From positions 1,423,902-1,487,901 of the forward strand of contig CP011392.1 of assembly GCA_001005265.1 (NCBI GenBank): a stretch of 64,000 bases of DNA. Reading direction: 5' to 3'. Position 1 is the stretch's first letter. Each line of letters begins with the position of its first letter. The notes under the pieces were generated by a model. That model was not told the DNA's origin and ran no database searches. It saw nothing but the letters and a program-made list of their open reading frames with translations. The position numbers and the translations under genes were made by a program. This DNA is from Dehalogenimonas sp. WBC-2 (GTDB taxonomy: Bacteria; Chloroflexota; Dehalococcoidia; Dehalococcoidales; Dehalococcoidaceae). Shown in pieces: positions 1 to 64,000 of the stretch.

Positions 1-720
1 GATATTGCTGGCATTCAAAACGTGTCCCAGATCGGCCAGCAGACCGTCACTGATATCGATGGCGCACTTGATGCCGTTTTTCAGCAGCAGTCGTCCCACA
101 TCCAGCCTTGGCTGAGGCCGCCAGAAAGCGTCTGTTAGTTCAGCAGTATCAAACTCACCTGGTTTAAGCGAACCGTCGAGTGCCGCCAGACCGGCAGCCG
201 CCGCGCCTAAACGGCCAGTGACAGCAATAAGGTCTCCGTTCCTGGCTTTAGAGCGCAATAGTACCTTAGACTTCGACTCAGCCCGGCCAATGACCGTCAC
301 ATGAACACCTAACTGCGAGGCGCGGCTGATATTGCCCCCGGCAATAACCGTTCCTGATTGTTCTGCCAGTTCCAACATCCCCTGGTAAAGCCTGACCACG
401 TCCTCGGGTTGCGTCTCCTCGGGTAAACCGAGAGACACCAGGGCATAATGAGGCGCGCCTCCCATAGCGGCGATATCAGAGAGATTGACCGCCAGCGCTT
501 TCCAGCCTAATGCCTGCCAATCAAGGTACTTCCGCTGAAAATGGACGCCTTCATTAAGGCTATCAGTGGTTGCCAGTTGGAATTTTACGTTGGATTTTAT
601 AACCGCAGCGTCATCGCCGATACCGGAAACAAACGAAGACCAATCGCCCGGTTTAACCCGATTGATCTCATCTGTAATCCGGTCTATGAGATCAAACTCG
701 CTCAATTTAACGCTTTTCAC
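1..720 (-). CDS. thiL: Thiamine-monophosphate kinase, 3' part missing (window edge)
   Basis: Reading the complement gives an open frame from a GTG at 718-720 to the window edge. It phosphorylates thiamine monophosphate to the diphosphate cofactor in the cytoplasm. Visible family marks are the N-terminal GIGDDAAV segment, the TTDSLNEGVHF strand (usually TTDxLVEGVHF), the LSDIAAMGG motif and, near the edge, CAIDISDGLLADLGH; all are ATP/Mg or substrate-binding parts of the AIR-synthase fold. About 240 codons are present of a usual 310-330. There is no Shine-Dalgarno; a TATAAT box ends seven bases before the GTG, so translation of a leaderless transcript is likely. Neighbours give no pathway context. 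Confidence 0.93.
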   Translation of the reverse strand, partial: MKSVKLSEFDLIDRITDEINRVKPGDWSSFVSGIGDDAAVIKSNVKFQLATTDSLNEGVHFQRKYLDWQALGWKALAVNLSDIAAMGGAPHYALVSLGLPEETQPEDVVRLYQGMLELAEQSGTVIAGGNISRASQLGVHVTVIGRAESKSKVLLRSKARNGDLIAVTGRLGAAAAGLAALDGSLKPGEFDTAELTDAFWRPQPRLDVGRLLLKNGIKCAIDISDGLLADLGHVLNASNI

Positions 721-727
721 GACCCGG

Positions 728-733
728 ATTATA
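728..733 (-). promoter_or_regulatory. -10 box of a leaderless thiL promoter
   Basis: On the complement the sequence reads TGATATAAT, an extended -10, followed by seven bases and the GTG start of thiL. No -35 hexamer of quality is seen at 16-18 bp, which fits an extended -10 promoter. The predicted transcript start falls on the start codon. Confidence 0.6.
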
Positions 734-860
734 TCATACCCCTTGCTTTCCGCCTCAGATTACGCTCTTACCATAATTACACGACAGGTTTTAAAGCATT
801 GTTGCCCGGACACCCGATTTAAGATATTCTATCGCATGTATATTCTTATGGAGTAAATTG

Positions 861-1067
861 ATGTTCGAAAACATTTTTGGTTTCTTTTTTGCCAGTATTT
901 TCGGCCTGATTGCATTTGCTTTCAGTTTGGCCATCTACTTTCTGCCCACAATCATTGCGGTGGCCGGAAAACGCCGCAATTCAATGTCCATTTTTCTCCT
1001 CAACCTCCTGCTTGGCTGGACATTCATCGGCTGGGTAGTTGCTCTGGTGTGGTCGGTAAAAAAATAA
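861..1067 (+). CDS. Small membrane protein, superinfection-immunity family
   Basis: A 68-residue protein with two membrane segments. The second half carries the family signature: YFLPTIIAVAGKRR, then an LNLLLGWTFIGWVVALVW stretch, matching the T4 superinfection immunity (Imm) family widespread as small bacterial membrane proteins. In phage the family blocks DNA entry; in bacterial chromosomes its role is unknown. ATG at 861 is chosen over the in-frame TTG at 858 because GGAG lies seven bases upstream of it. It stands alone between divergent thiL and a convergent nuclease gene. Confidence 0.85.
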   Translation: MFENIFGFFFASIFGLIAFAFSLAIYFLPTIIAVAGKRRNSMSIFLLNLLLGWTFIGWVVALVWSVKK

Positions 1068-1071
1068 TCCC

Positions 1072-1734
1072 TTAAAACGGCACTTCAGAGTTTCCGTCCC
1101 TGTCATCGGCTTGACTCTCGCATTTCTCCGGGCAATCCGCACTGGTCAGGTCGCAGTAGCGGCATTCAGCAACACTCGGTGAGCGCCGGGGCGCTTCCCC
1201 GGTCTCAAGTAAGTCCAAGAAATAAGTCACCCTTTTCTGGAATTCCAGATCAATCGCTGACGAAGGAATGACAGAGTGTTCGCCATCCTTATAAACGACA
1301 CACCCGCTGATCTTTTTACCTTTGTACACCGGTGAGCCGTATGGTAAGAAAAGCATATACAGCATCACCTGAACAATGTCGGAATGCCGCGGTGTGCCTG
1401 TCTTTATGTCATATACAGTCGCACTAGCGCCTTCATCAAGAGTGATCAAATCAGGCTTGCCGGACACGACCAAACCACTCTTACGCGTCACTCTGAACTG
1501 GTTCTGATCTTCTTTGAATATCGCCACTTTCGAGGAAGAACATTCCCGGCAAAGTTCGTCGAGGCATTGGTTGTGAGCCATTACCCACGCCGCTTGCTGA
1601 AAATCAGACGGAGCTTTATTAAAGCCCATATAATGGGTGCGGAACCACGGTGCCCAATGACACTGCACCTCGCCAGCCATGAGTTTAGCCAGCCAGGTTA
1701 CCCAGACATACAAGCCGGTGCGCGCTACGGTCAT
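1072..1734 (-). CDS. PD-(D/E)XK nuclease-fold protein with C-terminal Cys cluster (Cas4/RecB-like)
   Basis: A 220-residue protein with the PD-(D/E)XK core: GKPDLI around residue 92 and YDIKTG around residue 108, followed by QVMLYM as the usual Q/Y motif. The C-terminus has CRYCDLTSADCPEKC, resembling the Fe-S cysteines of Cas4 and AddB/RecB-type nucleases. No CRISPR genes or arrays lie nearby, so a stand-alone DNA-processing role is more likely than Cas4. The ATG at 1734 has no Shine-Dalgarno; TGTTATAAT (box at 1742-1747) ends seven bases before it, again indicating a leaderless mRNA. Specific substrate unknown. Confidence 0.82.
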   Translation of the reverse strand: MTVARTGLYVWVTWLAKLMAGEVQCHWAPWFRTHYMGFNKAPSDFQQAAWVMAHNQCLDELCRECSSSKVAIFKEDQNQFRVTRKSGLVVSGKPDLITLDEGASATVYDIKTGTPRHSDIVQVMLYMLFLPYGSPVYKGKKISGCVVYKDGEHSVIPSSAIDLEFQKRVTYFLDLLETGEAPRRSPSVAECRYCDLTSADCPEKCESQADDRDGNSEVPF

Positions 1735-1741
1735 ATTTTGA

Positions 1742-1747
1742 ATTATA
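1742..1747 (-). promoter_or_regulatory. -10 box of leaderless nuclease promoter
   Basis: The complement reads TGTTATAAT then seven bases and the ATG at 1734. An extended -10 without a clear -35 is seen. Confidence 0.6.
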
Positions 1748-1828
1748 ACAGCCTCAATAACGACAGGCGACCAAAGAAAGTGTATCTATAAAATAGTGAT
1801 AGTTCCCTGATGAACCCGGCTGATCTGT

Positions 1829-2168
1829 TATTGTTTTCTCCAAAAATCATAAAACAACTGAAACAACCTACCTGTTTACGATTAAAAACGGCGATTTTTG
1901 GGGGTTGTTTTCAGAAGAAACAAATAAATCAGATACTCTTTTAAACTACTAAATGCGTCCCTGGGAGGTTGTTTCTCCGAAAGTGAAAAAATATTAAAAC
2001 AACCTCCTTATTACGATTGAAACCGGCTAAAACAACCGGTTGTTTGCCATAATCAACCGATAAATCAAATACTCTTTATAAACAACTATTAAATAGAGAA
2101 CGAATGTTAGCATACCAGTGGTGAGGTGTCAATAGGGTTTTTGAACTTTTTGCAGGTTTATTTTTTCC
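1829..2168 (+). repeat. Two tandem copies of an AAACAACC-rich repeat (copies A and B)
   Basis: The stretch between the nuclease gene and pilD holds no convincing gene. Copy A (about 1829-1957) and copy B (about 1959-2098, with similarity to other copies continuing to about 2168) share a layout: AAACAACC half-sites, TTACGATT, a GGC-centred segment, GGTTGTTT, then AAATCARATACTCTTT. Copy B has a 16-bp perfect palindrome AAACAACCGGTTGTTT at 2030-2045. The same family recurs in opposite orientation near 56.8 and 58.1 kb. Possible natures are a non-autonomous mobile element or a multi-site operator. Confidence 0.75.
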
Positions 2169-2257
2169 ATCTAAATGTCCGATATGTTTGGGTACTTTTA
2201 CATCTCGCTCATAATCCCTCCCCACTGGATGAAGTGCGAAGTGCGCTGATATAAAAT

Positions 2258-2287
2258 TTGTTATTTGGAATTTACACCACCTATAAT
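2258..2287 (+). promoter_or_regulatory. Promoter of prepilin peptidase, leaderless
   Basis: TTGTTA at 2258-2263, an 18-bp spacer and TATAAT at 2282-2287. The ATG at 2294 starts six bases after the -10 box, exactly where transcription should begin. Confidence 0.65.
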
Positions 2288-2293
2288 ATGACA

Positions 2294-3064
2294 ATGGAAA
2301 TATCCTGGTCCATCTTCTTTTTTATGTTTGGCGCTATTATCGGCAGTTTCCTGAATGTAATTGCTGACCGCTTGCCTCAAGACAAATCTATTGTCACTCC
2401 TCCGTCCCGCTGCCCCGGATGCAACCGCAGACTGTCCGCCGCTGATATGATACCAGTGCTGTCATGGTTGATTCTGCGCGGGCGCTGCCGCACTTGCGGT
2501 CAAAAAATCCCGGCAAGGGTGCTGTGGGTTGAGATGGTTACTGGCCTTGCCTTCGCCTTACTATTTATTCATTTTGGAATGACGCCGGTGTTGTGGGTCA
2601 GCTTGTTGTATGCTGCGTTCACCATTGTTATTTTTATCATTGATATGGAACACCAGCTTATTCTCAACAATATTCTGCTGCCAGCTATGGCGATAGCTCT
2701 GGCAGTCAGCCTCTTTTCAAGTCAGATCAACCTGGCACCGACTTTCTTCAATGCCGCTATCGGTGCCGTAGCCGGTTTCGGTATATTCCTTATCGTCTAT
2801 ATTGTTTCACGCGGCGGCATGGGGGAAGGTGACGTCAAGCTGGGCGCACTGGCAGGATTGATCACCGGCTGGCCTAATATTATCGTGGCTGTAATCTTGT
2901 CCTGGATAGCCAGCGGTTTGGTGGCAATCGGTCTGCTAGCCCTTCGGCGCAAAGGACGTCGCGAAGCCATCGCCTTCGGGCCATTCCTTGCACTTTCGAT
3001 GTTTATAACCTTCATATGGGGAACTCCGCTAATAGACTGGTATCTGGGGCTGTTCCTCAATTAA
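2294..3064 (+). CDS. Prepilin peptidase / N-methyltransferase (type IV leader peptidase)
   Basis: About 256 residues, polytopic membrane aspartyl protease that cleaves type III signal peptides of prepilins and methylates the new N-terminus. The sequence shows the GSFLNVIADRLP start, the cytoplasmic zinc loop with two CxxC pairs (CPGC and CRTC), the first catalytic Asp in IDMEHQLI and the second in GMGEGDVKLGA (the GxGDxK motif). It presumably serves the pilus operon at 19-33 kb, which has no peptidase of its own. ATG 2294 is preferred (ATG 2288 and TTG 2258 are in frame) because the -10 box ends just before it. Confidence 0.93.
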   Translation: MEISWSIFFFMFGAIIGSFLNVIADRLPQDKSIVTPPSRCPGCNRRLSAADMIPVLSWLILRGRCRTCGQKIPARVLWVEMVTGLAFALLFIHFGMTPVLWVSLLYAAFTIVIFIIDMEHQLILNNILLPAMAIALAVSLFSSQINLAPTFFNAAIGAVAGFGIFLIVYIVSRGGMGEGDVKLGALAGLITGWPNIIVAVILSWIASGLVAIGLLALRRKGRREAIAFGPFLALSMFITFIWGTPLIDWYLGLFLN

Positions 3065-3184
3065 GACCTTGTGATTCAATGTCATTTAACTCCACGTCAT
3101 CTGGCAAATTAAAGAACTCAACTGCGTGGAAATAACAAAAAAGGCTTGGTTCACACGTTCAGTTATTTTAGATGGATGGGTCGC

Positions 3185-3213
3185 TTGCTCCCTGTCCGTT
3201 CCGCCTGTATGAT
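3185..3213 (+). promoter_or_regulatory. Promoter of the PAS-domain gene
   Basis: TTGCTC at 3185-3190, 17-bp spacer, TATGAT at 3208-3213. Transcription would start near 3220, leaving a short leader that contains AGAGG before the ATG at 3247, so this gene is led by a ribosome site, unlike several neighbours. Confidence 0.5.
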
Positions 3214-3246
3214 ACACAATTAAACCTGCCTGAGAAGAGGTAAGTG

Positions 3247-3615
3247 ATGGAAGACAAGTACTTTTATCGTAAGATTATAGATGAGATCCCATTACCGGTG
3301 TATGTTTTCCAGGACGGCGATTTGATGTTTTTCAATCAAGCCTTTGTCGAATATTCACGTTATAATCGAGACGAACTTAAAGGCGTAAATTTTTTAGATT
3401 TGATTCATCCAGCCTATAGGGATACTCTGGTAGCCCAAACGAGATTGGCACTGTCTGGTCAGCATAAAAATCTTCCGCCAGAACCTGAAATACAAGTCCT
3501 TCGTAAGAATGGTGAGGCCAGGTGGGTTAGAATTAGTCCCCGCATCATAGAATATAATGGTCAACCGGCCGTGCTTGGCGTTGTAGCCGATGTCACCGAA
3601 TATAAACACTCTTAG
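3247..3615 (+). CDS. Single PAS-domain protein
   Basis: A 122-residue protein consisting of one PAS/PAC domain and nothing else: the N-terminal IPLPVYVFQDGDLMFFN strand, YSRYNRDELKG helix, FLDLIHPAYRD and the C-terminal PAC strands ending VVADVTEYK. No kinase, GGDEF or HTH follows before the stop, so it is either a stand-alone sensor that acts on another protein or the remnant of a kinase. ATG 3247 follows GAGG by six bases; GTG 3244 is the alternative. The ligand is not predictable from sequence. Confidence 0.85.
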   Translation: MEDKYFYRKIIDEIPLPVYVFQDGDLMFFNQAFVEYSRYNRDELKGVNFLDLIHPAYRDTLVAQTRLALSGQHKNLPPEPEIQVLRKNGEARWVRISPRIIEYNGQPAVLGVVADVTEYKHS

Positions 3616-3725
3616 TTATGGTACCTGACAATATCAGGTCAGTTAGTCCAGGCCGAACTAATATCACTTATCTTGAATGTAACCATTTCTTCATGAAACT
3701 GTTGATTTTAGTATAACCCGACGGT

Positions 3726-4358
3726 ATGAATACCTTGAATCCCCTAACATGGAGAAGCCCGTCAGCATTAGTGTTGGTCCTCGCTAATACCATGCCACTG
3801 CTGGGTGTGGTATTCCTTAACTGGCAGGTTTTCCCTATTATGTTTCTGTTTTGGATGGAGAATGTGGTCATCGGTGTTCTGAACGTGTTCAAAATGGCAC
3901 TGGCGCAGAAAAATTCACCGGCCTCGGCAAAACTATTCATGATTCCGTTCTTCTGCATACATTACGGGATATTCACTTTTGTCCATGGCATATTCATTTT
4001 CATCCTATTCGGTGGCATCCTGAATGAAAGCGGAACCATTTTAACTTTTGATTCATTTAAAGGGTTACACCTGGAATGGGGGATATTAATCCTGGCCATG
4101 AGTCACGGATTTTCCTTTATCAATAACTACATCCAACGGAGCGAGTACAAACAGGCCTCGGTATCAGAACTCATGATGCAACCGTATTCCCGTATCGTAA
4201 TTTTGCATGTGACGATCATCTTCGGAGGTTTTTTGGTAACATCTTTGAACACCCAGGTCATGGGATTAGTATTTCTTATCGGTCTGAAAACAACTATCGA
4301 TTTATACGCTCATTTAAAACTCCACAAAAGGATGCCGGGTGGAGTTTTAACAAAATAG
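3726..4358 (+). CDS. Integral membrane protein, DUF6498-like
   Basis: A 210-residue hydrophobic protein with about six membrane spans. The LNWQVFPIMFLFWMENVVIGVLN segment (positions about 29-51) followed by a FCIHYGIFTFVHGIF segment matches the DUF6498 layout, whose function is unknown. Conserved His, Trp, Glu and Asn within membrane helices hint at a shared functional site. There is no Shine-Dalgarno; TATAAC at 3712-3717 ends eight bases before the ATG. Monocistronic between the PAS gene and the convergent copper locus. Confidence 0.75.
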   Translation: MNTLNPLTWRSPSALVLVLANTMPLLGVVFLNWQVFPIMFLFWMENVVIGVLNVFKMALAQKNSPASAKLFMIPFFCIHYGIFTFVHGIFIFILFGGILNESGTILTFDSFKGLHLEWGILILAMSHGFSFINNYIQRSEYKQASVSELMMQPYSRIVILHVTIIFGGFLVTSLNTQVMGLVFLIGLKTTIDLYAHLKLHKRMPGGVLTK

Positions 4359-4471
4359 CATTTCATCGTGCCTGTCCAAAGATGGGAGGAGATTGCGGAG
4401 CAGTGGTTCTGACGTGAGTGCAATGATAGATATTTATTATGATACTCAGGTCTGTCACGAAAAAACAAACC

Positions 4472-4675
4472 TTACAGCTTCCCCTGCCTACTCTTAAAGA
4501 AGGTCGTCACCGGCGGCATCAGAATAATCATCAAGAGTATGAATACCCACACCGCGCCGCCAGCACGGGCCACTGCGGTGTAGCTTCCCCAGGCTGTCGC
4601 CAGCAGGAACACCGCCGCGCCCAGCAATGATATTCCGGTGTAAACGATGGCCGAAAGCAATGCAATGTTTTTCAC
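4472..4675 (-). CDS. Small membrane protein downstream of copA
   Basis: A 67-residue protein with two predicted membrane helices (residues about 5-27 and 40-58) and a basic C-terminus. Its GTG start overlaps the copA stop as GTGA, so the two are translationally coupled and the product likely acts with the copper pump or at least in the same operon. No motif identifies a function. Confidence 0.7.
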
Positions 4676-7221
4676 GCCGCGCCTCCGGATTTGGTTGCGG
4701 CGCGGCGGCGGATAGGTGGTACAAAGCCCCGCATCCTAAGCGTGTTAAGAGTCACTGAAAGTGAACTGAAAGCCATTAGAAGAGCCGCCAGTTCCGGGCT
4801 GACCATCTGGGCGGTAAAAGGATACAGGATTCCCATGCCGATAGGTATGGCAAGTGCGTTATAGCCAAATGCCCAGAACAGATTTTGCTTGATGAGTCCC
4901 AGTGTCTGACGTCCCACCTGTACCGCGGCCACCACATCCAGGATATCATCTTTGACCAGAACTACGTGCCCTGTCTCCTTGGCTACATCTGTTCCCGACC
5001 CAATAGCGATGCCGACATCCGCCTGCGCCAGCGCTGGCGCATCGTTGATACCGTCACCCACCATTGCTACTTTAAGTCCCTCAGCCTGAAGCTTTTTTAC
5101 CTCAGCAGCCTTATCTTCCGGCATGACCTCAGCCAATACCCGGTCAATTCCAACAGATTTTGCGATAGCCTCGGCGGTACGGCGGTTGTCACCGGTAATC
5201 ATCAGCACTTGAAGCCCCATGCGCCGGAGTTCAGCGACGGCAATGGCAGAGGTATCTTTGAGCGTATCAGCCACAGCAACGATTCCTGCAGCCCTGCCAT
5301 CAATGGCGACGAACATAGCCGTCTTGCCTTCACCTTCAAGACGCTCTGCTTCGATGATGATAGTATCAATAGCGATACTGTTAACGTCCATGAGTCTGCG
5401 GTTGCCCAGCAGGATATCACGATTACCGGACCGGGCGATGACTCCCTGGCCGGGCACGGCGTTAAAAGACCCGGCGTCTTCGGGTTCCTGCCCCGACTCC
5501 CGGAAGCCACGCACAATAGCCTCTCCTAACGGGTGTTCTGAGTGTTTCTCGGCTACTGCGGCCAGTTTGAGCACCTCATCGCGGTTGAAAGGCGCAACAG
5601 CAATAACATCGGTTACCGACGGCTCGCCGCGGGTTAGTGTCCCGGTTTTGTCGAAGATAACAGCCTGGAGACGGGCGGTGGACTCCATAGCATCAGCACC
5701 TTTGAACAAAATGCCGTACTCCGCCCCCTTGCCGCTGCCGGCCATGACCGCTGAAGGCGTCGCCAGACCCAGAGCGCAGGGACAGGAGATGACCAGCACC
5801 GTCACCGATGTCAACAGCGCAAAACCGAAGACACCCAGGCCGGAAAGAACATAGGGCGTCAGGATAAGCCGGGTTTCCGGCACGAACCACAGGTTATAAC
5901 CGATGAAAAACCAGAAGATGAAGACGACCAGCGCCACGGCGTGGACACCCAGAATGAATTGCCCGGCTACCCGGTCAGCCAGCTTCTGGATGGGAGCGCG
6001 GGTGGTTTGGGCTTCTTCAACCAGTTTAATGATCTGGGCCAGCGCCGTGTCCTTGCCAACGCGAGTTGTCCTGAAGCGGAAGGCACCGGTCTTGTTAAGC
6101 GTACCGCCGATAACTTCGTCGCCGCTTTGCTTCTCAACAGGGATGCTCTCGCCGGTTATCATCGACTGGTCAACTGACGAGTAGCCATCGACGATGACGC
6201 CATCGACCGGCACCGCTTCACCCGGACGGACAGCCAGGATTTCGCCAGTTTCGACCGTCTCAGCTGGTATTTCAAGTTCTTTGCCGTCCCGAATGACACG
6301 GGCTACCCTGGGCTGAAGTTTAATCAGGCGACGGATAGACTCTGAGGTACGGCCACGGGTGACCGCTTCCAGATAGCGCCCCAAAATGATAAAGGCGGTT
6401 AAAAGCGCCGCCGCTTCGTAAAAAGTGGCTTCACGCCCACCGAACCCGGCATCAGGGAAAAAAGTGTTAATCACAGCAATGAGGTAAGCCGCGCCGATTC
6501 CGGTAGCGTACAGCAGGTTCATATCGGTCAGGCCACGCCGTAGACCGTTCCATGAATTTACGAAGAACTGCCGTGCCGGGCCGAAGACGATGGGCGTCGT
6601 CAACGAGAACAGGAATATCTTGTTGTTCATCCATTCAGGAATGAAATTGGGGAAGATCCAGTACGGTTGAAAGGTGCCGATCATGATGATTAGCCCTATC
6701 GACCCGGCAAAGATAAGGTTACGGCGCTGCTTTTTTACTTCATGTTCGCGGGCTTGCTGCTCCCGGTCCAGCGCTGCCTGCCCTTCGATCTTTTCTATCG
6801 CGCCGTAGCCCAGTTCTTTAACTGTTTTTATAATTTCAGCCAGGGACGTAACCGCCGGAGCATACTCGATGCGGGCGCTTCCGGCAGACAGGTTAACGGT
6901 TACACTATCCACACCTGCCATAGATGTAATCATCCGCTCGACATTCTTGACACAGGAGGCACAACTCATACCGGTAACAGACAGATTGGCAGTGTCGTAG
7001 GCGGCGGAGTAACCCATGTCCTCCACAGCCTTTTTCAAATCAGTGAGGCTGGCCCGGGCGGGATCATACTCAACAAGAGCTTTTCCTGTGGCCAGATTTA
7101 CCGTGACCTCCCCAACGCCGGATACACTCTTAAGCGCTCCCTCAACGTGGCGGACGCAGGAAGCGCAGGTCATGCCTCCGATGAAAAGCGACAGCGATGT
7201 CTTTTTCCTATCGCCAGCCAT
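4672..7221 (-). CDS. copA: Copper-exporting P1B-type ATPase
   Basis: An 849-residue heavy-metal pump. It has two N-terminal metal-binding domains with GMTCASC and GMSCASC, the intramembrane CPC ([13 protein letters not shown]), the phosphorylation motif [11 protein letters not shown], the [12 protein letters not shown] motif, [20 protein letters not shown] hinge, and the YN and MAFSS residues of the last two membrane helices that specify Cu(I). It exports Cu(I) from the cytoplasm. ATG 7221 is preceded by AGGAG. It lies in an operon with copZ and a Cys-rich small protein upstream and a small membrane protein downstream. Confidence 0.96.
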
Positions 7222-7283
7222 TAGGCGTCTCCTCTAAGATTCGATCTGCTGCGGTTTCACTACTGCGGTTATTCAGGAACGGT

Positions 7284-7517
7284 CTAATCGGCGGCCTCAG
7301 TCGAGGCGGCATAACCGGCTTGCTCAACTGCCTTGATCAATTCATCAGGCTTGGCGATAAAGGAGTTATAACTAACCCTGGCCTTGCCCGCCGCCAGGTC
7401 GACCACAGCCTTTTCAACACCGGGTACTTTACTCAACGCCACTTCGACGTGCCGTACACAGGAAGGACAACTCATGCCACTCACTAAAAGGGTAATCATC
7501 GTCTTATTGTCAGCCAT
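7284..7517 (-). CDS. copZ: Copper chaperone, HMA domain
   Basis: A 77-residue single heavy-metal-associated domain with the GMSCPSC metal site near residue 14 and the ferredoxin-like pattern VEVALSKVPGVEKAVVDL. Proteins of this type bind Cu(I) and hand it to the N-terminal domains of CopA, here encoded 62 bases downstream. ATG 7517 is preceded by GGGAGG. The CPSC variant (Pro instead of Ala) is a minor difference from the copA domains. Confidence 0.92.
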   Translation of the reverse strand: MADNKTMITLLVSGMSCPSCVRHVEVALSKVPGVEKAVVDLAAGKARVSYNSFIAKPDELIKAVEQAGYAASTEAAD

Positions 7518-7655
7518 CTTTACCTCCCGTAAAAACCGATTCGATTGCTAAATTGCGAACTAAAGACTATCACGTTTTGACTTGGACATCGTTACTGGTG
7601 GAGTTCAATGCTGGTGATCTTGGCTTACACCCTCAACTGAGGGCTTGGCAGACTC

Positions 7656-7799
7656 TCAACATCCGGGTTCACCGGGGTGACCGCAACAGCTTTGCCGCTT
7701 TGTTATTTTGATACCGGTGTTTTTTAACGCCAGATATAGTTTCTTATGAAGCGGTAAAGGAACCGACCAGTTGGTAAAAACGGATTTTAAATTCGGCAT
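7656..7799 (-). CDS. 47-residue Cys-rich small protein ending CCGHPGEPGC
   Basis: A short frame missed by usual length cut-offs: ATG at 7797-7799, stop at 7656-7658, with AGGAG about ten bases upstream. The product is basic through most of its length and ends with SCCGHPGEPGC, a dense Cys/His tail that looks like a soft-metal site. It is the first gene upstream of copZ and copA on the same strand, about 140 bases away, so a role in copper binding or sensing is a reasonable inference. No enzyme family is recognised. Confidence 0.65.
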   Translation of the reverse strand: MPNLKSVFTNWSVPLPLHKKLYLALKNTGIKITKRQSCCGHPGEPGC

Positions 7800-7948
7800 T
7801 GATTTTTTGCTCCTGATTTGGGAAAACCGTTTGTGACTGCTACCTGTAATTATACTCGCTTTTAGTACTAGCCTGAACTATGAGACTGTCACTCCGACAG
7901 GAAGCATTTTTATATACGTGTGGGAATTGATTGGGATGGTGTTTCCGG

Positions 7949-8848
7949 TTATCTTGCTAATTTTGACAGAACTTCTGTTACGTCGGCAGCATCATCCACA
8001 TCGGAGGAGAATGATGGAAATCTGGATTCCATGACGGCAAATTGCACCCGGTAAGCCATATAAAAATATTTTTTCACATCTTCAATAGTCATTTTCCGGC
8101 TTAACAGGCGGTAAAACGCTCTTATCAATTGCAAAGTATAACCGTTTTTAATCATCCGCCACACAAAAAGCTGCCAGATAAGGATTGGCCAAAGCAGAAT
8201 ACCTTTACGTTTACGGCGCATAGAATCCATTGCCCGATCTATGCCGCCAATCAACCGGCCATCCCGGCCGGACACCAGCAACTTGCCATCAGATGCAAGT
8301 TTCAATCTGGCAGCATTAATGAAGTTGACGTTCTGGGAAGCCACCTGATCCTTGAGTTCCGGGTTGTAAAGAGTGCGGTGATGGCGCCCGTCAGCTTGTA
8401 TTAATCTTTCCTTGATAAAAGTCAACAACAGATCACTCTCGGACCGCTGTGCCTTCATTATCAATTCATTGAACTCATCGGCGGTCGCTAGAGGAATATC
8501 GCAGGGCAGGATCATGATTGTTTTATCCATGCACCCGCCATAATAATCCAGTATCGCAGTCAAACCAAAGGCCAATCCTTCAGCAACCGAGGCCGATGGG
8601 CCATCATGGTCAATCAAATGTATCCTGGCATCAGGCGTAATGTGCTGATCCAGTCTCATTTCCCGCTCAACCAGCACAAACACGCGCTCCACAGCCGAAA
8701 GACGCAAGGCTTCAATAACATAAGCCGCCAATGGCCGTTCAGCCAGTGGCATCAGGGCTTTATATTTGAGGTGACTATGTTCAGGGAATTCTTCAATGCC
8801 GCCGCGTGCCAGCACCAGGGCAATAACCGGGCGTACTTCAGAAGACAT
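7949..8848 (-). CDS. MobA-like NTP transferase domain protein
   Basis: About 299 residues. The N-terminus has the nucleotidyltransferase pattern: VIALVLARGG, a Lys in KYKALMPLAERPL, then ILPCDIPLATADEF as the metal-binding Asp motif. The C-terminal half has a hydrophobic, basic segment (residues about 220-240) and is not recognised. Family members transfer NMP to molybdopterin or sugar phosphates; the substrate here is undetermined. ATG 8848 is chosen because GGAAG precedes it; it overlaps the end of the next upstream gene, so the two are cotranscribed. Confidence 0.75.
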   Translation of the reverse strand: MSSEVRPVIALVLARGGIEEFPEHSHLKYKALMPLAERPLAAYVIEALRLSAVERVFVLVEREMRLDQHITPDARIHLIDHDGPSASVAEGLAFGLTAILDYYGGCMDKTIMILPCDIPLATADEFNELIMKAQRSESDLLLTFIKERLIQADGRHHRTLYNPELKDQVASQNVNFINAARLKLASDGKLLVSGRDGRLIGGIDRAMDSMRRKRKGILLWPILIWQLFVWRMIKNGYTLQLIRAFYRLLSRKMTIEDVKKYFYMAYRVQFAVMESRFPSFSSDVDDAADVTEVLSKLAR

Positions 8849-9536
8849 CGTCAAGTACTTCCGATCTCCGGCGCCTTATTAACCAGATAATACCGCCAAC
8901 AAGTATGCTGCTAAACATCAATATAAGAATGATGGGCAATATAGACACGTTAATAAGATCGGCTGCTGCCTCACCAAAAATAAGTCCCATTCCTGTAAAA
9001 AATCCCGCCCAGATGACCATGGCCAAGCCTGTGCCCAGGTAAAATCTTCGTACAGGTATTTTGCAAACCCCGGCCATAAATGTCATAGGGGCCATCATCG
9101 CTGGCACAAAACGGCCTCCCAAAATCACCCACCAGGAAGACCCAATTAACCGGTCTTGAACAGCGGTGATGGTTTTGGGCTTCAAACGCAGAAGTTTTTG
9201 TACCCGACCGGTTAGATGGTGCCCAGCCTTACGGCTAACAGTATACAGAGTCATGGAACTCAGGAGAAAAGCCAGAATTGCAGCGCCGATGATTGCCAGC
9301 GCAACATCCACACTTCCGGTAACCATTTTAAACCCGGCATATATCAGAGCCCCTTGAGTGACCCCGGGAGATGGTATACCCCATTCTTTGAGGGCCTGGG
9401 CAATGAATGTAGCCAGGATAATTGCGCCATCGGCTTCGCCAATGCCCGCAAATACAATGTTAGTCTGCACGGGAGGGGTCATAACCGAGATTATTGCACC
9501 ATTGTGGTTATGATTCAATAGATTTAATGTGACCAC
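8838..9536 (-). CDS. DedA/VTT-type membrane protein
   Basis: About 232 residues from GTG 9536, or 214 from ATG 9482. It carries a DedA-like layout: an amphipathic re-entrant segment, FVPAMMAPMTFMAGVCKIPVRRF (the R/G-rich VTT core with F-x-R-F), then two hydrophobic helices and a basic tail. VTT proteins include phospholipid carrier flippases; the substrate is unknown here. The GTG start would overlap the upstream DUF998-like gene by 29 bases. It overlaps the NTP-transferase gene downstream by 11 bases. Confidence 0.78.
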   Translation of the reverse strand: MVTLNLLNHNHNGAIISVMTPPVQTNIVFAGIGEADGAIILATFIAQALKEWGIPSPGVTQGALIYAGFKMVTGSVDVALAIIGAAILAFLLSSMTLYTVSRKAGHHLTGRVQKLLRLKPKTITAVQDRLIGSSWWVILGGRFVPAMMAPMTFMAGVCKIPVRRFYLGTGLAMVIWAGFFTGMGLIFGEAAADLINVSILPIILILMFSSILVGGIIWLIRRRRSEVLDDVF

Positions 9537-10155
9537 TTAACTTCAGCATCTTTATGGATGCAACCTCAATCCAAATGATGGCATTGCTGATCAGCAATAT
9601 CTCCTGCAAGCCAATCAATGACCACCAGGAAATCACAAACAGCCAATTGGCATCCAAGGCAATACCTAGAAGCCCGGTAATAATGGTGTACCACAATAAG
9701 CCATGCCAGGCAGGATTTTTATTAAAACTGGGTGAAATCAGAAAACAGGCCAGTGGAAAGGCCACGGCGACAGTTGAGGCCAGAACTACGTGGATGGAGC
9801 GCTCGGTCGTCCAAAGTTGATGATCGGCGGTAGTGTGAAAAAACACCAGCAGGAAAAAACACCCGCTACACAGATAAAGCAGCGCCACGGCGCTCCTGAA
9901 TCCGTCATGCCATTGGACAGACCGGGAGAGAGCTATTGTGAAAACTAAAGTCATTATGGAAACACAAAGGAAAGCCAGTTGTCCCAGCCAGGCAAATGGA
10001 CCAATGGATAATTCACTTAGTGATTCACCAACAATGTCTGGGTTACCACGCAGGAGTTTGGATAACCCAACAATACCCAAGAATACCAATGGCAGAACGG
10101 CACTGACCAGGGGTAACGCCGATAGGTTAATCTTACATCTCAAAAATCGTATCAA
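9508..10155 (-). CDS. DUF998-type integral membrane protein
   Basis: A 215-residue polytopic protein with about six hydrophobic segments; the early ESLSELSIGPFAWLGQLAF segment and HTTADHQLWTTERSIHVVLA segment fit the DUF998 pattern. Function is unknown. The start is uncertain: TTG 10155 is the longest start and no good ribosome site is visible. It heads a three-gene minus-strand operon with the DedA-like and NTP-transferase genes. Confidence 0.65.
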   Translation of the reverse strand: MIRFLRCKINLSALPLVSAVLPLVFLGIVGLSKLLRGNPDIVGESLSELSIGPFAWLGQLAFLCVSIMTLVFTIALSRSVQWHDGFRSAVALLYLCSGCFFLLVFFHTTADHQLWTTERSIHVVLASTVAVAFPLACFLISPSFNKNPAWHGLLWYTIITGLLGIALDANWLFVISWWSLIGLQEILLISNAIIWIEVASIKMLKLSGHIKSIES

Positions 10156-10366
10156 ATTCTCATTTTCTAATAGAATAGTGAAGGATAGTACATATCAGAG
10201 GTATTAAGACATTATACCGAACAGATCTATCGCGGTAACATGTTGAAGTGTTTGTTTGTACCCTATTCATATCTTCTCAATGATAATTCTTTAGACTAAA
10301 TTTTCTCATTGAGGTGTCCTAATGAACGGCACACAGAGTGTCGTCAGGTAATTCTATTCCAGATTT

Positions 10367-13033
10367 CTAACTATTTTTCGTTATTTTTACAGGACAGGTT
10401 TTATAAGCTGGAGTTTTAGTAACGGGGTCGAGGCTTTGGGGGTTAGCACTAATAAGAGTGTTGGTGGGACATTCGGCAAAATGAAATGACATGGCAACCA
10501 CACCAATCGGCACCGCATCAGTAATTTTAGCTCTCACTTTTAGCTCGGCTAAACGAGAACTAACTCGAACCATTTCTCCGTCAACGATATTAAGCATTTC
10601 GGCGTCCCGAGGATTAACCTGAACCAACTCTTCGCTCATTAAAGTATTCAATCCCTTGACCTTTCGGGTCATGGTTGCGTGGTAGTGATACAGACGGCGA
10701 CCTGTCATTAGCATTAAAGGATAATCTTGATCAGGCATCTCAGCCGGTGGCCGGTATTGCAGTGGAACAAAATGACCTTTCCCACGCGAGAATATCTCGG
10801 AATGAAGAATACAGGTGCCGGGATGGTCTTCACTGGTGCACGGCCATTGCAAGCTGCCATTGTCCAAGCGCCGATAATTTATGCCGCCATAGCTCGGAGT
10901 GAGACTGGCAAGTTCATCCATAATTTGCGAGGCATCGTCGTATTCAAAGCCTTCTGCTCCCATTCTCGAAGCAATTTGAGCTACTATCCACCAATCAGGC
11001 TTACAAATGCCCGGCGGTTCCACAGCTTTCCGGATTCGCTGTACCCGTCTCTCTGTATTGGTGAAGGTACCGTCTTTTTCGGCGAAACAACAAGCGGGGA
11101 AGACGACGTCAGCAAGTTGTGCAGTTTCGTTCAAGAAGATATCCTGAAACACAAAAAAGTCCAACTTATTTAAAGCTTCGATCACATGCGCGCTGTCAGG
11201 GTCAGTCAGAACCGGATTCTCTCCACTGATGTAAAGGGCTTTTATCTCGCCCTGCATGGCTGCAGGTGTCATTTCGGTGAGTTTCATCCCCGGGGCCGGA
11301 GTTAGAGTTGCTCCCCAGGCTGACTCAAATTTTTTCCGCGCTGATTCATCATTAACTGGCTGGTAACCTGGGAACAGATCGGGCAAACAGCCCATGTCAC
11401 AAGCTCCCTGAACATTATTCTGACCGCGTAAAGGGTTAACACCAGAGCCGGGCTTACCAATATTACCCGTCAGCATAGCTAAATTTGCCGTAGCGATAAC
11501 GTTATCCGTGCCATGACTGTGCTCGCAAAGTCCCATAGCATATAAAATCGTAGCCGGTTTATTACTGGCATACATGAGTGAAGCTTCAACGATTAAAGCC
11601 GGTTCAACACCGGTGATTTCCCCAACAAGGTCTAACGGATAATCTTTGAGTTTCTCTTTGAAGTCAGCGAAATTTTCGCAACGTTGATTGATAAAATCAG
11701 TATCCAGCATTCCTTCATTCACGATAACACTCATCATCCCCATGAGTAAGGCGACATCAGTGCCTGAGCGGGGTCTCAACCACAAATCAGCCTCACGAAC
11801 CAAATCAACTTTCATTGGATTGATAACGATGAGTTTGGCACCCTTCCGGACGGTTTGCCGTAATTTCATAGCCAGTACCGGATGAGCTTCAGTAGTGTTG
11901 GTGCCGATAGCCAAAAAACACCGTGCATTATCCAGGTCGTCAATACTATTAGTCATTGCCCCGCTGCCGAATGTAGTAGCCAGACCGGCCACAGTCGGAG
12001 CATGTCACAGACGAGCGCAGTGGTCGATGTTATTGGTGCCCAGTACTACCCTGGCGAATTTTTGTGTAACATAATTCTCTTCGTTGGAACTCCTTGCAGA
12101 AGACACCACACCAATTTCTTCAGGGCGGTACTTTTTGAAGTTGTCAGCCACCAAGTTAAGTGCCTCATCCCATGACGCTTCAATGAATTTACCATCATGT
12201 TTGATGAGCGGAGTCGTAAGCCGGTCCTTATGATTGATAAACTCAGCGATACCATAACGCCCTTTAACGCAGAGACGCCCTTGATTGGAAGACCCTTCAG
12301 GGTCTCCGCGCACACCAGTAACTTTTCCTTTTTTGACACCCAGATACATCTGGCAACCGACGGCACAATAAGAACAAGTAGTTTTAATCTCTCGATCCGG
12401 CCAGACATTTTCCTTTGGGAATAATGCCGCCACAGGGCAATGCACCACACATTCACCACAAGAGTGGCAGATAGATTCTATTAATGGCTTGTCCCAGGCT
12501 GTGGACACACGGCTCTGTAACCCACGATCGACCATCTCAATAGCGTTTATACCAGTAATTTCATCGCAAGTGCGGACACAGCGGGCACACAGTATGCAGT
12601 AATTACGATCCAGTCTAAAGAAAGGATTGCTGTCATCAATGGTTTGAACGCGCTCCGAGTGCGGCAGCCTGCGTTCGGTAACGCCGAGGTGTGCCGCTAC
12701 CTGTTGTAGCTCGCAGCGGGTATTCTTGCCACAGGACAGACAGTCGAGGGGGTGTTCGGCAAGAAGGAGATCAAGCACGGCAAGGCGGGCTTCAAGGAGC
12801 GCCGGAGTTTCGGTATGGACTACCATTCCCTCAGCCACAGGTGTGGTGCAGGCGGTAGGCAAACCGCGCATCTTTTCAATCTCCACTACGCATAGCCGAC
12901 AGCCGCCATAAGGTTTAAGATCAGGCGAGTAACACAGGCCAGGGATATATATGCCACCGTCGCGGGCGGCTTCAAATACCGTTTGCCCTTCCCTGGCCGT
13001 TATCTCCTGGTCATCAATACGCAGTTTAATCAT
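10367..13033 (-). CDS. Formate dehydrogenase alpha subunit, selenocysteine-containing (UGA at 12005-12007)
   Basis: Read through one in-frame TGA, this is one 888-residue molybdo/tungsto-enzyme. Residues 1-80 form a 2Fe-2S domain (CYSPDLKPYGGCRLC); next come the NuoG-type HPLDCLSCGKNTRC region, two 4Fe-4S clusters (YCILCARCVRTC and CHSCGECVVHCP), the catalytic domain with its own 4Fe-4S (CSYCAVGC) and a C-terminal molydopterin dinucleotide domain. TGA falls at residue 343 in NIDHCARL-U-HAPTVAGL, exactly where formate dehydrogenases carry Sec or Cys. The following RNA folds as a bacterial SECIS. The N-terminal domains imply an NAD- or ferredoxin-linked cytoplasmic enzyme. ATG 13033 overlaps the upstream stop as ATGA. 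If UGA is not recoded, two separate fragments result. Confidence 0.9.
11967..11998 (-). promoter_or_regulatory. SECIS element for UGA recoding
   Basis: In the RNA, six bases after the UGA codon, CCGA pairs with UCGG, and inside this GUGGCC pairs with GGCUAC around the five-base loop GGUCU. This is the geometry and loop of the E. coli fdhF SECIS (loop AGGUCU) bound by SelB. Pairing was worked out by hand from positions 11998 down to 11967 on the complement. Confidence 0.8.
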
Positions 13034-13197
13034 GCCACCGCCTCAGGTTTACTCATATCGTAGCAAACAGCACGGGTGCCGGTAGTCTTGATATTGAGTC
13101 TATCAAGCACAGCATTAATTTGCTCCCGGCACACTTATATCTCCCCTTCTGAAACTTTGCCGCATGTAGCAATAGCCGGTTTTAGTACCAATATCAC
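13030..13197 (-). pseudogene. Decayed N-terminus of a NuoF/HydB-type thioredoxin-like ferredoxin domain
   Basis: One reading frame upstream of the formate dehydrogenase reads KPAIATCGKVSEGEI, then TAA (13135-13137), then GTG-started VCREQINAVLDRLNIKTTG and TRAVCYDM, ending in TGA that overlaps the fdh ATG. This matches the start of HydB/NuoF flavoproteins (ATCG, then TGCxxxCY), but the first Cys of the second pair is Thr, a stop interrupts it and the FMN/NADH and Fe-S domains are missing. The part after TAA (13030-13134) could still be translated as a 34-residue peptide with GGGGAG upstream. Family assignment is by pattern and tentative. Confidence 0.45.
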
Positions 13198-13326
13198 ACT
13201 GAAAAAGGGCAAACTATTCTACACAATGAAGACACTCTTCAACCCTCCTTAGCGCAAACAAGAGGGGCATCTGGCACGGTTTTTCGAACACACCCATATT
13301 ATAGGGCATGGCTGAAGACATTAGAA

Positions 13327-13399
13327 TACCCCCAAGGGAATTCGAATCCCTGTTGACGGCGTGAAAGGCCGTTGTCCTAGGCCACTAGACGATGGGGGC
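13327..13399 (-). tRNA. tRNA-Glu (anticodon UUC)
   Basis: The complement folds into a cloverleaf: acceptor GCCCCCA with TGGGGGT, a D arm ending before CTAGGACA, anticodon stem ACGGC/GCCGT with loop CTTTCAC (anticodon TTC), and T arm AGGGATTCGAATTCCCT. No CCA is encoded. This explains most of the otherwise gene-free stretch at 13.2-13.49 kb. Confidence 0.95.
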
Positions 13400-13490
13400 G
13401 TGGCAACTCAGGAAGTATAGCAAAAGGCAGGCTTATTGACAAACCATCTGGAACATAAACACAACGGTATTTGTGTTAAAATAACCCCTA

Positions 13491-14117
13491 ATGCCTGACG
13501 AATCACCCCAAAACGAAGCCGAACCTCAACCGGACGAACATCTAAAGCCCGCTGGTAGTTGGATACAAAGGCGGCTGCTGCCGATTCTTTCTATCGTTGT
13601 GGTTATCGCCATTGTGATTGGTGTTCTTTATGTCTATCGCACCAATCCTGATTTGGCTGAAAAAGTGAAGGAATACGGCTATTTTGGCGCTTTTTTTATC
13701 AGCATGCTTTTAAACGCCACCGTTGTATTGCCAGCGGGGAATTTTTTAATACTGGCAGCTCTGGGTGCCACACTACCGTCACCGACTCTGGTCGGTCTGG
13801 CTGCGGCCATCGGCGCAGCTATCGGTGAAATGACCGGCTATCTTGCTGGTTATTCAGGGCGGGCGGTGGTGCCGCAGCACCACAAATGGTATTTACGCAT
13901 TCATCACTGGCTTGACCGCTACGGCATGTGGGCAATTATCGGGCTTTCCGCTGCGCCCCTATTCTTTGACGTAGCCGGCATTACCGCCGGTGTCATGCGT
14001 TTTTCCGCCAGAAAATTTTTTATTGCCTGTTTTCTTGGCCGCAGCGTATTGTACATTCTCTTGGCCTGGGCAGGTGCGATGGGTTGGGATAAAATTATAA
14101 ACTGGCTGGGGTCTTAA
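13491..14117 (+). CDS. VTT/DedA-like membrane protein
   Basis: A 208-residue protein with an N-terminal hydrophilic segment, one membrane helix (residues about 30-50) and a VTT domain: GYFGAFFISMLLNATVVLPAGN, AAIGAAIGEMTGYLAGYSGR and a C-terminal pair of helices. It resembles the SNARE-associated/VTT membrane family; function unknown. The ATG has no Shine-Dalgarno; TAAAAT at 13477-13482 ends eight bases upstream. Its 3' end overlaps the convergent transporter gene by 23 bases. Confidence 0.82.
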   Translation: MPDESPQNEAEPQPDEHLKPAGSWIQRRLLPILSIVVVIAIVIGVLYVYRTNPDLAEKVKEYGYFGAFFISMLLNATVVLPAGNFLILAALGATLPSPTLVGLAAAIGAAIGEMTGYLAGYSGRAVVPQHHKWYLRIHHWLDRYGMWAIIGLSAAPLFFDVAGITAGVMRFSARKFFIACFLGRSVLYILLAWAGAMGWDKIINWLGS

Positions 14118-15351
14118 CCTTCAGAATAAGCAATCCGCCGATAACAAAATATGTCAGCGTCGCTGCCAGCATAACCTGATAGCCCATATTCACTGATACT
14201 TCGTTGAAATGATCTATTACCGGCCCAATAAGACGGGCCAGGGCGGCTCCGCCGGCAGTAGCCATATTGGCAATTGCCAGATAGCGGGCTTCCTGACCTT
14301 TAATCACCAGGTCAGTGGCCAGGGCCCAATTGGTGACCCCAAAAGTTCCGAGGGCATAACCGCTGACCGCTGCGGCAAAATACAACGCAGTCACCGACGG
14401 CCAAACCAGGATAACTGATATTCCCACTGCACCCAAAAGAGCCGCCGCCAGTGAAAGTTTGGCCTTGCCATAGCGATCCGCTAGAAATCCAGCAGGAAAT
14501 ACCGCCAGTCCCATACCAGCCACAGCCACAATTAGGAAGGCAGCAGTAGCGCCCGCAGGATTAACCACACCAAGAACATCGCGCAAGTAGTACAAAGCGA
14601 ATTGCTGAATAGTAGCACCCGCCATGAAAACCAGCAGACGCGAAGCCAGGAACCAGCCAAACCCCGGTGTTTCATGCAGGTTAAAACGATAACTTGCCAG
14701 CGGGTTCTTAAAGCATGGCAACGCCGAGGTCACTATCGGTTCTTTGAGGTTAAACCAGATATACACAAGCACCAAGCCGATTATTAGAAACAATACCGAA
14801 ATGGCAAGCCATAATCCTTCATTGTTGGTAGCCGAATAATCCGACATGAGACGGCCGATGAGCAGCACGCCGATTGCGCCGCCAAATATCTCCATTAACG
14901 ACTTCAGGGAGGACGCTCGTCCGCGATGGCTCAGCGGAACCAGTTCCGGTAGATAGCCCTGATATGGGCCCTGGGCGGTATTGGAAGCCAGTTGCATCAG
15001 GCAATAGATTACAAAAAGAACTGGGAGTCCATTGGCTAACCCGATACCAGGCAACAGGAATATTAAAGCTATGCCGCCACCCATAACATAGGGCTTGCGG
15101 CGTCCCCAGTGCGTAGTGGTAGCGTCGGAGAGAGCACCGGCTACTGGTTGCGCCAGCATGGCGATGATTAAACCAGTGAAGGTTATAGCTCCCAGAGCTG
15201 TATTCTTTTCAGTTTCGCCGACAAAATCAAGGATGCGGAGCGGCAGAATGATTCCGTGCATACTTTGCGATAGAGCGGTAAAACCCAGTCCCAAAACGGT
15301 TATTTTGACATATTGAGAAATACCAAAACCAATGATTTTAGGCCGTTTCAT
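14095..15351 (-). CDS. MFS transporter, GPH/PucC-like
   Basis: A 418-residue, twelve-helix transporter. Family marks are the loop motif GALSDATTTHWGRRKPY after helix 2, PYQGYLPELVP in helix 4-5, and FLADRYGKAKLS between helices 8 and 9. The GALSD-GRRKPY form is typical of the GPH cation symporter / PucC group, which includes sugar and tetrapyrrole-related carriers. The substrate cannot be told. It is convergent with and overlaps the VTT gene. Confidence 0.82.
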   Translation of the reverse strand: MKRPKIIGFGISQYVKITVLGLGFTALSQSMHGIILPLRILDFVGETEKNTALGAITFTGLIIAMLAQPVAGALSDATTTHWGRRKPYVMGGGIALIFLLPGIGLANGLPVLFVIYCLMQLASNTAQGPYQGYLPELVPLSHRGRASSLKSLMEIFGGAIGVLLIGRLMSDYSATNNEGLWLAISVLFLIIGLVLVYIWFNLKEPIVTSALPCFKNPLASYRFNLHETPGFGWFLASRLLVFMAGATIQQFALYYLRDVLGVVNPAGATAAFLIVAVAGMGLAVFPAGFLADRYGKAKLSLAAALLGAVGISVILVWPSVTALYFAAAVSGYALGTFGVTNWALATDLVIKGQEARYLAIANMATAGGAALARLIGPVIDHFNEVSVNMGYQVMLAATLTYFVIGGLLILKVKTPASL

Positions 15352-15429
15352 GGCGAAAGCTTAACAGAGAGCCCTCGTTTTCTCAATAAATATGAGTTTA
15401 ATACTACCCCCCTTTTAATACCATCGGCT

Positions 15430-15459
15430 TTGCCTGCAAAGTTGCAGTCATGTTAAACT
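15430..15459 (+). promoter_or_regulatory. Promoter of the dUTPase-family gene, leaderless
   Basis: TTGCCT at 15430-15435, 18-bp spacer, extended -10 TGTTAAACT (box 15454-15459). ATG 15467 starts seven bases after the box and no ribosome site is present. Confidence 0.6.
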
Positions 15460-15466
15460 CTCTACC

Positions 15467-15982
15467 ATGACAGTCTTACCAAGCGCAGATTTACGGCGCC
15501 TTATTGAAAATACTCCGCCGCTTCTGTCTGATTTCCTCGATATTGAGCAACAGATCCAACCCAATGGCATTGACCTGACCCTCAGGGAAATATTTGAATA
15601 TTCCGGCCCTGGTACAATTGCTATTGATAACGCAGACCGCAAACTTGCACCGGTTAACTCTCTGGTTTTCGATCAAAACAGCTGCATTCATCTCAAAGAA
15701 GGCCTTTATCTAATCACTTATAACGAGGTGGTAAGTCTACCCAAGGATATTATGGCGCTGGGGCGGGCGCGCTCAAGCCTGCTCCGCTGCGGGGCCGCCA
15801 TCCACACTGCGGTATGGGATGCTGGCTACACGGGACGATCTCAGTCTCTACTCGTGGTTTACAACAAGGAAGGCATCACACTGGAAAAAAATGCCAGATT
15901 GATGCAGTTGGTTTTTTTCCGGCTTTCTGAACCGACGGCTGGCTACTGTGGTATTTATCAAGGGGAAAACATCGGGGCTTAG
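15467..15982 (+). CDS. dCTP deaminase/dUTPase family protein, probably dUTPase
   Basis: A 171-residue trimeric-fold nucleotide hydrolase. It has the N-terminal PNGIDLTL, the GRARSSLLRCG phosphate-binding motif and DAGYTGR, the substrate-binding motif. In dCTP deaminases a catalytic Glu follows in TLEL; here the strand reads SLLVVYN, so the deaminase Glu appears absent and hydrolysis of dUTP to dUMP is more likely. That fits the separate dCMP deaminase at 33.4 kb. The Smr gene is convergent and overlaps by four bases. Confidence 0.75.
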   Translation: MTVLPSADLRRLIENTPPLLSDFLDIEQQIQPNGIDLTLREIFEYSGPGTIAIDNADRKLAPVNSLVFDQNSCIHLKEGLYLITYNEVVSLPKDIMALGRARSSLLRCGAAIHTAVWDAGYTGRSQSLLVVYNKEGITLEKNARLMQLVFFRLSEPTAGYCGIYQGENIGA

Positions 15983-16296
15983 CGATAACTCAGATCAACC
16001 TCAGTGACCCCGCTGCCCCCATGCCAGGTATCGGCAAAACGGTAAGACCGCACTAACGGGTGATCCGTCAGGTAGCGTCCGACCTCCATTTTCAGCACAC
16101 CGGTTCCTTTGCCATGGATAATGCGTACCCGGTAATAACCCCTTTGAAAGCTTGAATGCAGGAACTCATCCAATTTCGGCAGAGCTTCAAGGACGGTAAG
16201 GGCGTGCAGATCCAACTCCGGCGCTATTCCAAAGTTTTGCGGTGGGGGAATGTTGTCTTTTTTTCTTAACAGCTTCCTGTTATGTCTGCTAGCCAT
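15979..16296 (-). CDS. Smr-domain protein
   Basis: A 105-residue protein that is almost only an Smr domain: ELDLHALTVLEAL (the LDLHG-type motif, with Ala for Gly) and VRIIHGKGTGVLK, then YLTDHPLVRSYRFAD. Smr domains are nucleases or nucleic-acid binders; in MutS2 the domain nicks DNA, and stand-alone forms act on RNA in rescue pathways. No MutS2 is adjacent. TGATATAAT lies five bases before the ATG (box 16302-16307), implying a leaderless transcript. Confidence 0.87.
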   Translation of the reverse strand: MASRHNRKLLRKKDNIPPPQNFGIAPELDLHALTVLEALPKLDEFLHSSFQRGYYRVRIIHGKGTGVLKMEVGRYLTDHPLVRSYRFADTWHGGSGVTEVDLSYR

Positions 16297-16515
16297 GCTG
16301 AATTATATCACTTCTTTAAATTACCCATTCGTCTGTTTCTACTACGCACATAAACTGGTTATGCCTGTACGTTCTTGAATCGGGTGATTACTCATCTGGC
16401 AATAATCAATGCCGGTTTCCAAATGCGTTATTAACATTCATTGACACCCCTATGTTCGCGTTTTATACTTCTTCCAAAAGTAATCACTTCAGCTTCACCG
16501 AAAGGGGGAGACAAC

Positions 16516-17823
16516 GTGGACGAGCGCAGTATTGAGGAACGTATCAGGAAAGAAACCGAACGGCTGGCCGCCGAACGGAAACGGCGCACGGCCAAAGAGG
16601 CTGGGGAAACTGAACGCCGGGCTGATGCCGAACGGTTGGCCGCTGAAGCACGAGTAACTGAAGAACAACGCCAAAAAGAGGCTGCCGCAGTAGAAAAAAC
16701 CCGGCTGGCCGAAGTATTAAAAACCGAAGTACGCATCGCTACCGCTGAAGATAAAGCTGCCACGGTATTATCAGAAAAAGAACAAAAACGGCTGGCACAG
16801 CAGCAGGCAAAAGACAGCGAAGCAGCCCGCCGTCGCGCCGAAACTGAAGCTAGAGAGCAACAGCGACAGGCTGAACATGAAGCCAGACTCAAAGCTGAAT
16901 CAGAAAAACAGGCGCAAAAAAAGGCTGACGTCCAGGCTCGATTAGAAAAACAAGAGCGTGAAAAACAGGCCAGGCTGGCCGCCGAAGCGGAAAATGGTGC
17001 CCAGAAAGAAGCTGAGCAACAGGCTAAAATAGAAAAACAAAAGCAGGAGCAGTCTACTAGGGAGCAGGCCGAAGCCGAAAAACTCGTACAGAAAGAGGCT
17101 GAGATCCAGGCTCGATTAGAAAAACAAAAACAGGAACAGGAAGCTAAAGAGAAAATCCAGGCTGAAAAACAGGCGCAAAAGGAAGCTGAACAACAGGCCA
17201 AAATAGAAAAACAAAGGCAAGAACAAGCCGACAGGGATCAGGCCGAAGCCGAAAAACTCGTACAGAAAGAGGCTGAGATCCAGGCTCGATTAGAAAAACA
17301 AAAACAGGAACAAGAAGCTAAAGAGAAAATCCAAGCTGAAAAGCAGGCACAAAAGGAAGCCGAACAACAAACCAAGATAGAAAAACAAAAGCAAGAACAG
17401 GCTGCCAGGGAGCAGGCCGAAGCTGAAAAACGTGCTCGGAAAGAGTCTGGGGGAAGTCCCAAACCTTTGCCGCTGGCTGAGCCGTCACCATCCGTTTCTT
17501 CAACTTCCGGCCCTGCCTCCAACCCGGTTAGGCTAACTCCTGCTGGTATCACGCCCACGCTGGAAGCGCATGAGTTTGATCCCGGTGACTATACCCTGCG
17601 TTTATCTGGTTTCAGTACCGCTTCAATTACCCTATACAAAGAGTCACTGCAGCAGAACGATGGACTCAAACTGGTAATGGTATCCGGTGGTGGTGGCGGC
17701 ATTGATCTCAAACTCAAAGTTGAACGGCCGCTACGCCTGCCTGATCTGGTATCTGGTTTAACCAATATTACTAATGTTGACTACAAGGGGAATCTAATAA
17801 CCGTCAATGGTAAAAAAGGCTAA
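16516..17823 (+). CDS. Long charged coiled-coil protein with C-terminal globular domain
   Basis: About 435 residues from GTG 16516 (GGGGGAG upstream), with an upstream in-frame extension to 16441 possible. Residues about 1-310 are an uninterrupted Glu/Lys/Ala/Gln-rich helix resembling TolA or IF2 linker helices; residues about 185-300 are a 58-residue direct repeat. A Pro/Ser linker follows, then a globular C-terminus (residues about 340-435) with a GGGGG turn and alternating strands. No signal peptide or membrane helix is seen. The function is unknown; a cytoskeletal or spacer role is possible. Neighbouring genes do not help. Confidence 0.7.
   Translation: MDERSIEERIRKETERLAAERKRRTAKEAGETERRADAERLAAEARVTEEQRQKEAAAVEKTRLAEVLKTEVRIATAEDKAATVLSEKEQKRLAQQQAKDSEAARRRAETEAREQQRQAEHEARLKAESEKQAQKKADVQARLEKQEREKQARLAAEAENGAQKEAEQQAKIEKQKQEQSTREQAEAEKLVQKEAEIQARLEKQKQEQEAKEKIQAEKQAQKEAEQQAKIEKQRQEQADRDQAEAEKLVQKEAEIQARLEKQKQEQEAKEKIQAEKQAQKEAEQQTKIEKQKQEQAAREQAEAEKRARKESGGSPKPLPLAEPSPSVSSTSGPASNPVRLTPAGITPTLEAHEFDPGDYTLRLSGFSTASITLYKESLQQNDGLKLVMVSGGGGGIDLKLKVERPLRLPDLVSGLTNITNVDYKGNLITVNGKKG
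17065..17430 (+). repeat. 174-bp in-frame tandem repeat inside the coiled-coil gene
   Basis: CAGGCCGAAGCC and the sequence after it recur at 17065, 17239 and 17413, a period of 174 bp (58 residues). The first two units are nearly identical for most of their length, the third is short and diverged. Recent duplication or recombination-driven length change is likely. Confidence 0.85.
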
Positions 17824-17848
17824 TACAAATTGCCCCTTCGTGCTTGGC

Positions 17849-18832
17849 TTAATAGCTTTTGTACCAACCATCCCGGACATCTCCAAGACAGTTTGGTTCC
17901 AAGCCGTATTTTTGATACCACGGGTGTCCTAATCGCCTGACCACATCCTTGAGTTCCAGCAACCGCTTAATGGCTGTTGTTTCTAAAAACCGCCGGCGTT
18001 CTTCGCGATTGATCATGGTCGTCGTTTCCTGCCAGATAGCCCGGCCACCTAAAAAGCCTGATGCTCCGGCGCGGCAAGCCAGTTCCACCTGGCGGTAGAA
18101 TACGGGAAAATCAGCACCGGCCGACAATATAACCCAGGGTTTGGCGCTGGCAGAGTCAAGCGCTCGGCAGGCCTCAAGTAAGTCATTTTCATCGCTCTTC
18201 AGCGACATATCAGCCGGAAATTCCGCCTTGAGGACATCAATGGGCAAGGCGGTCATCATCTCTGCTGTTGCTACCACAATATCGGTTTTCCGGCGGCCGT
18301 AATCCGCCGCTGTTTCACCATCCAGGGCATAACTCACCGGTTCCACCAGGAAAGGTATATCAAATTTCAGGCATTCAAGCGCCGTCTTTTCGACAGTATC
18401 CAGTTGCGCCCGGGCGGTTGCCACGGAGTCCGGCCGGAAATAAACCAGCATTTTTACTGCCGAAGCTCCCATTCGTTTGATCTTTTCGACACCCCACCCC
18501 TCCAGCACCGTGGTTAAGCGTGCCGTCTTGCCACCGTCATAGCCGGTGGCCTCAACACTAACCAACAGCCCAGTATTCCTGGGCAGCACCCCCTGCCCCA
18601 CCGCCTGCGCCGCCCCGTAGAGTGGGTCTAAAAGCACTGCGCTGGCATAAGATGCCAATGCAGTACACAGGTCAATTTTAAAGTCGACCATCGGTTGGTA
18701 ACAATCATCTCCGGAGCACAATGTCTTTTCCAGCGAACCCCGATGGTCCATGGCGCACATGCAAAAACAGCCGCTTTCATCAGCGATCTGCTGTAACCCC
18801 CGGAGCTTGCCTGGTGTTAAATAAGCATCCAT
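17849..18832 (-). CDS. LacD-like class I aldolase (tagatose/sulfo-sugar phosphate aldolase family)
   Basis: A 327-residue TIM-barrel aldolase. The CAMDHRGS start, VLLDPLYGA, VKMLVYFRPD with the Schiff-base-region Lys, LVEPVSY, VLKAEFPAD and the GASGFLGGRAIWQE C-terminal phosphate loop follow the tagatose-1,6-bisphosphate aldolase / LacD family. Family members also cleave sulfofructose phosphate, so the substrate is open. No sugar operon surrounds it. ATG 18832 lies six bases after CATAAT. Confidence 0.8.
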   Translation of the reverse strand: MDAYLTPGKLRGLQQIADESGCFCMCAMDHRGSLEKTLCSGDDCYQPMVDFKIDLCTALASYASAVLLDPLYGAAQAVGQGVLPRNTGLLVSVEATGYDGGKTARLTTVLEGWGVEKIKRMGASAVKMLVYFRPDSVATARAQLDTVEKTALECLKFDIPFLVEPVSYALDGETAADYGRRKTDIVVATAEMMTALPIDVLKAEFPADMSLKSDENDLLEACRALDSASAKPWVILSAGADFPVFYRQVELACRAGASGFLGGRAIWQETTTMINREERRRFLETTAIKRLLELKDVVRRLGHPWYQKYGLEPNCLGDVRDGWYKSY

Positions 18833-18838
18833 AGACTG

Positions 18839-18867
18839 ATTATGCCCTGCGTTTCCTCATTAAGCAA
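18839..18867 (-). promoter_or_regulatory. Promoter of the aldolase gene, leaderless
   Basis: On the complement: TTGCTT (18862-18867), 17-bp spacer, CATAAT (18839-18844), six bases, ATG 18832. There is no ribosome site. Confidence 0.6.
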
Positions 18868-18937
18868 ATCTATTAGTAGTCAGCAGGTTGATTCGATATT
18901 ACGTATATTTAGCAGCCGGATTGTTCGCAACCGGATT

Positions 18938-19019
18938 ATTACTAAAATACTATAAAATAGTACCATTATGAGGCTTGTCAATGGGACTTACGATGAGGTA
19001 TAGTACTATTTAGTAACTT
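18938..19019 (+). promoter_or_regulatory. Promoter and inverted-repeat operator of the pilus operon
   Basis: TTGTCA (18975-18980), 18-bp spacer, TATAGT (18999-19004). The promoter is framed by an inverted pair: TTACTAAAATACTATA near 18939-18954 and, on the complement of 18999-19016, TTACTAAATAGTACTATA, which covers the -10. The palindrome TAGTACTA is at 19001-19008. An autoregulatory site for the first gene's HTH product is a natural guess. Confidence 0.5.
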
Positions 19020-19049
19020 CTTGTAAGGTAAAGGAAGGTATAGATAGTT

Positions 19050-19298
19050 ATGGGGCAACCATCAAGCCGGCCAGCGGTAACACCGATGCTGACTACATCT
19101 GAAGTCGCTGTTATTCTGAATGTTCATATCAACACAGTCCGGCGCTGGAGTAATCAGGGGACGCTTAAGTCATTCCAACTTGGCCCCCGCGGCGACCGCC
19201 GCTTCCGGCGTGAAGATATTGACGTTTTCCTGGCCAGTCACCAAGCTGGAAGTAATGAAGCCCATGCCCAAGATGCGCTGCATGGAGACCAACTATGA
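19050..19298 (+). CDS. Excisionase/MerR-type helix-turn-helix protein (BldC-like)
   Basis: An 82-residue protein with one DNA-binding domain: LTTSEVAVILNVHINTVRRWSNQG followed by the wing GPRGDRRFRREDIDVFL. This form is shared by excisionases and small winged-helix regulators such as BldC. Its stop overlaps the start of the response-regulator gene as ATGA, so it opens the pilus operon and is more likely its regulator than a phage excisionase. AAGGAAGG precedes the ATG by about twelve bases. Confidence 0.85.
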   Translation: MGQPSSRPAVTPMLTTSEVAVILNVHINTVRRWSNQGTLKSFQLGPRGDRRFRREDIDVFLASHQAGSNEAHAQDALHGDQL

Positions 19299-19993
19299 AT
19301 AAAACCAAGGTTATGATCTGTGATGAGCAACCGTTTTTCCGTTCCGGAGTAGCTCATGCCTTGGCTGGTAGTCCCGAATATGAAGTGATGGAATGCGATC
19401 CATCTCAAAATCCTCTGGAGAAAATAGAATCTGCTCTGCCGGAAATCGTCCTGCTGGGTTCAGATTTGACCACTCAGAATAGTCTGGAACTGGGGCGTAA
19501 GATCGTTCGCCTCTTCCCCAATACCCGGGTTATTATTCTATCTCCCGATCCTAATGACACCGAACTATTTGAAGTCATCCGCACCGCCGCGGTAGCCTGT
19601 CTCAAAAAGAGTTCCACACCAGCTGAATTGCTGGAAACTATCAAGCGCGCCGCCCGCGGCGAGTATCCTATTAACGACAGCCTGTTGAGTCGGCCCGTTA
19701 TCGCTCAGCATGTCCTGAGAAATTTCCAGGAGTTGGGAGAGGTAGACGCCGGACTGGATGTTGTTACCCCTCTGACTCAACGTGAGCGCCAGATTTTAAT
19801 GCGTGTTACCGAAGGTCTGACCAATAAACAGATTGCCGCGGAACTAAAAATAAGCGAACAAACTATAAAAAATCACATTTCGGCTATTCTACGCAAACTG
19901 AACGCTAATGACCGCGCTCATGCTGCCGTGCTGGCTATCCGCCGCGGTTACATCCCTTTAGGCCGGGATGCAGGGACAGAAGGAAACAATTGA
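19295..19993 (+). CDS. NarL-type response regulator lacking the phospho-acceptor Asp
   Basis: A 232-residue protein with an N-terminal receiver fold (VMICDEQPFFRSGV, RVIILSPDP, ACLKKSSTPAEL) and a C-terminal LuxR HTH (LTQRERQILMRVTEGLTNKQIAAELKISEQTIKNHI). The strand that should end in the phosphorylated Asp reads IVLLGSDL; Gly55 is at the acceptor position, so phosphorylation as in standard regulators is unlikely. It may act constitutively, through a ligand or through the HTH partner encoded just upstream with a four-base overlap. It probably controls the pilus genes that follow. Confidence 0.85.
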   Translation: MNKTKVMICDEQPFFRSGVAHALAGSPEYEVMECDPSQNPLEKIESALPEIVLLGSDLTTQNSLELGRKIVRLFPNTRVIILSPDPNDTELFEVIRTAAVACLKKSSTPAELLETIKRAARGEYPINDSLLSRPVIAQHVLRNFQELGEVDAGLDVVTPLTQRERQILMRVTEGLTNKQIAAELKISEQTIKNHISAILRKLNANDRAHAAVLAIRRGYIPLGRDAGTEGNN

Positions 19994-20071
19994 TAACGCT
20001 CATCAGGGGTCATAAAATAATAATTGTTGCTTCATGCCATGTTTAAATATTAATAGCAAAGGAAGTATCTA

Positions 20072-22447
20072 ATGCCAGCCGCCACTACCGACAGCAACAA
20101 TATAGCCGCCAATATGGCGGTCTACCTCAGAGGCCAGGGTTATACAGTAACCGAACAGGCTGTTTTGAAAGGACGCTCAGGCTTGGAGCATACTTTTGAC
20201 GTTCTGGCCCGCCGCAACGACGGTTTCGCTGACCGGGCCATTGCCTTTACAGTACTTTCCGACCTGCCGGATAGGGCTGCTGCAGAGTCAGCGATTTTCG
20301 CTTTCGCCAATAAAACTTATGACACCGGCATTAGTGAGCGGGTGGTGGTACTACCGACGCACTTGGCTAAACAGGTTCAGGAATTCGCAGAAAGTCAGAA
20401 AGTCCAGATCTTTGACCAAGCCTCTCTCCAGGGTCTTTTCAACCAGAACCAGGTGCCACCGGCCGAAACTCCGGTTTTGGATCAGCCCCTCAAATTTGCT
20501 GATAAGGCAGAACTTATTGCATCTCTCAAGAAAACCGGTTACAAGGTTGAGGAACATGCAGTGTTGTCCGGACGCAGCGGCGTCCAGCACACATTTGACC
20601 TGATTGCACGCCAGAACGGTACTCAAGAGCACAACCTGGGCATAGATATCTTTGAGAACACCCAATTGATAAACATGGAAGATATCGCTGTCTTTGAGGC
20701 CAAAGCCTATGACGCCCGTATCAGCGCCAAATTCATCGCCACTTCGGCCAATCTTTCTGATGAAGCCGCCAAATTCGCGGAAAGCCAAAAAATCAGCATT
20801 ATTGAATTAACCCGGCCGGACAAACCAGAGATTAAAAAAATCGCAGCCAAACCGCAGGCTAACACATTCCAATCCACACCTGCCGCGCCTGATGAAGCCC
20901 CGCCGTCTGCATCAGCACTGGAACCTAAACCAAAGGCAAGTAACAAACCGGGAGCGGAACTTCGTCAGTCACCGACGCCGGAAGCCCTGAAACTCATTCC
21001 GGAGGTGATGGCCCGCCGCTATAACGCCATTCCGGTGAAAGTTAACGGCAACATCCTGGAAATAGCGATGGTCAATCCCTCAGACATCATGGCCCTGGAG
21101 GCGTTGAGCGCTTATTCCAAGCGCCGTGTAAAAGCCGTCCCCGCCGATGAAAATGAACTCCGTGAAGCCATTGATTTCAACTACAAAGGTTATGGCGAGG
21201 TAGATAAGTTCCTGTCACGGGTTTCTATTTCCGCGGAAGCCACCGATGAAAGTCTGGCGATGAGCGCTGCTATTGATGCTCCACTAGCCCAGGCACTGAA
21301 CTTAATCATTGAAGAGTCAGTCAAAGCCCGCGCCTCGGATATTCATCTGGAACCGGATGAAGAGCGACTGCGAGTACGTTTCCGCATTGACGGTGCATTG
21401 CAGGAAATGATGAGCTTACCCATCAGTGTGCAGCGCGCCATCATTTCCCGTATCAAGATTTTGTCATCTTTGAATATCGCTGATCACCACCATCCCCAGG
21501 ATGGTCAGTTCTCAACCGTCTCCGGCGGCCGCAACATTGACATCCGCGTCGCCACTGCTCCAACCGTTCACGGAGAAATGTCGGTGCTGCGTATTTTGGA
21601 CAAGTCCCGTGGCCTGATGCAGTTGCCTCACCTGGGCTTCAATGAGGCTTCATTAGCCAAATTTGAAAATATGCTGAAGGTGCCCTACGGCATGCTTCTG
21701 GTTTCAGGACCCACCGGTGCCGGTAAGACCACCACGCTGTACGCAGCATTGAGTACTATGGACACCAAATCAAGGAATATTATCACTATTGAAGACCCGG
21801 CGGAATACCGCTTCAAAGACATCAATCAGATCCAGGTCAATGTCCAGGCCGGCATCACCTTTGCCTCTGGCTTGCGCTCAATCCTGCGCCTGGACCCGGA
21901 TGTCATTATGGTCGGTGAGATTCGTGACGCTGAAACAGCCAACATTGGCGTTCAGGCTGCCCTAACAGGCCATCTGATGCTGTCATCCATCCACGCCAAT
22001 GATACCGTTGGCGTCCTGTACCGTTTGATTGATCTGGGTGTTGAGCCTTTCCTTATTGCTTCTGCCGTCATCGGTATCGTTGCCCAGCGCATGGTGCGCC
22101 GTATCTGCCCCTACTGCAACCATCAGGTGGAGGCTCCGGTGGTAGAGCAGGTGGCATACGAGCGGGAGACCGGTGAGAAAAAAACCAAGTTCACCTATGG
22201 TACCGGCTGCAAATCATGCGCCTACACCGGTTATATGGGCAGAGTTGGCGTCTATGAGATCATGTATTTTTCAGAGACTATGAAGCGTATGCTATTGGAA
22301 GGTGCCACTTCAGTTGACCTACGGACTCAATCCATAAAGGAAGGCATGGTCACCATGATGAAGGACGGTATGCTCAAAGTACAGGAGGGCATCACCACTC
22401 CCTCGGAGGTATTGAGAAACGCTTACTCGCCGGAGGAAAAATTCTAA
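20072..22447 (+). CDS. Type IV pilus assembly ATPase (PilB/GspE) with two N-terminal restriction-endonuclease-like domains
   Basis: A 791-residue ATPase powering pilus or pseudopilus extension. Residues about 310-375 are the MshEN-like N2 domain; the motor has GPTGAGKTTT (about 546), the Walker B/GEIRD box (about 612), HAND, and a zinc site with CPYC and CKSC. Unusually, residues 1-250 hold two similar units, each with GYxVxExAVLxGRSGxxHTFD followed by LAR or IAR. This resembles the core of Mrr/NERD-type nuclease-fold domains, but no clear catalytic (D/E)xK follows, so a binding role is likelier. Start ATG 20072 follows AAAGGAAG. Confidence 0.93.
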   Translation: MPAATTDSNNIAANMAVYLRGQGYTVTEQAVLKGRSGLEHTFDVLARRNDGFADRAIAFTVLSDLPDRAAAESAIFAFANKTYDTGISERVVVLPTHLAKQVQEFAESQKVQIFDQASLQGLFNQNQVPPAETPVLDQPLKFADKAELIASLKKTGYKVEEHAVLSGRSGVQHTFDLIARQNGTQEHNLGIDIFENTQLINMEDIAVFEAKAYDARISAKFIATSANLSDEAAKFAESQKISIIELTRPDKPEIKKIAAKPQANTFQSTPAAPDEAPPSASALEPKPKASNKPGAELRQSPTPEALKLIPEVMARRYNAIPVKVNGNILEIAMVNPSDIMALEALSAYSKRRVKAVPADENELREAIDFNYKGYGEVDKFLSRVSISAEATDESLAMSAAIDAPLAQALNLIIEESVKARASDIHLEPDEERLRVRFRIDGALQEMMSLPISVQRAIISRIKILSSLNIADHHHPQDGQFSTVSGGRNIDIRVATAPTVHGEMSVLRILDKSRGLMQLPHLGFNEASLAKFENMLKVPYGMLLVSGPTGAGKTTTLYAALSTMDTKSRNIITIEDPAEYRFKDINQIQVNVQAGITFASGLRSILRLDPDVIMVGEIRDAETANIGVQAALTGHLMLSSIHANDTVGVLYRLIDLGVEPFLIASAVIGIVAQRMVRRICPYCNHQVEAPVVEQVAYERETGEKKTKFTYGTGCKSCAYTGYMGRVGVYEIMYFSETMKRMLLEGATSVDLRTQSIKEGMVTMMKDGMLKVQEGITTPSEVLRNAYSPEEKF

Positions 22448-22540
22448 TCTTCCATGATTAACTGCCTATTGAAAATAGCGGTTATAATATTAATAAGAAG
22501 ATAAGTTATCAGTAATAAATAATTATAACAAGGTGACTTG

Positions 22541-23746
22541 ATGGATTTCGCGTATGTAGCTTATAACCAGGAACGCAGACTGATACAGGGCAAGATCACC
22601 GCTGCGGATAAAGAATCGGCGGGCAAACTGCTGTCACACAACGGTTTCCAGGTGCTTTCGCTAAAAGCCCAGTCAAAGCTATTTTCGGCCAGTACCTCCA
22701 GTCTTTTCGCCCAAAAAGTTAAGCTCAAGGAAATCGTTCTTTTTGCCCGCCAGTTGGCGCTGCTGCTTGAATCCGGCACGGATATCGTTAAATCTCTGGA
22801 ACTGTTGCAGGACCAGACCACCAACAAAACCTTCCGAAATGTGCTTGGCGCCGTTGCCAATGACATCCGCGGCGGCTCATCGTTGTCTTCCGCTATGGGC
22901 AAACATCCCAAGACCTTTCCGCCGCTGTTCCATCGGGTGTTATCCGCTGGTGAGCAAGGCGGCAACCTGGAGACGGTCCTCCGCAACATGGCGGATTTCA
23001 TGCAGCGCATGGCCGATACCCAAAAGAAGATAAAAAGCGCCCTGACCTATCCCGTGGTGGTAGCCGTTGTCGCCGTTGTGGTGGTAGCCGTTCTCATGAT
23101 CTTTGTGATGCCCACCTTCACCGATCTCTACCGCCAATTGGGTACCGAACTGCCCACCGCCACAAAAATCCTTATTGATGTCACTGACTTCTCTACCGCT
23201 TACGGTATTTATATCCTGGGCGCGCTGGTGGCCGCCGTTATTGGACTCGTCATCTGGGCGCGCACTCCCGCAGGCCGGTTCGCCCTGGACAAGGCTCTGC
23301 TGAAAATGCCGGTCATTGGCCGCATCATCCAGTTGTCAGAACTGTCACGGGCGTGCCAGACTATTGCCCTCCTCTTTAGAGCCGGTCTGCCGCTGCCGGA
23401 GATCATGACCCAGGCGGTCAATGCCACCTCCAACAAAGTGGTTGGCACGGCGCTTCTTGAGGTCCAGCAGGAACTCATACGCGGTGAGGGTATCTCCGGT
23501 CCTATGTCTCGCCGCAAGGTCTTTCTGCCCATGATGGTGCAGATGGTTGGCGTCGGTGAGGAGACCGGCAAACTTGATGACACTCTTTCTACCGTAGCCC
23601 ATACCTATGATATGGAGGCTGATGACCGCATCAGAGGCGCCATTGACCTCATCCAGCCCGCCATGACCATCGTTATTGGTCTGGTGGTCGCCTTCATAGC
23701 CGTGGCTATGGTGTCCTCAATGTACTCGCTCTATGGACAACTCTAA
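22541..23746 (+). CDS. Type IV pilus inner-membrane platform protein (PilC/GspF)
   Basis: About 401 residues with the two-fold T2SSF layout: a cytoplasmic half with FARQLALLLESGTDIVKSLELL, membrane helices near residues 170-190, a second repeat with LSRACQTIALLFRAGLPLPEIM, and a final membrane pair. It anchors the PilB motor to the growing filament. ATG 22541 has AAGGTGA upstream; a TTG at 22538 is in frame. It follows pilB by about 90 bases and its end overlaps the longest reading of the next gene. Confidence 0.94.
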   Translation: MDFAYVAYNQERRLIQGKITAADKESAGKLLSHNGFQVLSLKAQSKLFSASTSSLFAQKVKLKEIVLFARQLALLLESGTDIVKSLELLQDQTTNKTFRNVLGAVANDIRGGSSLSSAMGKHPKTFPPLFHRVLSAGEQGGNLETVLRNMADFMQRMADTQKKIKSALTYPVVVAVVAVVVVAVLMIFVMPTFTDLYRQLGTELPTATKILIDVTDFSTAYGIYILGALVAAVIGLVIWARTPAGRFALDKALLKMPVIGRIIQLSELSRACQTIALLFRAGLPLPEIMTQAVNATSNKVVGTALLEVQQELIRGEGISGPMSRRKVFLPMMVQMVGVGEETGKLDDTLSTVAHTYDMEADDRIRGAIDLIQPAMTIVIGLVVAFIAVAMVSSMYSLYGQL

Positions 23747-23792
23747 TAGTCAATTCTCTGCTTTTTATGGTGAGGACAAAAGGAATAATCCG

Positions 23793-24218
23793 ATGGTCAC
23801 CCGGAATAAACAGATAAAAGGAATAAAGAAAAATGGCTTCAGCCTGATTGAGGTACTGATAGCGTTGCTGCTATTAGTCACCGTGGGTTTAGCTTTTCTG
23901 ACCATCCTAGCCAACTCATCATCTCATACTTTGAATGCCAATGTTCGAGCCACCGCTGAAAGCATCTCACGTACTCAGATGGAATATATCAAATCGAGGC
24001 CTTACAACGGCGCCAATCCTCCAACCTACCTGCCTGATACCACCACTTTTGACAGCAACATCTGGCATGTCGTTATTACCGGGGTCAGGCTTGACCCTAA
24101 AGGTGACGGGCTTTCTACCGATGACGGCATACAAAAAATCATCGTCACAGTTCAATATAACAAGGGTGGCACCTGGACTGACGTGGTCACGCTGGAAGGT
24201 TATAAGTACTCGGGATGA
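23793..24218 (+). CDS. Prepilin-like protein (PulI/PilV type), cassette 1
   Basis: About 141 residues with a type III signal: KKNGFSLIEVLIALLLLVTVGLAFLTIL, cleaved between Gly and Phe with Glu at position 5, then an amphipathic helix and a beta-rich globular part. It would be a minor pilin or pseudopilin. ATG 23793 is preceded by AAGGAA; an upstream start at 23733 overlaps pilC and is less likely. Its stop overlaps the next start (ATGA). A paralog is at 30.2 kb. Confidence 0.87.
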   Translation: MVTRNKQIKGIKKNGFSLIEVLIALLLLVTVGLAFLTILANSSSHTLNANVRATAESISRTQMEYIKSRPYNGANPPTYLPDTTTFDSNIWHVVITGVRLDPKGDGLSTDDGIQKIIVTVQYNKGGTWTDVVTLEGYKYSG

Positions 24219-24757
24219 TACGACCCCAATCTTTGATTAAAAGAAAAGCTGGTTTTACGCTTGTTGAAGTACTCATAGCGTTAACCATCACCGGTCTGAT
24301 TATGGGCGGTATAACTACGGCCATTATTCAGCTTATATCTGTTTCCAATCAGAATACCAACTCTATTACCGCACAGCGACAGGTGCAGCAGGTCGGCGAG
24401 GCTCTTAGCCATGATGTCCTACAGGCCCGCACCGTAACTATCGGGCAGGGGAACACGCCTCCAGGTACTGGTTTCAGGATCGTTCTCACATGGACGGATA
24501 TCAGCGGTAACAGGTTCGTCATTACTTATCGATTAGAAAGTAACGGCATCATTTACCGTGACGAAGCAAAAAACGGTGGTGTCGCCACCACTAGGAAGAT
24601 TTGTGAAAACATCAGCACTGCGGCGGCCGATACTCATTTCGGTCTCAAATCTGGCGTACCTGGCACATATTCCCTTATGATTACTGCCAGTATTTCTGGC
24701 AAAATCAATGTATCGGAAACACGTACCTATGAGATGAAAACGAGGGCTTTCACATGA
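24215..24757 (+). CDS. Prepilin-like protein (PulJ type), cassette 1
   Basis: A 180-residue protein with KRKAGFTLVEVLIALTITGL as cleavage site and membrane helix, then a long helix (QRQVQQVGEALSHDV) and beta-rich domain, the PulJ/ComGF-like minor pseudopilin pattern. It overlaps both neighbours by four bases, indicating tight translational coupling. The gene at 30688 is its paralog by position and layout. Confidence 0.87.
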   Translation: MIRPQSLIKRKAGFTLVEVLIALTITGLIMGGITTAIIQLISVSNQNTNSITAQRQVQQVGEALSHDVLQARTVTIGQGNTPPGTGFRIVLTWTDISGNRFVITYRLESNGIIYRDEAKNGGVATTRKICENISTAAADTHFGLKSGVPGTYSLMITASISGKINVSETRTYEMKTRAFT

Positions 24758-27734
24758 AGTACTCTTTACCATCGCGTCTGATGCGGCGCCAGCGCGGTCA
24801 GGCATTAATATCTATCCTGGTATTCATAGCAATCGGCGCCATAATATTAACGCCTGTTTTGAATTATATCGGCACCAGTTTGATCGTAGGGGAGGTTTTC
24901 CAAGAAAAAACTGACGACTATTATTCTGCTGATGCTGGCATCGTCGATGCTCAGTGGCAAATCAAGAATGACCGGTTAAGCATCGTCTTCCCCTCACCAA
25001 ACTATTATAACCAGTATAACTTCGGTACCCCCACCTGGGGTGCCACCGTGGAAGGCAAGAAAGGCTGGTATTACCCCAGCGATGTAGGCAATTACAATGG
25101 CAGCCATAAAGCTGAAATAAATGACCGTAATGTTGCCGTTCGCATTATGAACCTTTGGGCACCTTCTAATATTACCGTACCGTCTGCTGCCACCGCCCAG
25201 AGTATAGCTGAAAACTATAAATTAATAGTGACGGGTAATGATACCGGCCAGCTTGATACATCAGGTGATTCGTCAGGCCGAAAATATGAAATAAGTATCA
25301 CTTATTATCCGGAAGCGGGAGAAAACCTTACCATAAGAACCATTGGTATATGGTTGCCGCCGGGTTTTATTGACTACTCTGATACCTCTAACGTTATTCA
25401 GGTCAATGGCAGTAACTATGCCTCATCTGCTAGTCGTTCTGAAAGCCCTAATGCCGGTGGTACGGCAATTCTTTGGACACTGAACAGAATATGCCTGGTG
25501 TGGGTAATTACGATAATCCGATGACGCTTACATTTACCTTCTGGTATAAATATGACATAACCGGCCAGGAAAACAGCCGTGTTGCTCAGGCTGTCGGCTG
25601 GGTCACAACCTCTGGTGTCAGCAGTATACCTTTTGCCTGGGATGCTGACACTCATATTTTGGGTATGACTTCATTCGCTGACAGCACCTACGTTGACGCT
25701 ATCGTTATCCATCAGGAAGCTCGCCAGTTAGGTGAATCGGTCAACGGCGACTATTTCGCTACTGGTAGTTCTCTGTTATCGCCTACTACCAATCAAAACT
25801 ACCGTGACCAGTTCTATAGTTCCAGTACCGCCGCGGTAACCGGAAGCGATATCCCGACTAATGCTAAGATAGAGGCGGTTTATCTCTACTGGAGTGGTTG
25901 GTTGGATTGGCATAACTATAACCCGCTCGGTGCTCATGACACGACAATTCTGGAGGAAACCTGCAACGATTTCACTTCGCCGCCTCTCAATTGGTCTCAT
26001 GGCAGTCGTTGGAGTGCCCCCAATAGTGGAACACATGGAGGACAATTCCAAGCACAGGGTGGCAATTATAGTGACAATAATCTTACCGTTACATCAGGCA
26101 CCATTAATCTAAGCGCTTACGCGGGCAAAAATGTCATAATAAGCTGGAATCAATCTGAAAGCGGGACTTTGGAATCTACCGACCGTCTATACTACGCTTT
26201 CAACGGTGTCTCCGGTTGGAGCTCCAATTTTGAAGCCTTCCGCGACGACAATCCAGCATCTTCTTTCTCTATATCCATCCCGGCACAATACCTTACCGCT
26301 AATTTTCAGATCAGGTTCTTTGCGGATGTTGATGACACGAGCGAATATATTTATGTGGATAATATTAATATCATCGTTCCTCAGATCTTCTTTGATGATG
26401 GTACTTCGTTAAGTAACTGGACCCCCAGCGGCACCTGGAACATCAGCAACAGCCAAATCCGCGGTTACGGCTCCAATAGCACATTGACTCTAGCGAGTTC
26501 ATTGAATCTGTCAACTTATGTCGGCATCAGCCTAGCCACATCATTAGATGTTCTAAAAGGCACTTTTACTGCTTCAGACCATCTTTATATAGCCTTTTCA
26601 GGCAATGGCGGCTCAACCTGGAGTTCGGATATTGAATTATCAGTTGATCTCTCTCAAACCTCCAGTTCAAATACCTATATAAGTTATCTCATCCCCGATG
26701 CCTATAAGACTGCGAATTTTAAGATGCGTTTTCATGTCACTGGTTCTTCTAGCCATTATGTATATCTGGATAACATCACTATCTCAGGACCTTCTTTGAA
26801 GTATCCCTCCAATGGTACTCAAGCTAATATCAACAACTTGGTAAATAATGTCGCTAAAGTAAATCAGGTAAGATTCGGTACTACTTCTGGCAATACACAG
26901 ACCATCACTGCTGACACCTATCAGGTTCTACCCAATGCATATGGAGATATTGATCCTGGGTTCATTGGTACTTGGTCCTACTGCGCCATGTCCGATATCA
27001 CCAGTCAGGTAAGCAACTGGATTACCACTGGGCAGGTATCTGCTAACGGCGTTGCCAACTATACGTTGGGCAATATCATTGCTGCCAACACTGAAGACCC
27101 AAGTTATTCTTTCAATTTCTACGGCGGCGGCAGTACTGGATATCCTTTGGGAACCCCTGCCCTTTCAAAAACCGGCACTCTCTACCAATACAGTTATGCC
27201 GGCTGGTCAATGATTATCATTTATTCCAGCCCGGAGACCAAGGGGCATCAATTATGGTTGTATGATATCGCCACTCCTGGATTTACTTTCGCTGAAGCTT
27301 GGGCTACCGCGGGTATCCCTGATCCCGATTTTGACGGTGACGGTGTTGGCGGTGGCGTTATCAGCGGCTTTTTAGTCCCACAAGGTATTGAGCTTGAGAA
27401 CAACTCCAGTAAGATCACTGTATTCGTCCTAGAAGGTGATAACGCCATCACCGGTGACCAGATTATCGTAGTCGGTCAGGACGGTACTCATCAAGCTCTA
27501 TCAAATGCCGCCTCACCCTCTACTAACGTTTGGAACTCTACTTCTCCCGGTATTTCCCATCCAGGAGTAGATATTGACACTTTCTATGTTAATTATCCAC
27601 TACTAAAGCCGGGGGATACCTCAGCAACTATTAATCTGCCAACTCAAAGTGACGGCTTTCTATTAGGTTATATTATTATTTCGTTCCGCAGTGACACTAC
27701 CACAGGTGGCGCAATTTCTTACCTGATTAGATAA
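24754..27734 (+). pseudogene. PilX-like surface protein, cassette 1, split by a frame change near 25.48 kb
   Basis: The first part (24754-25524) starts with RRQRGQALISILVFIAIGAIIL, the PilX/GspK-type hydrophobic N-terminus without a prepilin Glu. Near 25470-25500 the sense frame moves by -1: the end LNRICLVWVITIIR looks non-native while the other frame continues MPGVGNYDNPMTLTFTFWY. Together they make about 993 residues. The long second part has two jelly-roll-like modules (each ending YVDNI or YLDNI) and an Asp-rich DPDFDGDGVGGG turn, suggesting a secreted adhesive tip or sheath protein. No slippery heptamer is visible, so mutation, sequencing error or a true split are all possible. Confidence 0.7.
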
Positions 27735-27780
27735 CTGAACTACTATGGTATACATCCAATAAAGCTGACAAGGAGCCTGC

Positions 27781-28377
27781 ATGAAAATCAGTAAAAACCT
27801 CATAGTGATTCTCTTCATCGGCCTTACCATTATTGGCGCCGGTTTCCTGTATATGATGTGGCAGGAAGAGCTTGACCGCGGTGATGAGCTTAATACCAAC
27901 CTGGACACCGCCCAATCACTGTTGCCGGTGGTCACCAACGGCATTACCGCCGCCCAGGCAGATTTGAATACTGCCCAAGCGCGGCTAGCCGCTGCCCAAG
28001 CGGCACTGGCTGAGTACATCGCCCGGTTCCCCAGCCCACCACCCCAGGCAGCCATCCAGTCCATTGACTACGGCACAAAGCTTTTCATCCTAGCCGCCAA
28101 TAATTCGCTCAACCTCTGGGAGTTCCATGCCGATAATGTCAGCAGCATTACCGTCGGTAGCATACGTTATCAGAGTACTGCTATGGATATTCTTGTCACC
28201 GGTGACATTGTCAATATCAATGATTTCATCGGCAACCTGGAAACCTCTGACCCGTACCTTACCGCGACTATAGATTCGGTCAGCATCCACTTTGAACATG
28301 ACTTTGACTCAGATCTTGGCGCCGTACCGCCGCCACAGGCCCGCATTATTATCAATATTCTGGCGTTGGAGGACTAA
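27781..28377 (+). CDS. PilO-like pilus alignment protein
   Basis: A 198-residue protein with an N-terminal membrane helix (residues 7-27), a coiled coil rich in Ala/Gln (residues 38-80) and a C-terminal alpha/beta domain (MDILVTGDIVNINDFIGNLETSDPYL), the bitopic PilO architecture. It would bridge the inner-membrane platform and the pilus. Its stop shares a base with the next start (TAATG). Identification rests on architecture and on the adjacent pilMN. Confidence 0.75.
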   Translation: MKISKNLIVILFIGLTIIGAGFLYMMWQEELDRGDELNTNLDTAQSLLPVVTNGITAAQADLNTAQARLAAAQAALAEYIARFPSPPPQAAIQSIDYGTKLFILAANNSLNLWEFHADNVSSITVGSIRYQSTAMDILVTGDIVNINDFIGNLETSDPYLTATIDSVSIHFEHDFDSDLGAVPPPQARIIINILALED

Positions 28378-29837
28378 TGGCTAAACAAGTTACCCTTTAC
28401 ATCGAAGATACTGAAATCAAGCTCCTGGTCACCAACGGCCAGGTAGTAGAGAAATGGGCTTCCATGATGCTGGATTCCGGCGTTGTTGCTGACGGCGTTA
28501 TCCAACAAGAAGAAACAGTAGCCGCCAGTTTGCGTTCCCTCATGGAGGCTCAGGGGCTAAGCGGTTCCACCGTGACCGCCTCCCTGTCCGGTTTGAACTC
28601 TATCTTTCGCCTGATCACTCTGCCGGAAGTGCCTAAGAACATTCTTGAAGATGCCATCCAGAGTGAGGCTGCCCGCGTTATCCCCGTTCCCATGGATCAG
28701 GTTTATCTTGCCCGCCAACTTTTAAGTTCTGCGGCGCATGAGAACCGCTACTTCCTGGTAGCTTATCCAAAGAATGCTACCGATTCTCTGGTGCGCACCA
28801 TCCAAAAGGCCGGCTTAAGTGTCAAAGTCATGGATGTCGCCCCTCTTTCACTTGTCAGGTGTGTCCATCTCAGCCGCGCTGTTGTTGTGAATACATGGCT
28901 GTCAAATATAGACATTGTTATTCTGGTTGACCGCGTGCCTGAAGTCATCCGCAGCTTCCCGTTACCCGCTGAAACTCTCACCGACGCTGAGAGGGTCACG
29001 ACAATCGCCGAAGAGATATCCCGCACTGTTACTTTTTACAACGCTTCGCACACCGATAATCCGCTGACCGCCGATATCCCCATCCTACTTTCCGGTGAAC
29101 TGGCGCGGGAGACTGAAGTCTGGCCAACCTTGAGCGGTAAGGACGGTCGCCCCGTTGAGCTGTTAACTTTCTGCACCACCGCACCCGAAGGCTTTGAAAT
29201 GAGCCAGTTCATGGTCAACCTGGGCATGACTGTCCGGAGTTCCGGTGATACCCAATTTGGTTCCATCATCAATTTGAACGCCCTACCCGCCCAGTATCTG
29301 CCAAAGGGCATCAGCCTGTTCAACATTCTGGCGCCGGTGGTCGGTATTGTTCTCATTGGGGCGTTGGTTTACGGCTGGTTCTATATCGACGATATTAAAC
29401 AGCAAAACGACACTATCCAGCCGCAGATAGATGCACTGCAGATGCAGGTCGCTCAGAGCCAGGCCCAACTGGCCGGTCTGCGCGACCAGACCGCAGCCTC
29501 CGATGCCGCCGTTAACCCGATCGAAAGCAAAGCCAACGCTCTGGAGACAGAATTGCAGAGTCTGCGTGAACAGCGGGAACGTGCCTCCGGTCACATCCGC
29601 AACGCTTGGCGGCAATTACCCCCATCAACCGCCATTACCCTGGACACAATCGATTGGGATGGTGCCACCCTTACCATCAGTGGCACTGCCACCGGGAGCG
29701 AAAGCAATGTTTTCGACTACGCCGCAGCCCTGCGGGGCACCCTGCGTTTTGGGAATGTAGTAGTGAGCGAAATCGTAAAGGAACTGACCGAAGATACCAA
29801 GGTCTATATTTACCATTTCACCCTGACACTGCTCTAA
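28377..29837 (+). CDS. PilM-PilN fusion protein
   Basis: A 486-residue protein. Residues 1-300 are an actin-like PilM domain (VTLYIEDTEIKLLV, ADGVIQQEE, the central VDRVPEVIRSF strand and the late ILLSGELA glycine turn). Then comes a linker with INLNALPAQYLP, which in PilM partners is the PilN segment INLLP that docks on PilM, a membrane helix (about 318-338), a coiled coil and the PilN ferredoxin-like domain. PilM and PilN are usually separate proteins held together by that peptide; here they are one chain, and PilO precedes rather than follows. Confidence 0.88.
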   Translation: MAKQVTLYIEDTEIKLLVTNGQVVEKWASMMLDSGVVADGVIQQEETVAASLRSLMEAQGLSGSTVTASLSGLNSIFRLITLPEVPKNILEDAIQSEAARVIPVPMDQVYLARQLLSSAAHENRYFLVAYPKNATDSLVRTIQKAGLSVKVMDVAPLSLVRCVHLSRAVVVNTWLSNIDIVILVDRVPEVIRSFPLPAETLTDAERVTTIAEEISRTVTFYNASHTDNPLTADIPILLSGELARETEVWPTLSGKDGRPVELLTFCTTAPEGFEMSQFMVNLGMTVRSSGDTQFGSIINLNALPAQYLPKGISLFNILAPVVGIVLIGALVYGWFYIDDIKQQNDTIQPQIDALQMQVAQSQAQLAGLRDQTAASDAAVNPIESKANALETELQSLREQRERASGHIRNAWRQLPPSTAITLDTIDWDGATLTISGTATGSESNVFDYAAALRGTLRFGNVVVSEIVKELTEDTKVYIYHFTLTLL

Positions 29838-30199
29838 GTTGCACGAGCATAAACATAATCAATATTTTCGCCTCATCGTGAGGCCTCTGACCGTAAAGGT
29901 TCCGACCGTCACCGGTGTGGACTCATCGCCGCTGGTGTGCGTCCGTGGCCAAGCGTGACTTGGCGTTCAAGTTCTGCAACGAGGTCAGATTAGGGCCAGG
30001 TGTGTGCTATCATATGTTCTCTAATAAATAAAAATTATTGAGAGATTATTTGATTTCCGAGACGGCCATTTCAAATGTGTAAAGTGAGGCTTACACTCTT
30101 TCTCTTCCCTAGTTGAACTAGTGTTACTTCACTGCCTATAGTAACTCATTTGTATCTATGCGTTTTTAGGTCTATAATAATATTGTACCTCGCATTTTG
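29838..30199 (+). other. Intergenic stretch between the two pilin cassettes
   Basis: No gene is seen. A short hairpin GCCTCA-TCG-TGAGGC at 29870-29884 may end the pilMN transcript, though without a strong T tract. The last 180 bases are AT-rich and hold TATAAT at 30173-30178, the probable promoter of the second pilin cassette. Confidence 0.5.
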
Positions 30200-30688
30200 A
30201 TGACCATCTCAACACAATCGGTTTCCCTACGAAAAAACGGCTTCAGTCTGGTCGAAGTTCTGATCGCCATGTTGATTGTTGCCGTAGTAGGCACCGCTTT
30301 TATGCTGGCCCTGGCCGCTTCATCCAAGGCGGTCATCCTTGCTGGCGTCCGGACCACCTCGGAAAGTCTGGCTCACAGCCAGCTTGAATCGGTCAAGGCG
30401 GCGGCTTATAGCTACTACAACGGCCCCGACCCGGCTGGATATCCGGTCATCGACCCGGCGGACTATGGTGTGGACGATCCGCTCCGTTACAATGTCACTT
30501 TAGCAGTCGCTCCGCTGAACGCCGATGGCACTCCGGTCAGCAATACCGGCGGCCAGTGGGACGCTGACCTAGGCCTGCAATTGATAGTGATCACCATATA
30601 TCATGATGACAATGGCGATAATGAGTTTACTCCAGATGAACAGGTTCTTTCCCTGGATAATTATAAGTCAGCCAGGGAGGCGGTCTGA
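30200..30688 (+). CDS. Prepilin-like protein (PulI/PilV type), cassette 2
   Basis: About 162 residues with RKNGFSLVEVLIAMLIVAVVG as prepilin signal and helix, followed by a beta-rich domain with acidic loops (YHDDNGDNEFTPDE, a possible calcium loop as in major pseudopilins). ATG 30200 is used; TTG 30197 is in frame. It is the counterpart of the gene at 23793. Confidence 0.87.
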   Translation: MTISTQSVSLRKNGFSLVEVLIAMLIVAVVGTAFMLALAASSKAVILAGVRTTSESLAHSQLESVKAAAYSYYNGPDPAGYPVIDPADYGVDDPLRYNVTLAVAPLNADGTPVSNTGGQWDADLGLQLIVITIYHDDNGDNEFTPDEQVLSLDNYKSAREAV

Positions 30689-31215
30689 TGCGCGCTTTTG
30701 CGCCCCGGTCTGAAGGTAAGGGCGGCTTTACTCTGGTGGAGATACTGGTTGCCCTGGCCATCCTGGGACTACTGGCTGGTGCCGTTACCACCGCCATCTA
30801 CCAGATTTTCAGCGTCAATACCCAGTCTAATAATGCCATGCTGGTCATCCGGCAGGTCCAGGATCTGGGTCAGTGGCTGAACCGTGATATACAAACGGCC
30901 CAGAAAATAACCCCCGGCGCAAACGATGGTCTTCCGCTGGTGCTGGAATGGGACTACCGTGGTTTCAGCGACGGCGTCTATACCGGTGAAAAACACCGTA
31001 TCACCTACACCTACGATGCTGATACGGGCATCATCACCCGTGAGGACGTGGTTTATGATGCCGATAACAATATCGGAACACCGCAGGTTATCGTAGCCGC
31101 CAGGTACATCAATGCCGTCTCTTTCGAAGGCAGTATCCTGGAGGTTACCGCCGCCATTGGCAATCAATCAGAGACCCGAACCTATGAAATAACGGTTAGA
31201 GTAACACAAGGATAA
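30688..31215 (+). CDS. Prepilin-like protein (PulJ type), cassette 2
   Basis: A 175-residue protein: GKGGFTLVEILVALAILGLL leader and helix, then IRQVQDLGQWLNRDIQTAQ long helix and beta-rich domain closing with SETRTYEI, a motif it shares with the cassette 1 paralog. It overlaps the previous gene by one base (TGATG). Confidence 0.87.
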   Translation: MRAFAPRSEGKGGFTLVEILVALAILGLLAGAVTTAIYQIFSVNTQSNNAMLVIRQVQDLGQWLNRDIQTAQKITPGANDGLPLVLEWDYRGFSDGVYTGEKHRITYTYDADTGIITREDVVYDADNNIGTPQVIVAARYINAVSFEGSILEVTAAIGNQSETRTYEITVRVTQG

Positions 31216-31217
31216 CT

Positions 31218-32780
31218 ATGGACGTATTACACGTTACCCGTATGAAACGGGAAAGAGGCGCTTCCCTCCTCCTGGCGCTGGTCATGCTGGCCGTCGGTGC
31301 CCTGATTCTCGTCCCGCTCCTCTCTTTCATGGCCTCCGGTCTGAAGATTACCGGTCAGGTGGAAAATAATGTCGCCAATACCTATGCGGCGGATGCGGGT
31401 ATTGAGAGAGGTATCTTCTACCTGACCAGCGTCGAACGTCCGACTTTCGATGACGGTGGCACCCCGCAGATCCCCCTGTCACCGATCACCCAGGATGACG
31501 GCACAGTCGTTAACGTTATCCTCAATGCCGTCGCCGGTCAGACCGGTGTTTATAAGCTTACATCAACTTCGACCTCACCCGCCGGCATCATCCGGACCAT
31601 TGTCGCCTTCGTTGAGCTTGCCGGAACCGGCGGCGTTTTTGATAATGCTATCATCTCTCTGGACGGCGACGTCTATATGAGCGGTTCCGCTAAAGTCATC
31701 GGTGACATTTATTGCGGCGGCAGCCTGGTCATGGATGGCTCTTCGATCATCAACGGCAATGCATACTCGGATGATGCCATTAACCTTGCATGGTCTGTTA
31801 CCATTTCCGGTGACGCCTTCACCCCGGAAGAGATTGTAAGCCCGAATCCGAATCCGGCGATAGGCGGATTGTACCCAGGTGCACCAACCCAGGAGCCAGC
31901 GACCCTTACTGACGACGAGATTGACGGCATTGTCGCTGATACTCTCGCAGAAACCAATTTTACACATATATCTGCCGGTCCGGCGACTGACACCAATCTG
32001 ACTTTCAGTTATTACCCGGCACCATCATCAACCTACACTTCCGCCATCCACGCTACCGGTAATATGAACATCAGTACTGGCACCAGCATTACCTTTAAGC
32101 AAGCAGTATTCATTGACGGCGATTTGACCATAAACAGTTCCAACTGCACTTTTATCTTTGAGGGACCTGTAGTCGTCGGCGGCAAGGTTAATCTGCAAAA
32201 CGGCAACGCCGTCTTTAAGAGTTCTCTGTGGGTCGGCAATGACCTGGTGCGCGGCGGCAGCGCCACCGCTTCTTTTGAAAGCGCGGTGCGCATCGGCCGC
32301 GACCTCAATCTTGGTTCCGGCGGCGGCGTCACTTTCGGAGGCACTATTTACGTTGGCCGGGATTTCCTGTGCAGCGGTGCCAGTTCAATCTACATCAGCG
32401 ACGACATCTATGTCGGCCGCAATTTGACCCTCAGCGGTAGTTCGTATATCGTCGGCGGGCAGACCGTCGTAGTGCTGGGCGATGTTGACCTCAGCGGTGC
32501 CACCAAGATCACCGATGCCGGCCAACTGCCGTTCATCCTGGCACCCAACGGTGACTTCGATATCTCCGGCAGCGGCTATGCCTCAGCCGTGGTCTATGCC
32601 CCCGAAGCCGATGTATCCATCTCCGGTGCCGCTAAACTCTACGGTGCGGTCATCAGCAACAGCATTACTTTAACCGGCAGCGCCTCGGTGGAATACGCCG
32701 CCGGACTTGACGGCCGTGATGACCTACCCGGCAGTAGCGGCGGCGGAGCGGTCAGCATCCTCACCTGGGATATTCGGTAA
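31218..32780 (+). CDS. PilX-like protein with bactofilin-like beta-repeat C-terminus, cassette 2
   Basis: A 520-residue protein. The N-terminus (RERGASLLLALVMLAVGALILVPLLSF) and the NTYAADAGIERGIFYL segment are those of PilX/GspK-like minor pilins, equal to the cassette 1 protein's YYSADAGIVDAQW. Residues about 150-500 consist of short repeats of the form G-D-(V/L)-x-(M/L)-S-G-S-A and (V/I)-G-R-(D/N)-L, as in bactofilin-type polymer-forming beta-helices. A secreted, possibly polymerising pilus-associated protein is inferred. Confidence 0.82.
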   Translation: MDVLHVTRMKRERGASLLLALVMLAVGALILVPLLSFMASGLKITGQVENNVANTYAADAGIERGIFYLTSVERPTFDDGGTPQIPLSPITQDDGTVVNVILNAVAGQTGVYKLTSTSTSPAGIIRTIVAFVELAGTGGVFDNAIISLDGDVYMSGSAKVIGDIYCGGSLVMDGSSIINGNAYSDDAINLAWSVTISGDAFTPEEIVSPNPNPAIGGLYPGAPTQEPATLTDDEIDGIVADTLAETNFTHISAGPATDTNLTFSYYPAPSSTYTSAIHATGNMNISTGTSITFKQAVFIDGDLTINSSNCTFIFEGPVVVGGKVNLQNGNAVFKSSLWVGNDLVRGGSATASFESAVRIGRDLNLGSGGGVTFGGTIYVGRDFLCSGASSIYISDDIYVGRNLTLSGSSYIVGGQTVVVLGDVDLSGATKITDAGQLPFILAPNGDFDISGSGYASAVVYAPEADVSISGAAKLYGAVISNSITLTGSASVEYAAGLDGRDDLPGSSGGGAVSILTWDIR

Positions 32781-32812
32781 GGCTCCTATCCCTTTGTCGG
32801 CAGACCATCCGG

Positions 32813-32842
32813 TTGTACCACCATGCCCCTTCCGCTTATAAT
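32813..32842 (+). promoter_or_regulatory. Promoter of the CoaE-like kinase gene, leaderless
   Basis: TTGTAC at 32813-32818, 18-bp spacer, TATAAT at 32837-32842, then six bases and ATG 32849 with no ribosome site. Confidence 0.65.
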
Positions 32843-32848
32843 GGCTTA

Positions 32849-33406
32849 ATGAAATCTCCTACCATCATCGCCATGGTCGGCATGGCCGGCGCCGGTAAAA
32901 CTGAGCTTTCCCGGCTTTTTGAACAGGGCGGCTACTCCCGTATCCGCTTCGGCGATATTACCGATGATGAGGTCAGGCGCCGCGGCCTGCCGCTCAATGA
33001 AGCCAACGAACGCACCGTCAGGGAAGCCTTGCGGCAGGAATTAGGCATGGCGGCCTACGCTAAACTAAATCAGCCGCGTATTGATGAAGCTCTCAAAAAA
33101 GGCCCGGTAGTCATTGACGGTCTTTACTCATGGGAAGAATATCTCTTCCTCAAGGACCACTACCAGGACCAATTGGCAGTGACCGCCGTATGGTCATCAC
33201 CCAGTATCCGCACTCACAGGTTGGCCACCAGAGGCGTCCGGCCGCTGACCCGTGAAGAAACATTCTCCCGAGACCGCGCCGAAGTGGAGAATGTCAGCAA
33301 AGCCGGCCCCATTGCCGTGGCAGATTACATGCTCATCAACGAGGGCACTTTTGATGAACTTAAACGGCAGGCCTGGGAACTCTTAGATGAACTCAAGAAC
33401 GAATGA
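32849..33406 (+). CDS. P-loop kinase, dephospho-CoA-kinase/adenylate-kinase-like
   Basis: About 185 residues. The P-loop is MVGMAGAGKTELS; FGDIT and a lid region with TRGVRPLTREETFSRD follow, with VVIDGLYSWEEY as second motif. This is the layout of the archaeal/Dehalococcoidia NMP kinase-like AAA_18 group distantly related to CoaE; the substrate is not established. The four-base overlap (ATGA) with the dCMP deaminase gene suggests a nucleotide substrate. ATG 32849 is chosen on promoter position; an upstream in-frame ATG at 32813 would lie inside the -35. Confidence 0.8.
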   Translation: MKSPTIIAMVGMAGAGKTELSRLFEQGGYSRIRFGDITDDEVRRRGLPLNEANERTVREALRQELGMAAYAKLNQPRIDEALKKGPVVIDGLYSWEEYLFLKDHYQDQLAVTAVWSSPSIRTHRLATRGVRPLTREETFSRDRAEVENVSKAGPIAVADYMLINEGTFDELKRQAWELLDELKNE

Positions 33407-33879
33407 AGCAGCGTCCTGATACTGACGATTATTTTTTAAAGATCGCCGCTGTTGTCGCTGAGCGCTCAACCTGCAGGCGGCGTCATGTCGGTGCCGTAGC
33501 CGTCAAACAAAAACACATTTTAACCACCGGCTACAACGGCGCTCCGGCTGGCATGCCGGATTGTCTGGAACTCGGCTGCCTGCGCGATGAGAACAACATC
33601 CCCTCCGGCACCCGCCATGAGATCTGCCGTGCCGTCCACGCTGAACAGAATGTCATCATCCAGGCGGCACAGCATGGGGTCAACCTGGAAGGGGCTACCG
33701 TCTACTGTACCCACACACCCTGCGTACTGTGCGCCAAAATGCTGGCCAACGCTCGCATTAAACGGTATGTCAGTTTCGGTCATTATGCCGACGAAGCTTT
33801 CCTCGAACTATTCAACAAGACCGGTATTGAAGTAGACATCCGCCCCAGACCTCCGGCCATTATCGAATTCATGGAATAA
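33403..33879 (+). CDS. dCMP deaminase (ComEB-like)
   Basis: A 158-residue zinc deaminase converting dCMP to dUMP for thymidylate synthesis. The zinc site is visible: CRAVHAEQN gives the His and catalytic Glu, and TPCVLCAKML gives the two Cys; SRRHVG-type RRRHVGAVAV precedes them. Length equals the family norm. Coupled to the kinase gene upstream by a four-base overlap. Confidence 0.93.
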   Translation: MKQRPDTDDYFLKIAAVVAERSTCRRRHVGAVAVKQKHILTTGYNGAPAGMPDCLELGCLRDENNIPSGTRHEICRAVHAEQNVIIQAAQHGVNLEGATVYCTHTPCVLCAKMLANARIKRYVSFGHYADEAFLELFNKTGIEVDIRPRPPAIIEFME

Positions 33880-34027
33880 CCCCTCCCCGGGTTTACTCCT
33901 TCTTTGGATTATTGTCCATCCCCCCCGTTTGTGTTCATTTTCCAAGTTTCTATTTCCCGTTAGGACAATATAAAAAAGTATTTAGTACTAGCCGCAAACT
34001 TTTTTTAAAATATTTTTTAAAAAAGTG

Positions 34028-34080
34028 TTGACAATGGCGTCTCCCACCCATAGAATGGGTAAACGTGGTAAGTTGTGGGA
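34028..34080 (+). promoter_or_regulatory. mraZ promoter with MraZ-box operator
   Basis: TTGACA (34028-34033), 17-bp spacer, TAGAAT (34051-34056). Overlapping the -10 and start point are three boxes in a fixed 10-bp period: TGGGT at 34056, TGGTA at 34066 and TGGGA at 34076, each separated by five bases. MraZ is known to bind direct TGGGN repeats with five-base spacers, so this is very probably its autoregulatory site. Confidence 0.8.
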
Positions 34081-34101
34081 GATAACGGAGTCACAGGCGG
34101 A

Positions 34102-34530
34102 ATGTTCTTTTTCGGTGAATTTAACTACAAGTTGGATGAAAAGGGCCGTATCCCGGTTCCGCCACGCTTCCGTATCCCGCTGAAAGACGGTTTTTTCCTA
34201 ACACCGGGGCCGGATAATTGCATCAACGCCTATTCTATCAGGGAATGGCAGACCTTGTCTGAAAAAATAAACTCTGCGGTAAGCAGCCCCAGTAAACTGC
34301 GCAAACTCAAACGAGCTGTCTTCGGCCAGGCTTTCCCTGCCGCCATAGACGGCCAGGGGCGTGTCTCTCTGCCTGAATCACTGCGGCTTCACGCCGGGAT
34401 CGCCGCTGAAGCAGTGGTGGTAGGCGTCTCTGACCACCTTGAGATATGGGCTAAAGAAACCTGGGATATTGAAAAGGCTGATGATCAGGAGCAAGCCTGG
34501 CAAATACTAGAAGGCCTGGAGAACCGTTAG
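34102..34530 (+). CDS. mraZ: Transcriptional regulator MraZ
   Basis: About 142 residues with two SpoVT/AbrB-like halves: [23 protein letters not shown] and the second half [16 protein letters not shown]. It is the dcw-cluster regulator. ATG 34102 is preferred over the in-frame GTG 34075 because that GTG lies inside the third MraZ box and family proteins begin with MFxGEF; GGAG sits eleven bases upstream. First gene of mraZ-rsmH-ftsA-ftsZ. Confidence 0.94.
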
Positions 34531-34534
34531 TTCT

Positions 34535-35599
34535 ATGACCACTACCCACATACCGGTAATGCTAGAGGAAACGCTGCAGGCTTTGGCAGTGGGGCCGGGT
34601 GGACGCTATATTGACGGCACTACCGGCGCTGGCGGTCATGCCCGCGCCATACTTGAAATGAGCGCCCCGGGTGGCCAGTTACTGGGCATCGACGCCGACC
34701 CGGCCAGTCTTGAGACGGCACAGCAGAATCTGGCCGGTTTTGAAGGATCATATCTGCTGGTTAACGATAATTTCAGTAATATCGAATCAATTTGCCGGGC
34801 TAATGATTTTTTCCCGGTGCACGGTATCATCCTGGACTTGGGATTGGCTTCCATGCAGCTTACGGCCACCGGCCGCGGCTTTTCATTCCAGCACGATACT
34901 CCGCTGGATATGCGGTTCTCGCCGGATCAGAAAGTAACGGCGGCTGAAATCGTCAATACCTACTCAGAATCTGAGATCGCCAATATCCTTTATAGATACG
35001 GAGAGGAAAAACGCAGTCGCGCCATCGCCCGGCGTATTGTCGAATCCCGCCCCATCAGAACAACCACTGAACTGGCCAGTCTGGTAGCCAAAATCGTAGG
35101 CCATGGCGAGGACATCCATCCGGCAACACGCACTTTCCAGGCACTCCGCATCGCCGTCAACGAGGAACTCACCCGGCTGGAAAGCGCTTTAGATCAATCA
35201 GTGCGCTTGTTGGGCTTTGGTGGACGGCTGGTAGTCATAAGCTATCATTCACTGGAAGACCGTATTGTCAAACAGTTTTTTCAGCAGGATTCCCGTGATT
35301 GCGTTTGCCCGTCTGATCTCCCGGAATGCCGCTGCGGCCATGTCGCCCGTTTGCGCATCTTGAATAAAAAGGTGATTACTCCTTCTGATGAGGAATTAAG
35401 GATAAATCCCCGCAGCCGCAGCGCCAAATTGCGAGCAGCCGAGCGCATCCTCAGTCGAGAGGAAGATGAGGTATCGCTCGAAGACCATTTTTTTCTAACA
35501 GCTAATAACCGGTCATTGGTTAGGAATTGCCTTGAGGCGGGCAGCCCTACCCCTGTAGCTCCCGGTGTGACCCCCTTGCCAAGGAGGGCTGCGATGTGA
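34535..35599 (+). CDS. rsmH: 16S rRNA m4C1402 methyltransferase
   Basis: A 354-residue SAM-dependent enzyme. [13 protein letters not shown] at the start, [12 protein letters not shown] (SAM loop), [23 protein letters not shown] and [16 protein letters not shown] are all family hallmarks. It modifies the ribosomal P site. It starts four bases after mraZ. The C-terminal 35 residues are a loosely conserved tail. Confidence 0.95.
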
Positions 35600-35658
35600 A
35601 GGTGGCAACAAAACACGGTTTAGCATAAAACATCAGGTTACTAATAAGGAGGAGGAGA

Positions 35659-36864
35659 ATGAAACGCAGGATTGTAACGGCGATAGATGTCGGTACTACC
35701 AAGATTTGTACCGCTATCGCTGAGATTACCGAAAATGGCAGCGCTCAGGTTATCGGCGTCGGCATCAGCCCATCTCACGGGTTGCACAAGGGGTTGGTGG
35801 TCAACATCAATGATGCCGCACAGTCAATCAAAGAATCCATTAGAAAGGCCGAACAGGCTGCCAACCACAAAGTGGAGAGCGCCTATGTCGGCGTAACCGG
35901 GCGGCATGTCAGTTCGGTTAACAACAAAGGCGTAGTGGCCATCACCCGGAATGACCGTCTGGTGCGCCCCGATGACCTTAAACGGGTGCTTTCAAGCGCT
36001 CAAAGCATCAAAGTTCCCAATGACCGCAAGTTATTACACGTCATCCCCCGCAACTACGCCGTGGATGGGCAGGTAGGCGTCCGCAACCCGGTCGGCATGC
36101 ACGGCTTCCGCTTAGACGTGGAAACTCACGTCATCACCGCCGCCGCTGCCTCAGTGCAGAACCTTATCAAGTGCATCCGCAGCCTGGGCGTGGAGATTGA
36201 TGATCTGGTATTGGAGCCATTGGCTTCAAGCGAAGCCGTCCTTACTGAAGATGAAAAACAGGTCGGTGTAGTTCTGGCCGACATCGGCGGCGGCACCACC
36301 GACATCTGCGTGTTCAAAGACGGTGCTATCTGGCACACCGCCATTCTGCCGGTCGCCGGCTACCAGCTCACCCGTGACGTAGCCATTGGCCTCGGCCTGC
36401 CATTCGACGTGGCTGAGGAAATGAAGAAGCGCTACGGCTCGGTCATGCCGGTTTATGAAAGCCGCATGGAAGCCAACCCCATTTCTGAAGACGGACACGG
36501 TATCAGCTATCAGGACCTGTGCGACATTTTGCGCGCCCGCATCGAGGAAATTATGAGGCTGGTACTCCTGGAACTGCCGCGCTCGGACTATGAAAGTGTC
36601 GTACCGGCCGGTATCGTCTTCACCGGTGGCTCATCCAATATCGCTGGCTTGGAAACACTGGGCCGCGATATCACCCAGTTACCGGTTCGGGTCGGTATGC
36701 CCCTGAACGTTTACGGCATCACCGATGCCCTGCGTGACCCGGCTTATGCTACCGGCGTAGGCCTGCTGCTGTGGGGAGCTAAAAACCAGCCCCGTTCCAA
36801 GTGGGGCAACCTGGGTTTCTTCTCCCGTGTTAAAGGGCTTCTTTCCAAGTTCTTAGGCACTTAG
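35659..36864 (+). CDS. ftsA: Cell division protein FtsA
   Basis: A 401-residue actin-fold protein that tethers FtsZ to the membrane. AIDVGTTKI, the 1C subdomain with GISPSHGLHKGLVVNI, ADIGGGTTDICVF and FTGGSSNIAGL phosphate loops are visible, and the C-terminus FFSRVKGLLSKFL is the amphipathic membrane-targeting helix. AGGAGGAGGAG just before the ATG is an exceptionally strong ribosome site. Confidence 0.95.
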   Translation: MKRRIVTAIDVGTTKICTAIAEITENGSAQVIGVGISPSHGLHKGLVVNINDAAQSIKESIRKAEQAANHKVESAYVGVTGRHVSSVNNKGVVAITRNDRLVRPDDLKRVLSSAQSIKVPNDRKLLHVIPRNYAVDGQVGVRNPVGMHGFRLDVETHVITAAAASVQNLIKCIRSLGVEIDDLVLEPLASSEAVLTEDEKQVGVVLADIGGGTTDICVFKDGAIWHTAILPVAGYQLTRDVAIGLGLPFDVAEEMKKRYGSVMPVYESRMEANPISEDGHGISYQDLCDILRARIEEIMRLVLLELPRSDYESVVPAGIVFTGGSSNIAGLETLGRDITQLPVRVGMPLNVYGITDALRDPAYATGVGLLLWGAKNQPRSKWGNLGFFSRVKGLLSKFLGT

Positions 36865-36912
36865 ATCAGAAAATATAGATAACATCAAAAAATAATTGAG
36901 GAGAAAAAGAAT

Positions 36913-38040
36913 ATGGCTAAGACGAGTTTCGTCCCCAATCCGGCCAGGATCAAGGTTTTTGGTTGCGGCGGTGGTGGTTGTAATGCAGTAACCCGTATGG
37001 TGCGGGAGGAAATTCAGGGTGTTGAGTTCATCGCCCTGAATACAGATGCCCAGGCATTGGCTATCACCGAAGCCCCTGTGCGCGTCCAACTCGGCGAAAA
37101 GGTCACCCGTGGCCTCGGCGCCGGCGGCGACCACACTATGGGACAGAAGGCCGCTGAGGAAAGCCGAGATGAGATCCGCGAACTGGTCACCGGTGCCGAT
37201 ATGGTCTTTGTTACCGCCGGTATGGGCGGCGGTACTGGCACCGGTTCCGCCCCTGTAGTGGCTGAAGAGGCCAAGAAGAGCGGCGCACTGACCATTGCCG
37301 TGGTCACCAAGCCTTTTAGCTTTGAGGGCGCTCACCGCACCAAGACAGCCAAGGAAGGCATTCAGAAACTTTTAGGTAAAGTTGATACTCTGATTATCAT
37401 CCCAAATGACCGGCTACTGGAACTTTGCGACCAGAAAACCGGCGTGGACGCTGCCTTCAAAATGGCCGATGATGTGTTGCACCACGGCGTTCAGGCAATT
37501 TCAGAGGTTATCACTGTTCCCGGCACCATCAACCTGGACTTCGCCGATGTCAAAGCGGTGATGAAAGATGCCGGTCCGGCCTGGATGTCCATCGGCCGCG
37601 GCACCGGTAAGAACCGCGCCATTGATGCCGCCCGCGAAGCCCTGGCCTCCCCGCTGCTGGATGTTTCCGTCACCGGCTCCCGTGGCGTCCTTTTCAACAT
37701 CGTCGGCGGCCCTGATCTCAGCCTGTACGAGGTTAATGAGGCTGCTGAAGTTATCAGAAAGTCGGTTGATCCGGATGCCAACATCATCTTTGGTGTCGGT
37801 TCCAACGCCAGCATGGGCAACGATGTTCGTATCACCCTTATCGCCACCGGTTTCCACACCAATACCGAAGAAGGCGATGCTGAAGATGATTTGACCAACC
37901 AGCTTCGCGGCATCAAAAGCGAGGATGAGTTGGACGTTCCTTCCTTCCTTCGCCGCCCGCTGTTCTCCCACCAGAGACAGGGCTTCTCTGAACCTGCCAA
38001 GACTAACACCCGCCCTCCTGCCCGCTCACCCTGGAGATAG
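36913..38040 (+). CDS. ftsZ: Cell division GTPase FtsZ
   Basis: A 375-residue tubulin homologue. [10 protein letters not shown], the [14 protein letters not shown] tubulin signature and NFADVKAVM-type loop ([14 protein letters not shown]) are present. The C-terminus is short ([24 protein letters not shown]) and departs from the usual conserved FtsA-binding peptide. AGGAGA precedes the ATG. It ends the transcript, followed by a strong terminator. Confidence 0.95.
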
Positions 38041-38062
38041 CCGGAAAATTTCATCTAAAGTC

Positions 38063-38091
38063 AGACGGCGTCCCGAATCGGGACGCCGTCT
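38063..38091 (+). terminator. Rho-independent terminator after ftsZ
   Basis: A perfect 14-bp stem, AGACGGCGTCCCGA with its complement around a one-base loop, followed by a T-rich run. It is nearly symmetrical, so it may also serve the convergent small gene. Confidence 0.88.
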
Positions 38092-38128
38092 TCTTTGTGT
38101 GTGATCATCTGTCACCAGCCCGAGGACG

Positions 38129-38437
38129 TCAGCGTCTGGACAGGAACAATAAGCCCAAACCAACAGCAATTATTATGGTAGCCCAGACGAAGCTGGAGGC
38201 CAACCCGATAATAAGCTGGTACGAGATAAGCACTACCGCCACTCCACCCAACAGCAGCCCCATGCCTGCAAACCGCAAAGCCGAATTGCCCTTATCCGGT
38301 TTTTCATCTTCCGCGCCATCTTCATCATACTCATCATCAAAATTGTCGTTGCCGCCGCCGGCCAACCAGCGCCAGACTACCATAGTGCACAGCAGTACGG
38401 CTACAATAATTACTATTTCCAGAGCACCTATTTTCAT
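38129..38437 (-). CDS. Small membrane protein with acidic loop
   Basis: A 102-residue protein with one N-terminal membrane helix (about 5-25), an acidic stretch (DNFDDEYDEDGAEDEKPDK) and two further helices (about 55-98), ending in Arg-Arg. No family is recognised. AGGATC precedes the ATG. It is convergent with ftsZ. Confidence 0.65.
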   Translation of the reverse strand: MKIGALEIVIIVAVLLCTMVVWRWLAGGGNDNFDDEYDEDGAEDEKPDKGNSALRFAGMGLLLGGVAVVLISYQLIIGLASSFVWATIIIAVGLGLLFLSRR

Positions 38438-38627
38438 GCGGGTTGATCCTGACTAAGGTTTATGAGACACAGCTTATCCAGCCTACTGATTCGTGTCAAT
38501 ATCTTTACGAACCCCAAGTACATAGAAGAGAAAATACAGAGTTTATCGGGAACTAGGGTAGCCTAAACTACAATACTATTGCGAGGGGGGCAGTAGATAG
38601 AGTTAAAGCGAGACAGGCAACTGAGAT

Positions 38628-41066
38628 TTAATCCCGCAACTTGGCATTCAATTCTGTCGCCAGAGTAGACACTATCTCTGTCATCACCTTGTCCACCGCG
38701 GCGTCAGTCAGAGTTGATTCTGCCGATTGGAACGTCAGGCGATAGGCCAATGATTTCTTATCTTCGGCCAGTTGCTTACCGGCGTAGACGTCAAAAAGGC
38801 TGATCTCCTTAAGTAGCGGGAAAGCCGCCAGCACGTCAATAACCTGCTGATGGGTAACCTCGGCGTCTACGACAATTGCGATGTCTCTTACCGCCGCTGG
38901 GTAGCGCGGTAGCGGCCGGTAGGCGCGGCCGGGACGGACTTTTTGTATTAAAACAGCAAGATCAATCTCAAACAGATAAACCTTTTCACTTATGTCAAAA
39001 TTGCGGGCCACCCGGGGGTGGAGTTCGCCGATAACACCAAACGGCACACCGTCAATAGTGAACTGCGCCTGAGTTCCTGCCCTCAGACCGCCGTCATTGG
39101 CAATTTCCAGCTTATAGGGCACCTGGATACGATCTAAAATAGTTTCCAACAGACCTTTGATGTCATAAAAATCAAATGTTCTTTTGCTATGTTGCCAGCC
39201 AGTCGGTTCAGCATCCCCGGCAATAAGACCGCAAACCACTTCCGCTTCAACAGGTAGAGCTTTCTTTTGCGCCCGGTACACTCTGCCTACCTCAAAAAGC
39301 CGAAGACCGCCGTCTTCAAAACGGCGATTGGCCGAAAAAGCAGCCAGCAGTGAGGCACGCAGCGTAGTACGCATGCACTCCTGTTCACTCGTCATTGGAT
39401 TCAATAGTTTTATAGGTGTAATGCTATGTTCACTGTCAGTCGTCGTCCGGATTAGTGCGTCCTTGCTGGAAAGTGACATCGAAGACAATTCCTGGAAACC
39501 ATATCCCACCAAGGCCATGCGGAATAACTTTTTGAATCCCATCATCGGCGGGCCGACCCGCTTGGGGATGGCTCCAGACAAAGAGTGGTAGGGTATTTTG
39601 TCATATCCGACAATCCGCGCCACTTCTTCAATGATATCTTCTTCGATATTCAAATCAGTACGCCACCACGGGGGATAAACCCGGATATACTGACCCCCAG
39701 TGTGCATACCGGTGTCTTCTTCGTTGGTATTCTCGTTATACCAGGTCAGGCCAAGAGACTTGATAGCTCTGGTGACCTGGCCGAAATCATAACCACTGCC
39801 CAATACGGCATTGATACGATCTATTGAGACCAGTATACCGTAAGCGTACTGTTTCACCGGATGAACATCAATCACATTGCTTTGGGCTGCCCCGCCGCAA
39901 ATTTCCAGCACCAGTTGCGTTGCTCTTTTAAGAGCGTGCAACGGCATTTCAATATTCAAATTACGCTCAAAGCGGGATGAGGCTTCAGACAGCATCTTCA
40001 GACGATGCGCTGTCCGGTGGATGGACGCGGCATTGAAGGCGGCTGATTCCAGCACAATATTGGTAGTAGCGGCTGAAACTTCACTATTGGCTCCACCCAT
40101 CACTCCACCAATAGCAATCGATTTTTCCGCGTCAGCAATCATCAGGGTATCAGCAGTGAGATTTCTTTCCTCACCGTCAAGAGTGATGAACTTCTCACCT
40201 TCGGCTGCAGCCCGGACAACTATCTTGCCGCCCTTAATCTGATTCAGATCAAAGGCATGCATCGGCTGGCCGTATTCCAGCATAACGTAATTGGTTATGT
40301 CGACAACATTGTTGATCGGCCGCTGCCCTAGAGCCGCAAGTCGTGCTTTAAGCCATTCGGGTGACTCTCCGACTTTGATCCCCTTAACAACACTGGCGGT
40401 ATAACGCGGACACAGGTCGGGCGCCTGGATCTCAACATTGAGCGACTCTTTGACATCCGCACCTTTTTCCTCATAAGCCGTTTCCGGCAACCGGATGCCG
40501 TTTTGGCCGGTAACCGCCGCTATTTCACGGGCAATACCTGTTATAGAGAAGCAGTCGGCGCGGTTAGGAGTAACATCAATGTTCAACACCTTCTCGCCCA
40601 ATACTTCCCCAAGAGGAGTTCCGATTACGGCCGCAGCATCCAGTTCCAAAATACCTTCATGGTTTTCAGACAAGCCGAGTTCTTTTTCCGACAGCACCAT
40701 ACCCCGGGATTCCACGCCACGGATCATCGCCGGTTTCAATTCAGTCGCCCGCCCGGTGTGACCGTCAACCAATTTAACACCAACACCAGCAAAGGCTACT
40801 TTCTGGCCAATCCGGACATTGGGCGCCCCGCAGACCACTTTGGGTTTCTCGGTAGCGCCCGTATCGACAGTAACCAACCTTAGCCGGTCGGCATTAGGGT
40901 GGCTTTCGACAGCCAGAACCTCAGCCACCACAATCCCTTTCCACTCGGGAACGGTGGATTCAATGTCAGAAACCTCGTTACCGGCTAAAGTCAGCTTTTC
41001 AGCGATCTCTTCTACCGGGAGAGTAATATCAACGTAATCTTTGAGCCAGGAAATCGGCGCTTTCAT
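38628..41066 (-). CDS. pheT: Phenylalanyl-tRNA synthetase beta subunit
   Basis: An 812-residue subunit with the expected order: EMAP-like tRNA-binding domain (residues about 40-150, PNADRLRLVTVDTG), B3/B4 editing domain (NVVDITNYVMLEYGQPMHAFD), B5 and a C-terminal anticodon-binding domain (RYPAAVRDIAIVVD). Length is typical. The ATG overlaps the pheS stop by one base. Confidence 0.96.
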   Translation of the reverse strand: MKAPISWLKDYVDITLPVEEIAEKLTLAGNEVSDIESTVPEWKGIVVAEVLAVESHPNADRLRLVTVDTGATEKPKVVCGAPNVRIGQKVAFAGVGVKLVDGHTGRATELKPAMIRGVESRGMVLSEKELGLSENHEGILELDAAAVIGTPLGEVLGEKVLNIDVTPNRADCFSITGIAREIAAVTGQNGIRLPETAYEEKGADVKESLNVEIQAPDLCPRYTASVVKGIKVGESPEWLKARLAALGQRPINNVVDITNYVMLEYGQPMHAFDLNQIKGGKIVVRAAAEGEKFITLDGEERNLTADTLMIADAEKSIAIGGVMGGANSEVSAATTNIVLESAAFNAASIHRTAHRLKMLSEASSRFERNLNIEMPLHALKRATQLVLEICGGAAQSNVIDVHPVKQYAYGILVSIDRINAVLGSGYDFGQVTRAIKSLGLTWYNENTNEEDTGMHTGGQYIRVYPPWWRTDLNIEEDIIEEVARIVGYDKIPYHSLSGAIPKRVGPPMMGFKKLFRMALVGYGFQELSSMSLSSKDALIRTTTDSEHSITPIKLLNPMTSEQECMRTTLRASLLAAFSANRRFEDGGLRLFEVGRVYRAQKKALPVEAEVVCGLIAGDAEPTGWQHSKRTFDFYDIKGLLETILDRIQVPYKLEIANDGGLRAGTQAQFTIDGVPFGVIGELHPRVARNFDISEKVYLFEIDLAVLIQKVRPGRAYRPLPRYPAAVRDIAIVVDAEVTHQQVIDVLAAFPLLKEISLFDVYAGKQLAEDKKSLAYRLTFQSAESTLTDAAVDKVMTEIVSTLATELNAKLRD

Positions 41067-42106
41067 TAAAATTGCCTCAGGAATCGTAAATCATTAGAGT
41101 AAAAAAGCCGGATATCATCAATGCCGTATCGCAACATCGGTAAACGTTCCACTCCGATACCGAAAGCGAAACCGGTGTAGATCTGAGGATCGATTCCGAC
41201 ACCCTTAAGCACATTGGGGTGCACCATTCCGGCACCAAGTATCTCCAACCAGCCTGAATCACCGCAAACCCGGCATCCGGCGCCTTTGCAGGAACCGCAT
41301 TCAATAGCCATCTCGACACCCGGTTCTACGAACGGGAAGAAGTCACACCTGAAACGCACTTTGCGGTTCGGGCCAAAGAAGCGGCGGGCAAATTCATACA
41401 ATGTACCTTTGAGTTGGGCCATGGTGACATTTCTGTCCACCATCAACCCCTCCACCTGATGGAACATCGGCAAATGACTGGCATCAGTCGCCTCATAGCG
41501 ATACACGCGCCCCGGTACCACGATACGGAAAGGCGGCTCCTGATACTTTTCCATAAAACGCACCTGCATCGGAGAAGTATGCGTCCGTAGCAGCATATGA
41601 CGTTCACCGTTGTCATCCGCATCATCCAGCCAGAAGGTTTGCATCATATCTCGCGCCGGATGTTCTTTAGGAATATTCAGGGCATCGAAGTTATAGCGGT
41701 CCAGCTCCACCTCCGGGCCTTCCACCACCGAAAAGCCAAGAGAAGAAAAAATATCGGTGATCTCGTTGATGACCCGTGTCACCGGATGCAGCCGCCCGGC
41801 CAGCCAGGGTCGACCGGGTAAACTGATATCAATATCGTTCAGGCTATTGATATGTTGCTCCGCCAGACTTTCCTCTTTGACTTCCAGCGCGGCTTCCAAT
41901 TCTTCTCTAAGTACGTTGGCCAGGCCACCGGTTTTTTTCCGTTCCTCGATGGACAAAACGCCCAGACCGCGGAGGACAGAAACAAGTTCGCTCTTCTTGC
42001 CCAGATAAGTCACCCTCCACGCCTCCAGCGCATCTATGGTGGCGGTCTTTTCAAGCTCAGAGAGCGCCCTTTGTTTGAGGTTTTCGAGTGCAGTTATATC
42101 AGTCAT
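41066..42106 (-). CDS. pheS: Phenylalanyl-tRNA synthetase alpha subunit
   Basis: About 346 residues, the catalytic class II subunit. The N-terminal coiled coil is followed by [40 protein letters not shown] (motif 2 region) and [14 protein letters not shown] (motif 3). [14 protein letters not shown] Cys cluster lies before motif 3, as in many bacterial forms. ATG 42106 follows GGAAG; TTG 42112 is the longer alternative. Confidence 0.96.
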
Positions 42107-42129
42107 CTTCAATTGCTTCCAGAATAAGG

Positions 42130-42159
42130 ATTATAGCCACATCTTCTACCGCCGGTCAA
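42130..42159 (-). promoter_or_regulatory. pheST promoter
   Basis: On the complement TTGACC (42154-42159), 18-bp spacer, TATAAT (42130-42135), then a 20-24 base leader containing GGAAG before the pheS ATG. Confidence 0.65.
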
Positions 42160-42237
42160 ATACCCGGCTGCCAATTGTACGTTCCGGCTATTTTTATATT
42201 ATTATGTTAGATGAGACTTTAAGGGAGATATATATCA

Positions 42238-43363
42238 TGTCAACTCGCTGGAAAATTACCCTCGGCACCGTTTTTGCCGTTACCGCGCTGGTGATAAGTT
42301 TTGGCTTAGGCTATGTGACCGCCGCCCTGTCGCCCATATCAAATGATTCTTTGGCCCGCGTCATTGACGCCTGGGACACCATAACCGGCAGTTACGTCGA
42401 ACCGGGAAAGATCGATGAAAATGCCCTGGCTGAAGCCGCTATCCGCGGCATGATGGAACAATTGAGTGACCCCTACTCCGCTTATCTGGACACCGCGGCC
42501 TATGAGGCCACACTGGATGATTTTGACGGCACCTATTCAGGTATCGGCGCTGAAATGGCTGTCAGGGACGGAAGTCTCATCATTATCGCTGTTTACCCTG
42601 AGTCCCCGGCTGCCCTGGCCGGATTGATGGCTGGTGATATCATAACCACAGTTGACGGTAAAACAACCTTGGATTTAACCTTGGCTGAACTCGGCCTTTG
42701 GTACGCGGTGAAGCCGGTACCACCGTGACTATAGGTATTGAACGCGATGGCAGCGCACTGTCATTCATCATTACCCGCGCCAAGATCACTGCACCTTCGG
42801 TTAATCTGGAAATGCTGGGCAACATTGCCCACATCACTATCACCAGTTTCAACCAGCATACCGATGAAGAATTACTGCCGGTTATCAAGGAAATTGCGTC
42901 AAACGGCGCAGTGGCGATAATCCTTGATCTCCGTTACAACCCCGGTGGTCTGGTCACTACCGTGGTCAACACCGCCAGTTATTTTATTACTGACGGCACC
43001 GTGCTCACCATTAAAGACCGTGACGGCGGCAGCACCACTCATAAAGTCATCAAACAACCGTCAACCACCAGTCTGCCTATGGTGGTGCTGGTGAACGCAT
43101 ATTCCGCCTCCGGCTCAGAGGTACTGGCCGGAGCGCTCCAGGATCATGACCGCGCCGTCGTCGCCGGAGCCCAAACCTTCGGCAAGGGTTCGGTCAATCA
43201 ATTATTTGAACTGCCCGGCGGAACCGGCATCTACCTCACCATCGCCCGCTGGTATACACCTGACGGTCATTTGATAGAAGGAATCGGTATTACTCCTGAT
43301 TACCCGCTCGACCTCACCGGCGACGATCTGTTGAACTGGGCTATCGATTATCTTGGTGGCTAG
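42238..43363 (+). pseudogene. S41-family C-terminal processing protease, frameshifted at about 42.70 kb
   Basis: The first 160 residues (ATG 42238, GGGAG upstream) hold a membrane anchor and the start of a PDZ domain (SGIGAEMAV, PAALAGLMAGDIITTVDGK). After LAELGL the frame breaks; the rest continues in the +1-related frame as VRGEAGTTVTI, then the catalytic domain ILDLRYNPGGL, SASGSEVLAGAL (Ser) and FGKGSVNQL (Lys). The break is at CTTTGG, where one more T would restore the expected LLVRGE junction. Full length would be about 375 residues. Deletion in a T run, a genuine pseudogene or a sequencing slip cannot be separated here. Confidence 0.85.
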
Positions 43364-43412
43364 GGCGAAAGCTTACGGCACCACGCCGCTTACCTTTTTG
43401 CTAGTAACATAA

Positions 43413-43428
43413 AGAGGGCGCTTCCGCG
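43413..43428 (-). terminator. Hairpin terminator after the 72-residue gene
   Basis: GGGCGC-TTCC-GCGCCC forms a short GC stem; on the complement it is followed by TCTTTATGTT. It fits the end of the minus-strand gene at 43471 better than the protease on the other strand. Confidence 0.5.
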
Positions 43429-43470
43429 CCCCTGTAGTGCCGAGGTTCAACTTTAGTGTTTACCAGGTTT

Positions 43471-43689
43471 TCAGTTCGTCTTCCCCAGCACATCGTCCAC
43501 CACAGCCGCCGTCGCATCCAGACCGTTCAAATCGAGCGGCAGCCCCATTTCCCGGAGCTCATTATAGCCCAACCCCCGGAACTTCCGCCTCGCCGCTGTC
43601 CGGCACATCTCGTCGTAGAGTTCAGTCCAGTTATACCCGGCACGGCAGGCGCATTCCCGTACGAATTCATGAAGATGGGGGTGTGTCAT
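43471..43689 (-). CDS. Hypothetical small acidic protein
   Basis: A 72-residue protein from ATG 43689, or 100 from TTG 43773. It begins MTHPHLHEFVRECACRAG and is rich in Asp, Glu and Leu, with no membrane helix. TATAAT at 43700-43705 lies ten bases upstream of the ATG, supporting that start, and a hairpin follows the stop. I do not recognise the family. Confidence 0.5.
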   Translation of the reverse strand: MTHPHLHEFVRECACRAGYNWTELYDEMCRTAARRKFRGLGYNELREMGLPLDLNGLDATAAVVDDVLGKTN

Positions 43690-43941
43690 ATCGTCGGCTA
43701 TTATAAACGTTGCCGTATATGACCATGCAAAGTCATCTGCCGGAGTTATGAGCCGTCTGCCGCCTTGTGTCAAGGCTTAAGTCCAACGCTTAAGCTCTAA
43801 AGCGCGTAATCTTTCGCAATCGCCACTCTATGCCAAGGGTGGACAAATGAAAAGGCCCTCAGCCAATCCATCTTCTTCCATTCAATGGGGACAAGATTAA
43901 TGGGCAGAAACCTATTGACTTACCCAATAAAAAACAGTGTT

Positions 43942-44304
43942 ACCAAGCAGAGCTATAAGCCGAGTTCTGTACCCTTCAATGAAGGGCGGCAGCCATCTAT
44001 CTAGGCCCGCCGTTACCGGCAGGCTCAAGCGGCCAACCCGGGAACAACGCGGACGCGCCTTAAGTTCCCCTATTTGGCCTTGCTCCAGGTGGGGTTTTCA
44101 CGGCCGGACGGTTTCCCGCCCGCCGGTGAGCTCTTACCTCGCCATTTCACCCTTACCCGTACCCTTGCAGGCCGTTGGCGGTATGTTTCTGTTGCACTTT
44201 CCGTAGGGTCGCCCCTCCCGGGAGTTACCCGGCACCCCGTCCGACGGAGCTCGGACTTTCCTCCCCGACGCTAGGTCGCGGCGGCTGCCCACTCTGCTTG
44301 GCGG
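43942..44304 (-). ncRNA. rnpB: RNase P RNA, bacterial type A
   Basis: The complement contains the conserved blocks of type A RNase P RNA: GAGGAAAGTCCGAGC near the 5' side, the CAACAGAAA segment, AAGGGTGAAATGGCGAGGTAAGAGC in the middle region and AGATAGATG with ACAGAACTCGGCTTA near the 3' end. The terminal helix P1 is formed by CCAAGCAGAG (44293-44302) and CTCTGCTTGG (43943-43952). A T run follows immediately downstream as terminator. Confidence 0.97.
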
Positions 44305-44308
44305 TTCT

Positions 44309-44337
44309 AATGTAACTTATACCGCTTTTTATGTCAA
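44309..44337 (-). promoter_or_regulatory. rnpB promoter
   Basis: TTGACA (44332-44337), 17-bp spacer, TACATT (44309-44314) on the complement. The expected start point, near 44302, coincides with the first base of helix P1. Confidence 0.75.
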
Positions 44338-44489
44338 TCGGTCTGCGCGTAGTCGACCCTTATTTTTCGCTGACCGCTGAAAGCCATGAACATGATTATC
44401 ACCTCACTAGTTGAAAGATGAAAAAGAGGTTGTTACTGTTGCACAGGTCTGTATGCCAAGATTATTCTAATGACCTTTCAATGAGAAAT

Positions 44490-46091
44490 TCATCCCAACC
44501 ACACCGCCCCCCGTTCACAGGCGCTGATGCATTGCCCGCACCTGGTACATTTCGTCATATCCACGGTAAAACCTTTGACCTGATTAACTATGTCACAACT
44601 CAGGCACCGTCCGGCTTCAGTCCTGGCTGCGTATTCAGGTAAAGTCAGTTCCACCTGGGCGTAGCCGCCAGGCATCATGTTTGTCGTCACCTCTGCCTGA
44701 CGTGCTTTCGAGGGATGATTTACCGGTAGCAGTAGGCCGTCTCCCACCGCCAGACGCTCATCAATATTACCGCTGCCGCCCAGATACTTATCCATCTCTG
44801 AAGCTGCCCAGCGCCCCGCCGCGATAGCCTCTATCACCGAGCGCAATTCACTGACCGCATCGCCGGCTGAAAAGAACCCCGGCCTCTGATAGACGCAATC
44901 GCTGTTGCTTTCAATGCCCATGGCATTGATTACAATATCTGCCTCAATGAATCGTTCAGAACCGGGCATGGATTCTGTTTTCAATTTACCCTCTCGGTCA
45001 AAGCCGAACGCCCGCATCTTATAATGCTCCACTCCGGCAATCCGTCCACCACGGCGCACTACCTTGGGATACACCCTCCAGGAGTGCACCGTCGCCCCGC
45101 CGTCAAAGGCCTCTTCTGATTGCCCCACCTCTGATTCACCGTCACACCGGTACTCTATTGATATCATATGGATCTCGGTAACACCCAGGCTTTGTGCTTT
45201 CAACGCACAATCAAAAGCCATTTTGCCGCCACCCAGGATAACCAACCGACTGCCAGATTCAACGCTTTCAGCGTTGCCCGCATCAGCCAGAAAATCTTTG
45301 CCGGTCAGGCTGGCATCTACAGTTATCGGCGGCATTTTAGGCTGCCTGTGCAACCCGGCAGCCATGAGCACCGTCTCAAATCCCTGGCCGAATAGTGCTT
45401 CCGGTGACTCCACACGATAGCCGGTTTGGATTTTAACTCCTGCTTCTTCGATTTCCTGAATCTCTTTCCGCAGTACCTCTTTGGGCAGATGCCAGTCCCG
45501 GATGCTGTGGCACATCTTGCCGCCCGGCTCATCCAAAGAGTCAAATACGGTTACGCCGTGACCTAGGCGGGCCAGAAAATATGCCGCCGTCAATCCCGCA
45601 GGTCCAGAACCTATGACCGCGGCGCGGCGGCCGGTAGGCTGGGCAGGTTTGAACCGTTTTTTCCACGCATCCCTGGCGTATTCGGCAGCAGCCCTTTTAA
45701 GTTCGCGGATTAGTACCGGTTTATCCAGACACCCGCGTTGGCAGACGTTTTCACACGGGCTGAGGCAAACATAGCCGCAAACTGCCGGAAATGGCATCTT
45801 TTCACGGATGACTGCCACTGATTCATCGTAATCACCCTTGGCTACAAACCGGACATACCGCGCTACATCAATCCCAGCCGGACAAGCCGCCGCACAGGGG
45901 TATTCCGCCAGTTTGAGCGCTTCGGTTTCCCGTTCTAAGGTAATAGCGCCTTCGGTGCAGGCATTTACACATAATCCACAGCCGTTGCACAAATCGCTGA
46001 ACCATTCCATTTTTGTGCCGGAGTCCAGGTCAACGAACGAAGCCTTTTTCTTAAGAGGTACTAAAGGCCGTAAGCCCTTTTTATTCCCCAT
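44490..46091 (-). CDS. FAD/NAD(P)-dependent oxidoreductase with terminal ferredoxin domains (GltD-like)
   Basis: About 533 residues. It has an N-terminal 4Fe-4S motif (CNGCGLCVNAC), the GltD-type cysteine region (CAAACPAGIDVARYV and CGYVCLSPCENVCQRGC), an FAD GxGxxG loop (AVIGSGPAGLTAAYFLA), an NAD(P) loop (LVILGGGKMAFDCAL), and a C-terminal CTRCGQCISAC. Such proteins pass electrons between NAD(P)H and ferredoxin or a partner enzyme; no partner gene is adjacent. ATG 46091 with GGAGG eight bases upstream is preferred over GTG 46097. Confidence 0.9.
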   Translation of the reverse strand: MGNKKGLRPLVPLKKKASFVDLDSGTKMEWFSDLCNGCGLCVNACTEGAITLERETEALKLAEYPCAAACPAGIDVARYVRFVAKGDYDESVAVIREKMPFPAVCGYVCLSPCENVCQRGCLDKPVLIRELKRAAAEYARDAWKKRFKPAQPTGRRAAVIGSGPAGLTAAYFLARLGHGVTVFDSLDEPGGKMCHSIRDWHLPKEVLRKEIQEIEEAGVKIQTGYRVESPEALFGQGFETVLMAAGLHRQPKMPPITVDASLTGKDFLADAGNAESVESGSRLVILGGGKMAFDCALKAQSLGVTEIHMISIEYRCDGESEVGQSEEAFDGGATVHSWRVYPKVVRRGGRIAGVEHYKMRAFGFDREGKLKTESMPGSERFIEADIVINAMGIESNSDCVYQRPGFFSAGDAVSELRSVIEAIAAGRWAASEMDKYLGGSGNIDERLAVGDGLLLPVNHPSKARQAEVTTNMMPGGYAQVELTLPEYAARTEAGRCLSCDIVNQVKGFTVDMTKCTRCGQCISACERGAVWLG

Positions 46092-46902
46092 GTACACATC
46101 CTCCCTTCGTTAATTACCCGTTTTAAGACTGTATTGCACTATATCAACTATTAGGTACTAATACTTTAAGTTTAATACCGGAGAGTGCCTAGGTCAATAA
46201 GTATCCCCGGGATTGAAGAACAGTAACAATCTAAGCACCTTGACAACCAGCTTCTGTGACAATTGAAGAAAAACCGAATTACTCTTTATCTTTTCTGTCC
46301 ATTTCTCATTGTCGTAGATGCACAACATGTTGTATCCAGATACTCACCCCACCCACTCCAACGTTTTAAACGGATTTTCCATCGGCCATAGATTAAACCT
46401 AAAAATATTTTTTATGTTTCGGCCTGATGACGAGTTTCGTTTCTATCTGGATGAAGATCACGATGCCGTTAAGATCAAGTACTGGTTTATGTATTGATGC
46501 GACAGAACCAGAGAACGATTGTCAGGAAGTGCCTTCGACCTGCTCAAAGAAATCTACGACTACCTGATGGAAGTCGGCACGATCAGGACAGAGTGCGATA
46601 GAGCTTAACTAGTTAACTGAATAGCTTAATGATTCAAAAGAAGACTTCAGTTTAATGGAAATCCCCTTTTTATTGCCTTTATGAAAACCAGTACCCTTTG
46701 AATAACACCATTTTAATCGTATTTTACGCCATTAAATCATCGAAAATAATCACAGGGAAAGTTCACAGTAGATCACAAAGAGTTGTTCGACCACATTATT
46801 GCTATGGGGACAAAGCAGATCGCTGATTACAATCGCAACCACCGCATTCAACACTACCTACAAGTAACCAGACCAATTTGTGAATAATATCAAAACAGCC
46901 AA
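46092..46902. other. Gene-poor 0.8-kb stretch with coding relics
   Basis: No intact gene. Besides the relic at 46414-46608, the frame from about 46757 to 46881 reads FTVDHKELFDHIIAMG then TKQIADYNRNHRIQHYLQV before a stop, looking like the tail of a lost gene. The stretch marks the left border of the accessory region. Confidence 0.4.
46414..46608 (+). pseudogene. Short coding relic with one in-frame TGA
   Basis: From ATG 46414 the frame reads FRPDDEFRFYLDEDHDAVK, IKYWFMY, TGA (46495-46497), then CDRTRERLSGSAFDLLKEI and YDYLMEVGTIRTECDRA before TAA. Amino-acid character is protein-like on both sides of the stop in one frame. It is most simply a decayed small gene; recoding of the UGA is not supported by any hairpin I could find. 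Family not recognised. Confidence 0.35.
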
Positions 46903-48222
46903 TTACACTTTATTTTGATCACTTGAAGAGTGAAGAGCATTACATGAAACATAGTTTGGAAAATTATTATCAATCATCTGTTCATTTAACGCACTGATAT
47001 TTCCGGTAAGAAGACCAGCAATAAATTCTCCTATTTGTTTCAGGAGAAGAAAATCGCTCGTTTGGTCAAGCGCACGAGAGGCAAAGCGGAAAGCTTGATC
47101 TAAATCCCCAACCTTTAATGATGCTTCTGCTGCCCTAAATGAAGCCTTGTCAGTTTTTATCCAATAGTTTGAAGATTGGTACAGACTTAATGCTTGCGCT
47201 GGATTTCCCGCCTCGATAGCCATCTCCATTCTGGATTCCAAGCTTGGAAGTAGCGCCGTTTCAAAAGTTTCATCCTGGATTTCGTGATTTCCGAGACATC
47301 CGCCATAGCATCGACCAGTTGTTTTATGAACGCATTGACTGCATTCTACAAAGCAACCTTCGTTTAACAGGCGATAGTCGATATTGTTTAGAAACCAATC
47401 CTTTAGTTCTCGCTCATTGTGAAAATCCAACAAATTTATCCTGCTCAGGTTAGATAGGGCGAAACATCGTAGAACTTTTAAATCTGGTGTTACATCAAGG
47501 GCGGGTTCACAAACTCCCATAACTGACGCAGTCGCAGGATGATACTGTCTCACCCATGCAAGCTGTTGTTCATTGAAAAAACAGACTGGCAGAGGGCAAT
47601 CCAATAATGCTTCAATGTTTAATCGCGCGGCTTCCTGGAGCATTATGAAACATCTATCTGCAATCAAACCGAACTGGGACGGGGAAACTACTTTAGAAGG
47701 GCAACCAAGTATTGGATTTGCAACGGTCCAACTGAAATTCGACCGGGCAAATTTATGAGCAAGATCAGGAATAAAATTAGTATCGAAATCCGGCCGCCAT
47801 ACATTAAAGCTTAGAGATACTCTAAAACCTTTCCGAATTGCTATTTCAACATTTCGTATCACCTTATTAAAGTGTTTAGGATTAAGATAGCCCTTCGGTT
47901 CATTGATATTGAAACCAATTGAGACATCTTCGGGACAAATATTGTCAAGAAGTTGTTTATTAAAGATGCCACCAGTAAGTATCCTTAACCCTATCCAAGG
48001 GCAACTTTGGCGCATCGTTTTAACTATACTACCCAGTTTGGGATGCAGAAACGGTTCACCTCCCAACAAAGAGAGGAAAGGCAATCTCGAATCATGCGCC
48101 CATTTTGAAAACCGCATGATATTTTCATCTGAAATTAGACTATGCTTGCCCTTCTGCTGTTCCGCTTTTTCAAAACAATAAGGGCATGAGTTACTACAAG
48201 CTGGAGTTAGGACTAAATTCAT
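46903..48222 (-). CDS. Radical SAM protein with SPASM-like C-terminal cysteines
   Basis: A 439-residue enzyme. The radical SAM cluster is ACSNSCPYCFEKAE near residue 9; SLLGGEPFLHPKL is the SAM-binding GGE motif. A C-terminal Cys-rich region (GVCEP, CFVECSQCVHKTTGRCYGGCLGNHE) is the SPASM pattern that holds auxiliary Fe-S clusters in peptide- or protein-modifying enzymes. The last 110 residues look like TPR-type helices (AAEASLKVGDLDQAFRFASRAL), suited to protein binding. Last gene of the rdhA-containing minus-strand cluster. Confidence 0.87.
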   Translation of the reverse strand: MNLVLTPACSNSCPYCFEKAEQQKGKHSLISDENIMRFSKWAHDSRLPFLSLLGGEPFLHPKLGSIVKTMRQSCPWIGLRILTGGIFNKQLLDNICPEDVSIGFNINEPKGYLNPKHFNKVIRNVEIAIRKGFRVSLSFNVWRPDFDTNFIPDLAHKFARSNFSWTVANPILGCPSKVVSPSQFGLIADRCFIMLQEAARLNIEALLDCPLPVCFFNEQQLAWVRQYHPATASVMGVCEPALDVTPDLKVLRCFALSNLSRINLLDFHNERELKDWFLNNIDYRLLNEGCFVECSQCVHKTTGRCYGGCLGNHEIQDETFETALLPSLESRMEMAIEAGNPAQALSLYQSSNYWIKTDKASFRAAEASLKVGDLDQAFRFASRALDQTSDFLLLKQIGEFIAGLLTGNISALNEQMIDNNFPNYVSCNALHSSSDQNKV

Positions 48223-48341
48223 TTTACTTTCACTCTGATAATTTTAACTGAATCAGGGATACAACAGCGTTTTTAAGTAAAAATATCACCAAATTTTTAA
48301 TTATATATTATCACTTTATACTCGTTATTAGTCAATATATT

Positions 48342-48869
48342 CTAAGTATCATCAATAATAGCAGAAAGCATTGGGAGTGAATTTGAAGCTGTATTTTCAA
48401 TTACTATATTACCTTCTTTTAAGCCACGGCATATCCCACTAACCTTAACAACTTGTCCCGTCATCTTGATAATGTCATCGGTAACAAATTCTAATCCTGG
48501 TGACACCATACATCTCACACAATACTTCCCCTCTGGGACACCAGCATCCAATTCAACCCAATTAGATGATCCGCTTGAGAATCCAATACCTCTGATTGTT
48601 CCCTCAATATGGACTTCTTTATTAAGATACATGCTAGCCAAGACTGGATCAAGTAAGGCGTTATATAAAACATCAATAGGGGTGGCTTTAACCCCCCCTG
48701 TGGTGGGCGGTAGTGTTTCTGAAGGTGGTAGCGTTTTCGTTACTGAAAGAGTCGTTACCGAAGTTGTATTTGCTAACGAACCGAACGCAAATACTAAGCT
48801 CAGTACCACTGCAAGTATTACTGGAGATGTGACCACCATGGCCTTTTTTAGATATTCAACGTCTTTCAT
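48342..48869 (-). CDS. Exported OB-fold protein (tRNA_anti-like)
   Basis: A 175-residue protein with an N-terminal hydrophobic segment (residues 10-33, signal or anchor), a Thr/Pro-rich linker, then an OB-fold-like domain: KEVHIEGTIRGIGF, WVELDAG, CVRCMVSP and DIIKMTGQVVKVSGICRGL. The layout matches small OB-fold tRNA_anti-like proteins of unknown role. It contains three Cys in the outer domain. It lies just downstream of rdhA, where rdhB would normally be, but has only one membrane segment and no RdhB pattern. Confidence 0.65.
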   Translation of the reverse strand: MKDVEYLKKAMVVTSPVILAVVLSLVFAFGSLANTTSVTTLSVTKTLPPSETLPPTTGGVKATPIDVLYNALLDPVLASMYLNKEVHIEGTIRGIGFSSGSSNWVELDAGVPEGKYCVRCMVSPGLEFVTDDIIKMTGQVVKVSGICRGLKEGNIVIENTASNSLPMLSAIIDDT

Positions 48870-48918
48870 CTAACAATATTCCTTCAATGATCATCAAGTG
48901 ACTTATTACCATACACCC

Positions 48919-48950
48919 CCGGGAGGGGGCAGTTGACCACCCCCTCCCGG
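48919..48950 (-). terminator. Strong hairpin after rdhA
   Basis: CCGGGAGGGGG and CCCCCTCCCGG form an 11-bp stem with a ten-base loop, lying between the rdhA stop and the OB-fold gene. A T tract is weak, so it may act as a partial terminator or as an mRNA 3'-end stabiliser that sets the rdhA level above its downstream genes. Confidence 0.65.
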
Positions 48951-49013
48951 TATCGGCAAACTACAATAGACGTTTACTTCATACGGTCTCTAGTGTTGCA
49001 GAGATCATCGAAA

Positions 49014-50498
49014 TTAAGTCTCCGCTATGTGCTGACCGTACTTAGCATGCTCCTCATTCCACCATTCGGCAGCCCTTGGATTAAAGGTAGCGTCGCTATC
49101 AGGATTATGCTCCGAGTTAATACCCGCAGTTCCGTAGCCAAACAAACCATCCATATTGGTGAAGAAACTATTAAAGACGGGTGAAACGGAGGCTATTTGT
49201 TTTACCATCACATGGATTGATGCCGAATTATGTTTGGTAAAAACGCAGTTTGCTGTGCATAAGAGACAGAAATTCAGTAGGAAGAACCCGTCCCTGCATA
49301 GATTCATTTTGTTCTGGAACGCCTTTTTGCCAGGATTCGACCAAGGTCCGTAAACATCCCAGCTCCTGGGTTCACCTACAATCGCTCCACCCGGGCAGGC
49401 ATCACTGCAGCGATGACAACTGTCGCAAAATCGCATAGCACCAGAATCAATTGGTTTATCAGGAGCGAGAGGGAGATCTGTTAGTATCATTCCAGAACTG
49501 CCAGCACTTCCCATACCGTATACAGGATTAAGTGAGTTTCCCGGGCGTCCCAGTTCGTTCATACCAGCCAAAACACCTACAGCCGGAGCGGGAGCCATGC
49601 CACCACCGCCGTGAAGCGACTGATAATACAAGGCTGCAATGAAACGATGAGCGGAACTGGCTTCCATCTGCATGTTCCTATTCCCCAGATAGTGTGCCGA
49701 TTTTACCATGCCACCAGGTGCCCTGGACCACATATCATTGCTCTCTTGGTAGAAACCCAGCGAATAGTACATCTGGACGTTGCCGGGGATTACTTTTTTC
49801 CCGGCCGCATTTGTATAACCTTCGTCGACATTTTCAACAACGCAGTTGTTGGAATACAAAAGTTGTTTTTGGCGCTGGTCAAACAGAGTACTGCCAATAA
49901 CATCAGACCCAAAAAATCTCCGTGCTACTTTCAGCATACGCGCATTCTCTTCAGGTGTACCCTGATATTTTGGTATACCTTCGGTTTGAATTTCTGCGGG
50001 GCCTCGTGGTACTTCGCCTACGTGTGGGTTTCTGATTGCTCCTTGTGTAGGAAAATAAGCCGCCTTATCCGCTACCCAAGGAAACGAAGCCCCAGGGGGG
50101 GCTGTAACAGACTGCCTCAGCGCCCAGTCTTTAACCGTATAGCCAGGTCTGTTTTCTTTCATCCAATTAATCTTATTGTCCCTTGCTCGTGCGCTGAGCT
50201 CTTCCCAATAACCCGGTTTGAAACCAAATTCTGTACCGTGATATTTTTCAGGGACACTTGTATCGTTACAGGCTATTCTTGAATCGCAAGGCTTTAGGGT
50301 ATTCCAATCAATTTCTACTGTGGGTTCGTCAACCTCCTTGACCCACCAAGGATTCTTGAATATGGCTGCATCATCTGACTTCATCTCGTCAAGATCATGG
50401 TAGACAGGTAAGGTCAAAGCAGCGGCACCTGTGGCTACCATCCCTAGAGATTTCATGAAAGTTCGTCTACTTACTGTGCTGTGAAATAACTCAGACAT
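49014..50498 (-). CDS. Reductive dehalogenase catalytic subunit (RdhA), orphan
   Basis: A 494-residue corrinoid/Fe-S enzyme that would remove halogen from organohalides as terminal electron acceptors, outside the cytoplasmic membrane. The N-terminus has the Tat signal SRRTFMKSLGMVATGAAALTL. Two Fe-S motifs are near the C-terminus: CDSCHRCSDACPGG and CLLCTANCVF, the second with an unusual Val where Pro is expected. HGGGGMAPAPAVGVLAGMNELGR is the corrinoid-binding region. No rdhB anchor gene is adjacent. Substrate cannot be predicted. ATG 50498 follows AAAGGAGAA. Confidence 0.95.
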   Translation of the reverse strand: MSELFHSTVSRRTFMKSLGMVATGAAALTLPVYHDLDEMKSDDAAIFKNPWWVKEVDEPTVEIDWNTLKPCDSRIACNDTSVPEKYHGTEFGFKPGYWEELSARARDNKINWMKENRPGYTVKDWALRQSVTAPPGASFPWVADKAAYFPTQGAIRNPHVGEVPRGPAEIQTEGIPKYQGTPEENARMLKVARRFFGSDVIGSTLFDQRQKQLLYSNNCVVENVDEGYTNAAGKKVIPGNVQMYYSLGFYQESNDMWSRAPGGMVKSAHYLGNRNMQMEASSAHRFIAALYYQSLHGGGGMAPAPAVGVLAGMNELGRPGNSLNPVYGMGSAGSSGMILTDLPLAPDKPIDSGAMRFCDSCHRCSDACPGGAIVGEPRSWDVYGPWSNPGKKAFQNKMNLCRDGFFLLNFCLLCTANCVFTKHNSASIHVMVKQIASVSPVFNSFFTNMDGLFGYGTAGINSEHNPDSDATFNPRAAEWWNEEHAKYGQHIAET

Positions 50499-50583
50499 TC
50501 TTATTCTCCTTTCGATTCTTTTCAGTCTTTCCTGAACGCCACTCAGTCTCTCCTGAGAGTCATTCTTGTGGCCCTTACCTCCT

Positions 50584-51441
50584 CTATACTGCTATTAGTT
50601 CTCTCCTGTCTTTTGGTAAATTCAACAGAGAAACCGAACTTCTAGTCTGATAAGGTTGTATTTCACCGAAACCAAATGGAAAAAGGCTTTTTACCTCCCA
50701 TTCCAGCTTCTCTTCGCCCGAAAAATGATAAACAGTTGTCAGATGGTGTCTGGCTGCCTCTGCCGCCTGCTCCATATCTGAAGGAGTAGGCCGCCGCCAT
50801 GGGTTGTCACCGGATTTGAAATAGGGCAGGATCATAAAAGGAATATTTCTGTCTATGCCGGCCACGAACTTAGCGATACGTTCAATCTCATCTATGTCCA
50901 TATACTCTGGGATCAACACCGATTCTACTATGATCTTTTTGCCCATCTGGTAGGTCTTTACCAGGTTCTCAAGCACTGCTTTGTTGGATTTCCCTGTATA
51001 GTCAATATTGATGCTGTCTGTCAGTGCTTTAATGCCGAACTCCACTTTGTCCGTATGTGTTAAATCAGGCATATGATAACCATTGGTCAGCAGTACATTG
51101 TTACAGCCAAACCTTCTATGCAGAGCCACAGTAACCGCGGGATAAGCGGGATCCAGACCTGCCTCTTGGCCTTCCAATATCACCTGCTTGAGCTTAAATG
51201 GTTCCAATATCTCCATCACTTCTTCCAAAAACAGAAACTTTTCAGGTGGAGTTGCTAAGCCTGACGGGTCTTTAAGGACATTGGGTCCGTCGTGATTGAA
51301 ATCCTGCAGCATTGGGCTGTAAATCCGCCTTCGGCAGTAACAACCGCGGCACTCAATATTGCATCCCCAGAAGAAAAGGCAGACTTCATGTGTGTCCGGT
51401 GTGTAGGCAATGTGGTAAATATTGGTTGGTGTCTTAGTCAT
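50584..51441 (-). CDS. Radical SAM protein, activating-enzyme-like
   Basis: About 285 residues. The cluster motif is GCNIECRGCYC (CxxxCxxC, with a further Cys directly after), followed by KQVILEGQEAGLDP as a degenerate GGE motif and VLLTNGYHMPDL. The compact length and order resemble pyruvate-formate-lyase-activating-type enzymes, which make glycyl radicals, but no glycyl-radical partner is present. The four-Cys run CRGCYC is unusual. ATG 51441 overlaps the upstream gene's end (ATGACTAA). It directly precedes rdhA, about 85 bases upstream. Confidence 0.82.
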   Translation of the reverse strand: MTKTPTNIYHIAYTPDTHEVCLFFWGCNIECRGCYCRRRIYSPMLQDFNHDGPNVLKDPSGLATPPEKFLFLEEVMEILEPFKLKQVILEGQEAGLDPAYPAVTVALHRRFGCNNVLLTNGYHMPDLTHTDKVEFGIKALTDSINIDYTGKSNKAVLENLVKTYQMGKKIIVESVLIPEYMDIDEIERIAKFVAGIDRNIPFMILPYFKSGDNPWRRPTPSDMEQAAEAARHHLTTVYHFSGEEKLEWEVKSLFPFGFGEIQPYQTRSSVSLLNLPKDRRELIAV

Positions 51442-51751
51442 CTTCATACACCCCACATTTTTTGAACTCATTGATTATCAGTTCAGCATTATCATGAAAG
51501 GTAACAAGGGGCTGCACCGTGAATTCAGACAAGCAATACATCGGAAAGTCGATAAGGTGTTGTACCAATTCGCTGTGGGAGTCAACGTTGAAAATAATGA
51601 AACCACCACCCGCGGTGAAGCTGTAAGCGCTTTCGACAATACCCTCATTCATCTTCACCTTAATCCAATCCTGAGATCTTCGGAGGAATTCAACCTTGGT
51701 TTTATAGCCGTCTGGATAAATAGTTTGCTTACCGTTGACTAAATATTGCAT
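51434..51751 (-). CDS. Muconolactone-isomerase-like small protein
   Basis: A 105-residue protein of the dimeric alpha/beta-barrel type: KVEFLRRSQDWIKVKMNEGIVESAYSF, then GGGFIIFNVDSHSELVQHLIDFPMY and FTVQPLVTF, matching the muconolactone delta-isomerase-like family where GG-x-x-I-x-NVDS-x-E-L and P-L are conserved. In the clade its substrate is unknown; a role binding or rearranging a small aromatic is only a guess. It overlaps both neighbours by 8-13 bases, so it belongs to the same operon as the radical SAM enzymes. Confidence 0.75.
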   Translation of the reverse strand: MQYLVNGKQTIYPDGYKTKVEFLRRSQDWIKVKMNEGIVESAYSFTAGGGFIIFNVDSHSELVQHLIDFPMYCLSEFTVQPLVTFHDNAELIINEFKKCGVYEDD

Positions 51752-53181
51752 GGGTGACTCTCAAGCAACAATCGTTTGCATCGTTTATTGAACTTCACAA
51801 GTACCGTTTGTGTTTGTATCAATTTATATAATTCGTGCAAGAATTTAATAGGATTAGTAAAAATTATTAGGAAATAAGAAGGATCATGTTTAAGGGTAAA
51901 TCTGAATCGTTCAAGAGCATAAGTTTGCCTGAAATTCAAGACAGCCTCATCAATCAAATTCTGTGGTATGAGACTCAGATTTATTTGATTACGGTATAGC
52001 CCGGACATGTTATTAGTCCAATCAGAAATTGTACTAACTGGGGAAATCGTTCCTTGTTTTAAACAATAATCGTATAACGCACTCCCGGGGAAGGGCACAA
52101 ACTGATTGTACATATAATAGGGATGATCCAACCTCCTCAAAAGATCATGAGTCAAGTAAAAATCTTCGGTGGTTTCCTCTGGGAATCCATACATGAGGTA
52201 TATTGTGGTTCGTATTTTATGCTTTATTAATAACCAGAAGGTCTTTTCGACTTGCTCAATTTTTATATCTTTTTGAACAAAATCCAACATGCGCTGACTA
52301 CCTGATTCAACACCTAATCCGATTTCTATGCAGCCAGCGCGAGCCATGAGTTTGATATCATTTTCATTAATATCTGCCCTAGAATCACAATACCATTTAA
52401 TCTTAATTCTTCGGTCTATAATGGTATTGCAAAACTCCCGCAATCTTTTACGATTAAAAGTAAAATTGTCCTCGTTAAATTTAATGAATCTAGTGTTGTA
52501 TTTTTCTTGCAGGTGTTCAATCTGTGAAACAATTCTTTGAGCTGATAAATAACCTATGTAACCTTTGTTATACGACTTGTTATAGCAAAAGGTGCATCTG
52601 TGTATGCAACCTCGGCTTGTGTTTAGACCTAGAGACGTATATTTTTTTACATCTACCAAATGCCAGGCCGGGTCTGGTAATTCTTCAAGGTTCTTAATAA
52701 ACGGACGGGGTTCGTTGAAAATTAGCTTGCCGTCATGCTTAAAAACCAACCCTTTGATTTCCTCCAACTTGGGTTCCCCTTTTTCAAGGTTGTTGGCAAG
52801 TTCCAGTAAGGTATATTCACCGGCACCAACAACTACAAAGTCCACATAAGGCTCCGAAATCACCTTATCTGGAAGGACGCTCGGCAAAACGTTACCCCAG
52901 ACAATTTTGGCCTCGGGGAAAATATTTTTGAACTCTCGGGATTGAGAAATGGAACCCTCAATATTTGGGCCAGCAAGGGCTGAAAAACCAATCACATCGG
53001 GATTGAAAGAGATGAAGTCTTCTGGTTTTCTATGGTCGATAAAATTATCGAATATCTGAACCGAATGGCCATTTTTTTCCAATACCGCGGCGATACAAAA
53101 TATCCCACTCGGTACATTTGAGACCTTTGTATAGAATTCCTTGTATGCTGGAGTTGCTGAATTAACCAATAAGACTTTCAT
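51739..53181 (-). CDS. B12-binding-domain radical SAM protein
   Basis: A 480-residue enzyme. Residues 1-130 form a cobalamin-binding-type Rossmann domain (MKVLLVNSATPAY, PSGIFCIAAVLEKNGHSVQIFD, PDVIGFSALAG) without the DxHxxG His-on motif. The radical SAM core follows with TSRGCIHRCTFCYNKSY near residue 190, NFNEDNF-type FIKFNEDNF, and GLGVESGSQRMLDF. Such enzymes methylate or rearrange unactivated carbons. It begins the intact part of the rdhA cluster. Confidence 0.9.
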   Translation of the reverse strand: MKVLLVNSATPAYKEFYTKVSNVPSGIFCIAAVLEKNGHSVQIFDNFIDHRKPEDFISFNPDVIGFSALAGPNIEGSISQSREFKNIFPEAKIVWGNVLPSVLPDKVISEPYVDFVVVGAGEYTLLELANNLEKGEPKLEEIKGLVFKHDGKLIFNEPRPFIKNLEELPDPAWHLVDVKKYTSLGLNTSRGCIHRCTFCYNKSYNKGYIGYLSAQRIVSQIEHLQEKYNTRFIKFNEDNFTFNRKRLREFCNTIIDRRIKIKWYCDSRADINENDIKLMARAGCIEIGLGVESGSQRMLDFVQKDIKIEQVEKTFWLLIKHKIRTTIYLMYGFPEETTEDFYLTHDLLRRLDHPYYMYNQFVPFPGSALYDYCLKQGTISPVSTISDWTNNMSGLYRNQINLSLIPQNLIDEAVLNFRQTYALERFRFTLKHDPSYFLIIFTNPIKFLHELYKLIQTQTVLVKFNKRCKRLLLESHPCNI

Positions 53182-53234
53182 ACAGGTCTCCCATCACAAA
53201 TAATTTTGATTAACGAATAAATCTACCAAACTGC

Positions 53235-53607
53235 TTATACTTTCCTGTCTGCCTTTAAAGGACCAACAACTTTTAGAAAAAACAAACCCCACGGTGAACC
53301 CCGATTACACTCAGGGACGTCCACGGGAGGGGTTCCACAGTCTTCCAGCCACCGGTTGAGTCGCGCATCCGGGGCACCCTGATTTCCCCCACCGTAGGGT
53401 TTGTTACAACAAATAGTCTTGTTTCCGATTAAACCTTGGATAAATCCAGCTTTCTGTTCTGACTCCATTTTGGAAACATCTCAGCATTGAGTTGGCAGGT
53501 TCTATCCAGTTCTCTCTTAACAAAGGATAATCAGCACCCTCAGGATTATTAAACACCTCAAGTTTCTTCATAAACTCTTTTCGGCTCATCTGGCATGTAA
53601 TGGTCAT
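53235..53607 (-). pseudogene. Frameshifted small gene at the head of the rdhA cluster
   Basis: From ATG 53607 the frame reads TCQMSRKEFMKKLEVFNNP, LLRENWIEPANSMLRCFQ, then breaks at an AAAA run near 53.47 kb; the next frame continues MESEQKAGFIQGLIG, NKTICCNKPYGGGNQG, APDARLNRWLEDCG and WGLFFLKVVGPLKADRKV. Removing one A joins them into a protein of about 123 residues. Both halves look protein-like. The product is soluble, with five or six Cys, and I do not recognise it. It could also be two overlapping genes, which is less likely. Confidence 0.55.
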
Positions 53608-53706
53608 ATTAAATTGCCATCCAATACTTTCACCTATTCTAGTTAGCAATATTAACCTTACTTGTCGATATTTACATCGTACTAAGGTACATATCTGTAT
53701 CAGCAT

Positions 53707-53864
53707 TTAGATAGTTTGGTTAGTGTCATTTAGACCGGTCTATTTAGAACTATATTATTATATTAAATTACTATCAAACTAACTAAATATATGTTAACAG
53801 TACTATTGACAATATATGTCGGCAGCACTACTATCTAATCATCAAAAGTATTTGTGTTGGAGTT
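53707..53864. promoter_or_regulatory. Divergent control region between the rdhA cluster and the two-component genes
   Basis: For the kinase gene: TTGACA (53806-53811), 17-bp spacer, TACTAT (53829-53834), start near 53841, then GGAG before ATG 53865. For the other strand: an AT-rich stretch (TATTATTATATTAAATTA) and, near the leftward start, the perfect palindrome TAGACCGGTCTA at 53731-53742. ATAGTTTGGTTAGT near 53711 and TATCAAACTAACTA near 53771 form a loose inverted pair. These are candidate binding sites for the response regulator encoded next door. Confidence 0.55.
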
Positions 53865-55631
53865 ATGGATAGTTACAGTTTACCCGTATACGACTCTACC
53901 CTCCTTGTTCTGGACTCACTCGCCTCCGGAATAGTCCTTATTGACCCAGACTCCCATCGTATTTGCTGGATAAATAAGGCGGGCTTGCAACTTATCGGCG
54001 GTTCATTAGCAGAGGTAACAGACCACCTTTGTCACGGTTTCATTTGTTCCGCTGAGAAAAATAAATGTCCGGTTCTAGATTTGGGGCAAGAAGTTGATAG
54101 ATCCGAAAGAATCCTAATCTCAATAGACGGCCGACATATTCCTATCATCAAAAGCGTGAACAGGCTTCAACTAGGTGATAAAGAGTACTTGTGTGAAGCC
54201 TTCACTGATATCAGTGAATTGAAAAAGAGCCAGGCTAACTGCTCAAAGGCTGAGTATGCCTTAGATCATGCAACTGACCTAATATGCTGGCTAAATGACA
54301 CTGGTGATATTGTTTACGTTAACAATTCAATGGTGCAACGCCTTGGCTACCAAAAACAAATACTACTCCAGATGCATATATGGGATATTTGCCCCAAATT
54401 ACCCGAAAAGCAATGGCCAATATGCCGGGACAATTTAATAAGAAACAATCGACTTCAAGGGGAGTTCACACTGCGAACATACGGCCGGCAAAATTTCAAT
54501 GTGGAAATAAGTGCCAGTCATTCTGTTTTCGATAATGAGCAATATATATGTGTCATCATTCGTGATCTTACCGAGCGCAAAATTAGTGAGCAGAAATTAT
54601 GCTCTAAACAGGCCGAACTTCAGATAATGCTTGAGCAAATGCCCTGCATGCTTTGGACGCTTGGTACCGATCTCCGGTTCACATCTTTCTCCGGAAGTGG
54701 TTTAAAGTCCGCTGGTCGAAAACCCGAGGATTTTATAGGAAAAACGATGTTTGAATATTCTTCTCAATTCGACGAAAAATCCATTCTTATAAAAGCATAT
54801 AGAAATGCCCTCAAAGGCTCACCTGCATCATATGAACAAAAAACCGTATCGAATGACAGATATCTCCTATGTCATGTTCGGCCGATGTGCGCTGATGACG
54901 AGAGTGTGATCGGAATCATTGGCGTTGGAATAGATGTCACAGAGCAAAAAGCTTGGGAGAAAAAAATCATTGATAATGAGAAAAAAATAAAACATCTTGC
55001 TCATGCCTATGTAAAGGCGCAGGAAAAAGAACGGGAATGGTTAACACTGGAAATTCACGACCGGATTATTCAGCCACTATCCAGTATGTCACATGCACTG
55101 GATGCTATTATATCCAACAAGACCGTATCAAGCGATGTGAGAAAAATCGGAAACGCTGCATTATCACAACTGATTATAGCAATCACAGAAACTCGCACTA
55201 TTATGCGTGAGCTTTATCCTGCGACCTTGACCAGATATGGTTTAATGCGCGTACTATCAACAGAAATTAATCAATTACATGACGACATGGGTTGTAAAGT
55301 CGAATTCACACACCAGTGTGATCAGGATGTACCTCATGACATTCAGACGACTTTTTATCGCGTGGCACATGAAGCTATACTCAACATTAAAAGACATTCT
55401 GAAGCTAAGAACGTTTATGTCGCCCTCATATGCGATGACAATATATTTAAAATGACGGTTAATGACGATGGAGTTGGGTTTGACTATAAGGCATTTAGCA
55501 ATAAGCATTTGCCAGGTGGTTTGGAAAGCATGAAACAACGCACGGAAATCATCGGTGGTAAATTTCGGCTTCAGAGCACAAAAAATCTAGGTACGAAAAT
55601 ATCAGTGACAATAAACTGGCAAAATACGTAG
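53865..55631 (+). CDS. Histidine kinase with three PAS domains, NarX-type core
   Basis: A 588-residue kinase with no membrane helix. PAS1 carries the cysteine pattern CHGFICSAEKNKCPV; PAS2 (about 135-245) and PAS3 (about 260-370) follow. The HisKA_3 box has REWLTLEIHDRIIQPLSSM with His398, and the HATPase has HEAILNIKRHSEAKN, NDDGVGFDYK and GGLESMKQRTEIIGGKF. A cytoplasmic, cysteine-bearing sensor fits detection of redox state or a small ligand. It is divergent from the rdhA cluster and probably controls it. GGAG precedes the ATG. Confidence 0.92.
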   Translation: MDSYSLPVYDSTLLVLDSLASGIVLIDPDSHRICWINKAGLQLIGGSLAEVTDHLCHGFICSAEKNKCPVLDLGQEVDRSERILISIDGRHIPIIKSVNRLQLGDKEYLCEAFTDISELKKSQANCSKAEYALDHATDLICWLNDTGDIVYVNNSMVQRLGYQKQILLQMHIWDICPKLPEKQWPICRDNLIRNNRLQGEFTLRTYGRQNFNVEISASHSVFDNEQYICVIIRDLTERKISEQKLCSKQAELQIMLEQMPCMLWTLGTDLRFTSFSGSGLKSAGRKPEDFIGKTMFEYSSQFDEKSILIKAYRNALKGSPASYEQKTVSNDRYLLCHVRPMCADDESVIGIIGVGIDVTEQKAWEKKIIDNEKKIKHLAHAYVKAQEKEREWLTLEIHDRIIQPLSSMSHALDAIISNKTVSSDVRKIGNAALSQLIIAITETRTIMRELYPATLTRYGLMRVLSTEINQLHDDMGCKVEFTHQCDQDVPHDIQTTFYRVAHEAILNIKRHSEAKNVYVALICDDNIFKMTVNDDGVGFDYKAFSNKHLPGGLESMKQRTEIIGGKFRLQSTKNLGTKISVTINWQNT

Positions 55632-55657
55632 AATGATACTAAAAAAGGAGTGTTTGT

Positions 55658-56410
55658 GTGGCCATTACAAATACCACTTCAGTTAGTCCGACCACCCAAT
55701 GGCAACCGGAAATAGCAGGAGAGTCGACAAAACAAACCCGTGTTTTCCTAGTGGATGACCACGAAGTGGTTCGTCGGGGTTTGCGTATGATTTTCGTTAA
55801 TGATGGTGATATCGTAATCGTTGGCGAGGCAGACGGCAAGGATCATGATGCCTTATTGAAGAACATCGAAACAACCCAACCGGATATAGTGTTAATGGAT
55901 ATCCGGCTCGATGGTATGGATGGTTTCGAGTTAAGTACCCAAATTAAAATATCTCGTCCGAAGACCAAGGTTATTATGTTGACCGGATATGAAAGTGAAC
56001 TCTATGCCTCAGAAGCTTTGTTCCACCGGGTTAATGGCTTTATCACCAAGGAGAGTTCCAAGGATTTCATATGTACAGCCATAAGAATGGTGGCGCTGGG
56101 TGGAAGTGTGTGGCAGGGCGACATCCTTTTTCATGCCATAAAGAGTTGGGCACACACTAACCCCTCTTCAACTCCAAATACGCCCACAAATAACTTCAAA
56201 CCTATCAACAACTTAAAAGATCGCCTTACATCGCGTGAGATCCAAGTCCTTATTGCCCTAGGCCAGGGGCTTAGTAACAAGGATATAAGCAAACGATTCA
56301 ATCTTCCTGAATTAATCGTTAAAAAAACTGTCCACAACATTTTTTGCAAAATAGGCGTATCCAACAGAACCCAGGCGGCGCTGTTCGCACAGAAATCAGG
56401 GTTGGAATAA
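55658..56410 (+). CDS. NarL/LuxR-type response regulator
   Basis: A 250-residue regulator with a full receiver (VFLVDDHEVVRRGL, phospho-acceptor Asp81 in IVLMDIRLDGMDG, KVIMLTGY, and GFITKESS) and a C-terminal LuxR HTH (LTSREIQVLIALGQGLSNKDISKRF). It follows the kinase gene by 27 bases and is its cognate partner. Expected to act on the divergent control region. GTG 55658 is preceded by AAGGAG. Confidence 0.92.
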   Translation: MAITNTTSVSPTTQWQPEIAGESTKQTRVFLVDDHEVVRRGLRMIFVNDGDIVIVGEADGKDHDALLKNIETTQPDIVLMDIRLDGMDGFELSTQIKISRPKTKVIMLTGYESELYASEALFHRVNGFITKESSKDFICTAIRMVALGGSVWQGDILFHAIKSWAHTNPSSTPNTPTNNFKPINNLKDRLTSREIQVLIALGQGLSNKDISKRFNLPELIVKKTVHNIFCKIGVSNRTQAALFAQKSGLE

Positions 56411-57030
56411 AGGGATATTCTATTCTGATAACTCCAATACATACTAATCATCACAAGGTTGGGGGGAAATTGTAGGAGATGTTTTGCTCACAGTTGCAAC
56501 TCTAGTACGGGAGCTACGGTGACTGGACTGAAACCGCAAAGGCGATATTGATGTGTTCATCAATATGGTCATATTCTCATATGAGAGGTGGATTTCTAAT
56601 CGAGTGCGCAGTACTATAGATACCATTCTCATAAGTTTACCAATTAGACAGACTGCTTTCTACTACGGATTAGATAATAATAGCGTGTTGGCATAATATC
56701 CCCTAGCGTAACTAGTAGGATATGCGGAAAGAAGGTTTAGAAGTGGGTAATTCGAGCATATCCCGGCTAAGGGTGATTATACTTCTTGCTGATAGGGGTG
56801 AACAATACAAGAGAACAGTATCGTTGATTTTGACAAACAACCGGTTCTTTTAGCGGGTTTTAATTATAAGAAAAGATTGTTTCAGTATTTTTCATTTTCG
56901 GAGAAACAACCTCCAGGTCGCTCGCAGTGGAGAATAACGGCTACGAATAACCACTCGGAACTGCTACAATACTTGGAAAATGATTGGACGCCATACTTAA
57001 AAAAACATTCTTTGATAAAAAGGACTAAAT
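56411..57030. other. Intergenic stretch with one repeat copy
   Basis: No convincing gene. It holds repeat copy D (56832-56916), listed separately. The rest has no tRNA, no strong hairpin and no recognised relic. Confidence 0.4.
56832..56916 (-). repeat. AAACAACC-rich repeat, copy D
   Basis: Reads GACAAACAACCGGTTCTTTT, then AGCGGGTTTTAAT, TTGTTTCAGTATTTTTCATT and TTCGGAGAAACAACCTCC. It matches the complement of copy B (1959-2047) in the same order with few differences, including the closing CGGAGAAACAACCTCC and AGG. Upstream similarity (TCAACGATA versus TCAACCGATA) extends slightly further. Confidence 0.75.
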
Positions 57031-57666
57031 ATGGAAGTTATTCTAGTAAATGGCAGCCCCCGTCCGCGCGGCTGCACCTATACCGCCCTCGAGGAAGTAG
57101 CTACTGCCCTGAACGCGGAAGGCATCAACACCAGCATCTTCCAGGTCGGTACCGACCCCATTTCCGGCTGCCTCGCCTGCAGGACCTGCGCCACCGCGGG
57201 AAAATGCCGCTTCACCGACTGCGTCAATGATTTTGTTGATCTGGCGGAGAAGGCAGACGGTTTCATTTTCGGTTCTCCGGTTCACTATGCCGCTGCGGGC
57301 GGCGCCATAACCTCTTTCATGGACCGTGCCTTTTACTCGGACATGCAGGCAGGCAAGCGCGCCTTCTATCTTAAACCGGGCGCTGCTGTCGTTTCCGCCA
57401 GGCGGGCTGGCACTACCACCGCACTGGACCAGCTCAATAGGTTTTTCGGCATCGCGCAGATGCCCGTCATCTCGTCGCGCTACTGGAACCTCGTCCACGG
57501 CACCAAACCTGAAGACGTCCGCAAAGACCTGGAAGGTTTACAGACCATGCGGGTACTCGGGAGGAACATGGCTTGGTTCCTCAAATGCAAAAAGGCCGGC
57601 CTCGATGCCGGTGTGCCCTTCCCTGAAGAAGAACCGAGTATCTACACTAATTTCATCCATGATTAG
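57031..57666 (+). CDS. Flavodoxin-fold NAD(P)H-dependent FMN reductase-like protein
   Basis: A 211-residue protein of the NADPH-dependent FMN reductase / multimeric flavodoxin family: ILVNGSPRPRGCTYTALEE (phosphate-binding loop), GCLACRTCATAGKCRFTDC with four to five Cys typical of iron-sulfur flavoproteins, and GFIFGSPVHYAAAGGAITSFMDR. It carries electrons to an unknown acceptor. Its codon use and GC are visibly higher than the flanking AT-rich DNA, and same-orientation repeat copies flank it, so recent arrival is possible. AAGGA precedes the ATG. Confidence 0.88.
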   Translation: MEVILVNGSPRPRGCTYTALEEVATALNAEGINTSIFQVGTDPISGCLACRTCATAGKCRFTDCVNDFVDLAEKADGFIFGSPVHYAAAGGAITSFMDRAFYSDMQAGKRAFYLKPGAAVVSARRAGTTTALDQLNRFFGIAQMPVISSRYWNLVHGTKPEDVRKDLEGLQTMRVLGRNMAWFLKCKKAGLDAGVPFPEEEPSIYTNFIHD

Positions 57667-57784
57667 CTTTGAGAAACCTCCTGCATACTAGTCATATTAC
57701 GCTCATCAGTTCTACCAAGTCAATCATTACCAAACTATGAAAAAGTTGATAGAATAAACCACAAGAATAATCGATTGTTAATCT

Positions 57785-58024
57785 TCAAAGATCTATGAAT
57801 TCAATGCCTGATCTTGTTTTTGTTAAGTTATCAATAGTTTCCACAAACGCTTTGACCTCAGGAAGACCGTAGCTTTCAACAATATTTTGATAAATTTGGT
57901 GGACTGTTTCTGAATTCCCAAAACGACCATAGGACTTCCATGAGGAAGATAACGACAGCCATATTTTCATTTGGAAAATATAACAGTACTCCATCCCAAA
58001 AAATAAATCCTCAAAAAGTCCCAA
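57785..58024 (-). CDS. Doubtful small hypothetical protein
   Basis: A 79-residue frame starting at TTG inside repeat copy C. The second half (VHQIYQNIVESYGLPEVKAF and VETIDNLTKTRSGIEFIDL) looks protein-like, the first half (FEDLFFGMEYCYIFQ) less so. No ribosome site is seen at the TTG. It may be the tail of a lost gene cut by the repeat. Confidence 0.25.
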   Translation of the reverse strand: MGLFEDLFFGMEYCYIFQMKIWLSLSSSWKSYGRFGNSETVHQIYQNIVESYGLPEVKAFVETIDNLTKTRSGIEFIDL

Positions 58025-58200
58025 AACCCCATTGACAATCCCACGCCGGTGCTATATCATCTGTTCTCTGTATATCTGGTATTTAAGAAGAGTATATGAA
58101 TTATTTGTTTCTTCATAAAACAACCGGTTGTTTTCGCCGGTTTCAATCGTAAAAGGGGGGGGTTGTTTTGGTTGTTTTATTGCTTTTTTGAGAAAACAAT
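58000..58200 (-). repeat. AAACAACC-rich repeat, copy C
   Basis: Its complement follows copy A closely: ATTGTTTTCTC, AAAACAACCAAAACAACC, TTTACGATTGAAA, GGCG, then GAAGAAACAAATAATTCA and ATACTCTT, and continues to match the DNA after copy B (TGTCAATGGGGTTTTGGGAC against TGTCAATAGGGTTTTTGAAC, then ACTTTTTG and TTATTTTTT). An 18-bp perfect palindrome AAAACAACCGGTTGTTTT is at 58117-58134. Confidence 0.78.
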
Positions 58201-58434
58201 TCACGTTCCTCAACCGGAGCCGCCCTGTGAGCCAAGGGTCGCACCTTGAAAACTGGCAATAGCCCAATTGTTGCTTTGAATCAAAACTTCAGGTGCCAAA
58301 AAACAGGTATTTGTGTCAAAACAATTCACTCCTCTTTCCCTTTTCGCAGACTGATAACTGAGCACATCACTTGAACGCACCAGGCGTACACGTTAAGATT
58401 ACGGCATACAGCCACTGACGGAGTAAACCCGCAA

Positions 58435-60879
58435 ATGACCGAAAAATACGACCCGCAAATAATTGAAAAAAAATGGCAGGCAAAATGGGAGTCCGACAGC
58501 CTCTATAAAACCACCGAGAACTCGCCCAAAACTAAGTGGTACGCCCTGACCATGCTGCCCTACACCTCCGGCGACCTCCACATCGGCCATTGGTACGCCA
58601 TGGCTCCGTCGGACGCCTATGCCCGCTACAAGCGGATGCAGGGCTACAACGTGATGCACCCCATGGGCTTCGACGCCTTCGGCTTCCCGGCGGAGAACGC
58701 GGCCATCAAGCGCGGCGTTCATCCCCATGACTGGACGGAGAAGAACATCGTCAACATGCGTCGCCAACTCAAGAGTATGGGCTGCTGCTACGATTGGGAC
58801 CGCGAGATCGTCTCCTCCCGGCCTGATTATTACAAGTGGACCGAGTGGTTCTTCCTGAAACTGTACGAAGCTGGCCTGGCCTACCGCGCCAAGGCCCCGG
58901 TCAACTGGTGCCCGTCGTGCCAGGCGGTGCTGGCAAACGAGCAGGTCATCGGCGGCGGCGAATGCTGGCGCTGCGATACCCAGGTCGTCCGCAAGGACCT
59001 GGTGCAGTGGTTCTTCCGTATCACCAAATACGCCGATGAACTGATGCAGCATGAAGGTCTGGACTGGCCGGAGCGCATCAAGACGATGCAGCGCAACTGG
59101 GTGGGCAAGTCCACCGGTGCCGAGATAGAGTTCGTCCTGGACGTCCTTGGCGTGGACGACAAACGCATCAAGGTGTTTACCACCCGGCCCGATACCGTTT
59201 ACGGCGTAACTTTCATGGTCCTTGCGCCCGAACATCCCCTGGTCGAGAAGATCACCACTCCCGATAATAAAGCCGCCGTAGAGGCTTATGTCGATAAGAC
59301 CCGCCGCCTGACTGAGATCGACCGCATGTCGACCGAGAAAGAGAAGGACGGCGTCTTCACCGGCGCTTATGTCACCAATCAACTGAACGGCGAGCCCGTC
59401 CCCATCTGGATCGCCGATTACGTCATCGCCAGCTATGGTTCCGGCGCGGTCATGGGTGTTCCCGCCCATGACGAGCGGGATTTTGCCTTCGCAAAAAAAT
59501 ACAAACTGCCAGTCCGCGTCGTCATAGGAGCGGATGACTATCACGGCGGCACTATAGATGGAGCTTATATTGGCGACGGCACTATGCGTAATTCGGCTCA
59601 GTTCAACGACAAATCCAACACCGAGGCTTTTGAGGGCATCTGCGACTGGCTGGAATCCCAGGGCTTCGGCAAACGGACGACCAGCTATAAACTGCGTGAC
59701 TGGCTGATCTCGCGCCAGCGTTACTGGGGCGCGCCCATCCCCATGATTCACTGCGGCAAATGCGGCATCGTGCCGGTGCCGGAGAAAGACCTTCCGGTGC
59801 TGTTGCCGGAAGATGCGGAGTTCAAACCTACGGGAGAATCGCCGCTCAAGTACGTCGAGGATTTCGTCAACACTACCTGCCCCACTTGCGGCGGTCCGGC
59901 CAAGCGTGAGACAGATACCATGGACACCTTCATGTGTTCCTCATGGTACTTCCTGCGCTACTGTTCTCCGCATGATACGGAGTTTGCCTTTAACCCGGAT
60001 AAAACAAAATACTGGATGCCGGTGGATATCTACACCGGCGGCGCTGAGCACGCAGTGATGCACCTCTTCTATTCCCGCTTCTTCATTAAGGCACTGCGCG
60101 ACATGGGTTATTTGACCTTCGGCGAACCCTTCCAGCGCCTGTTCAACCAGGGCATTATCACCAGTAATCACGCCAAGATGAGCAAGTCCCGAGGCAACGT
60201 GGTCAACCCGGACAAGTATGTGTCCGAACTCGGCGCCGACACCGTCCGCGCTTATCTGATGTTCGTCGGCCCGTGGGAACTCGGCGGCGACTGGAATGAT
60301 TCGGGTATCGGCGGCATCTCCCGCTGGTTCAACCGCGTCTGGAAACTGGTAACTGACGGCTATGTTCCCGGTGATTTCGACCCTGTCGCTGAGGCTGAAC
60401 TCATCCGCAAAACTCATCAGACCATCCGCAAGGTCAACCTGGACATCGACAAGATGCAGTTCAACACCGTAATCGCCGCTCTAATGGAGTTCACCAACTA
60501 CCTCGCTCCGGCTAGGGAGGCGGCCAAAGTGTCCGCCGGAATCTGGAGCAAGACCATCGAAAGCTTGATCCTAATGCTGGCGCCCACCGCGCCCCATCTC
60601 GCCGAAGAGTTGTGGCTTCAGGCTGGCCGGGAATATTCGGTGCACAACCAGTCTTTCCCCATCTGGGATGAGGCGCTGACCGCCGAGCCGGAGATTACCC
60701 TGGTAGTGCAGGTCAACGGCAAAGTTCGCGCCCGCCTGCCCGCTCCGGCAGACGTTACCGAATGCCAGGCCACCAACATGGCCATGACCAATGACCGCAT
60801 CAAAGATTTCATTGACGGCAAAGAGGTCAAAACCGTCATCTACGTTCCCGGTCGGCTGCTCAATATTGTAGTAAAATGA
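58435..60879 (+). CDS. leuS: Leucyl-tRNA synthetase
   Basis: An 814-residue class I synthetase. PYTSGDLHIGHWY contains the HIGH motif (about residue 45), a CP1 editing domain follows (VFTTRPDTVYGVTFMVLAPEHPLV), then a zinc region with CGKCG and CPTCG, and NHAKMSKSRGNVVNP carries KMSKS (about residue 580); the C-terminus has the anticodon-binding domain. Slightly shorter than many LeuS but complete. GC is high compared with the AT-rich region before it, marking the return to core genome. Confidence 0.97.
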   Translation: MTEKYDPQIIEKKWQAKWESDSLYKTTENSPKTKWYALTMLPYTSGDLHIGHWYAMAPSDAYARYKRMQGYNVMHPMGFDAFGFPAENAAIKRGVHPHDWTEKNIVNMRRQLKSMGCCYDWDREIVSSRPDYYKWTEWFFLKLYEAGLAYRAKAPVNWCPSCQAVLANEQVIGGGECWRCDTQVVRKDLVQWFFRITKYADELMQHEGLDWPERIKTMQRNWVGKSTGAEIEFVLDVLGVDDKRIKVFTTRPDTVYGVTFMVLAPEHPLVEKITTPDNKAAVEAYVDKTRRLTEIDRMSTEKEKDGVFTGAYVTNQLNGEPVPIWIADYVIASYGSGAVMGVPAHDERDFAFAKKYKLPVRVVIGADDYHGGTIDGAYIGDGTMRNSAQFNDKSNTEAFEGICDWLESQGFGKRTTSYKLRDWLISRQRYWGAPIPMIHCGKCGIVPVPEKDLPVLLPEDAEFKPTGESPLKYVEDFVNTTCPTCGGPAKRETDTMDTFMCSSWYFLRYCSPHDTEFAFNPDKTKYWMPVDIYTGGAEHAVMHLFYSRFFIKALRDMGYLTFGEPFQRLFNQGIITSNHAKMSKSRGNVVNPDKYVSELGADTVRAYLMFVGPWELGGDWNDSGIGGISRWFNRVWKLVTDGYVPGDFDPVAEAELIRKTHQTIRKVNLDIDKMQFNTVIAALMEFTNYLAPAREAAKVSAGIWSKTIESLILMLAPTAPHLAEELWLQAGREYSVHNQSFPIWDEALTAEPEITLVVQVNGKVRARLPAPADVTECQATNMAMTNDRIKDFIDGKEVKTVIYVPGRLLNIVVK

Positions 60880-61009
60880 ACTGAAGGGCATCATAGTGGC
60901 ACAAAACATTGCTCAGCCCTCTCAGCGTGCTGGTTGCCGGACAATCTCTAGTGCAGCACCAAACAAATTCTTTCTCCTGTCGGAGAGATATTAGAAGAGG
61001 TACTTAGTC

Positions 61010-61810
61010 ATGAAAATCGCATTTATCGGCGGCGGCAACATGGGCCGGGCTATGATCAACGCCATCATCCATCAGGAACTGTCGGCGCCGGACGACATAA
61101 CCGTCGCCGACACCAGGGCGGAAAACCGGGAAGCACTGGCCGTAGAACTCGGTGTCATCGCTACCGGCAGCAACGTCGCTGCGGCCCTTAGCTCTGATGT
61201 CGTCGTCCTGGCGGTCAAACCCCAGCACCTTGATGAGGTCATGGCCGATCTTTCAGGGCAACTTTGCCCTACCCACCTGGTCATATCTATCATCGCCGGC
61301 AAGAGGATTTCAACTCTCGTTGAAGGCTTGAAACATGATGCCGTAATCAGGGTCATGCCCAATACCCCTGCTCAGATCGGCCAGGGCATGAGCGTTTGGA
61401 CGGCAACAGACGCCGTAGATTCGGCACAACGGGAAACCGCCCGGCGCATCATGACCGCCATGGGTGATGAGGTTTATACCGCAAATGAATCCGACCTTGA
61501 TAAAGCTACCGCGATAAGTGGCAGCGGACCGGGCTATTTCTTCCTTTTCATGGAAGCCATGGTGGAAGCGGCGGTGAAACTCGGGCTATCCCCGGAAACA
61601 GCCCGGCAACTGGTTATTCAGACGGCCGTCGGTTCGACCGAATATGCCCGGCAGTCAGAGCATGATCTCGCCGAACTCCGGTGTATGGTCACATCCCCCG
61701 GCGGCACTACCGCCGAAGCTCTTAAAGTTTTTGAATCACGCCAGTTCCGTGGCATCATCGAAAATGCAGTTATCGCCGCTCATAGCCGGGCAGTGGAACT
61801 GGGGGGTTAG
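61010..61810 (+). CDS. proC: Pyrroline-5-carboxylate reductase
   Basis: A 266-residue NADPH enzyme for the last step of proline synthesis. KIAFIGGGNMGRAMI is the Rossmann loop; VLAVKPQ, VIRVMPNTPAQIGQGMS, and KATAISGSGPGYFFLFMEAMVEAAVKLGL with TSPGGTTAEAL near the end are family signatures. Length is normal. AGAAGAGG lies before the ATG. Confidence 0.96.
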   Translation: MKIAFIGGGNMGRAMINAIIHQELSAPDDITVADTRAENREALAVELGVIATGSNVAAALSSDVVVLAVKPQHLDEVMADLSGQLCPTHLVISIIAGKRISTLVEGLKHDAVIRVMPNTPAQIGQGMSVWTATDAVDSAQRETARRIMTAMGDEVYTANESDLDKATAISGSGPGYFFLFMEAMVEAAVKLGLSPETARQLVIQTAVGSTEYARQSEHDLAELRCMVTSPGGTTAEALKVFESRQFRGIIENAVIAAHSRAVELGG

Positions 61811-61842
61811 CCCTCCGTGAAGATTCAGAGCAGTTGAAAGTA

Positions 61843-61871
61843 TTGCACTTGGTTGCAACAAGTGCTTTAAT
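61843..61871 (+). promoter_or_regulatory. Promoter of the cvpA-like gene, leaderless
   Basis: TTGCAC (61843-61848), 17-bp spacer, TTTAAT (61866-61871) with TG one base upstream, then exactly six bases to ATG 61878. No ribosome site. Confidence 0.65.
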
Positions 61872-61877
61872 ACTCTT

Positions 61878-62366
61878 ATGAACTGGCTAGATATAGTAAT
61901 TCTCATAATCATGGCTCTTCAGGTTTTCACCGGTCTGCGGCAAGGTCTCATCAGAGCGCTGGGAGGACTTCTTGGCCTGATTGTAGGTGTAGTTTTAGCT
62001 GGCCGCTATTATGAGAATCTCGCTGGTAGCCTGTTCAGCTTCATATCCAATCCGGACATCGCCAATGTGGTAGCCTTCATCACCATACTGCTTGCCGTCT
62101 GGCTCATATTCTCCATTGTAGCCAGAATCCTGACCAAACTGGTTTCAATCATCTTCCTGGGCTGGGTCAATCGGCTGGGGGGTGCGGTTTTTGGACTCTT
62201 TATGGGTGCCATATTCGTTGGTTCGGCGTTGGCTGTCTGGGCGAAGTTCTTTGGCTCTGATTCGTTGGCTGATTCCTTCATGGCCACTTTCCTAATAGAC
62301 AAGTTTCCCCTCGTTCTGGGTCTGTTACCTTCTCAATTTGACTCAGTGAAAGAGTTCTTTCAATAA
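61878..62366 (+). CDS. CvpA-family membrane protein
   Basis: A 162-residue protein with four membrane helices, beginning NWLDIVILIIMALQVFTGLRQGLIRALGGLLGLIVGVV, the CvpA N-terminal pattern, with an F-to-G-rich helix (WVNRLGGAVFGLFMGAIFVGSAL). CvpA proteins are linked to colicin V export and envelope stability. It may be cotranscribed with the zinc-ribbon gene, although that has its own promoter. Confidence 0.85.
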   Translation: MNWLDIVILIIMALQVFTGLRQGLIRALGGLLGLIVGVVLAGRYYENLAGSLFSFISNPDIANVVAFITILLAVWLIFSIVARILTKLVSIIFLGWVNRLGGAVFGLFMGAIFVGSALAVWAKFFGSDSLADSFMATFLIDKFPLVLGLLPSQFDSVKEFFQ

Positions 62367-62403
62367 GCGGATATTCTCCCTATCAAACCATTCAGAAGAA
62401 CTA

Positions 62404-62432
62404 TTGACACCACTGGCAGCAATGCCTAAACT
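62404..62432 (+). promoter_or_regulatory. Promoter of the zinc-ribbon/lemA/htpX group
   Basis: TTGACA (62404-62409), 17-bp spacer, TAAACT (62427-62432). The start point would lie about five bases before ATG 62445, giving an almost leaderless transcript. Confidence 0.6.
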
Positions 62433-62444
62433 TGATGAAGAAAT

Positions 62445-62864
62445 ATGAATTGCCCTAAAGACCGTAGCCCGATGATTGTGGTTGAGCATGACCAGGTTGC
62501 TATTGATTACTGCCCTGTCTGCCACGGCGTCTGGCTTGACCGGGGTGAATTAGAACTGGTTGTGGAAAAAACCTGTCTTGATGACGCCAGTCTCTGTCTG
62601 ACCGATATCTTCAACCGACCGGAAGCCCGGACTGATGAAAAAAAACGCCGCTGCCCTATCTGTAATACCACCATGCGCAAAGAGGGCCTAGGTACCTCAC
62701 CGGAAGTCATAATTGACGTTTGTTCGTCACGTTATGACGGGTTGTGGTTTGATGGCGGTGAACTGCATCAGGTGTTAGCCCAGCTTCCAACCGTCAACAA
62801 TAACAGCGATGGCAAAATGCTAGCTTTTCTGAAAGAAGTCCTTAAGGCCGATACAGCCGATTAA
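62445..62864 (+). CDS. Zinc-ribbon protein with two zf-TFIIB-type domains
   Basis: A 139-residue protein. The first ribbon is MNCPKDRSPM with DYCPVCHGVWLDRGELE; the second has RRCPICNTTMRKEG with DVCSSRYDGLWFDGGELHQ, where one expected Cys pair is CSSR, so the second site lacks a Cys and may not bind zinc. Proteins of this kind are thought to aid protein or RNA quality control. It lies 12 bases upstream of lemA. Confidence 0.85.
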   Translation: MNCPKDRSPMIVVEHDQVAIDYCPVCHGVWLDRGELELVVEKTCLDDASLCLTDIFNRPEARTDEKKRRCPICNTTMRKEGLGTSPEVIIDVCSSRYDGLWFDGGELHQVLAQLPTVNNNSDGKMLAFLKEVLKADTAD

Positions 62865-62876
62865 ACGGAGGTAAAT

Positions 62877-63440
62877 ATGATTCCAGCACTTATTATCTTG
62901 GGCGTCATCATCGTTCTGGTACTGATTCTGGTCGGGATCTACAACGGGTTGGTACGTCTGCGCAATCAGGTTAAAAATGCCTGGGCGCAGATCGATGTCC
63001 AGCTTAAACGCCGCTACGACCTTATTCCCAACCTGGTGGAAACAGTTAAAGGCTACGCCAAACACGAACGGGAAGTGTTTGAGAACGTCACCAAAGCCCG
63101 CAGCATGGCACAGCAGGTATCATCGTCATCTCCTGCCGTTCGCGCTCAGGCAGAAGGTGAACTCACTGGTTTTCTTTCCCGGCTGCTTGCGGTAGCTGAA
63201 GCCTACCCGGATTTAAAAGCCAACCAAAACTTTCTTGCGCTTCAGGAAGAACTGTCCTCCACGGAAAACAAGATTTCTTTCTCCCGCCAGTTCTACAATG
63301 ATTCTGTGTTGGGCTACAACAATAAAATTCAGATGTTCCCTTCTAACATCATCGCCGGCATGTTTGGTTTCATATTAAGCGAGTTCTTTGAAGTCAAGGT
63401 TGAAGCCGAGCGGGCGGCACCTAAGGTTAGCTTTACCTAG
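62877..63440 (+). CDS. LemA-family protein
   Basis: A 187-residue protein with an N-terminal membrane helix and [39 protein letters not shown], the hallmark of LemA, followed by [11 protein letters not shown] and [31 protein letters not shown]. LemA and HtpX are a common pair in envelope protein quality control; htpX follows here by about 120 bases. GGAGG precedes the ATG. Confidence 0.93.
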
Positions 63441-63562
63441 ATCATATTACACTCGCCGGCGGAAACTTCGAGTGGGCAAAATCACTTGTTCCGCCGTGCG
63501 AGGTTTTAAGTAGCGATTTGCAGTAAAATCCCGGATAGAGGTCATACAGGAACACTAAACAA

Positions 63563-64000
63563 ATGTGGGAACAGATAAGCGCCAACCGTACCCGAAGCGT
63601 CATCCTTGTTATAGGCATGGGAGCACTCCTGATTGCCGTTGGTTACGGCATAGGTGTTTACTTTTTTGAAAGCCCGTTTGCTGGCATAGCTATCGCCAGC
63701 GGACTTTGGATAATCATGACACTGGTCGGCTACTTCCAGGGTGACAGTATTTTGCTGGCTACTGCCGGTGCCAAAAAAATAGAAAAGAAGGATCATCCCC
63801 GTCTTTTTAACGTTGTAGAAGAGATGACCATTGCCTCCGGCTTGGCTAAAATGCCGGATGTTTATATCGTCGACGATCCGGCGTTAAACGCCTTTGCAAC
63901 AGGGCGGGATCCAAATCACGCTGCCGTCGCCATAACTTCCGGCTTGTTACAGCAATTGAACCGTGATGAACTCCAAGGTGTGATAGCCCATGAAATGGCC
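63563..64000 (+). CDS. htpX: M48-family membrane zinc protease HtpX, cut by window end
   Basis: About 146 residues are visible. Two membrane helices (residues about 15-33 and 40-60) are followed by HPRLFNVVEEMTIASGLAKMP, VYIVDDPALNAFATGRDPNHAAVAITSGLL and the start of the zinc site, VIAHEMA, at the window edge. It degrades misfolded membrane proteins. There is AACACTAAACAA before the ATG with no clear ribosome site. Confidence 0.92.
   Translation, partial: MWEQISANRTRSVILVIGMGALLIAVGYGIGVYFFESPFAGIAIASGLWIIMTLVGYFQGDSILLATAGAKKIEKKDHPRLFNVVEEMTIASGLAKMPDVYIVDDPALNAFATGRDPNHAAVAITSGLLQQLNRDELQGVIAHEMA

Follow-up and report, generated by a model that had tools for sequence, protein, structure and literature searches.

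Chlorinated pollutants are cleaned up by reductive dehalogenases (RdhAs), enzymes that rely on corrinoids obtained by scavenging. A described genetic setting of these enzymes is the rdhAB operon accompanied by a two-component regulator, as in tdrAB, cerAB and dcpAB, and Dehalogenimonas itself is dependent on corrinoid salvage (PMC13390414). Dozens of rdhA genes are present per genome, nearly all without a known function, and the question arises of how each RdhA receives the corrinoid form it needs. Here, we describe an rdhA locus that contains three kinds of radical SAM gene, one of which belongs to a family, referred to below as ACT, that supplies candidate enzymes for this delivery.

The window, a 64,000-nucleotide stretch of the Dehalogenimonas sp. 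WBC-2 genome, was analyzed using its ORF list and family profile searches. Six ORFs form one operon on the minus strand at 46903–53181, encoding a B12-domain radical SAM protein, an MIase-like protein, ACT, RdhA, an exported OB-fold-like protein and a MoaA/SPASM-like radical SAM protein (Table 1). The first two ORFs overlap by 13 nt and the MIase and ACT ORFs by up to 38 nt, while gaps of 85, 144 and 119 nt separate ACT from RdhA, RdhA from the OB-fold gene, and the latter from the third radical SAM gene. The original prediction of a one-strand cluster combining a B12-domain radical SAM protein, a muconolactone-isomerase-like protein, an activase-like radical SAM protein, an RdhA and an exported OB-fold protein was largely borne out, the first of these by two profile matches above their cut-offs. 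The operon itself contains no btu, cbi or cob genes. A kinase and its response regulator are encoded divergently, and such pairs also diverge from operons with ACT, B12-radical SAM and rdhA genes at loci L042 and L059.

Table 1. Features of the operon and its upstream region, in window coordinates.
Feature	Position	Strand	Basis
MoaA-like radical SAM protein	46903..48222	-	Radical_SAM profile; C-terminal cysteines conserved
OB-fold-like (tRNA_anti-like) protein, exported or anchored	48342..48869	-	23.4 against a cut-off of 23.5
RdhA	49014..50498	-	TIGR02486; Tat motif and both Fe-S motifs
ACT, PFL-activase-like radical SAM, corrinoid-linked family	50584..51471	-	Radical_SAM profile; weakly PFLA/YjjW-like
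MIase/DUF3303-like small protein	51434..51751	-	profile scores just under both cut-offs
B12-binding radical SAM protein with its B12 domain at the N-terminus	51739..53181	-	PF02310 and PF04055 (radical SAM core)
R1 structured leader RNA	53281..53405	-	101 bits with model R1; branched fold
Probable rdhA 5' remnant	53404..53607	-	Tat-like MSRKEFMKKLE; weak similarity to rdhA starts
PAS histidine kinase, divergent from operon	53865..55631	+	
Response regulator, partner of PAS histidine kinase	55658..56410	+	

Upstream of the operon, a frameshifted Cys-rich ORF had also been noted. Profile searches with this ORF returned no family match, and its weak similarities map to the 5' ends of rdhA genes at four loci (L106, L064, L050 and L101); its reading as a gene was rejected. 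Because of these matches and its Tat-like sequence, the ORF is probably the remnant of an rdhA 5' end.

Between this remnant and the operon, roughly 100 nt ahead of the B12-radical SAM ORF, lies a structured RNA of 125 nt, termed R1. The first reading of the locus had overlooked it. Both sides have changed in 16 of its 36 base pairs, a level of covariation reached by none of 500 shuffles, and these compensatory changes keep the fold, including that of the window copy. In six Dehalogenimonas genomes, R1 copies precede ACT, NrdJ-like or RdhA operons in sense orientation; in 240 genomes of the class, none was found beyond this bacterial family and one relative. Rfam returned no match for R1, either in the window scan or with an isolated copy even at an E-value of 10, and the same holds for the cobalamin riboswitch model RF00174; both a cobalamin riboswitch and any other Rfam family were rejected on this basis. 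A mobile repeat is unlikely, since the strong copies lie directly in front of genes and in sense orientation to them, and a terminator was discarded given that a T-run follows the RNA at the window copy only. With a fold kept by compensatory changes and, in the strong copies, a constant place and orientation, R1 has the properties expected of a cis-regulatory RNA, as judged from its sequence.

The ACT family is linked to corrinoid metabolism by its gene context. Its CX3CX2C radical SAM motif is intact in the window copy and invariant in 23 members. Of 72 genes for ACT, 66 share an uninterrupted stretch of one strand with at least one of RdhA, NrdJ, Btu, CbiZ, a CbiE-like gene and B12-radical SAM; three CbiB/CobA cases bring to 69 those near corrinoid salvage genes or corrinoid-dependent enzymes. 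The neighbors in Dehalococcoidaceae include cbiZ, cbiB, cobA, btuFCD, nrdJ and rdhA, and tandem ACT arrays are interspersed with CbiZ, a CbiE-like methylase and a Dph6-like ligase. In Dehalococcoides, the single-copy ACT gene is first in an operon with CbiB and CobA. Two further families of the same class have ACT next to BtuF, BtuC and BtuD behind a cobalamin riboswitch. In two more classes of Chloroflexota, again behind such a riboswitch, the gene is flanked by btuF and btuC. A scan of the whole collection of named genomes gave one match, 25% identical. ACT copies are numerous in rdhA-rich genomes, and in three relatives' genomes MIase and ACT share one open frame. A role as a glycyl-radical activase was ruled out because the glycyl-radical enzyme profile (PF01228) found no match in any of the order's 13 genomes searched, whereas the controls did match.

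The window RdhA scores 214 bits with TIGR02486 (cut-off 160) and carries a Tat motif (SRRTFMK), the first Fe-S motif CDSCHRCSDACP and a second of the C-x10-C-x2-C-x3-C type, in agreement with its original assignment. The columns aligned with Tyr246, Asn272 (Asn/Lys) and Arg305 of PceA hold Asn, Gly and Ala, respectively, and the nearest members of its clade likewise have Asn at position 246. Since this RdhA lacks the Tyr and Arg that are catalytic in PceA, its substrate may be unusual. Across RdhAs, loss of both residues showed a raw association with an ACT neighborhood (Fisher p 0.003), which was unsupported once kinship was respected, and a link between catalytic Tyr loss and the radical SAM genes was dropped. 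The operon lacks rdhB, as originally noted, but this is nothing special: absence of rdhB is usual in the genus, where genomes carry 3–6 rdhB genes (PMC13390414; PMC4918011).

The impression that the locus is unusual did not hold. ACT, B12-radical SAM and RdhA genes occur together beyond chance in many loci of related genomes, and the window locus is one of many such modules, which recur with many unrelated RdhAs in the genus. RdhAs found beside the radical SAM genes are spread across the RdhA tree, with 21 changes, a pattern that favors function over common descent. The 54 B12-radical SAM genes run with ACT in 30 cases, with RdhA in 24 and with CbiZ in 14. All four members found of the OB-fold-like family sit in operons with ACT. 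The third radical SAM protein, originally predicted to be of the SPASM type, is MoaA-like and has no match to the Pfam SPASM domain, although a C-terminal cysteine cluster is invariant in 12 members.

From these observations, we propose a corrinoid-conditioning module dedicated to one divergent RdhA, a reading to which we assign about an even chance. The divergent two-component system and the leader RNA would control the operon. ACT, whose context places it in corrinoid uptake and salvage, would act by a radical SAM reaction on salvaged corrinoid before the cytoplasmic assembly of apo-RdhA with its cofactor, and the MIase-like protein would be its partner or a corrinoid-holding domain. The B12-radical SAM protein would make a second change to the corrinoid or, as another corrinoid-dependent enzyme, draw on the same supply; against this, it may lie near corrinoid genes only through its own use of cobalamin. 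Folded holo-RdhA would then be exported by Tat and, more speculatively, stabilized or anchored by the exported OB-fold protein instead of RdhB. The OB-fold protein and the third radical SAM protein, the latter without an assigned role, are tied to the module by their gene context. Two points speak against this scheme: the operon is itself devoid of btu, cbi and cob genes, and salvage operons already contain CobA, CbiZ and CbiB, so that no missing step calls for ACT.

Some of the same evidence could be read as activation or repair of corrinoid-dependent enzymes, for instance by adenosylating or re-reducing the bound cobalt with SAM while the corrinoid itself stays unchanged. Outside salvage operons, the ACT neighbors are three unrelated kinds of corrinoid-dependent enzyme (RdhA, NrdJ-like and B12-radical SAM proteins), and the multiplication of ACT in rdhA-rich genomes fits such a role. 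Because RdhA, NrdJ and B12-radical SAM proteins all use corrinoids, context cannot separate a corrinoid-changing enzyme from a reactivator of corrinoid enzymes. However, the uptake operons in which other classes carry ACT, flanked by BtuF and BtuC, contain no client enzyme, and the adenosyltransferase CobA already shares operons with ACT; we consider activation or repair unlikely. Post-translational modification of RdhA or the OB-fold protein was one of two possibilities raised originally, the other being remodeling of a corrinoid or another cofactor; it could take the form of methylation, cross-linking or epimerization. B12-radical SAM and SPASM-like enzymes often modify proteins or peptides, their genes adjoin rdhA in many loci, and the MoaA-like protein has conserved C-terminal cysteines, as is the case for such maturases. 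Nevertheless, each of the three families also occurs in operons without rdhA, an arrangement named beforehand as counting against the original prediction; RdhAs beside radical SAM genes form no single group, and the surroundings of the third radical SAM gene held no convincing small ORF resembling a precursor. Modification is therefore weakened and appears distinctly unlikely, while corrinoid remodeling gains support for ACT from its btu, cbi and cob context. The B12-radical SAM family is likewise linked to cbiZ.

Alternatively, the genes could make a non-corrinoid small molecule, such as a lower ligand of the anaerobic type, a lipid or a tetrapyrrole, with rdhA as a passenger. Pathway-like blocks of ACT with three or four B12-radical SAM genes do exist without rdhA (L041, L099 and L110), and the best curated profile for the window protein is BchE, followed by HpnJ and BzaD. 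All of these matches are far below their family cut-offs, and the repeated pairing with RdhA speaks against a passenger. Lower-ligand (bza) synthesis was rejected for this genome: the BzaD profile gives 105 bits against a cut-off of 450, the pathway requires a second ThiC-like synthase whereas one ThiC only was found, and in two relatives, what are likely the true bza operons contain different B12-radical SAM genes. We regard this alternative as highly improbable. An even slimmer chance attaches to a decaying island, co-located by horizontal transfer and non-functional. Its lower GC content (39–47% versus 50–56% in the flanks), the rdhA remnant ahead of the operon and the altered RdhA residues would fit decay, but all six ORFs are intact, the radical SAM cysteines are conserved, and the leader RNA fold is maintained in this very copy.

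ACT, a radical SAM family that several bacterial classes link to B12 uptake and that is multiplied in rdhA-rich genomes, offers candidate enzymes for corrinoid delivery. R1, which is absent from Rfam and also precedes other B12-enzyme operons, is a testable candidate regulator, and RdhAs lacking the catalytic Tyr and Arg may perform chemistry other than known dehalogenation. A bolder combination is possible but doubtful: R1 would be a new riboswitch class, perhaps for a corrinoid form, controlling Dehalogenimonas corrinoid-enzyme operons (NrdJ-like, ACT, B12-radical SAM, RdhA and probably tdrA and cerA), and ACT would be a new radical SAM enzyme whose chemical alteration of corrinoids serves a divergent RdhA that itself performs new chemistry.

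Compared with known systems, the locus shares with tdrAB, cerAB and dcpAB (PMC13390414) a Tat- and Fe-S-containing RdhA and an adjacent regulator pair, but differs in its missing rdhB, changed catalytic residues and added radical SAM genes. The PFL-AE and YjjW activases provide the nearest solved structure and profiles for ACT and have the CX3CX2C core in common, whereas ACT scores far below their family cut-offs in a genome without a glycyl-radical enzyme. BzaD of the bza operons is a B12-radical SAM enzyme from the same superfamily and is likewise encoded close to corrinoid genes; the window protein is set apart by its BzaD score and the single ThiC. RF00174 and R1 are both multi-helix leader RNAs ahead of B12-related genes, yet a true RF00174 is separately present in the salvage region of the same genome. 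Finally, btuFCD/cbiZ/cbiB/cobA salvage operons with RF00174 include ACT homologs, both at L093 of this genome and at L085, L182 and L183 of other classes, whereas the window operon has none of the classical genes, carries a different leader RNA and centers on RdhA.

All six genes that the original prediction placed around an orphan rdhA were found on the minus strand in the families proposed: a B12-radical SAM protein, a muconolactone-isomerase-like (MIase-like) protein, ACT (a PFL-activase-like radical SAM protein), RdhA, an OB-fold-like protein and a third radical SAM protein. This gene set recurs. Since the reading frames overlap or are spaced within 150 nt, a single transcript is likely. 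The genome is closed (1,725,728 bases) and holds 21 matches to the reductive dehalogenase family; the segment carrying the operon and a divergent kinase/regulator pair has a GC content of 39-47%, against 50-56% in its flanks, which suggests an island. No family matches the upstream "frameshifted Cys-rich ORF", which is most likely the remnant of another rdhA, judging from a Tat-like start (MSRKEFMKKLE) and from weak nucleotide and protein similarities that land on the first codons of rdhA at four loci (L106, L064, L050 and L101). An rdhB gene is indeed absent beside the window rdhA; this is not unusual, because rdhB is scarce in Dehalogenimonas, with only three to six genes against many rdhA in PMC13390414 and three cognate rdhA/rdhB pairs in strain IP3-3 (PMC4918011). 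The SPASM label of the third radical SAM protein lacks Pfam backing, although the C-terminal cysteines do not vary among 12 members.

Coordinates of the operon, its leader RNA and related features (window positions unless a locus or genome handle is given)
Feature	Location	Strand
Window in the genome	G000:C1:1423902-1487901	
Six-gene operon	46903-53181	-
ACT gene	50584-51471	-
Leader RNA	53281-53405	-
Low-GC segment	46000-57000	
NrdJ-like gene	L147:8117-9910	
NrdJ-like gene	L148:4492-6285	
Weak leader RNA relative	L154:8774-8896	
Weak leader RNA relative	L151:4185-4305	
Weak leader RNA relative	L152:4587-4707	
Weak leader RNA relative	L153:7796-7911	
Tandem ACT array	L035:4776-9568	
Tandem ACT array	L058:5830-12281	
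Tandem ACT array	L077:6365-12000	
Third radical SAM gene with ABC ATPase-model match	L062:5019-8548	
Third radical SAM gene with ABC ATPase-model match	L066:7728-11024	
Third radical SAM gene with ABC ATPase-model match	L070:7131-10427	
Candidate bza operon	G124:C6:79375-84844	
Candidate bza operon	G200:C1:408810-414413	

Between the rdhA remnant and the first gene of the operon lies a conserved, structured leader RNA of 125 nt, with 75-80% identity to segments of other Dehalogenimonas loci. Trained on 14 copies, a covariance model recovered 27 copies above 60 bits in six of eight Dehalogenimonas genomes, five of them in the window genome; weaker matches (33-45 bits) occurred in Dehalogenimonas, Dehalococcoides and one further genome, and no others were found among 240 genomes of the class. 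Base pairing holds in 95% of cells across 24 different sequences, both sides are changed at 16 of 36 pairs, and double-change cells number 46 versus 11.7 in shuffles; none of 500 shuffles attained these values, and slid versions were far lower. The outer helix reads AACAAAC/GTTTGTT in the window copy versus GGCAAGC/GCTTGCC in most copies. Neither the window nor an isolated copy of the RNA gave an Rfam match. Strong copies lie in sense orientation 5' of genes, most often an NrdJ-like gene (then rdhA) or ACT, and in the window the B12-radical SAM gene; we infer that the RNA regulates these operons. Each Dehalococcoides genome has one weak relative and genome G098 has three (33-44 bits); the kinship of these is unsure because their neighboring genes are unrelated.

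A tree of 93 RdhAs places the window protein alongside the RdhAs of genomes G189, G178 and G124 (SH-aLRT 98), which also lie in ACT-B12 operons; RdhAs with ACT or B12-radical SAM neighbors are dispersed across the tree (21 changes). At the columns of PceA Tyr246, Asn272 and Arg305, the window RdhA has Asn, Gly and Ala in a low-identity alignment, and its clade carries Asn at the first and Thr or Gly at the last. A Tyr three residues from the Tyr246 column might conceivably substitute. Loss of one of these residues is also common among other Dehalogenimonas RdhAs, and it showed no link to the radical SAM genes after kinship correction. Tyr is missing from the Tyr246 column in 36 of the 93.

The ACT profile bears a distant likeness to PFL-activating enzyme and its CX3CX2C motif is invariant, features that would suit a glycyl-radical activase; this role is ruled out here, since no PF01228 (glycyl-radical) protein is present in any of 13 genomes of the order, where ACT reaches up to nine copies. 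Its neighbors point to corrinoids. ACT lies between BtuF and BtuC behind a cobalamin riboswitch in two genomes from other Chloroflexota classes, and with BtuF, BtuC and BtuD behind such a riboswitch in G035 and G138 of the same class; single Dehalococcoides copies head a run with CbiB and CobA, and the second copy of the window genome heads BtuF-BtuC-BtuD-CbiZ-CbiB-aminotransferase. A corrinoid gene or corrinoid-dependent enzyme shares the same-strand run with 66 of 72 ACT copies, plus three CbiB/CobA cases, a count that covers fetched loci and does not substitute for a whole-genome null. Corrinoid genes played no part in fetching the loci, which relied on ACT, B12-radical SAM, third radical SAM and RdhA genes; for salvage genes, then, the count involves no circularity. 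In our reading ACT would act on corrinoids, and the module would condition the corrinoid for RdhA. Some loci carry three to six ACT genes in tandem, with CbiZ, a CbiE-like methylase and a Dph6-like ATP-pyrophosphatase in between and an NrdJ-like gene at the end.

The 54 B12-radical SAM genes in fetched loci share runs with ACT (30), RdhA (24) and CbiZ (14). BchE ranks first among the curated profiles resembled, all scores being far under cut-off, and AprD4 and OxsB are the closest among solved structures. Lower-ligand synthesis was considered: in G124 and G200, two B12-radical SAM genes precede two extra ThiC-like genes, an arrangement that probably marks anaerobic benzimidazole (bza) operons. 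This pathway was rejected for the window operon because those B12-radical SAM genes are different ones, only distantly similar to its own. Corrinoid conditioning remains our preferred reading. The MIase-like protein probably works with ACT, as the two share one frame in three genomes, and each of the four OB-fold relatives identified shares a run with ACT. Neighbors of the third radical SAM gene are RdhA, B12-radical SAM, ACT or ABC-type genes, and in three genomes it is paired with a 650-aa protein that matches an ABC ATPase model. Away from rdhA, pairs of B12-radical SAM genes precede CbiZ and then a protein of ~490 aa, DUF2779 where tested (L092, L105, L052, L061, L037 and L044).

No description of this gene association turned up in the open-access library searched; its novelty is provisional, as the search covered mainly open-access literature. 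The accessible text of PMC13390414 reports expansions of cobamide salvage and ribonucleotide reductase (RNR) genes and shows an RNR gene drawn next to rdh clusters; neither is connected there with radical SAM genes or with an RNA. NrdJ-like proteins of about 590 aa, shorter than the 759-position profile, occur in multiple copies and are encoded between leader RNA and rdhA in many operons (L147, L148, L142, L143, L144, L094 and L141). From their arrangement, leader RNA, NrdJ-like, RdhA and RdhB, and the gene numbers in PMC13390414, the operons at L147 and L148 probably correspond to the tdrA and cerA operons.
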